Assembly (NCBI RefSeq): GCF_902788255.1 | Contig: NZ_CADAJR010000021.1 | Span: forward strand, 1 to 45,276 | DNA length: 45,276 nucleotides | Direction of reading: 5' to 3' | Source of the DNA: an uncultured Methanobrevibacter sp. | Lineage (GTDB): Archaea; Methanobacteriota; Methanobacteria; Methanobacteriales; Methanobacteriaceae | In this document: positions 1 to 45,276 of the stretch, in pieces | Layout: each line of letters begins with the position of its first letter | Numbering within the stretch: the stretch's first letter is position 1 | The notes under the pieces: model-generated | Told to the model about the DNA's origin: nothing | The model's input: only the letters and a program-made list of their open reading frames with translations | The model's database searches: none | Program-made: the position numbers and the translations under genes

Positions 1-61
1 TGGTTCCGCGGGGATAGCCTAGAAAATACTCAATAAACGATTGAGCAATAAAAATAAAACT

Positions 62-172
62 CTAGGAATCCTCACCTTCTATAAGGCGAGGTTGTTCAAG
101 AAGACGCACTTTAGTTTCAGGCTCTTCAAAAATATCATGAATTTTATTATTTAAAATTCTATTTAAACCCAT
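62..172 (-). CDS. Small ORF of unknown function, possibly the 5' part of a broken gene
   Basis: The ORF encodes 36 residues (starts MGLNRILNNK, ends IEGEDS) and stops at TAG (62-64). The ATG at 170-172 has a strong ribosome binding site, AGAGGTGAT, just upstream, and a TATA-like TTTATAAATA lies further up, so translation looks real. I do not recognise the protein. Beyond the TAG the same frame stays open to the left edge of the window (about 20 codons, including FIEYFLGYPRGT). The ORF may therefore be a short protein, or the start of a longer gene with a premature stop. The window ends too soon to decide. Confidence 0.4.
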   Translation of the reverse strand: MGLNRILNNKIHDIFEEPETKVRLLEQPRLIEGEDS

Positions 173-261
173 ATTATCACCTCTAAGGGTTAAATTTGTA
201 TTATATAATTTAAAATTAGTTATTTATAAAGTTTTTCGAATGTAAGCACTCACTTGCATTT

Positions 262-301
262 AAAAAAAAGAAAAAGAGATAATAGATGAATAATCATCTA
301 T
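262..301 (-). terminator. Hairpin and T-tract terminator of the comA-hdrA operon
   Basis: A perfect 8-bp stem (282-289 with 294-301, loop 290-293) is followed on the minus strand by a T-rich run (280 down to 262). The stem's last base overlaps the hdrA stop codon. Confidence 0.75.
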
Positions 302-2610
302 CATAATTCGGCTTCATCCAACTCAGCAATCTTTGCATCAAATTCATTGAATTTGCGAGCAAGACCTGAGAAGTATGGAATATATACCTTTGAAAAGGTA
401 ATTCTTTCAGGGTTTTCGCCCAATTCTTCAAGTCTGTCTTTTACCCTGTTGATTTTACGTTCCACCTCATCATACATCAAATCGCCAGGGAACTCCCCGA
501 TGAACACTCCATCGGCACCGTTTTCCAATGCATATTTGATATGTCTTGGCCTTACACGGTTAACTGAGATGACCTTGATGATATGTATGGATTCAGGATA
601 GTGAAGCCTGTTTACCCCAATATTGTCTGCAGCAGTGTATCCTATATTGTCCAAAAAGACCAGAATCATACGTTCGCCTTCCTGCTTTTTAGACAGTGCT
701 CCCTTGATTGTGGAAATGATCTTCTCATCAATGTTACCATTTACAGTAATTGCCCTCTGTTTGCATCCAACAAGACATTTTCCGCATCCAGTACAACTCA
801 TAGGATCGATATATATCTCATCATTCTGAATGCTCATTGACTTATACTTGCATCTCTCGATACATTCACCGCAGACGGTACATTTCTCAGTGTCGATTTC
901 CGCAATGAACGGCTCGATTTCAACACCACCATAATTGTATTCACCTACCTTTGATGCTGCGGCGGTTGCCTGCATGATTGAATCGGTTATGTCTTTTGGC
1001 TCATGGGCTGTTCCGCAGACAAATATTCCCTGAACATCTGTTGCAACAGGTTTGATTTTCGGATGGGACTCCTTGATGAAACCGTCTTCGGTTACACCAA
1101 CATTAAGTATCTCCGCAATCTCCCGTGTACCCTCTGAAGGCTCCATTGCAGTGGACAACACCACCATGTCAGCCTCGATTTCAACAAACTCTCCCTTAAG
1201 AGTATCCTCTGTTCTGACTATGAAGTTGTCACCTTTCTTGACAACCTCTCCAGGACGTCCACGCAGGAACCTGACCTCATTTCCCTGGGTGTGTTTATAG
1301 TACTTTTCAAACATTCCAGGAGTCCTAACATCAGTATAGCATATCAAGACATCAGTGTCGGGATACTTGTGCTTTATGATGTTTGCATTCTTGAGAGCTA
1401 CAGTGCAGCATATCTTTGAGCAGTACTTGTGTCCGTCAGGCTTTTCATCACGTGAACCCACACACTGTATCATGACTACACGCTTCGGCACTTCACCGTT
1501 GGATTTCAATAGCTTACCCTTTGTCGGACCGTTTACACCGGTGATACGTCCAAGTTCAGACTGGGTTATGACATCATCATAACGGGTGTATCCGTATTCC
1601 GGACGTTTTTCCATGTCAAAGAGCTTATGTCCTGTTGCAACCACGATTGAACCCACCTGCAGAGGAATCCTTTCAGACCTTCCCCTAAGGCGTATCGCCT
1701 TCATTGTACATGCCTTGACACATTCGCTGCATTTTGAACAGTTGTCCATATCTATCACATACGCTTCAGGATATGACTGTCCGAATGGCCTGTAGATTGC
1801 CTTTCTCATTGAAAGATTGTCATTCCAGTCATTTGGAACCTCAACCTCACATGCCTCTGCACATTTTCCGCATGCAATACATTTATCGGTATCAACATAG
1901 CGAGGGGACTGCTCCAATATCAGGTTATATGTTCCGGCACGCCTTTCAGCTTCGATGACCTTTGTGTTTGTCAACACTTCAATGTTGTCGTTCCACACAA
2001 GCTCATTCAAAATCGGATTTAAAAGACACATTCCACACTCCTCAGCTATCTTTACCGGGGAGAATACCTTACCTATCTTTGCCATGTGCCCACCGATTGA
2101 AGGGGACTGCTCTATTAATGTGACCTTGGTACCCTGTTTTGCAAGGGAAAGCGCTGCATTCATGCCCGCTATTCCTCCACCGATTACCGCAACCTCATCA
2201 GGTGTCTGGCAGTAAATAGGATCTACGGCATCAGACTGCTTTACCTTTTCGATTGATGCATTTATCAGTGTTATTGCCTTTGCGGTTGCACGCTTCTTGT
2301 CGTCATGCACCCATGAACACTGTTCACGAATATTGGCCATATCCATCAGATAAGGATTTAGAGGTTTTACATAATCCTGGAATGTTTTTTCATGGCTTAT
2401 CGGTGAGCATGCCGCCACCACAACACGGTCAAGGTCATGGTCAAATATTGCATCACGTATAATTTTTCGACCATTGAGTGAGCATAGGTTCTCGAACTGC
2501 CCGATAAATTCAACATCCAGGGAGGCCCTTACTTCATCCAAATCCACAATGTCTGAAATGTTGCCTCCACATTCACATAAAAACACGCCAACTTTTAAAT
2601 CATCCCTCAT
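301..2610 (-). CDS. hdrA: Heterodisulfide reductase-type subunit A (HdrA) with MvhD-like C-terminal domain
   Basis: This is the flavin-containing, electron-bifurcating subunit of Hdr complexes. The N-terminal region has CECGG and further cysteines. The FAD-binding motif GGGIAGMNAALSLA lies near residue 143. Four ferredoxin-type clusters can be seen: CIACGKCAEAC and CSKCSECVKAC in the middle, and CTVCGECIERC and CTGCGKCLVGC near residues 575-620. At 769 aa it is about 110 aa longer than classical HdrA. Residues 648-769 align with the MvhD/FlpD iron-sulfur subunit (ILVFL, GADGVFIGEFPGD), but the cluster cysteines of that family are absent. Such an HdrA-MvhD fusion recalls HdrA2. The ATG has a GGAGGTT site inside the end of hdrB, which it overlaps by 11 bp. 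Confidence 0.93.
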   Translation of the reverse strand: MRDDLKVGVFLCECGGNISDIVDLDEVRASLDVEFIGQFENLCSLNGRKIIRDAIFDHDLDRVVVAACSPISHEKTFQDYVKPLNPYLMDMANIREQCSWVHDDKKRATAKAITLINASIEKVKQSDAVDPIYCQTPDEVAVIGGGIAGMNAALSLAKQGTKVTLIEQSPSIGGHMAKIGKVFSPVKIAEECGMCLLNPILNELVWNDNIEVLTNTKVIEAERRAGTYNLILEQSPRYVDTDKCIACGKCAEACEVEVPNDWNDNLSMRKAIYRPFGQSYPEAYVIDMDNCSKCSECVKACTMKAIRLRGRSERIPLQVGSIVVATGHKLFDMEKRPEYGYTRYDDVITQSELGRITGVNGPTKGKLLKSNGEVPKRVVMIQCVGSRDEKPDGHKYCSKICCTVALKNANIIKHKYPDTDVLICYTDVRTPGMFEKYYKHTQGNEVRFLRGRPGEVVKKGDNFIVRTEDTLKGEFVEIEADMVVLSTAMEPSEGTREIAEILNVGVTEDGFIKESHPKIKPVATDVQGIFVCGTAHEPKDITDSIMQATAAASKVGEYNYGGVEIEPFIAEIDTEKCTVCGECIERCKYKSMSIQNDEIYIDPMSCTGCGKCLVGCKQRAITVNGNIDEKIISTIKGALSKKQEGERMILVFLDNIGYTAADNIGVNRLHYPESIHIIKVISVNRVRPRHIKYALENGADGVFIGEFPGDLMYDEVERKINRVKDRLEELGENPERITFSKVYIPYFSGLARKFNEFDAKIAELDEAEL

Positions 2611-3547
2611 TTTTAACCTCCCTCAAATCCTTAATGATAGAATCTATAGGTACTGTATGTGCCTTGACACCTATTACCTTATCAAAGTCCCCGCCCATGG
2701 CAAGGGCAATGAACTGTGCAATATTCAAATGTATTGCCTTGAATTTTCTGCCTTCCCTTTTTGCAATCAAATCCTGATACCTGTCGAACTGTATATGACA
2801 ATTAGGGCACAGGTGCACCATTATGTCAACATCCTCATCGGCTATTGCATTCATCTTGTCTGCAGTTGCCGTGAATGACAGTTCGGGATTTGAATACCTT
2901 TGTCTAAATCCTGTTCCACAGGTGGCCCTCTTATGGTCATACCATCCAATAGTATGACAGCCACATTCCTCAATAATCTCATCCATAATATTCGGGTCTC
3001 GCACACCACCTATTGTATCCTCATAGTGCACCTTGCAGTAGTGGCATCCGTGATGGGTTGCGATTTTGTATCCGCTTAAATCATATTTGATATTCTCTTT
3101 AATTCTGTCCTTTTTAGCATATAAGATATCAACCACATGGAAAATGTTTTCTGTCGGTTTCAAGTCATCCTTTTCATATTTGAGATGACCCAATCCATTA
3201 TCATCAAACAGCTGATTGATATGCTCTCTTAAATCATCCTTCTTGTTCAAGAGTTTCACTGACTTTTTGTTGATGGCATAGCATGTCGCACACATCATGA
3301 CAAGATTTGGCCTTCCGATATCTTTTGCAATACGGAAATTACGGGCTCCGATTGCTGTTGTGTCAATCTGTGAGAACACATCGGAGTAATGTCCAAGACC
3401 GGTACAGCAGGTCTGTTTTGGAGATATCTCATAGTCAACACCCAGCTTGTCAAATACAAATTTTGTAGATGCCTCAACACCAGGATATTCAACGCTTACA
3501 AGACAACTTCTAAAAAGAAGAATATTGCTATCTGGAACATCCTTCAT
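2600..3547 (-). CDS. hdrB: Heterodisulfide reductase-type subunit B (HdrB), divergent
   Basis: HdrB holds two CCG domains that normally bind non-cubane [4Fe-4S] clusters where the disulfide is reduced. The first domain is complete: C15, C47-C48, C86 and C89. The second has C168, C210, C247 and C250, but the residue before C210 is Thr209 (ATCGTG), so one of the usual paired cysteines is missing. The N terminus (NILLFRSC) also differs from the usual methanogen form, which suggests a paralogue rather than the main methanogenic HdrB. The gene overlaps hdrC by 4 bp and hdrA by 11 bp, so translation is probably coupled. Its substrate may not be CoM-S-S-CoB; this is inference. Confidence 0.88.
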   Translation of the reverse strand: MKDVPDSNILLFRSCLVSVEYPGVEASTKFVFDKLGVDYEISPKQTCCTGLGHYSDVFSQIDTTAIGARNFRIAKDIGRPNLVMMCATCYAINKKSVKLLNKKDDLREHINQLFDDNGLGHLKYEKDDLKPTENIFHVVDILYAKKDRIKENIKYDLSGYKIATHHGCHYCKVHYEDTIGGVRDPNIMDEIIEECGCHTIGWYDHKRATCGTGFRQRYSNPELSFTATADKMNAIADEDVDIMVHLCPNCHIQFDRYQDLIAKREGRKFKAIHLNIAQFIALAMGGDFDKVIGVKAHTVPIDSIIKDLREVKNEG

Positions 3548-4143
3548 TTTCCTTCCTCCTCGCTTTGCCTTATCTTTTCGATTTTATCCTTAAAACCAGT
3601 GATTGTTAAAATCTTACTTACCTCATCTATTACTTCCTCATCAGGCATCAGTGGAGGATCAAGCTCCAGTTCCCGCCTGATTTCATCAAGGTTCTGTCTG
3701 AAGTCCCACCATCCATCAACGTCACGGTCAATGTCCGGGAAGAACCTTTCAGGAATTGCACCGATTGCGGCTGTAAAATATGAATCTGCAAAACCGAGAT
3801 ATTCATACAGCTTTTCATAACCGATTTCAGAGGATATTGCAATCTGCTTCAGGATTTGGTTTACCTCACATACACTGTTTCCAACAGGACATACGCTGTG
3901 ACAGGTATAGCAGTAGAAACAGTTCCAGATATTGTCATCCGCAAGAATTGTCTCATCACCTTCAAGAACTCTCTCCATGATGTCTCTTGGATTGTAATTT
4001 GAGTGTCTTGCGGCAGGACATGTTGATGTGCACATTCCACACTGCACGCATTTCAATACACCTTCATCCTTGGAGTTTTTAACATCCTCTATGATTTTTT
4101 CTGCAAAATCAATTGGGGAATCGGTAATCTTTTGAGTGGTCAT
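3544..4143 (-). CDS. hdrC: Heterodisulfide reductase-type subunit C (HdrC)
   Basis: HdrC is a small iron-sulfur protein that passes electrons from HdrA to HdrB. Two [4Fe-4S] motifs are clear: CVQCGMCTSTCP near residue 32 and CFYCYTCHSVCP near residue 81. The length (199 aa) fits the family. The C-terminal part has the usual helical content with many acidic residues and ends in a KDKIEKIRQ segment. The start overlaps the end of the upstream COG1900 gene by 4 bp and its stop overlaps hdrB, so the three hdr genes form one translation-coupled block in the order C, B, A. The sequence is divergent from classical HdrC in the same way as its HdrB partner. Confidence 0.9.
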   Translation of the reverse strand: MTTQKITDSPIDFAEKIIEDVKNSKDEGVLKCVQCGMCTSTCPAARHSNYNPRDIMERVLEGDETILADDNIWNCFYCYTCHSVCPVGNSVCEVNQILKQIAISSEIGYEKLYEYLGFADSYFTAAIGAIPERFFPDIDRDVDGWWDFRQNLDEIRRELELDPPLMPDEEVIDEVSKILTITGFKDKIEKIRQSEEEGK

Positions 4144-5390
4144 AATATAAATTCCCTGTTTTCAATTTGTTGTTTAAGCTTTAAAGACAACTTGTTTGCC
4201 CTTAACCTGTCTGATTGTCTGCAGATGATTGGCAGACTTACATCCTCATTATTGATATTCAAGTCCACACTACCTGTTTTCATGTCAAATGCATCATTCC
4301 TGCAGTAGTTTGCACACATTCCGCATCCAAAACAGTAGACAAGGTTAAATTTCCTGTCCCTGAAGGCATTAGTAGGGCATACGCTTTCAACGATACAATC
4401 ATCACAGTTACTGCATTTGTCACTGTCATACTTTGGCCTTAAATCGTTGCCGTCCCACATGCAGGCGTAGTTGGTATTGTCCAACGGCAAATGACGTCCC
4501 TTGATGTCTGCAACAGGAAGGTCAATCATGTCATCGGTTACTAGCAGGTTTTTGTATATTTCCTCCGAAAGAACAGGTATCGGTATTGCAACAGTGTCGT
4601 AGATTTCTCCGCCCTGACCAGTCTTGAATCCTCCAAGGTAATATGGATCCATTTCAAACAGGTCTGCTGAAAGCATGAGGTTTGGCTTTTCAGCACTGGA
4701 CCTTGTTCCGTCACCCAGAACATACCCTTGAGCTCCGTTTACAAGAACCCTGCAACCTTCCCTGATTACATTGTGAGGGATATCGTTTTGAAGTGGGTTT
4801 AAATCACCGCAGCCTGAAAATGTCAGTCCCCTGAGGTTTCCTTCAAGAGGTATTGCCGCAAATATTGATTTTACTGATTCCTTGTTTGGGTTTGTAAATG
4901 CAGTATAATTCTTGAATGCCATACGCGCACCTATAATCTGTCCACGTGTAATGTCATCTTTTGTTATTGTATTTTCGATTGTTTTTCCTTCGGCGCTTTC
5001 CACCCTTACATCAATAGATTTTCCTTCTAAAAGATCCTTTAAAAGAAATCCTCCGCCGTAATTTTCATCATATATCGAATGGGCAGTACCGTGAAGTATC
5101 ACATCCACAGATCCCAACCATTCGTTTGGACATGGTCCCGCATATGCAGGAACCCCGTTCAGGTACACCTCATTTGCCCTTATGAACTCTCCAGGAGGAG
5201 AGACGATAAAGTTAAGTATTGCAGCGGTTCCGCTCATTACACCACAGGTTCCTGCGGTTACAACATCAACCTCATCAAAGTCAGGTGCATCATCCTTTTT
5301 AATCAGCTTTTTGAATTCTTCAGCCGTGTAGATATTGGCTTCGCCATTATTGATTTTTTCATTTATTTGGCTGATGGTTTTAGTTTTCAT
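4140..5390 (-). CDS. COG1900/DUF39 protein with ferredoxin domain (methanogenesis marker 16; probable ComF)
   Basis: The N-terminal 300 residues belong to the COG1900 (DUF39) family, with the conserved cysteine in VTAGTCGVMSGTAA (C49) and the segment AYAGPCPNEWLGS. The C-terminal 90 residues hold two [4Fe-4S] motifs (CSNCDDCIVESVC and CFGCGMCANYC). COG1900 proteins put sulfur into aldehydes: one type makes homocysteine from aspartate semialdehyde, and another has been reported to turn sulfoacetaldehyde into coenzyme M (ComF). The gene lies 23 bp downstream of comA and overlaps hdrC, which favours the CoM role. The last step needs two electrons; the attached ferredoxin domain and the downstream Hdr subunits could supply them. 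That link is inference. Confidence 0.85.
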   Translation of the reverse strand: MKTKTISQINEKINNGEANIYTAEEFKKLIKKDDAPDFDEVDVVTAGTCGVMSGTAAILNFIVSPPGEFIRANEVYLNGVPAYAGPCPNEWLGSVDVILHGTAHSIYDENYGGGFLLKDLLEGKSIDVRVESAEGKTIENTITKDDITRGQIIGARMAFKNYTAFTNPNKESVKSIFAAIPLEGNLRGLTFSGCGDLNPLQNDIPHNVIREGCRVLVNGAQGYVLGDGTRSSAEKPNLMLSADLFEMDPYYLGGFKTGQGGEIYDTVAIPIPVLSEEIYKNLLVTDDMIDLPVADIKGRHLPLDNTNYACMWDGNDLRPKYDSDKCSNCDDCIVESVCPTNAFRDRKFNLVYCFGCGMCANYCRNDAFDMKTGSVDLNINNEDVSLPIICRQSDRLRANKLSLKLKQQIENREFIL

Positions 5391-5413
5391 ATGCTACTCT
5401 CCATTAATCTAAA

Positions 5414-6184
5414 TCATATTTTTCCTACAGTATCTCCCCTTAAACCTCTTCTTAAGGTTTCAAGTGAAGTTATATCATCAGTTGAAACGTTACCAAGGTT
5501 AACAGTGTTTCCCAACTTCAATATGAAAAATACCTGCTGGTCCTTGTTCGGAGCCTCCCAGAGGAGTTTGCTGCCGTCAAAGTTGTCAAGTATATAGTCA
5601 ATTTCATCTTCCTTTGCGTTTCCGGACTTGTCAAATATTCCAATGTTTTTTCCGCCTTCCCTGGCTTCTACAATAATCAGTGATGAACCGGCATCCAGCT
5701 CTTCCTGCATATATTCTATTCTTTCGTCAAGTGTAAGTTCCTTGTCAAGATTAGGGTCCTTTTTCCCAACTTCGGACAGCACCTCAAATCCTTCATCCCT
5801 GGCCATTTCTATGCATTCAACTTTTCTGTCATGAGGAATCTGTATTGACCCGTCGGATATCTCAATTGCATTAAAGCCCAAATTGTGTGCTTCTTCAAAG
5901 TATTCATTGAGCTTGTCATTCATGTAGGCCAACTCAAACAAGGTTCCTCCAGTGTATGGGGTTATGTCATGGGACTGGTACATACTGACCTTTTTTCTGA
6001 TAATATCCTGTTCATGCACGATTGATGTTCCCCATCCAAATTTAAGATAGTCAACATACTCACCGGATATTTCCATTAGGCTTTCTGCGGTTTCAAGACC
6101 TAATCCTTTGTCCAAAACCATTGTTATTCCACATTCTCTTGGTTTTTCCTGTCTTTTTATAGATAAAAATTCAAAAGATTTCAA
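5414..6184 (-). CDS. comA: Phosphosulfolactate synthase (ComA)
   Basis: ComA catalyses the first step of the PEP-dependent coenzyme M route, adding sulfite to phosphoenolpyruvate to give phosphosulfolactate. The 256-aa length and the sequence fit the family: GITMVLDKGLGL near residue 19, LKFGWGTS near 47, and the conserved segments YTGGTLFELA and AREGGKNIGIFD. The start is a TTG at 6182-6184 with GTGAT placed five bases before it. The next ATG (residue 22) would remove a conserved stretch, so TTG is preferred. It is the first gene of the operon with the COG1900 protein and hdrCBA. A TATA-like TTTATATTC near 6233-6241 may be the promoter. Confidence 0.93.
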   Translation of the reverse strand: MKSFEFLSIKRQEKPRECGITMVLDKGLGLETAESLMEISGEYVDYLKFGWGTSIVHEQDIIRKKVSMYQSHDITPYTGGTLFELAYMNDKLNEYFEEAHNLGFNAIEISDGSIQIPHDRKVECIEMARDEGFEVLSEVGKKDPNLDKELTLDERIEYMQEELDAGSSLIIVEAREGGKNIGIFDKSGNAKEDEIDYILDNFDGSKLLWEAPNKDQQVFFILKLGNTVNLGNVSTDDITSLETLRRGLRGDTVGKI

Positions 6185-6288
6185 AATATCACACGTGTTA
6201 ATTTTTATTATATAATTAATTATTAAAATATTGAATATAAATATTATTAAAATTTGTGTAAAAAAAAGTATAAAAAAATTTTTGAAAA

Positions 6289-6576
6289 TTATTCGGCATG
6301 AAGCTCAGCTTCTGATCTTTTAACTAAATCAGAAAGTGAGTTGCGAACATTTTCAGGAATTGGATTATCTTCCCTATCAGCAATTATCTCAGAGATAATT
6401 TTGCATAAAACAAATATCGCATGCTTATGTTCAGCTTTTGTCTTATGAATGTGATGGGGACTAATTTTGAGGGAGATATATTCACTACAGTCATTTTTTA
6501 TTTGGTCATCTTCAGCTAAATATTTTAAAACATATACTAAAAATTGGTGCATTTGTATCATTTCGTCTTTATACAT
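6289..6576 (-). CDS. UPF0058 family protein
   Basis: This 95-aa protein matches UPF0058, a small archaeal family of unknown function. Its hallmark segments are MHQFLVYVLKYLAED near the start and ISPHHIHKTKAEHKHAIF in the middle. It is probably all helical and carries several conserved histidines. It is transcribed alone, with its own promoter region and an inverted repeat upstream (6594-6615). The stretch after its stop (6185-6288) holds only T-rich terminator-like sequence and the comA promoter. Confidence 0.85.
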   Translation of the reverse strand: MYKDEMIQMHQFLVYVLKYLAEDDQIKNDCSEYISLKISPHHIHKTKAEHKHAIFVLCKIISEIIADREDNPIPENVRNSLSDLVKRSEAELHAE

Positions 6577-6593
6577 AGATATCTAACCCTTAT

Positions 6594-6615
6594 TTAACTA
6601 ATTTCAGTTAGTTAA
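6594..6615. promoter_or_regulatory. Perfect 8-bp inverted repeat upstream of UPF0058
   Basis: TTAACTAA (6594-6601) and TTAGTTAA (6608-6615) flank a 6-nt spacer, 17 bp before the UPF0058 start. A TATA-like box (TGTATATAATT on the minus strand) lies about 15-25 bp further up, so the repeat falls near the expected transcription start or in the leader. It could be an operator or a leader hairpin. The remaining part of 6616-6726 shows only AT-rich sequence. Confidence 0.4.
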
Positions 6616-6726
6616 AAATTAACTCCTTAATTATATACATTAATATTATATATTAATCATATTTAAATCTTGCATTCAAAAATTTATTACATATATGGCT
6701 TATCAAGTTAAATTAAATTTAATCAA

Positions 6727-7440
6727 CTATCTTTTAATATTAACATCAAAATTTTGTGTCTCGATTATATTCGGAAGCTTTCCGACGGTTCCAACATTGT
6801 CATCCGAAATGACAAGAACACCTTGGAATAGGTCCCGGTAGTTTTCAGCACACTCCAACGCATGATAAACCTTATCCTCACTGGTCATGCCATTGACCTC
6901 ATTGGCAATTCTTGTTGCAAGACCATCCGCCAGGGAAGGGGAGTTTGAAATGACAGTTACACTATCCGATTGGCCGAAACTGATTGAATGACCGATTTTT
7001 CCGGAGGATGTGCAGATTCCAAGAGGACTTTTTCTTTTTTTAATCTCGAATGCAATCTCATTTCCCAAAACATCATTGTTAGAATATATTCCGCACAGAA
7101 CCTTGCGGGAGTTAATAAGTGCAATGTCACCACCGTTTTCAACAATTGAATGTACGGAACCATTGGAAATCAGATAATTAAGGGACAACTCAGAAATCGT
7201 TCCGGCAACGCATGCCATCGGACCTACATCGGCAAGACAGGAAGACTCATGCATTCTTCCTACAATCAAGGGCAGATTCTCACCATCCAATTTTACAGGT
7301 TCCATTGAAATCAGAAAATCATCATTTCCTAAAATGTAGTTTTTAAGATCCCTTCTTATTGAAAGAATATATGCGTACAAATCATGATTTGCCAAATCTG
7401 TCGTCAATCGGATATGAGTTTCTCCAATGTTAATTTCCAT
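6727..7440 (-). CDS. UPF0280 family protein (ApbE-like fold)
   Basis: The 237-aa protein fits UPF0280, a family found in methanogens and related to ApbE-type flavin transferases. Visible family features are an N-terminal beta-rich segment ([14 protein letters not shown]), the stretch [13 protein letters not shown] near residue 77, and ENGGDIAL near residue 100. Its biochemical role is not established. It is transcribed divergently from the cyclic 2,3-DPG synthetase gene, with only 43 bp between the two start codons, so their promoters must overlap. Confidence 0.85.
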
Positions 7441-7483
7441 AATAATAATTAAACTTTTAATTTATTAAAAATATACTATACTT

Positions 7484-8863
7484 ATGAAATCCCTAACCAA
7501 AATGCTATGTTTAGTTGACGGCGAACATTACCTGCCGGTCACACAGCAAGCGATAGATACATTGAATAATTTGGAACACATTGATATTAGAGGTGCAGTA
7601 TTCATTGGAGGAACTGAAAAGCTCAGAGACGATTCAGAAGAGTCATACTCCGAAAAGCTGGGAATGCCCGTTCAGTTTGCAAAGGACAAGGACATACCTT
7701 ATGATATCATTGTGGAAATGATTAGAAAATATGAAATCGATACAGTATTCGACTTAAGCGATGAACCTATACTCGATTATCCCAAAAGGTTCAAGATAGC
7801 ATGCAAGGTTTTAAATGAAGGAATAAGCTATGAAGGCCCCGACTTCAAATTTGAGCCTACAACACAGTATGAAATTATGGAAAAGCCATCATTGACAATT
7901 CTCGGTACAGGAAAAAGAATAGGAAAAACCGCTGTTTCAGGTTTTGTATCCAGATTGATTGATAAAAACGGCTATGAACCATGTGTAGTTGCAATGGGAA
8001 GGGGTGGACCTGAAGAGCCTGAAATCGTACATGGGGAAGAGCTGGAAATAAATGCAGAATTCCTTCTAGAACAGTCCGAAAAGGGAGTCCATGCTGCAAG
8101 TGACCATTGGGAAGACGCTCTTATGAGCAGGATTCTAACCATAGGATGTCGCCGCTGTGGTGGAGGAATGGCGGGTGAGGTATTCATGACCAACATGAAA
8201 AAGGGTGCCCGTCTGGCCAATGAGGTTGAGTCCAAATTTGCAATATTTGAGGGAAGCGGAGCTGCAATACCTCCAATTAAAACAAACAAGAAAATAGCAT
8301 TGATCGGTGCAAACCAACCGATAGAAAATCTTACAACATACTTTGGACCATATAGGGTTGGTCTTGGAGATCTTGTAATACTGACAATGTGTGAAGAGCC
8401 AATGTGTTCAGATGAAAAGGTTAAAGAAATAGAAGAGTTTGTAAATGATGTAAATCCAGATGCCGTCGTAATCTCAACAGTATTCAGGCCAAAACCATTG
8501 GATGACATTACCGGCAAAAAGGTATTGTTTGCAACCACCGCACCTGAAGATGTCAAGGACAAACTTGTGGAATATCTTGAAAGCAACTACAACTGTGAAG
8601 TTGTTGGTACAACAGCACACCTTTCCAACAGACCGCTTTTACGTGAGGATATGCAGAAATATATGGACAAGGCTGATGTCATGCTGACCGAGCTTAAGGC
8701 AGCTGCAGTGGATGTTGCAACCAAGGATGCAATTGCACACGGTCTTGAAGTGGTATACTGCGACAACATCCCGGTACCTATCAATGACTCATATCCTGAT
8801 TTATCACAGTCAGTAATCAATCTGGTTGACTCAGCAATTGATGATTTTAACAAATCATCATAA
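7484..8863 (+). CDS. cpgS: Cyclic 2,3-diphosphoglycerate synthetase
   Basis: This enzyme closes 2,3-diphosphoglycerate to the cyclic form with ATP. The product is a major cytoplasmic solute and phosphate store in Methanobacteriales. The N terminus [12 protein letters not shown] is typical of the family, and the nucleotide-binding loop [10 protein letters not shown] lies at residues 141-150. The 459-aa length agrees with characterised enzymes. The first ATG fits homologues. The gene stands alone on the plus strand, divergent from UPF0280 and convergent with the zinc-ribbon gene, and has its own hairpin terminator. Confidence 0.93.
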
Positions 8864-8877
8864 TTTTTCTTTTTTTA
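8839..8877 (+). terminator. Hairpin and T-tract terminator of cpgS
   Basis: A perfect 9-bp stem (8839-8847 with 8852-8860, loop TAAC) lies within the last codons of the gene and ends one base before the stop codon. A T-rich run follows (8863-8877). Confidence 0.7.
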
Positions 8878-9198
8878 ACGAATCAACATGAATGAAATGA
8901 ACCAGACTATCGCCGCAACTATAATAACATATTTACCGTGCTTTTTGGCATTCTGTGAGTCGTTTCTGGTAATCAAATAGATTCCAACAATGAATCCGAA
9001 TAATGGTATCAGAACAGCTAAAACATAACCAACTATAACTGCTGCTTTATGGTCATTTTCAACAACCGGAACCTGAAAACTTTGAGATGTGTTAACATCT
9101 TGAGGATTTTCAATATTTTCCAAATTCTTTCCGCAATTTTTACAGAACTTGGCATTATCAACCAATTCTTCACCGCAAGAGGGACAATATTTTGACAT
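8875..9198 (-). CDS. Small zinc-ribbon membrane protein
   Basis: The 107-aa protein begins with a zinc ribbon (CPSCGEEL and CKNCGKNL, residues 5-27). A polar linker follows, then two membrane segments: about residues 50-75 (AAVIVGYVLAVLIPLFGFIVGIYL, given here in outline) and residues 88-105. This layout is common in archaea and gives no specific function. It lies 3 bp downstream of the coiled-coil gene, in the same operon. Its 3' end meets the terminator of cpgS. Confidence 0.7.
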   Translation of the reverse strand: MSKYCPSCGEELVDNAKFCKNCGKNLENIENPQDVNTSQSFQVPVVENDHKAAVIVGYVLAVLIPLFGFIVGIYLITRNDSQNAKKHGKYVIIVAAIVWFISFMLIR

Positions 9199-9201
9199 AA
9201 T

Positions 9202-9783
9202 CTATTCTCCATTATCGTTCTCAAATAATTTTTCAATCAATTGCTCATCGTTTCTATAGAAGTTAAGTTTCAGAATTCTTTGCAATGTATCCGGCGCACC
9301 CAAGAGTTCCATCATCTGATCCCATGGAATGAAAACCTTTTTTGCACCCTGCTCATGACATATCTGCAAAGTTTTTGGCAAGTTTCCTTTACTTGAGTTG
9401 GTGAGTATTACTGTTCCATCATCAATGCTTTCATTTCGGCCAATGGATTCATTAGAAATTTTTTCCACTGCACTAAAATTGGTAGTTACCTCCCCACCCA
9501 TTAAATTATCAATGACTCCTTCATTATTTTCAATACTATACCTGTAGATGTCACCGTCCATGAAATATACTTCCCCAACTGCAATCTCATTATCCAATAG
9601 ATTTTCAAATTCTTCAAATTTATCTTCCACTTCAGGAGTATCATCCTCAAATTCAGGATACACATACCCTGACCTATCAGCATAGTCGGCTTCTCCTGCA
9701 ATGATTTTTAAAAGACGGATGATTTCCTTGTTTTGATTTTCTATACTTTTGTTGATTCTAATTAACTCTGATAATTCTGACAT
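9202..9783 (-). CDS. Uncharacterised coiled-coil protein
   Basis: I do not recognise this 193-aa protein. The first 28 residues look like a coiled coil (IRINKSIENQNKEIIRLLK). An acidic linker follows near residues 40-65 (PEFEDDTPEVEDKFEEFE). The C-terminal half could be a small globular domain (DGTVILTNSSKGNLP, KKVFIPWDQMMELLG). It lies directly before the zinc-ribbon membrane protein with a 3-bp gap, so the two may act together. Upstream of it lies a 261-bp region with strong inverted repeats. Confidence 0.65.
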   Translation of the reverse strand: MSELSELIRINKSIENQNKEIIRLLKIIAGEADYADRSGYVYPEFEDDTPEVEDKFEEFENLLDNEIAVGEVYFMDGDIYRYSIENNEGVIDNLMGGEVTTNFSAVEKISNESIGRNESIDDGTVILTNSSKGNLPKTLQICHEQGAKKVFIPWDQMMELLGAPDTLQRILKLNFYRNDEQLIEKLFENDNGE

Positions 9784-9820
9784 AGTAATTAATATAAAAA
9801 AAGTAACTATTAAAATTTTG

Positions 9821-9937
9821 TAAAGAACCCCATTTCGTCACCATCACATCTTAAAAAAATTGTACCTAAAAAAAGAATTGAATGGGGTTCTTTAGTCACT
9901 ACTCGAGAATCGTGGGATTGTCACCGACACAATCCCA
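9821..9937. repeat. Intergenic region with two perfect inverted repeats
   Basis: The 261-bp gap 9784-10044 contains no convincing ORF. It holds a 14-bp perfect inverted repeat (9821-9834 with 9881-9894, arms TAAAGAACCCCATT and its complement) and next to it a 9-bp perfect one (9913-9921 with 9929-9937, loop CACCGAC). The arms are rich in G and C compared with their AT-rich surroundings. Possible roles are a structured small RNA, a leader of the 9783 gene, or the remains of a small mobile element. Confidence 0.6.
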
Positions 9938-10044
9938 TATAGTAATTTAAATCTTATAGAATATATATTTTACCATATGAAGCCAGTACAATATTGCTTT
10001 TAACTTGTAAAATACAAATTGACTTCAATTTTGATATTGAGTTG

Positions 10045-10956
10045 TTATTCATCAATTAAAAACATGTAATATATTGTATCTGAGAGTTTCTCATCATGGG
10101 CAAATTTTTCAAAACCGAGAGAATATCTCAAAAGTGTGACCCTTGGAATCAACACGTCATCGCTTCCCGGATTTAGGACTATGCCCTCCATGTCTTCAGA
10201 AAGAACAAAATTTACAAGCATCGCAAGGTTTACAACCTGAGAATATTTGAACTTGTCTGTTTCAACTATTTTCATCTTTTCCTCACTGGAAAATATTGTG
10301 GCATAAACCCCTCCAACATTATCGGTATACATCTGTGCCAATGGTCCTGAATCCATCATGGAAATGACTCCCTCCTTGGCCTTTGAGGATAAGTCGATAT
10401 CAGATACCATCATTGTCAATGGCCTTGAGTTTGCAAGCACTTCGAACAATGCCTCATAGTTTCCAACATTTTGTCTGTTAGCAATGAAACTTTCCAGGGC
10501 ATCATTTTTGGAATTTTTCAAACCTTTCAGCTCCTCTATGCTGTAGGTATTGGTTGAATAGAAATTGGTCTTTGGTATATTTTTTATTTTAAGGATGAAT
10601 TCCTTGGTAAAAACATACTTCTCGGTTGCAGGATTTAGGATATAACCTTCAATATCTGTGGTGTGGAGAATATTCTGGTATAGCTCGAATGAATTCTGCA
10701 TAAGTTCAATGCTGTCCTCATCCTTGAAAAACTTCTTGAATTCATCAGGATCTGTGAATAATGGTGTCAGTTTCAGTCCATTGTCATCTTCATAAATGAT
10801 AAAATTCAGACTGAATTCATCCCTTTTTGCAGGAATATACAGGTTTGAGTATCTAAACTCATTAATTAATCTCAATGTCAGCTCTTCAGTCAGTTCGTTA
10901 TTGTTGGAGTAGATATCTTCAATCACTACCCTCAAGTGTTTATGGTTTGTCATCAA
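10045..10956 (-). CDS. SseB-like domain protein
   Basis: The 303-aa protein looks like two SseB N-terminal-type domains in a row. In the first, LYIPAKRD is followed by LTPLFTDPDEFKKFF (near residue 80) and EGYILNPATEKYVFTKEF. In the second, RPLTMMVSD is followed by VYATIFSSEEKMKIV and MEGIVLNPGSDDVLIPR. The pair of motifs 'TDPDEF' and 'ILNP' is diagnostic. The molecular role of archaeal SseB-like proteins is unknown. The start overlaps the end of the helicase gene by 4 bp (ATGA type), so the two are translationally coupled. Confidence 0.75.
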   Translation of the reverse strand: MMTNHKHLRVVIEDIYSNNNELTEELTLRLINEFRYSNLYIPAKRDEFSLNFIIYEDDNGLKLTPLFTDPDEFKKFFKDEDSIELMQNSFELYQNILHTTDIEGYILNPATEKYVFTKEFILKIKNIPKTNFYSTNTYSIEELKGLKNSKNDALESFIANRQNVGNYEALFEVLANSRPLTMMVSDIDLSSKAKEGVISMMDSGPLAQMYTDNVGGVYATIFSSEEKMKIVETDKFKYSQVVNLAMLVNFVLSEDMEGIVLNPGSDDVLIPRVTLLRYSLGFEKFAHDEKLSDTIYYMFLIDE

Positions 10957-12524
10957 GAAGTATTTTGTTCGATTAAATATTTAAATGAATCTGGCATGAA
11001 CTTGTCGGATTTAATGAATTGCCTTATTCTCGAATCGATAAAATAGGTGATGCAGTAATCATCCTCAAATCTCATCCCCCTTCCATAGGTCTGGACCAGT
11101 GCAAGGGATGTCTTATAGTTATACCAATCCTCATCCGCATTCGCCCTTAATCTGATCTGCTTGTCCCTCAAATCAGGATACGGCAATTTGTATATGATCT
11201 GAAAACGGCACAAGTCCCCCGGAAGGTCAACACCCTCATTCATCGATGGAGATATTAAGACTAATGGATCCTTAGAGTCCTTAAAATCCTTTAATACTTC
11301 AGCACGGTTTTGAGTATTGTGCTCAATCAGACGTGAATCGTTCAAATTGTCAACGATAAAATCCTTACATGTGGTGCTGACCGTATGAATCATGCCCTTT
11401 TCATCCCCATGATTGTCTAGAATCTTTTCTATGACATTCAATGTCTTCGGAGCATTATCCCTGATTGTCTTATGGGACAGGTCATACTCCTCAAATGTCT
11501 TGATTGGATTTCTGTTTAAGTCGAATGGGCTTTTGCGCCTGATTGCATATACTTCACTTTCACTGATTCCCAGACATTTTGAAAAGAACTTGTAGTCAAG
11601 TATTGTCGCACTCATGAAAATGCAAACGTCCGCATATTCAAATAGCGTATTCTGCGCATAGTTATCGACTTTGAGAGGCTTGAATTCCAGTATCTCATAA
11701 TCAGTGTTGTAGTCAAAAACCCAACTGTACGGATCATAGGTGATGTTTTCAATAAATCTGTTGCAGTCGCTTATCCTTTGTTTGATATATGATATCTTCT
11801 CTATTAGATGTGGTTTTGAAACATTTATTATCTTATCCAGTTCCTTTTGAAAGTTGTCATTAATCTCCTGGATAAACAGAAGCCACACGTCATAGTCCCC
11901 ATTGTCCAGTTCGTATATCAGTTCGTCTTCAATGTCAAGCTTAAGGTAGTGCTTCAGGTCGGCAATGGAAAATTCAAGTTTCAGCTGGCTCATCAGCACA
12001 TTTTCCAGGTTATGTGCCTCGTCAAATATCATCAGTTCCCTTCTGGTAAAATCATTAACATAATTAAGCTCCAAAAACATGTAATGATAATTTGAAATTA
12101 CGGTTTTTGAGTTTAAAGCCTTGAATTTCTGGATATAATAATCACAGTCCGTTTTTGGGTTTTCACATGGATCGGCTTCAAGTATGCATTTTCCATCATC
12201 ACAGGTCAATGACATATCCCTTCGGCATCTGAAGTTTTTCCTGCCCTTTACAAGACTCATATTGGTGAAATCCTCAAGATACTGGTCCTGCAGCTGTTTT
12301 GTGACAGTCAGTATATATGATGAATCATATATTGATGATAATGTTGCAGCTATAGCGGACTTGCCAGTACCTGTCCCCGCTTCGAGAATGATATATTTAT
12401 AGCCCCTGTTTATTGCATCGATTATCTCTGAAATGGTTTCCAGCTGGTCATCTCTCGGATTTTTAAACGGGAAATTCCTTTGGGCCACAGGACTTATTTT
12501 TGAATAATTGCTATACTGCCACAT
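10953..12524 (-). CDS. XPD/DinG-type DNA helicase with iron-sulfur cluster
   Basis: This is an ATP-dependent superfamily 2 helicase of the Rad3/XPD/DinG type. The Walker A motif AGTGTGKS is at residues 49-56 and the DEAH box (MIFDEAH) ends at 171. Between them lie C100, C108, C113, C120 and C127, the expected place of the [4Fe-4S] cluster that opens duplex DNA. Motif VI appears as QTYGRGMRFEDD near residue 475. The 523-aa length is a little short for XPD. It probably acts in DNA repair. The gene is the first of a coupled pair with the SseB-like protein. Confidence 0.88.
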   Translation of the reverse strand: MWQYSNYSKISPVAQRNFPFKNPRDDQLETISEIIDAINRGYKYIILEAGTGTGKSAIAATLSSIYDSSYILTVTKQLQDQYLEDFTNMSLVKGRKNFRCRRDMSLTCDDGKCILEADPCENPKTDCDYYIQKFKALNSKTVISNYHYMFLELNYVNDFTRRELMIFDEAHNLENVLMSQLKLEFSIADLKHYLKLDIEDELIYELDNGDYDVWLLFIQEINDNFQKELDKIINVSKPHLIEKISYIKQRISDCNRFIENITYDPYSWVFDYNTDYEILEFKPLKVDNYAQNTLFEYADVCIFMSATILDYKFFSKCLGISESEVYAIRRKSPFDLNRNPIKTFEEYDLSHKTIRDNAPKTLNVIEKILDNHGDEKGMIHTVSTTCKDFIVDNLNDSRLIEHNTQNRAEVLKDFKDSKDPLVLISPSMNEGVDLPGDLCRFQIIYKLPYPDLRDKQIRLRANADEDWYNYKTSLALVQTYGRGMRFEDDYCITYFIDSRIRQFIKSDKFMPDSFKYLIEQNTS

Positions 12525-12622
12525 TGTTTGATAGTTTAATAGTTAATATATATTTAAAAATTGTGAGAGAGCATTTGAAAACTAAACTCCCTTTAAAAAA
12601 ATAATGATGATAACAAAAGCCA

Positions 12623-13693
12623 TCATTGCTCATAGTCTTTTACTGAATCAATCAGATTGTCCATGTCATTAATCAGATTGTCGACATCATCCTTATTGGA
12701 CAGATTGTTATTCAGTATCAATTCGTTAGACAAATCATCCAGCTTTTCAATGATTGACTTTAAAATATCTATTTTTGTTTCAACCTCGCCGGCAATTCTT
12801 GGTGAATACTCATCTGCAAGGTTTATCATCGTATATGCTGAATCAGAATGTTTTTTAAACAACTCGCTTGACTTATCCACTCCACTGATGAAACGTGTAT
12901 ATGTCAGTTGAGGCGGTTCAAATCTTTTTTCAATCAAATCACGTGCGGACTTTTCCTTGGAAGCGAACTTGCCATTTAAATCATCCAGCTGTGAGAGATA
13001 TCCGACATATTCCGGAATAACCTGTGGATTTGAGCTTGCGGTTTCAACCTTTTTGACTTCCTTAACCTTTTTGGGCTTGACTTTCTTTTCGGGCAGTTCA
13101 TGTTGGGATGTATCGGACAATGTCAACTTGTGTATGAGAAAACCCAAGACAAACACTGGAATTTCAAAAAGAAGTGCAAGCAATATTGCTGAAAAGACCA
13201 CCAATGTGTTAAATGTGGTCAAACCCAAGCCAAATACCAATAGAAATACTGCAAATGAAAATATTTTGGTTTTGGATAAAATATATCCTCCTGTCCTGTC
13301 CTGCCAATAGAACAGTAAATGTTTTAGATCCTGAATCAGGCCGTAGTCATTGTATCTGATCTTATTGAATGAGGGTTCCCCAAGGAACTTGTGGATTGCA
13401 AAACCTAACAGGTATGTTGCCAATGCAAAGATTAATGTTATTACCACAAATATTGGAGGTGCACCCGAAAATAGCCACATTAAAAAGAAAAATGCAAACA
13501 CGCTTATTGAAGCTATCTTTGTTTTGGACAATACGCTACCTCCAGAATATTGCCAATAAAATGCCTTATGGACAATATTATCATTTGGAGTTGTAACTTC
13601 GTACTTGTTTCTAAATGTCTTGTTTTTGCAGTATGGACAGAACTTTGCATCATCATTTACTGTCTTTCCGCAGTTTTCGCATATTTTTGACAT
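12623..13693 (-). CDS. Zinc-ribbon membrane protein with duplicated two-helix module
   Basis: The 356-aa protein starts with a zinc ribbon (CENCGKTV, CPYCKNK). Two copies of one module follow. Each begins with a FYWQ motif and S-KTKI (FYWQYSGG...SKTKIASIS; FYWQDRTGG...SKTKIFSFA), then has two hydrophobic segments and ends in LGF-IHK. The C-terminal 150 residues are soluble and helical, with probable coiled coil. The ATG at 13691-13693 is preferred over the TTG four codons upstream because GAGGATT lies seven bases before it. The start follows the stop of the AAA+ gene at once. The function is unknown. Confidence 0.7.
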   Translation of the reverse strand: MSKICENCGKTVNDDAKFCPYCKNKTFRNKYEVTTPNDNIVHKAFYWQYSGGSVLSKTKIASISVFAFFFLMWLFSGAPPIFVVITLIFALATYLLGFAIHKFLGEPSFNKIRYNDYGLIQDLKHLLFYWQDRTGGYILSKTKIFSFAVFLLVFGLGLTTFNTLVVFSAILLALLFEIPVFVLGFLIHKLTLSDTSQHELPEKKVKPKKVKEVKKVETASSNPQVIPEYVGYLSQLDDLNGKFASKEKSARDLIEKRFEPPQLTYTRFISGVDKSSELFKKHSDSAYTMINLADEYSPRIAGEVETKIDILKSIIEKLDDLSNELILNNNLSNKDDVDNLINDMDNLIDSVKDYEQ

Positions 13694-13694
13694 G

Positions 13695-15152
13695 TTAATC
13701 CTCAACTAAAAAATCTTCATATGTTAATGTATTTAATTCCTCATCAGTTATATCCTTTTGCGGTGCCAGACGATTGGCCTGTGAGGTAATTACCTCTTCA
13801 AAGAAATTCCGAACGGCCCTTCCGTTAGCGAAATTGGCAGGCTTGTGTTCATACATTTTTGTGAAATACTGGTGCGCGTAGTCATCTGCGGCATCATCAA
13901 GACTCAGGTTAGCCCCTTCGCACATGAGCATGAATATGTCATAGAGCTCATCGGCATTGTAATCCTCAAAGAATATGAACTTGTTGAACCTTGACTCCAG
14001 ACCTGGATTTGAATGAAGGAACCTGTCCATGAGTTCCGGATATCCGGCTACTATGACAATCAAATCATCACGATTGTCCTCCATGGCCTTCAATATCGTA
14101 TCTATAGCTTCCTTGCCGTAGTCATTTTCGGAAGATGATGCAAGGGAATATGCCTCATCGATAAAGAGTATTCCGCCCATTGCCTGGTCTATTACATCCT
14201 TTGTTTTAATTGCGGTCTGTCCCACATATCCGCCTACAAGGCCTGACCTGTCGGTTTCAATCAGATGTCCCTTGGAGAGAAGTCCGATTTCATGATATAT
14301 CTTTGACAGAAGTCTTGCAACTGTTGTCTTACCTGTTCCAGGATTTCCACTGAAAACCAGATGAAGACTCATTGGAGGCTGTTTTATTCCACGGTCTTTT
14401 CTGAGTTTTCTAATCTGCACGAGATTGATCAATGAGTTTACATCCTTTTTGACCTTTTCAAGACCGACAAGCCTGTTCAGCTCATCAAGATATTCATCGA
14501 TTGAGTGGTGTTCCTCCTCCTCTTTCGGTTGTGTGATGTTTTTAGGAAGCTGATAGGTCATGCCGTCATCTTCAACGAGATAATCTCCCAAGGCGTTTTC
14601 CAAATCATCAATGTACTTATTATATTTGTCAAGCACTTCCGGATTGAGTTCACCGTCAACAGTTATGAAGAACTTGCCCAGGAACTTATACGAGTTGAAT
14701 AGTTCATTGCAGGACTTTACGGCATACATGTCAAACTCCTGTGCAAACAGGTCCAGTTCATGCAGACACTCAAATGACAGCGGCAAATCATCGGGAGTGC
14801 TGTCTGAAAGACTCTGCAAATCATCAATTGAGTAGTTCGCATCAAGCAAATCATTGATAAATGTCAATTCGTTGTCGGTGATTTTTCCATCACCCCAACT
14901 GAGATATGTGAAATATTTAAACAGGTCATCAAGAACTATGACATTTAGGGATGCATCCTGTGATTTAATCTGTGGACAATAATCCTTTACCAAATCAATG
15001 TCCAAAGTCTTTATCAGAAAAGTCAAGTTAGCCAAATGATTTTTAAAAAAATCCATGTTAAGCTTTTTGGTTTTGCTGTTGCAGCTTGGACAGATGTCCT
15101 TTGAATTGTCCAGAACTTTTCCACATTTTGTACAGATTGTCCACTCTAACAT
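13695..15152 (-). CDS. CbbX/SpoVK-like AAA+ ATPase with zinc ribbon and TerB-like region
   Basis: The protein has three parts. A zinc ribbon (CTKCGKVL, CPSCNSK) covers residues 7-24. A helical stretch, about 30-190, includes YLSWGDGKITDNELTFI and FITVDGELNPEVLDKY, which resemble the acidic repeats of TerB-type domains. The AAA+ domain covers about 215-485: Walker A GNPGTGKTT at 269-277, Walker B FIDEAYSL near 330-337, and VIVAGYPELM plus NPGLESRF further on. CbbX-like ATPases remodel protein complexes. The substrate here is unknown; the adjacent zinc-ribbon membrane protein is a natural candidate partner. Confidence 0.85.
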   Translation of the reverse strand: MLEWTICTKCGKVLDNSKDICPSCNSKTKKLNMDFFKNHLANLTFLIKTLDIDLVKDYCPQIKSQDASLNVIVLDDLFKYFTYLSWGDGKITDNELTFINDLLDANYSIDDLQSLSDSTPDDLPLSFECLHELDLFAQEFDMYAVKSCNELFNSYKFLGKFFITVDGELNPEVLDKYNKYIDDLENALGDYLVEDDGMTYQLPKNITQPKEEEEHHSIDEYLDELNRLVGLEKVKKDVNSLINLVQIRKLRKDRGIKQPPMSLHLVFSGNPGTGKTTVARLLSKIYHEIGLLSKGHLIETDRSGLVGGYVGQTAIKTKDVIDQAMGGILFIDEAYSLASSSENDYGKEAIDTILKAMEDNRDDLIVIVAGYPELMDRFLHSNPGLESRFNKFIFFEDYNADELYDIFMLMCEGANLSLDDAADDYAHQYFTKMYEHKPANFANGRAVRNFFEEVITSQANRLAPQKDITDEELNTLTYEDFLVED

Positions 15153-15206
15153 ACTATCAGATTAATATTTAATATCATTGATTATATAAATTGTGTTTAA
15201 GTTATC

Positions 15207-15626
15207 TTAATTTTTTCCAAATGCATTGGCCGCAGCAGGAGTCAGCAAGCCATTCTCAATCATTTCATCAATTTCATCCCAGCTGAACCATCCGTAGTCG
15301 TCATGTTCCCTGCTGATTGTTATCTCATCGCTTTGGCAAGTGACTTTCATTATAAGCTGGATTGACTTTACCTCCTCTGAGGTCTTGCATGCGGTATAGT
15401 CATTTCTTACAACATTATGCAATGATTTGATGTCTATTTCAAGGCCGGTTTCCTCAAGGTATTCCCTTTTGAGGGCCTCATCGAAATATTCACATTTCTT
15501 GACCTTTCCGCCTGGAATCTCCCATTTGTTTGCATCATGTGATGAGCGTGAACGGACCTTCAAAAGCAGTACCTTGCCGTCAAGTTCACAGATTCCCCTA
15601 ACGGTCAATCCCCACATTGTTGACAT
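15207..15626 (-). CDS. Nudix hydrolase (MutT-like)
   Basis: The Nudix box is canonical: a G followed by five residues, E, seven residues, then REYLEETGL (residues about 40-62). Such enzymes cleave nucleoside diphosphates linked to another group; small MutT-like members often clean oxidised nucleotides. The 139-aa length is typical. The N terminus WGLTVRGICELDGKVLLLK is the usual beta strand pair. The substrate cannot be told from sequence. It is separate from the AAA+ gene by 54 bp, and its start lies just past the GGGtGRT terminator. Confidence 0.85.
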   Translation of the reverse strand: MSTMWGLTVRGICELDGKVLLLKVRSRSSHDANKWEIPGGKVKKCEYFDEALKREYLEETGLEIDIKSLHNVVRNDYTACKTSEEVKSIQLIMKVTCQSDEITISREHDDYGWFSWDEIDEMIENGLLTPAAANAFGKN

Positions 15627-15639
15627 TATTATGACTCCT

Positions 15640-15668
15640 AAAAAAAAGAAAAGGGAAATGATTCCCTT
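15640..15668 (-). terminator. Hairpin and T-tract terminator of the GGGtGRT operon
   Basis: A 7-bp stem (15651-15657 with 15662-15668, loop 4 nt) is followed on the minus strand by a T-rich run (15650 down to 15640). The stem overlaps the stop codon (15667-15669). Confidence 0.7.
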
Positions 15669-16665
15669 ATTTCATTGCCTTTTCAACGGCAACTGCCACA
15701 GCTACGGAAGCACCTACCATCGGATTGTTGCCCATACCAATAAGTCCCATCATTTCAACGTGGGCAGGTACTGATGATGATCCGGCAAACTGCGCATCGG
15801 AGTGCATTCTACCTAATGTATCTGTCATACCATAGGATGCAGGTCCTGCCGCCATGTTGTCAGGGTGAAGTGTCCTTCCTGTTCCTCCACCTGAAGCTAC
15901 TGAGAAGTATTTTTTACCCTGAAGGAGACATTCCTTCTTGTAGGTTCCGGCTACAGGGTGTTGGAAACGTGTAGGGTTTGTTGAATTACCGGTAATAGAT
16001 ACGTCAACCCCTTCAAGATGCATGATAGCCACTCCTTCACGCACATCATCGGCACCGTAGCATCTGACTTTTGCACGTTCACCGTCGGAGTATGCCTTTT
16101 CCTTGACGACTTTCACTTCACCAGTGAAATAGTCAAATTCGGTTTCAACATGTGTGAATCCGTTGATTCTTGAAATTATGAGTGCGGCATCCTTACCAAG
16201 ACCGTTTAGTATAACCCTTAAAGGTTTTTCACGCACTTCATTAGCTGAGTTTGCAATTCCTATTGCACCTTCTGCAGCCGCAAAACTTTCATGGCCTGCA
16301 AGAAATGCGAAACATTCACTTTCATCACTTAAAAGCATTGATGCAAGGTTTCCGTGACCTAATCCCACTTGCCTGTCATCAGCCACACTTCCAGGTATGC
16401 AGAATGCCTGAAGTCCTTCACCGATAGCCTTTGCGGCATCGGAAGCTTTTGTGCATCCTTGTTTAATGGCTATTGCAGCGCCTAATGTATATGCCCAGCA
16501 TGCATTTTCAAAACATATTGGCTGAACGCCCTTAACGATTTCATACGGGTCAAACCCTTTGTCGAGACAAATCTGTTTTGCTTCTTCAAGGTCCTTGATA
16601 CCATATTTCTCAAGTACTGGAGTGATCTGGTCGATTCTTCTTTCATAACTTTCAAATAAACTCAT
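15667..16665 (-). CDS. GGGtGRT protein
   Basis: The 332-aa protein contains the name-giving motif GGGTGRTLHPDNMAAGPA (residue 260 onwards) and the family segments GLGKDAALIISRINGFTH and FQHPVAGTYKKE. The family occurs in anaerobes and is usually encoded beside a NifU-like scaffold, as here, where the gap to the scaffold gene is 2 bp. Its activity is unknown; a role in iron-sulfur or sulfur handling is inferred from that constant neighbour. A good ribosome binding site (GGAGTGA) precedes the ATG inside the end of the scaffold gene. A hairpin terminator follows. Confidence 0.92.
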   Translation of the reverse strand: MSLFESYERRIDQITPVLEKYGIKDLEEAKQICLDKGFDPYEIVKGVQPICFENACWAYTLGAAIAIKQGCTKASDAAKAIGEGLQAFCIPGSVADDRQVGLGHGNLASMLLSDESECFAFLAGHESFAAAEGAIGIANSANEVREKPLRVILNGLGKDAALIISRINGFTHVETEFDYFTGEVKVVKEKAYSDGERAKVRCYGADDVREGVAIMHLEGVDVSITGNSTNPTRFQHPVAGTYKKECLLQGKKYFSVASGGGTGRTLHPDNMAAGPASYGMTDTLGRMHSDAQFAGSSSVPAHVEMMGLIGMGNNPMVGASVAVAVAVEKAMK

Positions 16666-16667
16666 GC

Positions 16668-17360
16668 TTATTCACTCCTTGGATCTATTTTTTTGACTGC
16701 ATCATCAAATCTTCCGTACTGACCGGTTGCCTTTTCAATGGCTTCCATCGGGTCAACACCCTCTTTGATTGCATCCAACATGACTCCCAGGTTTATGTAT
16801 TTGTAACCTATGATTTCATTATCTTCATCAAGTCCGATTTCTGTGATGTAACCTTCTGTAAGTTCAAGGTATCTCGGACCTTTAGCCTTGGTGGAGTATA
16901 TTGTTCCCACCTGACTTCTGTGGCCTTTACCTAAATCTTCAAGACCCGCACCGATTTGAAGTCCTCCTTCAGAGAATGCTGACTGGGTTCTTCCGTAAAC
17001 GATTTGCAGGAAGAGTTCACGCATTGCGGTGTTGATTGCATCACACACAAGGTCGGTGTTCAATGCCTCAAGGATTGTCTTTCCAACAAGTATCTCACCG
17101 GCCATAGCTGCTGAGTGTGTCATACCTGAGCATCCCAGGGTTTCAACCAGTGCCTCTTCAATAATTCCATCCTTAACGTTTAATGTCAGTTTGCAGCATC
17201 CTTGCTGTGGAGCGCACCATCCGATACCGTGGGTAAAACCGGAAATGTCACTTACTTCCTTTGCTTTAACCCATTTTCCCTCTTCAGGAATTGGAGCAGG
17301 GTCGTGATTTGCACCTTTTCTAACAGGACACATATTTTCAATTTCAGTTGAATATATCAT
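16668..17360 (-). CDS. NifU-like iron-sulfur cluster scaffold
   Basis: The protein (230 aa from the chosen start) resembles the NifU/IscU N-terminal fold fused to extra sequence. Conserved cysteines are in GWCAPQQGCCKLTLNV and ETLGCSGMTHSAAMAGEIL, the second being the usual scaffold motif. I chose the ATG at 17358-17360 because GGAG lies seven bases upstream and homology starts there; an ATG 27 codons earlier gives a low-complexity extension. It heads a two-gene operon with the GGGtGRT protein and probably hands it a cluster or persulfide. The stretch 17361-17624 on its upstream side is AT-rich and must contain the divergent promoters of this gene and nadK. Confidence 0.88.
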   Translation of the reverse strand: MIYSTEIENMCPVRKGANHDPAPIPEEGKWVKAKEVSDISGFTHGIGWCAPQQGCCKLTLNVKDGIIEEALVETLGCSGMTHSAAMAGEILVGKTILEALNTDLVCDAINTAMRELFLQIVYGRTQSAFSEGGLQIGAGLEDLGKGHRSQVGTIYSTKAKGPRYLELTEGYITEIGLDEDNEIIGYKYINLGVMLDAIKEGVDPMEAIEKATGQYGRFDDAVKKIDPRSE

Positions 17361-17624
17361 CTTTTTTCTCCAAAATTTATTGTTGATTAAATATATTTGT
17401 TTTTTAATTAATGTATTTTTGCAAAAATATATGGATTTCAACCATTTTGAATATTCTAATGTGGATGAGTCAATTCACAATAATTGTTTTTTATTTCTGT
17501 TGTCGATATTTTAAAGATGCTTTTTAAATAATTGAAATCATTATTCAATCATGTCAAATTATCCCTTCTGCTTTTAAGGATTATGCAAGAAAAATATTTT
17601 AGTGATGCAGTCCAAATTATGATT

Positions 17625-18404
17625 ATGAAAATATTCATCAAAACCGACAATTATAAAGAAATTGCCCTGAAAACAAGAGATGACTTAATCAGACATGCCA
17701 ATGACTTGGATATTGAGGTTACAAATGAAATCGGTGATGCCGACATAATCTTTTCCATTGGCGGTGACGGAACATTTCTAAAGACCGCAAGATTATCCGA
17801 CAAGCCAATAGTGGGAATTAATACCGGTACACTGGGCTATCTTACCGAAGTTAATCCTGAGGATATCAGATTGATTTTGAAAAATATTATTGAGGGTGAA
17901 TATTACATTGAAGACAGGATGATGCTTGAGGGAGAAATAATCAGAAATAACGGAGAAATCATTGAAATTCCCGAATCATTGAATGAGATAGCAATTTCTA
18001 AAAACATTTCCGGCGTCGTGAGGTTTGATGCAATAGTTGATGGCAAGCTTATAAACTCATATACAGCAGACGGGATTCTGGTCTGCACACCAACCGGCTC
18101 AACAGCATATAACCTCTCATGCGGAGGACCTATCGTTGATCCGACAGCTGAGATAATAACATTAACACCAATTGCTCCCCATACCGTAATAAACAGAAGC
18201 ATAATATTGTCAGACAATTCTACAATAGAAATTAAAATAAACGAACTTAGGGATGACACCACATCCTATGTTCTATATGACGGCATAGCAATTGAGGTAT
18301 TCAGTGATGATACAATAAAAATTAAAAAATCAGATAAGATTACCAGAATAATCAAGTTTGAAAACAGAAGTTTCATCGATACAATACGTGAAAAAATCAG
18401 TTGA
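17625..18404 (+). CDS. nadK: NAD kinase
   Basis: The enzyme phosphorylates NAD to NADP. All family motifs are present: the phosphate-binding GGDGTFLKTARL, then NTGTLGYLTEV, TPTGSTAYNLSCGGPIV and PHTVINRSIIL. The ORF could start as far up as 17532, but those 31 extra residues are hydrophobic and not like the family. The ATG at 17625 (MKIFIKTDNYKE) gives a normal 259-aa enzyme. An ATG two codons earlier is also possible. No inositol phosphatase domain is fused to it. The 3' end overlaps the convergent ferredoxin gene by 8 bp. Confidence 0.9.
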   Translation: MKIFIKTDNYKEIALKTRDDLIRHANDLDIEVTNEIGDADIIFSIGGDGTFLKTARLSDKPIVGINTGTLGYLTEVNPEDIRLILKNIIEGEYYIEDRMMLEGEIIRNNGEIIEIPESLNEIAISKNISGVVRFDAIVDGKLINSYTADGILVCTPTGSTAYNLSCGGPIVDPTAEIITLTPIAPHTVINRSIILSDNSTIEIKINELRDDTTSYVLYDGIAIEVFSDDTIKIKKSDKITRIIKFENRSFIDTIREKIS

Positions 18405-18666
18405 CTGTAATGCAGTCACTCGGACATATTGCAACGCAAACCCTGCAGCTTTTGCACACCTGCGCATCACGAACGGACATCACATCATCAGCAAGCATCA
18501 ACACATTGTTCGGACATGCAACTGAGCATTTTTCACATCCGTCACAGTCATCAACGTTAATGTCGATGTGACATTCCTCGACAACATCCTCTTTTTGCTT
18601 TTTTCCTCTTTTGAAAAATGAACCTAAACCCATAATGATATTTTGAACTTCATTGCTTATTATCAT
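18397..18666 (-). CDS. Ferredoxin, 2[4Fe-4S] type
   Basis: The 89-aa protein has two complete cluster motifs: CDGCEKCSVACP and CKSCRVCVAICP, each followed by the usual short strand. It is a soluble low-potential electron carrier. The N-terminal 20 residues after the second methionine are basic (GSFFKRGKKQKED). Two starts are possible: the ATG at 18664-18666, or the one at 18631-18633 (MGLGSFF). Neither has a clear ribosome binding site. The gene is monocistronic and its end overlaps nadK. Its redox partner is unknown. Confidence 0.85.
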   Translation of the reverse strand: MIISNEVQNIIMGLGSFFKRGKKQKEDVVEECHIDINVDDCDGCEKCSVACPNNVLMLADDVMSVRDAQVCKSCRVCVAICPSDCITVN

Positions 18667-18717
18667 TTGGTTTTGGTTTGATAATCATTAAATGTTTTTA
18701 AAAAAAAAAGAAGAACT

Positions 18718-19686
18718 TTATAAATTTTTATTATAAAATTCAATAATTTTGTCAAATGGAATGATGTCCATATCATCATAGAGGTCTGTGTGAACAGCTT
18801 CAGGGATGATCATCAGTTCCTTGTTGTCACCTGTCAGTTTCTCAAACTCATCTTTTGAGAAATAGCATGAGTGTGCCTTTTCCCCATGGATGATTAAAAC
18901 AGCAGACCTGATTTCATCGGAATATGCAATTATAGGCTGTGATATGAATGACATTGTACCTATTGCTGTCCATCCGTCATTGGAGTTGAGTGAACGTTTG
19001 TGATAACCCCTTTCGGTTTTATAGTAGTCATAATAGTCCTTTACAAAGAATGGCGCATCATCAGGAAGTGGATCGACTACACCCCCACCCATGGCATACT
19101 CGCCGTTTTTAAAGTCTTCGGTTCTCTGATTGTTGAGCATTACTTTCATTTCATATCTTGCATCCGCACTGTCTGCCTCGTCAAAATATCCTTTTGCGTT
19201 GATACGGGTCATGTTGTACATTGTTGAGGTTACAGTAGCCTTGATACGGGTGTCCAAGCTAGCCGCATTTAATGCCATTCCTCCCCATCCGCAGATACCG
19301 AGGATTCCAACCCTTTCTGCATCGACTTCATCGTTGGTGACCAAAAAGTCAACAGCAGCCTGGAAATCTTCTGTGTTGATGTCGGGAGATGCCATGTATC
19401 TTGGAAAACCTCCGCTTTCACCGGTGAATGACGGGTCAAAAGCTATTGTCAAAAATCCGTTTTCTGCAAGTTTTTGTGCATATAGTCCTGATGACTGTTC
19501 CTTGACTGCACCGAATGGACCGCAAACCGCAATTGCAGGCAATTTGTCTTCAGCTTCCAATGGTTTGTATAAATCAGCAGCCAATGTTATTCCGTATCTG
19601 TTGGTGAAAGTTACCTTTTCATGGTGTACTTTTTCTGATTTGGGAAATACCTTATCCCATTCGCTGGTTAAATTTAATTCTGACAT
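18718..19686 (-). CDS. Alpha/beta hydrolase
   Basis: The 322-aa protein has the alpha/beta hydrolase fold. The expected strand and loop order is visible: ADLYKPLEAEDKLPAIAVCGP, then DPSFTGESGGFPRY, then the nucleophile elbow region ERVGILGICGWGGMAL (residues about 140-155), and late LIIHGEKAHSCYF and IIPEAVHTDLYD with the probable catalytic acid and His. The elbow has Cys rather than Ser in the nucleophile position, as in dienelactone hydrolase relatives. The substrate is unknown. The gene is alone, with a T-rich end (18700-18717) but no clear hairpin. Confidence 0.8.
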   Translation of the reverse strand: MSELNLTSEWDKVFPKSEKVHHEKVTFTNRYGITLAADLYKPLEAEDKLPAIAVCGPFGAVKEQSSGLYAQKLAENGFLTIAFDPSFTGESGGFPRYMASPDINTEDFQAAVDFLVTNDEVDAERVGILGICGWGGMALNAASLDTRIKATVTSTMYNMTRINAKGYFDEADSADARYEMKVMLNNQRTEDFKNGEYAMGGGVVDPLPDDAPFFVKDYYDYYKTERGYHKRSLNSNDGWTAIGTMSFISQPIIAYSDEIRSAVLIIHGEKAHSCYFSKDEFEKLTGDNKELMIIPEAVHTDLYDDMDIIPFDKIIEFYNKNL

Positions 19687-19742
19687 AGTTAAGACTTTGT
19701 TAAAAATAGTATATAAAACTGTTGTAGTTTACAACAAAAAAG

Positions 19743-19780
19743 TAAAAAAAAAGTATTAGGTTTTAGAATTTTAAACCTAA
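19743..19780 (-). terminator. Hairpin and T-tract terminator of the flavoprotein gene
   Basis: A perfect 8-bp stem (19756-19763 with 19773-19780) spans the last codons and first base of the stop codon region, followed on the minus strand by a T-rich run (19755 down to 19743). Confidence 0.75.
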
Positions 19781-20305
19781 CTCGTATGCTTCTTTAAGTT
19801 TGTTTTCTTGTTCTTCTGCAACGATACCTGCAGGTCCTGCTGAACCGGCATCAACATGGCCAAGTACTTCATATCCGACGAATGCAAATGGTGAAGCTTT
19901 AGTCAGTTCAATGTACTGTCCATATGTTCCTTCAGGTTGGTTTTCAGTGAAAATCAATGCAGCCTTACCTGATAGGGATTCATCATTGAATTTTCCGATT
20001 TTATAGAAACGGTCAATGATAAGTTTACCTTGTGCAGTCATTTGACCATAGTAGATAGGTGTTGCAAATATTACACCGTCAGCATCGAGTAATGCCTGAA
20101 TAATTTCATTACCGTCATCTTTACGGATACATTCAGGGTTTTCAGCACAGTGCATGCATGCCTTACATGGTGCAATGTCACATTTTTCAAGGTAGTATTT
20201 TACTACTTCCCCGCCGTTTTCCTCAATACCTTTAATCATTTCATCCATTAATACATCACAGTTTCCACCTTTACGTGGACTTGCTTGAAGTGCGATAATT
20301 TTCAT
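19763..20305 (-). CDS. Iron-sulfur flavoprotein (NADPH-dependent FMN reductase fold)
   Basis: The protein (180 aa) has a flavodoxin-like fold: ALQASPRKGGNCDVLMDEM binds the FMN phosphate, and ATPIYYGQMTAQGKLIIDR is the second flavin loop. The compact cluster motif CKACMHCAENPEC fits the CX2CX2CX5C pattern of iron-sulfur flavoproteins of methanogens. These pass electrons from ferredoxin, often to deal with oxygen or hydrogen peroxide. I chose the ATG at 20303-20305, since GGAGAGAT lies shortly before it and the earlier methionine adds an unrelated tail. The gene is alone, with its own terminator. Confidence 0.88.
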   Translation of the reverse strand: MKIIALQASPRKGGNCDVLMDEMIKGIEENGGEVVKYYLEKCDIAPCKACMHCAENPECIRKDDGNEIIQALLDADGVIFATPIYYGQMTAQGKLIIDRFYKIGKFNDESLSGKAALIFTENQPEGTYGQYIELTKASPFAFVGYEVLGHVDAGSAGPAGIVAEEQENKLKEAYELGLKF

Positions 20306-20394
20306 TTTAAAATCTCTCCAAAATATTGTAATTAACAATATATATTTTAAACATTAAATAGATTATTGTAAAAATTATATCGATTTGATGAATT

Positions 20395-21420
20395 ATGGTA
20401 AAAATTTCAGTGATAGTTCCCGTATACAATACCGAAAGCTATCTAAGGCAGTGCATTGACAGCATTTTAAATCAGACATTTGAAGACATTGAAATAATCT
20501 GTGTAAATGACGGCTCAACCGACGGATCACTTGACATATTAACCGATTTTGAAAAAAGAGACACAAGGGTCAAGGTTTACACACAAGAAAATCAGGGTGT
20601 CGGAGTCGCCAGAAACAGGGGATTAGAATATGCCTGTGGAGAATATATGTACTTTATGGACAGTGACGATTATCTGAATGATAATGCGCTTGAGGACGTT
20701 TTAGATATTATAGAAGAAAAACATGCCGATTTTGTAATGTTTAAAATCAGAAACTTCAATGAAGACAGCGGCGAAATCATAGATGATGACTACTACAATA
20801 TGCCATACCTAAAAGAGGCAGTAGGGGATGAAACCTTCAACTATTCAGATGTTTCAAAAATGGCACTGAATTTATGTGTCTGCCAACCTGGAATCCTATT
20901 CAATCATGAATTCATCAGGGACATCAGATTTCCCGAAGGCCTGCTTTTTGAGGACAATGTCTTTTTTACAGAAGCACTTTTTAAGGCTAAAAGAATCGTA
21001 TTTTATGATGAATTTCTCTATAACCGAAGAAAGCATACAGAATCCACAACAACCCAAATAAGTCTAAAGTCACTGGATACAATCGATATAACAAACATGT
21101 TGCTTGATTTGTGTGATGAATACAATCATAGCCTGCATAAAAAAGAACTGTACTACAGGATTTTCATCAATATCTACAATATATTTAAAAAGGCGGATCC
21201 TGCATCAAAGGAAAAGTTGTTTGAAAAAATAAAAGAGAATTATCTGAAATACCAAGAGAAGTGGGAAGGCGACGATTACTTTAAAAATAAGTTAGACCCT
21301 AAATATAAACATATCTACAGCTGTGCGTTAAAATCAAAAAATGCAGATAAATTCGAGTCCTGTGTAGAAAGTTATGGAAAAGAATCCAGATTAAAAAAAT
21401 TAAGGAAAAAATTATTATGA
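20395..21420 (+). CDS. Family 2 glycosyltransferase
   Basis: The N-terminal 230 residues form a GT-A domain: ISVIVPVYNTESYL at the start, ICVNDGSTDGSLDIL near residue 36, ENQGVGVARNRGLEYA near 64, and the metal-binding MDSDDYL near 90. It moves a sugar from a nucleotide sugar to an unknown acceptor, possibly a wall or surface polymer. The C-terminal 100 residues are lysine-rich and helical. There is no membrane segment. It overlaps the nuclease gene by 4 bp (ATGA), so they share a transcript although their functions look unrelated. Confidence 0.88.
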   Translation: MVKISVIVPVYNTESYLRQCIDSILNQTFEDIEIICVNDGSTDGSLDILTDFEKRDTRVKVYTQENQGVGVARNRGLEYACGEYMYFMDSDDYLNDNALEDVLDIIEEKHADFVMFKIRNFNEDSGEIIDDDYYNMPYLKEAVGDETFNYSDVSKMALNLCVCQPGILFNHEFIRDIRFPEGLLFEDNVFFTEALFKAKRIVFYDEFLYNRRKHTESTTTQISLKSLDTIDITNMLLDLCDEYNHSLHKKELYYRIFINIYNIFKKADPASKEKLFEKIKENYLKYQEKWEGDDYFKNKLDPKYKHIYSCALKSKNADKFESCVESYGKESRLKKLRKKLL

Positions 21421-22121
21421 AGCTATCCAAATCAAAAATAAATACCTATCTCAAATGCCCATTGGAGTTTAAATTCCAGTATATTGATGAAATAGAGGTT
21501 GAGCCTAATGTCTATATGCAGATAGGCACCAATGTGCATCTGATTGCCGAGAAGTTCTCTGAAAAGTTCGGCGATGAACTGGACGGAGTTGACATTGAAA
21601 ATGAACTGGTTAAGATAGCTTTTGAAGAGAACCTATATGATCTGGACAACCACATCGAGAATCTGGCAACATTTTTCAGGGAAGTCTTTGTTGAAAGCGA
21701 CTACAAGCTGTTTTCACAGGAGGAGTACCTTCTTGATGAAACACATCGGTTTTCAGGAATATGCGACATCATTCTTGAGGATGAAAACGGTGATTTAGTG
21801 GTTGTCGACTACAAGACCGGAAATTCAAATTCATTTTCAAAGTATCGCCGTGAACTGTGCTATTATAAGTTGCTTGTTGAAAATGTCTGTGAAAGGGACG
21901 TTTCAAGTGTGGGAATATTCTTTACAAAAAACGGTCGTTTAAGGTTGCTTGATGTATGTGATGAGGAAAATAAGCGCAAGTTCCTTCATTCACGTGAGAT
22001 TGATGAGGCAATCGATACATTCTACCATGTCAGAAATGAAGTAAACAAGGGCAATTTCTATCCTAAAAGACAATTCTTATGCAAGTTCTGCACATATAAA
22101 CATATCTGTGATGCATACTGA
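21417..22121 (+). CDS. PD-(D/E)XK nuclease, RecB/Cas4-like, with iron-sulfur cysteines
   Basis: The 234-aa protein belongs to the PD-(D/E)XK superfamily of RecB-type nucleases. The N terminus LSKSKINTYLKCPLEFKF is typical. The catalytic residues are in FSGICDIIL (Asp) and VVVDYKTG (Asp and Lys). A cysteine at residue 14 and three at the end (CKFCTYKHIC) match the [4Fe-4S] clamp known from Cas4 and AddB. There are no CRISPR repeats or other cas genes in the window, so a general DNA repair role is more likely than spacer acquisition. It is coupled to the glycosyltransferase. Confidence 0.85.
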   Translation: MKLSKSKINTYLKCPLEFKFQYIDEIEVEPNVYMQIGTNVHLIAEKFSEKFGDELDGVDIENELVKIAFEENLYDLDNHIENLATFFREVFVESDYKLFSQEEYLLDETHRFSGICDIILEDENGDLVVVDYKTGNSNSFSKYRRELCYYKLLVENVCERDVSSVGIFFTKNGRLRLLDVCDEENKRKFLHSREIDEAIDTFYHVRNEVNKGNFYPKRQFLCKFCTYKHICDAY

Positions 22122-22814
22122 TTATTTTTTTGCAACAATTGTCATCCATTCTACCAGTTTATCGGTAAACGCCCGATGATTATAGTCATCAGCAATCCTT
22201 TTTACCTCACCATTGGACTTGACAATTTCCTCTTTGTTTTTTGCGTCCCTCAGATATACTGTAATTTCACCATAACCGTTGTTTTCTAAAAATTGAGTTA
22301 ACTCCTCATCATTATAAACGGTCATGTCTATGAGTTTTTGAGATATTTTCATAGGAAGATTGTCTGATCCGTTTGACTCCATTCCAATCAGGAATATTCC
22401 ACCAGGTTTTAAAACCCTTTTAACTTCACCAAATGCCTTTTCAATATCTGGCCAGAAATAGACTGTTTCAAATGCTGTTACAATGTCAAATTTGTCATCA
22501 TCAAACGGCAGGGACAACACATTTCCTTCAAGCACTTCAACCTTTCCCTTGCTGACGTATTCCTCATTGACCTCTCTTGACAGTTTGACACTTTCAATGC
22601 TGTAGTCAACGCCATATACCTTTTTTGCCTTTGATGCCATTCTGTTGATGTTAATTCCTCCACCGCATCCGACATCCAAGATTATATCGTCACTTTTGAT
22701 GTCCAAATGCATCAGGTTCCACAATGCCACTGGAGTGTGTTCCTTGTTCATAGATTTTAATTGTATGTTTCCAAGTTTTCCTTTCGGCTTTCTCATATTT
22801 TCAAAAATTCCCAT
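22122..22814 (-). CDS. Class I SAM-dependent methyltransferase
   Basis: Motif I appears as ILDVGCGGGININRMA (residues 42-57), followed by VYGVDYS (motif II), EVLEGNVLSLPFDDDKFDIV (motifs III/IV) and RVLKPGGIFLIG (motif V/VI). This is the general UbiE/methyltransferase-11 pattern and does not define the substrate. The 230-aa length is usual. It lies 4 bp downstream of the original end of the ICMT-like gene (see there), so the two methyltransferases are cotranscribed. Its 3' end directly abuts the end of the convergent nuclease gene. Confidence 0.85.
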   Translation of the reverse strand: MGIFENMRKPKGKLGNIQLKSMNKEHTPVALWNLMHLDIKSDDIILDVGCGGGININRMASKAKKVYGVDYSIESVKLSREVNEEYVSKGKVEVLEGNVLSLPFDDDKFDIVTAFETVYFWPDIEKAFGEVKRVLKPGGIFLIGMESNGSDNLPMKISQKLIDMTVYNDEELTQFLENNGYGEITVYLRDAKNKEEIVKSNGEVKRIADDYNHRAFTDKLVEWMTIVAKK

Positions 22815-22818
22815 GTTA

Positions 22819-23300
22819 TCATATCCTTAAGAACGGAACAAATCTTGATACATTTCTTGAATACTCGGCATAACTCTCACCGAATTTATCGAAAGCCACT
22901 TCTCTTCTGTTTTCATCATGGCTATTGTCAAAATAAGCCAGCATATTACAGGCAATATCAACAGATACAAATTATTGGAGATGAATGTCAAACCTGTCAC
23001 TGCATAAAGAAACGCAGCATAGATTGTGTGTCTAACCAAAGCGTAAATCCCTGTTGTGACCAGCTTGTTTGATTTGATATTTTTGTCGATTCTAGAGTTT
23101 AACACCGCAAGTAGCCAGAAAATGATTCCCAAAGTAATCAATACAATTCCAATAACTGCCATTATCAATCCGTTGGACTTAAATGCGGGAATCATATTGT
23201 AGTAGGACAACAAAATTACAGTTGCTGTTGCAATAATGATTGGAAAAATTAAAAATGGTCCCACTCCAAAAAGCGGCAGATGATTGTCCTTATCGTTCAT
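22819..23300 (-). pseudogene. ICMT-like integral membrane methyltransferase, frameshifted near its C terminus
   Basis: The protein has four or five membrane segments and the family region NKLVTTGIYALVRHTIYAAF, where the isoprenylcysteine methyltransferase/PEMT-like family binds SAM. In the present frame it reads EEKWLSINSVRVM and stops at 22827. In the next frame the same DNA encodes DKFGESYAEYSRNVSRFVPF, which is the classical end of this family, and stops at 22819-22821, just before the next gene. One base is missing near 22890-22895. It may be a true mutation or a sequence error. The start at 23298-23300 (MNDKDNH) is preferred; a TATA-like TTTATATC lies about 25 bp upstream of it. An upstream ATG exists at 23342. 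Confidence 0.8.
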
Positions 23301-23380
23301 ATATATTAATTTATACAAAATGATATAAATATTTTTAGGCATACCTAAATTTAAACAAAATTAAAAAAAATAAGTGAAGT

Positions 23381-25117
23381 TTAAGAGGAGGCCTCTTCAA
23401 CTTCTTCAAAGTCTACCTTTTCACCTAGTATTCTCAGTCCAACAAACATCACGATTACACCAGCAACCAATGAGACGTAGAACGGTACGCCTAAACCTGC
23501 TGGGATGTAACCAATGAGTATTGCTACTAAAGCAACGAATATTGCATAATAGATTTGTGTTTGAACGTGGTCAATGTGGTTACAGCTTGTACCCATAGAT
23601 GAAAGGATAGTTGTATCTGAGATTGGAGAACAGTGGTCTCCGAAAATTGCACCGGTCAATACTCCACTTGTACATACGATTGTGAAGTTCATGTCTCCGG
23701 TACTTACAGCCCATGCAAGAGGAATGGCCAATGGCATCAATATACTCATTGTACCGTATGCTGTACCTGTTGCAAATGAAATCAGCGCACCCAATATGAA
23801 AATCAGGGAAGGTACAATCCATGCAGGAATGGTACTGCTTAAAACACCAACAAGATAATCAGCGGTTCCAACTTCACCGATTACTCCACCAAGGGACCAT
23901 GCAAGAAGCAGGATTACACCGGTGATAACGATGGTTTTCATACCGCCGATCCATTCGGATATTGCATCTTCAATGGTGAGTATGCGTTCACCCACAGCCA
24001 TTACGATTGCAACGATGGATGCAAGAAGTGCAGCCTGGAAGAGTGCAACGGAAGCGTCAGATTGTGATAATGCTTCAAATATACCGTTGAATGATAACGG
24101 TGAAGTTTTCATCAAGGTAATGAGAGCTTGGTCTTCTCCACCTAAAATGGTGGTGTATCCGCTCCAGTAGAATGCTATCAATGCACCGATAATCAGTGTT
24201 CCAATAGGAATGATTGCATTCCAGACAGACAGTTTGATTCCTTCAACTGGTTTTACTTCATCAAAACCAGGTGCTTCAGGAACAACGATTTCTTCATCTT
24301 CTTTTCTGGCACGTGCTTTTTGTTCTGCTTTTTTCATCGGACCGAATTCATATAATGTAATTGCTGAGATTACAATGAATAAAAGGATAAATATATTGTA
24401 GAATCTGTATGGAATTGTTTGAAGGAATATTCCAAATCCGGTTACGTTGGTCACACCAACTGATTGGAAACCGGCAGCAATTAAACTGATTTCTAATCCA
24501 ATCCAGGTGGATATAATTGCAATTCCCGCTACAGGAGCTGCAGTTGCATCCACAACAAATGCCAATTTTTCTCTAGATACTTTAAGTTTGTCCATTACCG
24601 GCCTCATGATAGGACCGACAATCAATGAGTTTGCATAATCGTCAAAGAATACACATAATCCTAAAACCCATGTGAACAGTTGAGCTTTTCTTGGAGTGTC
24701 CGCCCTTTTAGCGAATGCGTCAGCAAGAGCCTTTGCCCCACCCATTTTTGTAATCAATTGGATTACTCCTCCAATGAGAAGACATTGGAGAATGATTCCT
24801 GCATTCCATGGATCTGCCATACAAGAAATAATCTGTGAACCTAAATCCAGGAAAGCATTGATTATAGTTGAGATGATGTTTAAATCATTGCAACATAACA
24901 TGAATTCCCCAACAAAAACACCGATGAATAATGACAATATTGTCTCTTTTGTAATAAATGCCAATGCTATAGCAACAAGTGGCGGTAATAATGTTAATAT
25001 TCCGAATCTAACGGAATTGTCAGCGTTTGCCGGTGTTGTTGAAATCCATAATGATAAAACAAAAAGGAGTATAATTGAAACAGCAGCAACTAATCCTAAT
25101 TTCATTTTCTCATTCAT
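23381..25117 (-). CDS. NhaC-family sodium/proton antiporter
   Basis: The 578-aa protein has about 12 membrane segments and fits the NhaC family. Typical stretches are LLPPLVAIALAFITKE near residue 43, FFDDYANSLIVGP (D159 and D160) and DATAAPVAGIAIISTWIG near 190, and GAIFGDHCSPISDTTILSS late in the protein. A charged loop near residues 260-290 (KKAEQKARARKEDEE) is cytoplasmic in most models. It exchanges Na+ for H+ and would tie into the sodium gradient used by methanogens. It is monocistronic, with GGTGTGAT before the ATG. Confidence 0.9.
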   Translation of the reverse strand: MNEKMKLGLVAAVSIILLFVLSLWISTTPANADNSVRFGILTLLPPLVAIALAFITKETILSLFIGVFVGEFMLCCNDLNIISTIINAFLDLGSQIISCMADPWNAGIILQCLLIGGVIQLITKMGGAKALADAFAKRADTPRKAQLFTWVLGLCVFFDDYANSLIVGPIMRPVMDKLKVSREKLAFVVDATAAPVAGIAIISTWIGLEISLIAAGFQSVGVTNVTGFGIFLQTIPYRFYNIFILLFIVISAITLYEFGPMKKAEQKARARKEDEEIVVPEAPGFDEVKPVEGIKLSVWNAIIPIGTLIIGALIAFYWSGYTTILGGEDQALITLMKTSPLSFNGIFEALSQSDASVALFQAALLASIVAIVMAVGERILTIEDAISEWIGGMKTIVITGVILLLAWSLGGVIGEVGTADYLVGVLSSTIPAWIVPSLIFILGALISFATGTAYGTMSILMPLAIPLAWAVSTGDMNFTIVCTSGVLTGAIFGDHCSPISDTTILSSMGTSCNHIDHVQTQIYYAIFVALVAILIGYIPAGLGVPFYVSLVAGVIVMFVGLRILGEKVDFEEVEEASS

Positions 25118-25178
25118 TTATTATCACACCATTTTCCTATACATTTGTTAAAATAATCTTAATAATTTTAAACAAAGA

Positions 25179-25200
25179 TAAGTTAATGAATATTAACTTA
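25179..25200. promoter_or_regulatory. Inverted repeat upstream of the NhaC gene
   Basis: A perfect 9-bp inverted repeat (25179-25187 with 25192-25200, spacer GAAT) lies about 60-80 bp before the NhaC start in the 201-bp AT-rich gap 25118-25318. It may be an operator. Nothing else clear is seen in that gap apart from T-rich sequence after the 25319 gene. Confidence 0.3.
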
Positions 25201-25318
25201 AAATGTACACTTTAATATTGGTTTTAATAGTATAAAAATATTATTTTATAAAAATAAATGAATAAAAATTATAATATTATATTTTTTTAAATAGAATATA
25301 TAATTATATAAAAAATAG

Positions 25319-26755
25319 TTAATTTTTTAAACAATCCTTATTAATTTTAGTTATAATTTCAACAAAATCTTCATCATCACCAAATTGTTTTAAATATTTT
25401 AAACAGATTTCATGAGGATTTGAGTCAGCGTTCTCATAAAAATACTTTTCAAAATCATTATAGTTAACAATATCCATTCCATATTTCTCCCAAAAATGCA
25501 AAGGATGATTATTTAGGAAAACATAACCTTCAGAAGTGATTTTATTGTCATTAAAGTAATTATTATCCCTTAAAAATGAATTCAATTTTTCCCACCTGAT
25601 GTTATATGTATGTTCAATAGTGAATATTGAATATTCAAGTTCTATTTTTGATTCAACCAACCTTAAGAATTTGTATGCGACGAAACGGATATCCTCCTTA
25701 AAATCACTTTCATGAGTGTTGACATATTCAAAGAGATTTTCCTCAGTCCTTTCGAGGTCGAATTCAAGATTGATACCACAGAAATGGCAGAACCTGTCAT
25801 GGTCATCAACAGGCATGCTGCAATATGGACAGACCTCGATGTGTGATGTTATTGTAGGTACAGGATTTTCATTGAAAAGATATTCCAGCCGGATCATAAG
25901 TGACTCGTTTAATATCATGCCCGCTTCGTATTCCTCTTTTATCTGCTGTTTGATTTTCAAGGCCTTTTCCCGTGTGACGTGGGCATCGTCAATCATGCTT
26001 TCTATGTAAATTGAGAAGTTGTCGTCATCACCTATTATCTCTTCAAGAGTGTAATTTTTAATGGCAAGGTTTTCCTCAAGTTTTAAAATGGTTTCCATTA
26101 GCTTTACGTCATTTTTCATGTAAAAATCTATGAGACTATCCACATATGCATCATCAACATGTTTAATCCCATCAAAGCGGAGGATGTCGTCATTCAAAGG
26201 GGCACTATATGCTATGGATTTGTTTTTCCAGTCAAGAATATGAATGCTTGAGCAAATGCTCAAATCATAAAAATGGGTTGACAGCTCCTCATTGTCATAA
26301 GCGGCATTGGACATCACATGGCTTCCTGGAATGACAAACTCAATGGCGCTTGCAACAATGTCGTCATTGACTTTCAAAGCAAAACCATATTTGATTAAAA
26401 GTTCAACGACAAAACGGGTCGGCTCCATTATGCTGGGCTTGTTGTGCTCCTCCATTGTCTTTTTCAGTTCGGACAAGAGCAACTTATTTCCCCTGTATTC
26501 CGGAAGTACATAAATATTGTTCAGTGCGGCGGTGATGAATTCCCTTGAAAAGTCGTATGAACAGAAGCCCACCACCTTTTTGTCATGGACAAGTTCCTTG
26601 AACAGATTGCATTCATTGTATTTCAATATGAAACCTTCGGATTTGATGGAATCCAGAATATATGGATAGTGCGCTTCAAGAATTTCCAAAACATCAAGTG
26701 CATTTTCACTTAAAAATACCTTTTGAGTATTGTCATCTTTAGTTATGATGTCCAT
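25319..26755 (-). CDS. GNAT-like N-terminal domain protein with zinc ribbon
   Basis: The first 150 residues look like a GNAT acyltransferase: KKVVGFCSYDF, then NNIYVLPEYRGNKLLLSELKKTM, where YRGNKL is the acetyl-CoA loop, then a short C-terminal strand pair. The middle part (about 160-300) is helical and unrecognised. A zinc ribbon follows near residues 308-330 (CPYCSMPVD, CHFCGINLE), then about 140 residues of a further helical domain. No acceptor is evident. The gene is preceded by ATTTATATAATATT as a probable TATA element and by two palindromes (26833-26878). Confidence 0.6.
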   Translation of the reverse strand: MDIITKDDNTQKVFLSENALDVLEILEAHYPYILDSIKSEGFILKYNECNLFKELVHDKKVVGFCSYDFSREFITAALNNIYVLPEYRGNKLLLSELKKTMEEHNKPSIMEPTRFVVELLIKYGFALKVNDDIVASAIEFVIPGSHVMSNAAYDNEELSTHFYDLSICSSIHILDWKNKSIAYSAPLNDDILRFDGIKHVDDAYVDSLIDFYMKNDVKLMETILKLEENLAIKNYTLEEIIGDDDNFSIYIESMIDDAHVTREKALKIKQQIKEEYEAGMILNESLMIRLEYLFNENPVPTITSHIEVCPYCSMPVDDHDRFCHFCGINLEFDLERTEENLFEYVNTHESDFKEDIRFVAYKFLRLVESKIELEYSIFTIEHTYNIRWEKLNSFLRDNNYFNDNKITSEGYVFLNNHPLHFWEKYGMDIVNYNDFEKYFYENADSNPHEICLKYLKQFGDDEDFVEIITKINKDCLKN

Positions 26756-26832
26756 TATTCTCCCTTTAAAAATGCTTTTTTTAATTAATAAGTATATAAG
26801 ATTTAATATTATATAAATTGTTCGATTAAAAA

Positions 26833-26878
26833 TTTAGTTTAAACTAAAAAAATAATGGTTATTTAGTTATAACTAAAT
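26833..26878. promoter_or_regulatory. Two tandem palindromes with a shared core
   Basis: TTTAGTTTAAACTAAA (26833-26848) is a perfect 16-bp palindrome. ATTTAGTTATAACTAAAT (26861-26878) is a perfect 18-bp palindrome with the same half site, TTTAGTT. Their centres are 29 bp apart, close to three helical turns. They lie 80-120 bp before the 26755 gene and after the end of the protease-adhesin. This looks like a pair of dimeric operator sites. The rest of 26756-26905 is AT-rich. Confidence 0.55.
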
Positions 26879-26905
26879 TTAAAAAAAATAAGGGGAAAAG
26901 TTAAT

Positions 26906-29900
26906 TTATTTTTTAACTGTTATCTTGTTTGTAATCTTAACTTTTCCATAACTGGTTTTTATTGTATATTTGCCGACCTTAAGCTTTTTGACTTTAATGG
27001 TTGCAATACCCTTCTTATTTGTTTTGGCTGTGTATTTCTTGCCTTTAATTTTAAAGGTCAGTTTTTTACCCTTCAAGGCCTTGCCTTTGCTGTTGACCAG
27101 TTTGGCTTTAAATTTAAGGGTTTTGCCTTTCTTGATTGATTTGTTTTTTGCAGTCAATGTTGATTTGATGGTTATTTTATTTGAAACCTTAAATCCTTTA
27201 TAGTTAACAGTAACAGTGTATTTGTTTACTTTGAACTTGTTAAGTTTAAGGTTGGCAAATCCGTTTTTGTCTGTTTTAACCGAATAGACTTTTCCATTAA
27301 CAACAATTTTGACAGTTTCGCCTGAAATGGCTTTGCCGAAATCATCATGGACTCTTAGTTTATAATAGCTGTTTGCCCCATAATACATGACAATGTTTCT
27401 GTTATCACTTAAACGTGGACGAACCTCAATGTTTTGGCTAACACTCTCATTGTTGTTTGGATTGGTGATTGTAAGTACATATTTTCCAACACCCCAATCA
27501 ATAGGCAGAATAATTTCCCCATTTTCATCACTGACCTTTTCAAATTCCCTGTTGTTTAAGGTAAAAATCAATGCCTTGCCTGAAATGCCCTGGCCGTACT
27601 GGTCATGAAGGACAAGCATATAATTTGAATTAAAGCAATACACATTACTTGAAGGAAGATCCATTTTTAACAATATTTCAAATGTCAAATTCGCATGTGA
27701 AGCGTTATAGCTTCCAGATTCATAAGTCACATCAACACCATATATCCCGTCAGCCAGACTGAAAGGTATGGTTGCGTTACCATTGATAAGATTCAATGTT
27801 TGTGTGGCGTTATTGAATTTGACAATGATTCTACCGTCTTTTACAGGTCTTTTGAATTGGTCAACCACACTTACTGAAATGCCACCTCCATTGACAGAAA
27901 CATCCACAGTAGTATTGTATTTTGCCAATTGAGTGAATGCCTTTATGCATGCAACCTGAGATTTGTAGGTATGCAGCGCATAGGTTTTTGAAAGATAAAA
28001 GAGATCCTCCCAGTTTACGCCGTCATAGCTTACATATGATATCTCAGGATAATAGATTGCCTTGTTGAGTGATGCAATCTCTGAAATCGGCACGGAAGAT
28101 AATTTTTCTGAAGTTGTGTTAAAGACTATTTCAAATATGTCCCCTTTATATAACGGTACAACATCATCCAAATGGAAAGTATAATAGCCCGCTTTGGACA
28201 TTCCACTTTTAACTGTTTTCAAAATGCCATTCACATAAACCGATAATGTCCAATTGGTTAATTTTTCGAAGTATGTTGAAACTCCAGACAGGATTTCATT
28301 GTCTGTGGCTGTGAATTTGTTCTTGTACCATACAGATGTCCTGTCATCATGCAGATAATCAGTCTTACCTGCTATATCATACTGATAATTTTTATCGTAT
28401 TTTACAGTGTCATTTAAAATAAATGTATAAGCGATTCCTTCAACGCCAGGTTTTGCAAATGACTCGTCATAATATGACACATAGAAGTAACCATTGTCAC
28501 CCCAATTTGGTCCCCAGCTGTTCTTCACTATCCATGCACCATCACCTGCAGCGTAACTGCCGAAATAGAAATTGTCCCTTGAATAGGTATCATTCCATCC
28601 CACAATTGTCACTGCATGGTTTGAAGGATAAAGTGCCCAAGTGAAATAGTCCTTTCCATTGTTTAGATAATAGTTGTCAAAGTATATTGAGGTTCCGACT
28701 GCACCATATTTCAGGATAGCGGTTTTAATTGCATCATTGTCTGTGTAATTGTCCCTTTTCAAGAACAGTATATTTTGGATATGCAATATGCTGTTTAAAA
28801 CCGGTGATAAAACTGATTTGTCATCAAACAAATCTGAAGTTTCATTTACAGGACCCAGCCAACTTGCAAAATAACCGAATGGCATGGAATCATATCCTCC
28901 TTCATTGGTATCCATCTTCCAGCCATAATCGGAATACAGTGCAATCAGATTTTTCATGTTTTCCTCAGACAGGTCAAATTCTGTTCCTGTTGCCTTTTTA
29001 AGGCAGGACTCCAATACCGCCATGGCTGTAAATGCCCAGCAGTTCCCGCTTGACTGTTGGTCTTTAACTTGTGACACCAATCCCTCATCCACTAAGCTGT
29101 AATAGCTAGGAAAGTCAGTGATTTCAATGTCTTCAGCATTATAAATTGTATAGTTTTCCCCACCAAGATGGACGTTTAAATCCTTGGAGTCAATATAATC
29201 CTTGTCCATTGGAGCGTTGTTATTGTTATAATGATTGTTCTTTATAGGCAATCTCAACTTGCTTAATAGGGAATATACTGCTCCAGCTTGAATTTTGGCA
29301 TTGTTATTTTCAAATGAGTTGGAAAGCAATACCAAATCTGTGGAATTGTCTATGAATAATGCTCCTCCGTTTCTTGCAGAGTTATTATTAAACACTCCAT
29401 ATGTGGATGCAAAAGTACCGTACATATGATAAACAGATCCACCATCCCATTTTGCGGAGTTATTATAAAAATTATTGTAATTCAGTGTTACTGCACTGTT
29501 TAATGTGGTTATTGCACCTCCAAATGTTGCCGAACAGTTGATGAAATCAGTGTGGTCAACCTTAAGTGGAGATGATTTGATATAGATTGCACCGCCGGCA
29601 TCATCAATAGTATAGTCCTTAATGAATTTTGATCTTGAAATGGTTACGTCTGCTGTATTTTCACAGGCTATGGCTCCACCGAAATTATACGCATAGTTGT
29701 TTATGAACCTGGAATTTGATACGCTCAAATAGCCTGCGCCCATGTATATCGCTCCACCATAGACGGCGTAACCTCCTTCGAATGTGCAGTTGTTTATTGT
29801 CACTTTGGAATTGGCATTCAAGTCAGATGTGTAGATTGAACCTCCATAATTATTTCCATAACTGTCAGGTGCACTGCCATACCCATAGTTAAAAATGGTG

Positions 29901-30370
29901 TTTGTGGCATTGAGGGTTCCTGAATTTGTAATTGATAAATCCATTAATGTGACATTGGTCAATGTTAAAAGGGAATTCACTCTGAATCCTACACCGTCAT
30001 ACCTGATTATTGTCTTGGTGGGATTGGACCCTATAATGTTTACCTGTTCGATTGCCTTATAATCATCTAGATTATATTCCCCATTGGCCAAATGGATGTT
30101 GCAGTTTCCCTTAATTCTTTCCACAGTCAGATATTTATATGGATTTTGTGATGATCCATCACCATTATCGTCTTCAAGTGATGCATCGAAATAATAATCG
30201 TTATTAGCAGTTAATGCGTCATCATTATAATCTATAGCAATGGTTGTCTGGTGGTCATCAAGCTGAACTACGTCAGCTGTCTGGTTATTTATTGCATAGC
30301 TTGACGGAATTATAAATATCACAAGCAATAATGCCATAAGAATAATTTTATGATATTCAGCCATTTTCAT
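26906..30370 (-). CDS. Surface protein: beta-helix, papain-family protease, Ig-like repeats
   Basis: A signal peptide covers residues 1-26 (LLLVIFIIPSSYA). Residues about 50-390 form a Pmp-like right-handed beta-helix with GGAIYM, GGAIAC and GGAIYI turns. Residues about 425-640 are a C1 peptidase with the whole active site: Q438, C444 (SGNCWAF), H585 (SNHAVTIVGW) and N617 (KNSWGPNWG). Next comes the lectin-like domain often linked to archaeal C1 proteases, about 665-770. Four or so Ig-like domains follow, ending in a lysine-rich one. The protein is probably exported and held at the wall by that basic tail, where it may cut proteins or peptides. The third codon is also ATG and has a better spacing from GGGGG. 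Confidence 0.9.
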   Translation of the reverse strand: MKMAEYHKIILMALLLVIFIIPSSYAINNQTADVVQLDDHQTTIAIDYNDDALTANNDYYFDASLEDDNGDGSSQNPYKYLTVERIKGNCNIHLANGEYNLDDYKAIEQVNIIGSNPTKTIIRYDGVGFRVNSLLTLTNVTLMDLSITNSGTLNATNTIFNYGYGSAPDSYGNNYGGSIYTSDLNANSKVTINNCTFEGGYAVYGGAIYMGAGYLSVSNSRFINNYAYNFGGAIACENTADVTISRSKFIKDYTIDDAGGAIYIKSSPLKVDHTDFINCSATFGGAITTLNSAVTLNYNNFYNNSAKWDGGSVYHMYGTFASTYGVFNNNSARNGGALFIDNSTDLVLLSNSFENNNAKIQAGAVYSLLSKLRLPIKNNHYNNNNAPMDKDYIDSKDLNVHLGGENYTIYNAEDIEITDFPSYYSLVDEGLVSQVKDQQSSGNCWAFTAMAVLESCLKKATGTEFDLSEENMKNLIALYSDYGWKMDTNEGGYDSMPFGYFASWLGPVNETSDLFDDKSVLSPVLNSILHIQNILFLKRDNYTDNDAIKTAILKYGAVGTSIYFDNYYLNNGKDYFTWALYPSNHAVTIVGWNDTYSRDNFYFGSYAAGDGAWIVKNSWGPNWGDNGYFYVSYYDESFAKPGVEGIAYTFILNDTVKYDKNYQYDIAGKTDYLHDDRTSVWYKNKFTATDNEILSGVSTYFEKLTNWTLSVYVNGILKTVKSGMSKAGYYTFHLDDVVPLYKGDIFEIVFNTTSEKLSSVPISEIASLNKAIYYPEISYVSYDGVNWEDLFYLSKTYALHTYKSQVACIKAFTQLAKYNTTVDVSVNGGGISVSVVDQFKRPVKDGRIIVKFNNATQTLNLINGNATIPFSLADGIYGVDVTYESGSYNASHANLTFEILLKMDLPSSNVYCFNSNYMLVLHDQYGQGISGKALIFTLNNREFEKVSDENGEIILPIDWGVGKYVLTITNPNNNESVSQNIEVRPRLSDNRNIVMYYGANSYYKLRVHDDFGKAISGETVKIVVNGKVYSVKTDKNGFANLKLNKFKVNKYTVTVNYKGFKVSNKITIKSTLTAKNKSIKKGKTLKFKAKLVNSKGKALKGKKLTFKIKGKKYTAKTNKKGIATIKVKKLKVGKYTIKTSYGKVKITNKITVKK

Positions 30371-30375
30371 TCCCC

Positions 30376-30415
30376 CAAAAAAAGAAAAAATAAATAGAGA
30401 TTAATTATAATCCCT
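30376..30415 (-). terminator. Hairpin and T-tract terminator of the 2931-aa adhesin gene
   Basis: An 8-bp stem with one G-U pair (30396-30403 with 30408-30415) overlaps the stop codon (30414-30416) and is followed on the minus strand by a T-rich run (30391 down to 30376). It separates this gene from the protease-adhesin, whose start is 43 bp away. Confidence 0.7.
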
Positions 30416-33400
30416 ATCTTTTAACTCTTAAAGTTTTCTTAACAACGTCCTTACCGTAGATTACTTGGAATTTGTATTTTTTACCAGCTTTAAGTTTTTT
30501 AAGTATACTTTTCTTAATCTTAAAGGTAGCAACACCTTTCTTATTGGTTTTTGCTTTTATTTTTTTGCCTTTAATCTTAAGGGTAATCTTTTTGCCTTTA
30601 ATAGGTTTCTTCTTAGATGTTTTTAAAGTTACTTTAATCCTAACTTTTCTAGCTGATTTTTTAATCTTTGTGTTTTTAGCCTTGATAACATTTTTGACAG
30701 TGACTTTAACTGTTTTTGACACCTTGTTGTAGGTCACTTTGGCAGTGTACTTCTTAGGTTTTACTTTCAATGTGAATTTAGCATAACCGTTCTTGTCAGT
30801 TTTTGCCTTTAATGTTTTTCCAGCTATTTTCAAGGTTACGACTTTACCTGCACCAACGGATTTACCATTGATTGTAGCGCGAACCTTATATTGGAATCCG
30901 TAATCCACTTTGGCATTGCTTGCAACCACTTTAATGACATCTTTAGCCGGTGGGGTGACCGGATCTTCAGATGACTTGTTGTTGTCAACTTTTACATCTG
31001 AGTTGTTCAATGCAATGGTTGCATCTCCTCTCTTGCCGTTTGCAATCAATTTGTTATTGACAATTGATCCGTTACATCCATTCAATGAAATTGTCTTGTT
31101 TCCTGTTGAAGTGATGTTGTTGTTTTCAATTGTAACATTTGAGTTGTCTGCATAAATGCCCAATGTTTCGATAGGGTTAACCATTGGGTAATCGTCTGCA
31201 GATTTACCTACATTTGTACCGTTGGCATTGATTGTGTTGGCCTTAATGGTTGCATTTGCATTTTTGACACCGATACCGATAGTGTAGTTACCGTTAACGG
31301 TAATTTCATTGCCGTCAATTTCAGTTTCATTTGTAACCAGAGACAAACCATATGCAGTGTTAGAGTCAACTTCAATAGTGTTGTCGACAATTTCTAAACT
31401 GGTATCATGAATACCCCAATTGTCAGCATATATACCATATCCAACATCTTCTGATTCAGCAGTGATGTCATTTCCGTTAAAAGTTGCGGTTGTTTCTCCT
31501 TGTACAGAAACACCTGCCGCATAATGGTCATCTGAAGTTACATCAATTGTGTTGTCTTCAAGGGTTATGTTTTTGCCTGAAACCTCTACACCATAGGCGT
31601 ATTGGTGACCGTTCAATTCAATGTCGTTTCCAGCGATGTTTGCATCATCACAACCTGCAACTCTTAAACCGTAAAGTGTATCTGAATATCCTGCAGATTT
31701 ATTGTAGTCTACGATAACTGTGTTGTCCTCAAATGTGAGGTTTTTACAGTTTTCAAATTCGATTCCGGCAGACAATACCATAGGAGCATAATCAGGTGCA
31801 GGACCATAACCCACATCAACGGATGGAACTGAAGCTTTGACATTATTATCGCTTACAACCATATTGTTAGAGTCAATTGCAAATATTGCCATGGTCCTAG
31901 TTGCCTCACCTAACTTGCCCTCATAGAAAATGTCGTTTTCAATCAATTTGGTTCCATCAGAACCATCCACATAAACAGCGTATGATTCACCGATTGGAGC
32001 GTCATAATCGATTGTGTTATTTTCTATTATATTGTTTTTACCTTCAACATAAATGACTGCATTGTTGTCGAATTCCTTATCAGCAACAAATTTGATGTTT
32101 TTAACAGCCACATTGTCGGCCTTGATGTAAAGAGCGGTGTTGTTGAACAGTGCACCGTCACCGGTTATGTTGATGGCCTTGTTTAATTTGAGTGTTCCTA
32201 AGTCTTTGAATTCTCCTTGGAATATGAGTTCATCGAATGGAACATTAGCTTTCATTACACCGTTTTCATCGAAGAAGTTACCTATTGTTTCCGGAGTTAC
32301 AATGTTGTTGATTCCAGTGACTGTAAGAGTTTTGGTAGCTTCACTAGCACCGAACTGTTCGGTTGTGTCAATGAATTTGGCCTTGATATCATAGGTTCCG
32401 ATGTCTTTGGAAATTAAAATGCTTTGCTTAGCTGTTCCATCCACAACAGGAATTGTTGCTATTAAATCTTCACCGAAGTAAAGTTCAACTTCTCCCTTGT
32501 TGACGACAGTTCCGTCATCGGAAGTTACGGTGATTGTGTATTCTACAGAGTCACCTTTTGCTGCGGTAATGTCATCCATTGCGATTGTTGTTGGAACAGT
32601 GTTTACGAATAACACTTCCTCATCGCCACCAACTTTTGCGGAGATGTATTTAATGCCTGTTGCATCTAAATCGTGAGTGAATTCACCGTTGGACAATACT
32701 CCTTCAATATCTCCCTTGTTAGTGGAGATGGTTACTGGGATTTCAACATTGACAGGACTGTCCAGTGCATAAACGCTTTCACCGTCAGTATATGAATCAA
32801 TTGCTACGGTTAATTTTACGATGTTTCCATCCTTGATTTCGGTGTCATTTTTAATGGTCAATATTGCCCAATTGTTTACGGTCGGTTTGTATTTGTTGTT
32901 TCCGCCTACAAATGCACTTGGATCAGCATTGGTTCCCCACCAATTCTTATTGGCAGTTATGGATGGGTTGATTTGTTCTGTTGCATATCCGTAAACTGAG
33001 ATGTTGTTTGCATCATTGTTGTTTATGAATACGGATTTTTCAACATTTACTGTGGTAGCTCTTGAATATATTGCTCCACCGTTTGCATCAGCAGTGTTGT
33101 TTTCAAATAAAGTGTCAGAAATGGTTAATTTACCTTTTCTTTCATAATTTGAGGTTCCAACCATGTAGATTGCTCCACCGCCGGTACCGTCCTGACCGTT
33201 AGCATGGTTTGCAATGAATTCGGAGTTTGTGATTTTCATTTCAGCTTCGGAGTGTGAAATGAATATTGCTCCACCGCTTGAAGTGGTCAATGCCTTATTG
33301 TCCTTGAATGTTGTGTTGTCAATGGTCATTCCAGCAATTTGCTGAGCAAATATTGCTCCACCACCGTTGTTTTCATTACCATTAGCAACGTTGTTTTCAA

Positions 33401-36400
33401 TTACGGAATTTTCAATATTGATTGTTGCTCCTTTAGCAAGACCTGTACCTGAATAGATTGCTCCACCAAGTTTAGCGGTGTTGTTTGCAATAGTTGAGTT
33501 GATGATAGTCAAGTAACCAACATTGTAAATTGCTCCACCGTTATTTTCACCGGCTGTTGAATTAGCTAATGTACAGTTAATCAGGGTTAAATAGTTTGAG
33601 TTTCCGAGTAATGCACCGCTTTCAACTGCATTGTAACCGTTGATCATGATTAGGTTTTTAAGAACAACTTTTGCATCTTCACCTACGTAAAGGAGTCTGT
33701 TGCTGTTGTCCGCATCGATTACAACTTTTCCTTCACCTGTAATGTTTAGGTTGTTGGAAATGATTCCTAAATCACCGGTTTTATAGGTACCTTCTAAAAG
33801 AACGATTTGACCTTTTTTAGCGATTTCAACTGCATGAGCCAATGTTTTTACAGGAGCGTCAATAGATCCTTCGTTTGCATCGTCACCTTCAGGAGATACA
33901 TAGATTACATCAGGAATATCACTGATGAGTACTGTGAACTGAGGAACTCCACCTAATGAGACGAGAATTTCCTTATCCGCTTCATCTACAGTGTATTTGA
34001 AAGTGATTTCTTTGCCTTTGCTTAAAACAACTTCGTTTAATTTACCTGAATCAGAAGTGAAACTCACTTCGACACCGTCTGGAATTTCATTTGAAAATAC
34101 AGCGGTGATTGTGATTTCATCGCCTGCAACAGCATCTTTAGGGTCAACAGTCACATCCAATGTGATTTTACTGTCTTCACTAATGTCGATGTTTGCTTTT
34201 GTATTATTACCCCAGTAGTTGTTGTTGGCGGTAATGACTGTGGTTGCTTTTTCTTTCTTGTCTATTGCATATTTGTCGTCACCTTCTTTGCTGATGATGA
34301 TTGAATTTGCAATATCGAATGTACCTTGGTCGGTATTCACATAGATTGCAGAACCTGCATCTCCAGCAGTGTTGTTAATGAATACACAGTTGTCAATGCT
34401 CATTGTGGATTTCAGATCATCCATAGTTTGATAAATCGCTCCACCTTGACCTTTAACATATTCTCCACTGTTAGCCTGGTTGTTGGTGAAAGTGGAATCC
34501 TTGATTGTTGTTGGGGTTCTTCCGGCAAATATTGCACCAGCAGTACCTTCAACTGCAATATTGTTGTCAAAAGTACAGTTAGTTACTTCCAATGTTCCTT
34601 TAGTTGCAGAGGAAGCTCTGGTTGCATAGATTGCACCTGCTGATTTAGCTTTGTTATTTCTGAATACTGTGTTTTCAACTACAGTGTCAGCAGAAGCTGA
34701 ATAAACGATACCGTTTGTATTTGTTAATGAAGTCATGTCATTTCCAATGAATTCAGAATTATTGATTAATAAGTCTGTTTCTGATTGTGATGCAACAACT
34801 CCTCTTTTTGCAACATTTTCAGAGAAGTCACAGTTATCAATGACCATTGTGCCTTTTCTATTGTTAATAATGTTTCCGCTGGATCCGGTAGCTTGGTTTG
34901 AATAGATGTTACAGTTGACAATTGTTGAATTTCCGTCATTTAAAAGCACTGAACCGAAAGCTGATTTTGCATTTGTAAATGCAATATTGGTTAGATTAAG
35001 GTTTGCAGTGTTTTCAAATATTCTTAAGGAATTACCGTCAATGACAACATTTCCTTGACCTGAAATATCTAAATCCTTATTAACAACCAATGTTTCAGTG
35101 ATTACATAATTACCGTTCAGGATTACGATTTTACCTTTCTCAGCAATTTCCATAGCATGTTTGATTGTTGCTACAGGAGCATCCCTTGAACCGATGTTGT
35201 TGTCGTCACCGGTCATGGATACATAAATCACTTCCAATACGATAGGTTCTTCCACAGTCACGGCAGTGGTATTCACTGCATCAGTAGATGTGATTGTTAC
35301 GTTGTTCACTCCACCGTCAGTGGCTGTGAATATGAATTTAGCAACATTGTTTTCGGTTGTTGCCTTATCCTTGTCCAATTCGCCGTAAACTGCACTTGCT
35401 TTTACTTCAACTTCAGGGATTGAATCAGTCAATGCCTGTTTGTTTACATCATGAGTGAAGTCAACAGTGAATTCAGCCTTATCTCCAACTTTTAATGCGT
35501 CTGCGGTCAAGTTGTTTGACACGGTCATTACAACCCAATTGGATGAGTCAACGTCAGCGCATGGAACTTCATCTTCCCAGTCGTTCTCATAGGTTCCTAC
35601 ACCATTCAATGAGCTAGGGTCATCATTGGTTCCCCACCAGTTGTATTGGGCGTTGACAACATTGTCATCACCGTCATTGTAAATCAAGTATTTTGTACCG
35701 TTGGTTAAAAGTACACAGTAATTTACGGAAAGCTTGTTTCCATTGTAGATTGCATCACCATGATATCCGCTGCTGGTTACTGTGTTGTTGATGAATACTG
35801 ATTTAGTTACAGTTGCATCTCCAAGGAAACCAACATAAATTGCTCCACCATCTCTAAATGCTTTATTGTTGATGAAATTGGATTCAGTGACTGTTAATGT
35901 AGAACTTGCACGAATAACTCCACCGTATGAAACAGTGTTTGTGTTGTTTATAAATTCTGAGCCTTTTACATCAATTACTGTATCTGATGAACCAATCAAT
36001 ACACCTTGTCTTGCAACGTTATTGGTGAATTTTGAGTTTTCAACAATTAAATTGCCTTTTCCGGATGAAATGTATACAATTCCATAATCGGATGAAGAAC
36101 CGGTTACGGTGTTGTTGTCAAATGTGGAATCGGTAATTGTAATGTCATAGTTGCCGGAACTTTTTATTACATCACCGCAGGTGTTGTTTGCAAATTTGGA
36201 TTTGCTTACAGTCAATTTACCGTTGTTTGTGATGAGGTTTCCACTAGTTGGATTAGCGATTACATTTACATTTTCCAAAATCAGTTCTTTTGCGTAACTG
36301 TAAATTACGCTGCCGTAATATGCATTTCCGCCGGTTAATGTTAAATTGATTAATGTCAATTTGGCAACGTTAGCGGAAGATGCCACATTGAATAATCTTC

Positions 36401-39209
36401 CTTGTCCTTCTCCATTAAGCACAACATCTCCAACACCGGTAACTTTTAAGTCCTTGGTGACTTCATAATTTGTGCCAGTGTATGTACCTGCATTTACGAT
36501 GATTTCACCGGATCCTCCGTTAATGGATGCAAGTTCAATAGCCTTTGCGATGCTTGCAACAGGATATTGTTCGGAACCGTTGTTGTTGTCATTACCTTCG
36601 GTTGACACATAGATGATGCCATAGTATGGTTCAACACCTTTTGCAAGTTTAATGTCCACATTAGCTTCGCCACATGTTGCCTTAATAAGGGCAGTGTTGT
36701 CGGCGGATGTGAAGATTACATCTTGGGTTTTTCCGTTTTTAACGACTACTTCATCCTGTGAGAATGTACCGTTTTGGGAAGTGAGTTTGACAGTGTATGA
36801 ATCGATTGGGATTACTCCACCGGTCAATTCCTGAATCTCGCCGGAAGTTGTGTTTACATGGTTAAAGTCTATTGTCAATTTCACTTGGTCTCCTGAAATC
36901 ACTTCAGTTGCGTTTGCAACGACATTCATGATTACCCAGGAGTCCATAGTTATGTTTTTACCTTCAACTTTTGAGCTAGGGTCATTAGTTCCCCACCAGT
37001 TATTGTTTGCAATTACAACACCTTGACCGTAAACAGCATCATAACCTGTAGCTGTACGTGTTTCGATTGATAAGTCATTAATCAATGATGAATATGAAAT
37101 TTCAATCAAATTCATGTCAGCATAGATTGCAGGTAAAGTCTGACCGTTTCCATTGTTGTTTTCTATTACACAGTTGGTAATAGTTGTTTTTGTTACACTA
37201 CCTGAAACAGGAGTTGTACTTATTGCAACACCCTTTCCGCCAGCAGTGTTGTTTGAAATTACACAGTTGTCAATGGTTGCAGTTGCATTATATAAGTATA
37301 TTGCACCAGGTGCGTTAGCTGCAGTGTTTTCAATGAATTTAGAACAGATAATGTTTACATTTGCAGCTCTTAAATATACTGCAGCACCATTGTTTGCTTT
37401 GTTACCTTTGAATATTGAATTTGAAATATCAACAGTCAATCCGTCAGCCTGGGATGAAGTTGCAATGGTTATTGCTCCCCAGGAACCGCTGTCAATATTA
37501 TAGAATTTGGAGTCCTTAACTGTCAATTTACCTTTAGCGGTTGCAACATAGAATGCTCCACCTCTTGAAGTGGAATTGATATCTGTAAATGTACAGTTAT
37601 TGATTAAAATGTTTATATCAACGTATGAACCAGCATTGATAGCTCCACCGTATCCTGGATTGTTGTTTGTAAATACGATGTTGGTGAAATTTGCAACTCC
37701 ACCATCCATTACAAAAATACTGGTTGAGCTTGCCTGTCCGTCGATAACAACATTACCGTCACCGATAATGCTGATTGGTTTGGAATTGTTGAGTTCAATT
37801 CCGCTTTCCTTGTATACTCCTTCCTTGATGACAAGATAACCTGATCCTGCATTTGCAAGTTCGACACCTTTAGCGATTGTTAAGACAGGACTGTCTTCAG
37901 AACCGTTATTATCATCACTACCGTCAGTTGCAACATAAATTGTTCCTTCAGGATATTTAGGTTCAGGACCATCATTCAATCCAGGAATGATTACATCAAT
38001 TGCTTCGCCAGTGTTTAATTCATAAGCACCGTTGTTTTCCACAATCCAATTTGATGCAGTAACACCATCTGGTAATGAATTGGATCCCCAATAGTTTGCA
38101 TCTAAATTGTAGGAGCCTGAAGAAGGATGATTGACACCCAAATTGACAGTGTTGTTCTGGATGTTATTGTAATTTAAAGTAAAAGATGATGTTGCAGTAT
38201 TGGAAGCTGCAATGTATTTAGGTCCAGAATTGTTCGCAATCATACTTGATTCTATATTTACAGTTTTACTCCCTGCAGATATAAAGAATAAAGAATTATA
38301 GTCATTGCCTTCTGAAAGAACATTGTTAACAAATCTGGAATTTTTTATTTCCATATTTCCTTTAGCAGTGATAAGTGCCCTTCCTTTACCAGTACCCTGG
38401 AAATTGCTAATGGTCACATTATCTAATACCACAGTACCTGCACTTTTCTCATTGTACAAAACACCAAAAATATAGGATCCAGTATGTGCACTGGATATTC
38501 CTGAATTGTCAATGATGGAATTCTTCAATACATACTCAGTATCTCCACTACCACCAAAGTCTATAGCACTTGAATAGGCACCATTTGATGATTTTGTGCC
38601 TAAAAACTTACATTGGTCAACAATCACACTACCTGAAGTATATATGCGCAATGCACCATATCTAGATTCACAGTTGTCAAATGTACAATTTGTTATAATA
38701 ACATCATCATTTCCACCAATGAATATTGGAGTTTTAGCTTTAGTCATTACAATCTCTTTAAAAACCAAATTGTTGAAAACCAATGTGCAAGAACCAGACC
38801 CTGTTGTATAAAATAAGTCATTATCTCCGGATTTAATAATTACTCCATCAGGAGACTCACCGGTAAAAGTCAATTTCTTTGTACCGATGTCAATCTTTGA
38901 GGTTTCTGTATATTCTCCGTTCTTAATAAAAATAGTTTCCCCACCAGTGGCTGCGCCAACAGCGGCGGAAATTGTTTGATAGTCCCCACTACCACCTGCA
39001 TCAACAGTGATAGTGTCTCCCTCAGCACTTAACTTGTCCTGACTGTCCGAAACGCTTAGCTCTTCATTGACGATTTCGCCAATTTCTCCCTCCGTATCGG
39101 TTGCTGTCAAGTTTTCGTCAAGTGGTTCATTAGCGCTTGCGGTTCCAATAATGCACAGCATCACGAGCACCAAAAGCGCACATATTAAAAGTTTTTTATT
39201 AATTTTCAT
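30414..39209 (-). CDS. Giant adhesin-like protein with five beta-helix modules
   Basis: The 2931-aa protein starts with a signal peptide (cleavage after TASA, residue 26). Five beta-helix modules follow, each with Pmp-type GGAI and FxNN repeats. Modules 2-5 begin with the same signature, IYVSxxGxDxNxGS, near residues 423, 865, 1327 and 1767, a period of about 440-460 residues. Modules mostly close with a NWWGTN-type motif and an Ig-like domain (KLTIDF, AEFTVDFTH). Residues about 2310-2700 form another type of beta-helix with NNI and GxxI turns. The last 190 residues are Ig-like and very rich in lysine. The protein is exported and probably binds host, plant or partner cells. No LPXTG anchor or membrane tail is seen. 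Confidence 0.92.
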   Translation of the reverse strand: MKINKKLLICALLVLVMLCIIGTASANEPLDENLTATDTEGEIGEIVNEELSVSDSQDKLSAEGDTITVDAGGSGDYQTISAAVGAATGGETIFIKNGEYTETSKIDIGTKKLTFTGESPDGVIIKSGDNDLFYTTGSGSCTLVFNNLVFKEIVMTKAKTPIFIGGNDDVIITNCTFDNCESRYGALRIYTSGSVIVDQCKFLGTKSSNGAYSSAIDFGGSGDTEYVLKNSIIDNSGISSAHTGSYIFGVLYNEKSAGTVVLDNVTISNFQGTGKGRALITAKGNMEIKNSRFVNNVLSEGNDYNSLFFISAGSKTVNIESSMIANNSGPKYIAASNTATSSFTLNYNNIQNNTVNLGVNHPSSGSYNLDANYWGSNSLPDGVTASNWIVENNGAYELNTGEAIDVIIPGLNDGPEPKYPEGTIYVATDGSDDNNGSEDSPVLTIAKGVELANAGSGYLVIKEGVYKESGIELNNSKPISIIGDGNVVIDGQASSTSIFVMDGGVANFTNIVFTNNNPGYGGAINAGSYVDINILINNCTFTDINSTSRGGAFYVATAKGKLTVKDSKFYNIDSGSWGAITIATSSQADGLTVDISNSIFKGNKANNGAAVYLRAANVNIICSKFIENTAANAPGAIYLYNATATIDNCVISNNTAGGKGVAISTTPVSGSVTKTTITNCVIENNNGNGQTLPAIYADMNLIEISYSSLINDLSIETRTATGYDAVYGQGVVIANNNWWGTNDPSSKVEGKNITMDSWVIMNVVANATEVISGDQVKLTIDFNHVNTTSGEIQELTGGVIPIDSYTVKLTSQNGTFSQDEVVVKNGKTQDVIFTSADNTALIKATCGEANVDIKLAKGVEPYYGIIYVSTEGNDNNNGSEQYPVASIAKAIELASINGGSGEIIVNAGTYTGTNYEVTKDLKVTGVGDVVLNGEGQGRLFNVASSANVAKLTLINLTLTGGNAYYGSVIYSYAKELILENVNVIANPTSGNLITNNGKLTVSKSKFANNTCGDVIKSSGNYDITITDSTFDNNTVTGSSSDYGIVYISSGKGNLIVENSKFTNNVARQGVLIGSSDTVIDVKGSEFINNTNTVSYGGVIRASSTLTVTESNFINNKAFRDGGAIYVGFLGDATVTKSVFINNTVTSSGYHGDAIYNGNKLSVNYCVLLTNGTKYLIYNDGDDNVVNAQYNWWGTNDDPSSLNGVGTYENDWEDEVPCADVDSSNWVVMTVSNNLTADALKVGDKAEFTVDFTHDVNKQALTDSIPEVEVKASAVYGELDKDKATTENNVAKFIFTATDGGVNNVTITSTDAVNTTAVTVEEPIVLEVIYVSMTGDDNNIGSRDAPVATIKHAMEIAEKGKIVILNGNYVITETLVVNKDLDISGQGNVVIDGNSLRIFENTANLNLTNIAFTNAKSAFGSVLLNDGNSTIVNCNIYSNQATGSSGNIINNRKGTMVIDNCDFSENVAKRGVVASQSETDLLINNSEFIGNDMTSLTNTNGIVYSASADTVVENTVFRNNKAKSAGAIYATRASSATKGTLEVTNCTFDNNIAVEGTAGAIFAGRTPTTIKDSTFTNNQANSGEYVKGQGGAIYQTMDDLKSTMSIDNCVFINNTAGDAGSAIYVNTDQGTFDIANSIIISKEGDDKYAIDKKEKATTVITANNNYWGNNTKANIDISEDSKITLDVTVDPKDAVAGDEITITAVFSNEIPDGVEVSFTSDSGKLNEVVLSKGKEITFKYTVDEADKEILVSLGGVPQFTVLISDIPDVIYVSPEGDDANEGSIDAPVKTLAHAVEIAKKGQIVLLEGTYKTGDLGIISNNLNITGEGKVVIDADNSNRLLYVGEDAKVVLKNLIMINGYNAVESGALLGNSNYLTLINCTLANSTAGENNGGAIYNVGYLTIINSTIANNTAKLGGAIYSGTGLAKGATINIENSVIENNVANGNENNGGGAIFAQQIAGMTIDNTTFKDNKALTTSSGGAIFISHSEAEMKITNSEFIANHANGQDGTGGGAIYMVGTSNYERKGKLTISDTLFENNTADANGGAIYSRATTVNVEKSVFINNNDANNISVYGYATEQINPSITANKNWWGTNADPSAFVGGNNKYKPTVNNWAILTIKNDTEIKDGNIVKLTVAIDSYTDGESVYALDSPVNVEIPVTISTNKGDIEGVLSNGEFTHDLDATGIKYISAKVGGDEEVLFVNTVPTTIAMDDITAAKGDSVEYTITVTSDDGTVVNKGEVELYFGEDLIATIPVVDGTAKQSILISKDIGTYDIKAKFIDTTEQFGASEATKTLTVTGINNIVTPETIGNFFDENGVMKANVPFDELIFQGEFKDLGTLKLNKAINITGDGALFNNTALYIKADNVAVKNIKFVADKEFDNNAVIYVEGKNNIIENNTIDYDAPIGESYAVYVDGSDGTKLIENDIFYEGKLGEATRTMAIFAIDSNNMVVSDNNVKASVPSVDVGYGPAPDYAPMVLSAGIEFENCKNLTFEDNTVIVDYNKSAGYSDTLYGLRVAGCDDANIAGNDIELNGHQYAYGVEVSGKNITLEDNTIDVTSDDHYAAGVSVQGETTATFNGNDITAESEDVGYGIYADNWGIHDTSLEIVDNTIEVDSNTAYGLSLVTNETEIDGNEITVNGNYTIGIGVKNANATIKANTINANGTNVGKSADDYPMVNPIETLGIYADNSNVTIENNNITSTGNKTISLNGCNGSIVNNKLIANGKRGDATIALNNSDVKVDNNKSSEDPVTPPAKDVIKVVASNAKVDYGFQYKVRATINGKSVGAGKVVTLKIAGKTLKAKTDKNGYAKFTLKVKPKKYTAKVTYNKVSKTVKVTVKNVIKAKNTKIKKSARKVRIKVTLKTSKKKPIKGKKITLKIKGKKIKAKTNKKGVATFKIKKSILKKLKAGKKYKFQVIYGKDVVKKTLRVKR

Positions 39210-39405
39210 TCAACCACGTTGTTAAATTTATTTGATATAAAGTTATTTAATAAGATTTCAACTTTACATTAATAATTATTATAATTATAGTATATAAAAT
39301 TTAAAATTAATTTGAATTATATTAAAACATGGTTAAATTTTAATTGATTAAAAAATAAAATTAAAATGAATAATGATTATTACTTATTAAGAACAGAATA
39401 TCATC

Positions 39406-40356
39406 ATGAACATATTGGTGATTGGTGCCGGAGCGGTAGGAATAGGGCTTGCAACATCAATTGCTTCACAAAATGCAAGCGTTTCAGTTTATGCACGTGG
39501 AAAAACCGCTAAGGCAATAAGGAAAAACGGTATAAAAAGAACAGGACTCTTTGAAAACATAGAAATAGAAGATATTCCAGTCTATGAGGACTATGATGAG
39601 ATACCCGAAAACAATTTCGACTACATCCTCATCACATCTAAGACAACAGCAAACGAGAACATATCAGACAATCTCAACAGCCATAAAAACATATTGAAGC
39701 AAAGTGGAAAGATAATCATATTCCAGAACGGCTTTGGAAACGACGAGCCGTACCTGAGATATTTCTCCAAAAGCCAGGTGTTCTGCGCACGCCTAATCAT
39801 GGGATTTACAAGACCTGAAAGAAACATCAGCGAAATCAACTCATTTTCAGAACCGATACTTATAGGATCCCTTCAAGATGAAGACCCACACCAACTGCAG
39901 GAGATTGCAGACATCATCACCTCATCAGGAATCGAATGTGAAATAACCGACGAGGTGGACAAGCACCTGTGGGCGAAGATGATTTACAACTGCGCACTGA
40001 ACCCGTTGGGAGCAATACTTGACGTGACATACGGCAAGCTAACCGAAAACCCATACACAATCGAGATTATGGACAGCATAATCGATGAGATATTCGAGGT
40101 CATAAAATCCTCACCATATGAGACCCTTTGGGCAAATGCCGATGAATACAGAGATGTTTTCTACTCAAAGCTTGTTCCCGACACTTATAACCACTACTCA
40201 TCAACACATCATGACCTTCAAAATAAGATAAGAACAGAGATTGATTCGCTTAACGGTAAAGTGATTCAACTAGGTGAGCTCAACAATGTGAATGTAAAAA
40301 CTAATAAATTCATATATAATATGATTAAGGCCATAGAAAGCACCTTTGAAAACTAA
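39406..40356 (+). CDS. Ketopantoate reductase-like (PanE/ApbA family) oxidoreductase
   Basis: The protein has the family's nucleotide-binding motif VIGAGAVGIGLATSIA at residues 4-19, YARGK for the NADP phosphate, then TSKTT and FQNGFGND. The C-terminal helical domain contains KHLWAKMIYNCALNPLGAI with the catalytic Lys and Asn. Such enzymes reduce 2-ketopantoate to pantoate in coenzyme A synthesis. Archaeal members have wide specificity, so the exact substrate is likely but not proven. It is divergent from the adhesin, with 196 bp of AT-rich sequence between them (39210-39405) that holds both promoters and no other feature I can support. Confidence 0.82.
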   Translation: MNILVIGAGAVGIGLATSIASQNASVSVYARGKTAKAIRKNGIKRTGLFENIEIEDIPVYEDYDEIPENNFDYILITSKTTANENISDNLNSHKNILKQSGKIIIFQNGFGNDEPYLRYFSKSQVFCARLIMGFTRPERNISEINSFSEPILIGSLQDEDPHQLQEIADIITSSGIECEITDEVDKHLWAKMIYNCALNPLGAILDVTYGKLTENPYTIEIMDSIIDEIFEVIKSSPYETLWANADEYRDVFYSKLVPDTYNHYSSTHHDLQNKIRTEIDSLNGKVIQLGELNNVNVKTNKFIYNMIKAIESTFEN

Positions 40357-40360
40357 AACT

Positions 40361-40542
40361 TTATATATGTGGAAATCTAAAATAGTATTGTTCATATTGT
40401 TATGTACTATTTTTTTATAATATGAACAATGGTGATGGTTGAAATGAGCATTCGTTTGTATTCCTTTAGTGGTGTTTAGGAAGAGAATGTTCATTTGTTT
40501 TTAAAGAACTTATTTTTATTAATTAATTTATTTTGTGATACT
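40361..40542 (+). promoter_or_regulatory. Promoter and structured leader of the SseB-like gene set, with a possible leader peptide
   Basis: A strong TATA box (CTTTATATATG, 40361-40370 region) would start a transcript near 40390. That is the left arm of a perfect 12-bp inverted repeat (40387-40398 with 40419-40430, spacer 20 nt). Downstream, GGTGAT precedes an ATG at 40444, which opens a reading frame of 11 codons (MSIRLYSFSGV) ending at 40479; an ATG at 40429 gives 16 codons. The main gene starts at 40543. The leader is therefore about 150 nt with hairpin and small ORF, a layout that suggests regulation. The last is inference. Confidence 0.5.
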
Positions 40543-41028
40543 ATGAGTGAACTTAAAGAATTAGTAGAAAAATTTATAGAACTTGACGATGACTTAAACG
40601 CTAAAATCGAAGAGGCTCTAGGCGACTCAGATGAATTGCCTGAAAGCTTTGAAAAAGATAATGAAGCTCAAATCGATGAAATGGGTGAAATCTACCACAG
40701 CATCGAACACAAGGTATTTGATGAGGAATTCATAATTGTCTTCAACAGCAGCGAAGATGAAAAGGAAGTTGTTGCACTAATCGTAAGTGATGAAGGCGAA
40801 GATGAGGAATTCGTAATTCCTGTATTTACCGACGAAGAGGAAGCAAACAGTGCTATCCAGGAGTTCAGGGAAGAGTTCGGAGACATCGAATTCGAATGTG
40901 AAACAAAAACTGGAAGCGAAATTATAGCTGATCATCATGAGGATGACGCTTTCATCGGTCTTGCAATCAACGCCCCACAATGGGACTTTGTAATTGCACA
41001 TGAAGACGTTCACGAATGCTGTGACTAA
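40543..41028 (+). CDS. Small acidic SseB-like protein
   Basis: From the ATG at 40543 (after GTGATACT) the protein has 161 residues. It contains the SseB-type core: EEFIIVFNSSEDEKEVVALIVSD and FVIPVFTDEEEANSAIQEF, then AFIGLAINAPQWDFVI, which corresponds to the 'G-x-x-INP' part. The chain is very acidic. It is the first of three adjacent small genes with related sequences. Its function is unknown. The ORF could be read 16 codons further up, but those codons are hydrophobic and lie in the leader. Confidence 0.7.
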   Translation: MSELKELVEKFIELDDDLNAKIEEALGDSDELPESFEKDNEAQIDEMGEIYHSIEHKVFDEEFIIVFNSSEDEKEVVALIVSDEGEDEEFVIPVFTDEEEANSAIQEFREEFGDIEFECETKTGSEIIADHHEDDAFIGLAINAPQWDFVIAHEDVHECCD

Positions 41029-41029
41029 C

Positions 41030-41473
41030 ATGAATCCGCAAGACTATAAGGATTATCAGGAAAATAACGTTAAGGCATCCAAAAGCCAGCTGAAAGAGTA
41101 TATTCAGATATATGCCGAAATGGCAAAAAAGCTTAAGAACGAGGATGCAATAGAGCTTGAAGCCGTAAAGAAAAACATCAGGAAAACCTACCCTGATGAA
41201 ATTTACTTTACCCTGATTGACGAATCAGACCGCTTCGTCAAGCTGACACTGACTGAATCAAGCAAGGAATACATCATCCCTATTTTTACTGACATGAGGG
41301 AATATGCCCTTGGAAGTGCAAAGATATCCAAGCTCTTTCTGGACAAGCTTGACTTGAAGGTAATAACTCCCGAAGAAATTTCCGAATTGGCTGAAAATGA
41401 TGAATATTTTCAGGGTTTTGTAATAAATCCACATTCACAGAACTTCAATATGGATAGAAACGGTGATTTCTAA
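41030..41473 (+). CDS. SseB-like protein
   Basis: The protein has 147 residues from the ATG at 41030, one base after the stop of the previous gene. The core is SSKEYIIPIFTDMREYALGS, followed by ISELAENDEYFQGFVINPHSQNF, the same two blocks as in its neighbours. The N-terminal 45 residues are helical and charged. The function is unknown. Its stop codon overlaps the start of the next gene (TAATG), so the three proteins are made together and may assemble. Confidence 0.65.
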   Translation: MNPQDYKDYQENNVKASKSQLKEYIQIYAEMAKKLKNEDAIELEAVKKNIRKTYPDEIYFTLIDESDRFVKLTLTESSKEYIIPIFTDMREYALGSAKISKLFLDKLDLKVITPEEISELAENDEYFQGFVINPHSQNFNMDRNGDF

Positions 41474-41736
41474 TGTATATCTGCCCTACTCTTGGTGATG
41501 ATCATGAAAAGGACTTTCTTGTAACAGGTTCTCTGGATGATTTCAAGATTATTGTCTTTTCCTCTTTGGAGGAATATGAAAAAGGCTATGAATATCTCGA
41601 ACTTAGAGACTACAATCCTACCGAAGTCTCAGATGAACTCTTTTGTGAACTTGCAAAAAATGATGATGCTTTCAGTGGTCTTATTTTAGACATTCATTCA
41701 AAAAATAAAATAATTTCAAAAGAAGAGTTAATCTAA
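41473..41736 (+). CDS. Short SseB-like protein
   Basis: The 87-aa protein is the shortest of the three. It has DDFKIIVFSSLEEYEKGYEYL and ELFCELAKNDDAFSGLILDIHSKN, which align with FTDMREYA and LAENDEYFQGFVINPHSQN of the gene before it. The start is fixed by the TAATG overlap. Its 3' end overlaps the convergent 41728 gene by 9 bp. It is probably a reduced duplicate. The function is unknown. Confidence 0.6.
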   Translation: MYICPTLGDDHEKDFLVTGSLDDFKIIVFSSLEEYEKGYEYLELRDYNPTEVSDELFCELAKNDDAFSGLILDIHSKNKIISKEELI

Positions 41737-41997
41737 CTCTTCATCTTCTGTTTCTTCTTCAATCTGATTTTGATAATACTTATACCTGTAAGACATCTTA
41801 AAACCAGTGATGACTTCTCTTTTAGGTCTCTTTTTTCGTTTTATGTTAGGCCCGTTCATTTCCTTGAACTTGTCCTGATGGGGTTTGGCGATATTCTGGT
41901 TTTCCCTTTTGTATTGTGAAATCCTATGTCTTGAATGGGGAGCCTTATACATTCTTTTTCTTAAAAGTCGCCTGCTGGATGTAACACGTCTTAACAC
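41728..41997 (-). CDS. Small very basic protein of unknown function
   Basis: The 89-aa protein starts with GTG at 41995-41997; AGTGAT lies five bases upstream, which supports that start. The first 80 residues are rich in Arg and Lys (RRLLRKRMYKAPHSRHRI, NIKRKKRPKREV), and the last 12 are acidic (EEETEDEELD). The composition suggests binding to RNA or DNA, but no known domain is visible. It lies 9 bp downstream of the 63-aa gene and is probably cotranscribed with it. Its end overlaps the convergent SseB-like gene. Confidence 0.5.
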   Translation of the reverse strand: MLRRVTSSRRLLRKRMYKAPHSRHRISQYKRENQNIAKPHQDKFKEMNGPNIKRKKRPKREVITGFKMSYRYKYYQNQIEEETEDEELD

Positions 41998-42006
41998 TTA
42001 AATCAC

Positions 42007-42198
42007 TTATCTTCTGTTGAGGTTTTTGGTAGCGGACTTATCCAAGGTAGCCTGGATTTCATCAATTCTTTCAACTACCACTTTAATTGCCTGTTCACCT
42101 TGACGGGTAGGGTTGATACCCTGTTCAACAAGCAGTGCATCCCTTATGTCTCTTAATCTGTCAATTGAATCGATTTTCATAATGGTACTGTAAAACAT
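42007..42198 (-). CDS. Small helical protein of unknown function
   Basis: The protein has 63 residues and is mostly helical (IDSIDRLRDIRDALLVEQG, IKVVVERIDEIQATLD), ending in a basic RR. The ATG at 42196-42198 has a strong AGGAGG eight bases upstream, which fixes the start in spite of a second ATG six codons later. I do not recognise a family. It lies upstream of the basic 89-aa gene and is divergent from msrAB across a 52-bp gap. Confidence 0.6.
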   Translation of the reverse strand: MFYSTIMKIDSIDRLRDIRDALLVEQGINPTRQGEQAIKVVVERIDEIQATLDKSATKNLNRR

Positions 42199-42250
42199 TA
42201 AAATTTCCTCCTAACTAATTAAATTTTGTTTTTAGTAATAAAAATATTTT

Positions 42251-43177
42251 ATGCATAACAACAAATTATTAAACATGTTTGAAAAACAATCTGTAATTTA
42301 TCTTGCCGGCGGTTGTTTTTGGGGTGTTGAGGCATTCATATCAAGGCTTAAGGGCGTTAACAATACAGAAGTCGGTTATGCAAACGGCAGGGATTTGGCT
42401 CCTACCTATGAAAAGGTGTGCACCGGAAAAACAGGTCATGCAGAAACAGTCAAGGCAACCTACAATCCTAAAATCATTTCATTGAATGAAATATTGGAAA
42501 ATTTCTTTAAGATAATTGATCCATACATCCTAAACCGTCAGGGTGCCGATATAGGTACACAGTACAGAACAGGAATCTATTGGCAGGACCCGGATGATGC
42601 AAAAGTTGTAATGGACTTTTTAAGAGAAAAGCAAATGGAATCATCTAAAAGAATAGTGGTTGAGACACATGAAATCCATAATTTCTATGCAGCTGAAACC
42701 TATCATCAAAAGTACCTTGAGAAAAACCCGCAGGGCTATTGTCATGTTGATTTAAATTTAATAGATGATAAAGAATTTAGCCACTTGACTCGTGAAGAGT
42801 ATGAAATAACACAGCTTTCTATGACAGAAACTCCTTTCAGTGGAAAGTATGATGACTTTTTTGAAGATGGTATATATGTAGATGTAGTAAATGGCGAAGT
42901 TCTCTTTTCTTCAGATGACAAGTTCGACTCAGGCTGCGGCTGGCCGGCATTTTCAAAACCTATTTCAGAGGATGCGATTACCAAAAACCGTGACTTCTCC
43001 CATGGAACCACCCGTATAGAGGTTAGAAGTGCAAAGGCAAACTCACACCTGGGACATGTATTCAATGACGGACCTGGAGGAAGCAAACGCTACTGCATAA
43101 ATTCAGCTGCACTGAAATTCATACCGAAAGATGAAGTGGAAGAATATTTGAAAAAATCAAACAATAGTTGTGATTAG
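42251..43177 (+). CDS. msrAB: Fused methionine sulfoxide reductase MsrA-MsrB
   Basis: The protein repairs oxidised methionine, MsrA acting on the S form and MsrB on the R form. The MsrA domain (about 12-165) has the catalytic [10 protein letters not shown] (C22). The MsrB domain (about 180-300) has [30 protein letters not shown] and the catalytic [11 protein letters not shown] (C282). The two CxxC pairs that hold zinc in many MsrB proteins are absent. The fusion, common in bacteria, suggests transfer into the lineage. A start at the ninth residue (MFEKQS) is also possible; neither has a clear ribosome binding site. No operon partner is seen. Confidence 0.93.
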
Positions 43178-43294
43178 AATCATGAATGTTGGGGAAAACT
43201 ATCCATTAACATTTAGCTAATATCATCCGTCTAAAATATATAACTAAATTCAGCACACAACTATCTGCTATTTAACCTAAGCTAGGTGAAGATA

Positions 43295-43372
43295 ATGCAC
43301 AGCAATCACAAAATATGCAATGGCTACACAAACCTCTTCAATCATATTTATCACCAGTATTTGAAAATTTAA
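43295..43372 (+). CDS. Possible 25-aa small protein
   Basis: An ATG at 43295 follows AGGTGA at a good distance, and a TATA-like AAAATATATAAC (43233-43244) lies at the right place upstream. The 25-aa product (MHSNHKICNGYTNLF...) is not recognised. After its TAA the same frame continues with a second short ORF at 43394-43444 (MMQEYHDLFKVVDELH), so this may be the remains of a longer gene. The gap 43178-43453 also has a 9-bp hairpin (43408-43416 with 43422-43430) and nothing else clear. Confidence 0.25.
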   Translation: MHSNHKICNGYTNLFNHIYHQYLKI

Positions 43373-43554
43373 TTTCATAATCACTTTTATCTAATGATGC
43401 AAGAATACCATGACCTCTTCAAGGTCGTGGATGAATTGCATTAAATGAGGGGGGTTAGATAGGATTGGACGATTACTCGTCCGCACCCTCTTTGGAACCG
43501 TACGTGTCCGTTAGTCAGATAAGATTGAGGCATTACTGCCTCGCACTCTCAGAA

Positions 43555-43588
43555 GAACCGTACGTGTGCCTTTTAGCACATACGGCTC
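43555..43588 (-). ncRNA. Domain V of the inner group II intron
   Basis: A 34-nt hairpin with the canonical lower helix GAGCCGUAUG paired to CGUACGGUUC, a 2-nt bulge (CA), an upper 4-bp helix and an AAAA loop. The catalytic AGC triad is in place. It lies 19 nt after the stop codon of the truncated reverse transcriptase. Confidence 0.92.
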
Positions 43589-43607
43589 AAATAGACCATT
43601 ATCTTAA

Positions 43608-44115
43608 TCAATTTGACAACTTAATCTGTCGATTTTTAAAGTATTCAGATTTATCACTATCAAAAGGCGAATAATTATGTTTAATCATTATATGCCTTTT
43701 GTCAATGTTAGTCCACCTCATTTTAACTAATTGACGACCAGAAACTGGGTCAGTCAAAATCCACCTATCTTGATGTTTATCTTCAGGCTTAGGATCAGGA
43801 AAATATTTTCTTCTAATCCATTTCCATCCTTTTTTGGGATGTAGATGTTTTAGGAATTTCTTGACTTTAATCCAAATATAATTATCCATCTTTTCAAATG
43901 CTACTGTGGAAACCATGGGTTTCCAATAATTTACAAGTCCGATAATCAATGGATTAAGAGCATCAATTAAATCCCCAACATTATGCCCTTTCATAAGTTC
44001 AAATCTTTCTGCGATTTTAGTTCTGGCATTCTTTAGAGAATCTTTAGATGGTTTAATGAAACATTTGTCTCCATCCTTAGTGTGCCTTTGCCTAGTTTCA
44101 AAACCGAGAAAATAT
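43608..44115 (-). pseudogene. Truncated group II intron reverse transcriptase/maturase (C-terminal part)
   Basis: The frame begins inside FLGF (about 44115), the segment just after the reverse transcriptase palm, and runs through the thumb/maturase X domain: FIKPSKDSLKNARTKIAERF, LIDALNPLIIGLVNYWKPM and HLHPKKGWKWIRRKYFPDP, ending at 43608. Everything before FLGF, including the YADD active site, is missing. The first methionine in frame is at 43994, but that does not make a functional protein. It is clearly related to the outer intron's enzyme, yet differs at many positions, so the two are not recent copies. No HNH endonuclease domain follows. Confidence 0.85.
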
Positions 44116-44533
44116 GTTATCGGAGGACTGCAAATGGCTTACCAAGTTAATCTCCCGTCAGATACGAATAAGGGAAGGTTCAATCTATACACCGGCAAAT
44201 ATACAGGTTGCGAAAATATAAGTATGTCCAGACTACTTATTTCTTATTTGCAATATGATAGTAGCAAAAAAAAATTTTGCGTTGTATTCCACCTATCACT
44301 GCCGCTAACGATGCTTACAATTGTTCACATAATGTTAACCATTCTTATTCTTTCTCTTGCCCTTTAATGATTGAATACTATCATTAAATTAGGCTTTTTC
44401 TTCATGCAACTTCCTAAAATCCGTTACCAGACTAGGAATTTTAGAGGAGAAAATCCCACACAACAGGGATTAAAATCTCGCAATCGAGACTTTACTGACA
44501 TTAAAAGGGTTAGGAGACCCTATCTTGTCGCAC
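44116..44533 (-). other. RNA part (domains I-IV, 5' side) of the inner intron
   Basis: About 415 nt from the GTGCG start to the deletion point. It carries no protein frame of the intron type. Plus-strand ORFs here (44056-44367, 44371-44577) resemble nothing. Several short inverted repeats fit a folded domain I. The deletion point lies near 44115, where reverse transcriptase similarity starts abruptly. Confidence 0.6.
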
Positions 44534-44584
44534 CCGAACATAAGGCTCGAGCAGAACTTTATCCGAATGTTCAATAATGATATT

Positions 44585-45276
44585 TCATCGATTCATGAAA
44601 TAATCCTCTTTACTTTTATCATATGGTGAATAATTGTGTGTTATCATTTTATGTCGCTTAATCTTAGTCCAGCTCATTTTAATTAAATGATTCTCTTCTT
44701 TAGGGCCAGTTAATATCCATTTTCCACGATGATATCCGTCGTCGTATTCTGGGAAATATTTTCTTTTAATCCATTTCCAGCCTTTATTTTGGTGCAAACG
44801 GCGCAAAAACTTATATATTTTGTTCCATATATAGTAATCCATATCAGAAAATGTCTTTTTAGCAACAGTAGGTTTCCAATAATTGGCAGCGCCAATTATT
44901 AGGGGATTTAAAGAGTCTATCAGACTGTCAACGTTGTTTCCGTGATGCCATCTGACTCTTTCAGACACTTTGGCTTTAAAGTTCTTGATACTATCTTTTG
45001 ATGGTTTAATCAAACATTTTAATCCTTTGTTTGTTTTGTATTGTCTGAAATTGAATCCTAGAAAATCAAATCCTTGAGAAATGTGTGTAATTTTAGTTTT
45101 ATCTTCTGCAAGTACCAGTCCTCTCTCAAAAAGGTAGTTTTCGAGAATTTTAGGTACTTTTTCGATGTCTTCTCTGTTTCTTGCGAAAATAACGAAATCA
45201 TCGGCATATCGAGTAACACGATATTTTCCTTTAGTTTCATAAAATTCTTTGGTTTCACCATTTCGTATTTGAGTTC
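44585..45276 (-). CDS. Group II intron reverse transcriptase/maturase, partial
   Basis: The frame is open from the window edge to the stop at 44585-44587, giving 230 residues of the C-terminal half. The catalytic motif RYADDFVIFARNRED is near 45205, followed by LVLAEDKTKITHISQGFDFL and FNFRQYKTNKGLKCLIKPS. The X domain is NPLIIGAANYWKPTVAKKTF and HQNKGWKWIKRKYFP. No in-frame stop is seen, so this copy may be active, and its start lies outside the window. It ends without an HNH endonuclease domain. Only 36 bp separate its stop from domain V. It might serve both introns. Confidence 0.9.
   Translation of the reverse strand, partial: TQIRNGETKEFYETKGKYRVTRYADDFVIFARNREDIEKVPKILENYLFERGLVLAEDKTKITHISQGFDFLGFNFRQYKTNKGLKCLIKPSKDSIKNFKAKVSERVRWHHGNNVDSLIDSLNPLIIGAANYWKPTVAKKTFSDMDYYIWNKIYKFLRRLHQNKGWKWIKRKYFPEYDDGYHRGKWILTGPKEENHLIKMSWTKIKRHKMITHNYSPYDKSKEDYFMNR

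Follow-up and report, generated by a model that had tools for sequence, protein, structure and literature searches.

The first twintron to be described, that of the plastid psbF gene of Euglena gracilis, consists of a group II intron that interrupts domain V (DV) of an outer group II intron; it is an organellar element located within an essential gene, and its two introns are spliced sequentially (PMC8393795). In prokaryotes, the group II twintron of Trichodesmium also interrupts the outer ribozyme, and sequential splicing is therefore required; its insertion is in domain I (DI), within a protein gene, both introns carry reverse transcriptases (RTs) and splicing has been shown (PMC4649490). 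The TeI3/TeI4 introns of Thermosynechococcus elongatus, cyanobacterial introns of class IIB1, are adapted to a fixed site in another intron and include ORF-less inner introns, and some of them also target insertion sequence (IS) elements; they insert into domain IV between two ATGs and leave the outer ribozyme core unbroken (PMC2882425). Within the Archaea, the introns of Methanosarcina acetivorans repeatedly home into other group II introns without affecting host genes, the described targets being intron ORFs (PMC4424553), and according to a 2022 survey, the group II introns of Archaea belong mostly to Halobacterota and Thermoplasmatota (PMC8919778). A search of the open-licence literature found no published description of group II introns in Methanobrevibacter, which is weak evidence of absence. 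Homing into related intron ORFs of M. acetivorans is reportedly also the subject, to go by its title, of a 2003 study by Dai and Zimmerly.

Here we analyse a nested intron locus in a 45,276-nt contig of an uncultured Methanobrevibacter sp. (the window, that is the whole stretch of DNA that was analysed). Like psbF, the window contains a group II intron inserted in DV of another; unlike psbF, the locus is archaeal and intergenic in an apparent IS remnant, its inner intron is truncated and its target is explained by a match to the exon-binding site EBS1. DV twintrons as such were therefore already known, and the novelty originally suggested for this insertion site is unsupported in view of psbF; what is new is an archaeal, EBS1-explained and decayed insertion in the DV loop.

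Architecture of the nested locus

An outer group II intron, visible in its 3' part, occupies the minus strand near the right-hand end of the window; its DV is split by a shorter inner group II intron, in the order outer RT C-terminus, DV 5' strand, a single G, inner intron, TAA, DV 3' strand and domain VI (DVI) (Table 1). All coordinates of the original prediction were verified base for base in the window sequence, and the twintron that it described is borne out by this verification, by an empty site in the same genome and by complete EBS1 pairing (see below). The inner intron begins with GTGCGAC at 44533 and finishes with ATCTGAC at 43514, beyond which the strand continues from 43513 as TAACGGACACG; it thus has the GUGYG start, the AY end and the DV-DVI of group II introns, with AAAA as its DV loop. 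The covariance-model check that had been proposed (Rfam RF00029) succeeded for the inner DV-DVI, which it matches from 43590 to 43514 (49.5 bits, E 7e-7), and gave no match to the interrupted outer DV, as expected for a split hairpin. The contig end at 45276 falls within the outer RT gene, and the 5' half of the outer intron lies beyond it. The visible part of this RT combines RVT_1 (Pfam, 5e-11) with GIIM (1e-16), the signature of an intron-encoded RT/maturase, and matches NCBIfam TIGR04416 partially (126.6 bits, the cut-off being 300). Among solved structures, PDB 6me0, a T. elongatus-type intron RT, is the nearest homologue of the family RT.

Table 1. Features of the nested locus and of the DVI-inserted introns of related genomes
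Feature	Position	Strand	Basis or remark
Outer group II intron, visible 3' part	43454..45276	-	94% match to C39
Open C-terminal 229 aa of the protein encoded by the outer intron	44585..45274	-	RT palm end with YADD and maturase domain
Outer DV 5' strand and first loop base G	44534..44548	-	GAGCCTTATGTTCG 44548-44535, G 44534
IBS1 GTTCGG, homing target in outer DV upper stem and loop	44534..44539	-	pairs with inner EBS1
Inner group II intron with internal deletion, 1,020 nt	43514..44533	-	empty site C39; alignment to full-length relatives
EBS1 hairpin loop of inner intron, GTCTGGACA	44225..44233	-	alignment; EBS1 = CTGGAC (44231-44226)
Deletion junction in inner intron	44084..44103	-	part of DII fused to RT thumb region
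Remnant of inner intron RT (maturase/thumb), 128-aa ORF	43608..43994	-	Pfam GIIM 5e-14
Inner DV and DVI, intact	43514..43590	-	Rfam RF00029
Outer DV 3' part	43495..43513	-	loop TAA 43513-43511 and CGGACACGTACGGTTC 43510-43495
Outer DVI and 3' end CTAAC	43454..43494	-	outer 3' end reads ...CTATCTAAC at 43454
3' exon repeat resembling IS200/IS605-type element end	43385..43453	-	recurs at C39, C45, C35, C13, C50, C8, C26
DVI-inserted introns	L067 (G117:C1:1947939), L123/L075 (G122:C16), L111 (G050:C23), L112-L116 (G116)		DVI 5' strand

The inner intron is precisely flanked by the two outer parts, and empty copies of the outer intron exist. The assembly of the same genome (G000; 69 contigs, 2.2 Mb) has an uninterrupted outer copy on contig C39, 94% identical to the window outer sequence up to 44534: C39:2142 corresponds to 44534, C39:2144 onward corresponds to 43512 onward, and the single base in between corresponds to 43513. 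As the C39 flanks are contiguous at the insertion point, the insert extends exactly from 44533 to 43514. This sister copy also has the 5' part of the intron (GUGYG end, DI to DIV). It is the only outer 5' half in the assembly, against several 3' halves, and near-identical 5' halves have therefore probably been collapsed. Different intron copies could also have been joined wrongly in such a repeat-rich draft, several contigs of which, including that of the window at 45276, break inside intron copies. However, both junctions are base-exact and the target matches the inner EBS1, a kind of end that mis-joins do not yield, and no second copy of the inner intron is available in the assembly for joining; we regard an assembly chimera as extremely improbable.

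Uninterrupted outer introns, which the original prediction had recommended as a check, were thus found on C39, on C45 and C18 (two further intact DVs of the outer type) and in G083, but their loop is GAAA or GCUAA, never the GUAA tetraloop that had been proposed. The nearest uninterrupted DV-DVI is that of G083 (two contigs), in which about 85 nt are identical to the joined window flanks bar two changes, a G for T at 44543 and the loop GGCTAACGG for GG|TAACGG. The unusual GCUAA pentaloop is shared by G083, G070 and G071, GAAA is found in the own-genome copies and in other species, and GUAA is absent from every intact relative compared. Likewise, the exact target GG|TAACGG is present in no intact relative; the closest loop is GGCTAACGG, from which the window would be derived by the loss or sharing of one C where the insert meets its 3' flank. 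The pre-insertion target was probably TTCGG|CTAACGG; less probably, it had a GUAA loop. With either loop, the first base of the DV loop lies on the 5' side of the insertion and the others on its 3' side.

Target recognition and genomic context

EBS1 was located by aligning 21 intron 5' regions, in which positions 3-8 of a 9-nt hairpin loop act as EBS1. In the window, the inner EBS1 CUGGAC pairs with GUUCGG at 6/6 positions, two of the pairs being G-U. Over 29 distinct candidate intron starts, a few of which are chance bacterial matches, EBS1 and the six nucleotides that immediately precede the 5' splice site are paired at 147 of 174 positions; when exons were permuted among introns (20,000 shuffles, which ignore shared ancestry), the mean was 74.6 paired positions (s.d. 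6.8) and the maximum 103. The targets vary even among close relatives (GTTCAA in G039a, ATATAT in G045, AAGTAA in G097a). EBS2/IBS2 were not located, the first hairpin loop being apparently too conserved to track exons. As a test of GA against GAC as the end of the inner intron, a candidate EBS3 was sought; its best column reaches 9/13 under strict pairing and, in the window copy, pairs with neither T nor C.

Related introns that interrupt RT genes confirm the 3' end rule (RAC|), as the reading frame resumes exactly across their junctions (GATTTT|...CCGAC|AAGGCT in G039b; GATTTT|...CCGAC|ATCATC in G094c). By this rule, the RT-nested copies favour GAC rather than GA as the end of the inner intron. 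Since its junctions match the ends of these independently nested relatives and EBS1 pairs with IBS1 at all six positions, the insertion is not a chance resemblance. The empty site, the two intron ends and the pairing of EBS1 together support a group II twintron in which the inner intron occupies the DV terminal loop of the outer one, and we infer that EBS1-guided retrohoming into DV is the simplest and best account of it.

The 3' exon of the outer intron is a hairpin-bearing repeat, which is found in G000 both beside introns and at intron-free sites; on C26, it adjoins a degenerate IS200-type transposase ORF (Y1_Tnp, 2e-7). The outer introns thus appear to target the ends of IS200/IS605-like elements, and we place the locus in a putative intergenic IS remnant. 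Nothing obviously depends on its splicing. Elsewhere in the window, two very large repeat-rich ORFs of 2,931 and 1,154 aa (30414-39209 and 26906-30370, both on the minus strand) look like methanogen adhesin-like surface proteins; a papain-like stretch can be recognized by eye in the smaller one.

Decay of both introns

Alignment with the full-length relatives G097a (2,253 nt) and G045 (2,236 nt) shows that domain II of the inner intron continues directly into the RT thumb region at position ~431-450; about 1.2 kb is missing there, comprising domain III (DIII), DIVa and the RT palm with most of the RT. The missing stretch includes a segment that is kept in 12/12 aligned relatives and has a consensus fold with a GTCGAAAGAC hairpin; its position and motif predict that it is DIII, and the RT palm and DIVa are located 3' of it. 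The catalytic core is thus incomplete in comparison with all full-length relatives, and the inner intron, although of group II ancestry, is a truncated ribozyme. The ORF-less copy on C13 of the same genome retains the RNA domains missing from the window intron and offers a candidate model of a functional ORF-less intron in this family. Three loci carry ORF-less derivatives whose RT deletions fall at comparable positions: L066 (G071:C55), L120 (G070:C37) and L021, the C13 copy itself (G000:C13:25775-26664).

The outer intron has also changed. Joining its flanks re-forms the DV and DVI hairpins, with the AGC triad and an AY-type 3' end, as had been predicted for the DV stem, except that T44543 creates a U.C mismatch in it. 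All 26 other distinct DVs have a G at this position (26/26), and the predicted folding energy of the joined outer DV is -11.5 kcal/mol, against -17.3 kcal/mol with the G of the relatives. This G-to-U change is probably helix-breaking and disabling. Because of the internal deletion (DIII, DIVa and most of the RT) and of the outer DV mismatch, it is probable that neither intron splices now and that the locus is a relic.

The same two lesions leave unsupported the ordered splicing implied by the original prediction, namely that the outer intron awaits the departure of the inner one. In such a working nested twintron, the inner intron would be excised first, aided in trans by the RT of another intron, after which the restored DV would allow the outer intron to splice. 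The canonical inner ends, the EBS1-IBS1 pairing, the intact inner DV-DVI and the open visible part of the outer RT are all compatible with this scheme; trans service of ORF-less introns is known in T. elongatus (PMC2882425), and trans rescue of the degraded inner intron is conceivable in principle. Nevertheless, the inner intron has lost the DIII segment that every relative examined retains, and the restored outer DV would still be U.C mismatched and about 6 kcal/mol weaker than with the G of its relatives. We consider sequential splicing at this locus very unlikely.

The intact inner DV-DVI, which belongs to the same intron family, could instead replace the interrupted outer DV, so that the 5' part of the outer intron would be spliced as a single composite unit at 43514. 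Precedents exist: Clostridium tetani introns with repeated DV/DVI choose different 3' sites (PMC4424553), and zombie twintrons are known to splice as one unit (PMC8393795). If true, the inner DV-DVI would act as catalytic and branch domains for the outer intron; two group II ribozymes would have exchanged domains in nature, and the 3' splice site would have moved to 43514. However, the inner DV loop is AAAA and not GNRA, and the rest of the outer intron is outside the visible sequence; composite splicing seems unlikely to us.

Nested introns in related genomes

Under the patterns used, the DV insertion is unique among 139 genomes of the family. The pattern GAGCCNTATGN{2,8}GTGYGAC has the window as its sole match in this set, and a search of the 3' junction pattern retrieved the window and one unrelated site. 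The pattern GAGCYGTATGN{3,7}GTGYGACNNG has no match in 152 genomes of the phylum, the window itself (GAGCCT) being unable to match it. A scan of 84,980 species gave 8 matches, none with a credible downstream DV 3' half, and IMG/VR gave 2; both sets are attributed to chance.

Insertions in DVI are recurrent. When the 139 family genomes were searched with a pattern for introns that start immediately behind DV, nine junctions were detected, spread over four genomes and two genera (one in G050, five in G116, one in G117 and two in G122); a reversed control pattern had zero matches. At most of these junctions, GAGAGA in the 5' strand of DVI precedes GTGCGACAAGATAGG, and the EBS1 of the inserted introns is UCUCUC, the perfect complement of GAGAGA. 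In G117, in silico excision of the inner intron joins GAGGAGAGA to AGGAGTGAGCAATCACTCC and restores the DVI hairpin; this inner intron encodes an open 513-aa RT with RVT_N, RVT_1 and GIIM, in which a domain search detected no endonuclease domain. In G122, the second copy sits in the DVI of the first, that is in its own kind. The DVI insertions would thus represent recurrent homing by one related lineage, unlike the single DV case. The same DVI-twintron 3' end was also observed in front of three different flanks in G116 (L117, L118 and L119, on C31, C36 and C59); this would reflect either movement of the entire composite or separate homing of the inner intron into every one of the outer copies. 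Other nested introns lie in RT genes, at DNA coding for the FEGDF, YADDF and FNFLGF motifs, and one lies in DI of another intron (L064, at G094:C31:147, 349 and 1906; L059, on G039:C1; L062, on G047:C102); EBS1 matches the target where this can be tested.

Discussion

The history that we propose, and hold with good though not complete confidence, is EBS1-guided homing into the outer DV followed by decay to what is most likely a non-splicing relic. A distinct, mobile relative of the resident outer group II intron would have retrohomed into it, its EBS1 loop pairing with GUUCGG of the outer DV and reverse splicing occurring after the first loop base. Later, the inner intron would have lost its internal 1.2-kb segment, and the outer DV would have gained its disabling G-to-U change. 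Such a non-splicing relic has most likely been tolerated because it is located in an intergenic IS remnant. The locus would be one instance of a wider habit among Methanobacteriaceae introns, which home into each other; one lineage is dedicated to DVI.

This habit recalls the repeated homing of archaeal introns in M. acetivorans (PMC4424553), with other targets: the DV loop in the window, and DVI and RT ORF motifs in its relatives. Unlike the T. elongatus insertions in domain IV (PMC2882425), that of the window breaks the outer ribozyme core, as the Trichodesmium insertion does at another domain (PMC4649490).

What these loci may mean for the family lies in the choice of target. Few parts of group II introns are as conserved as domains V and VI, so that an intron which acquires pairing with them gains landing sites that can be used again. 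Such use is seen once for DV, in the window, and repeatedly for DVI, in its relatives, including insertion into an intron of the same kind. These loci offer natural experiments in EBS1 retargeting, in the rescue or replacement of broken ribozyme cores and in intron-on-intron parasitism in Methanobacteriaceae.
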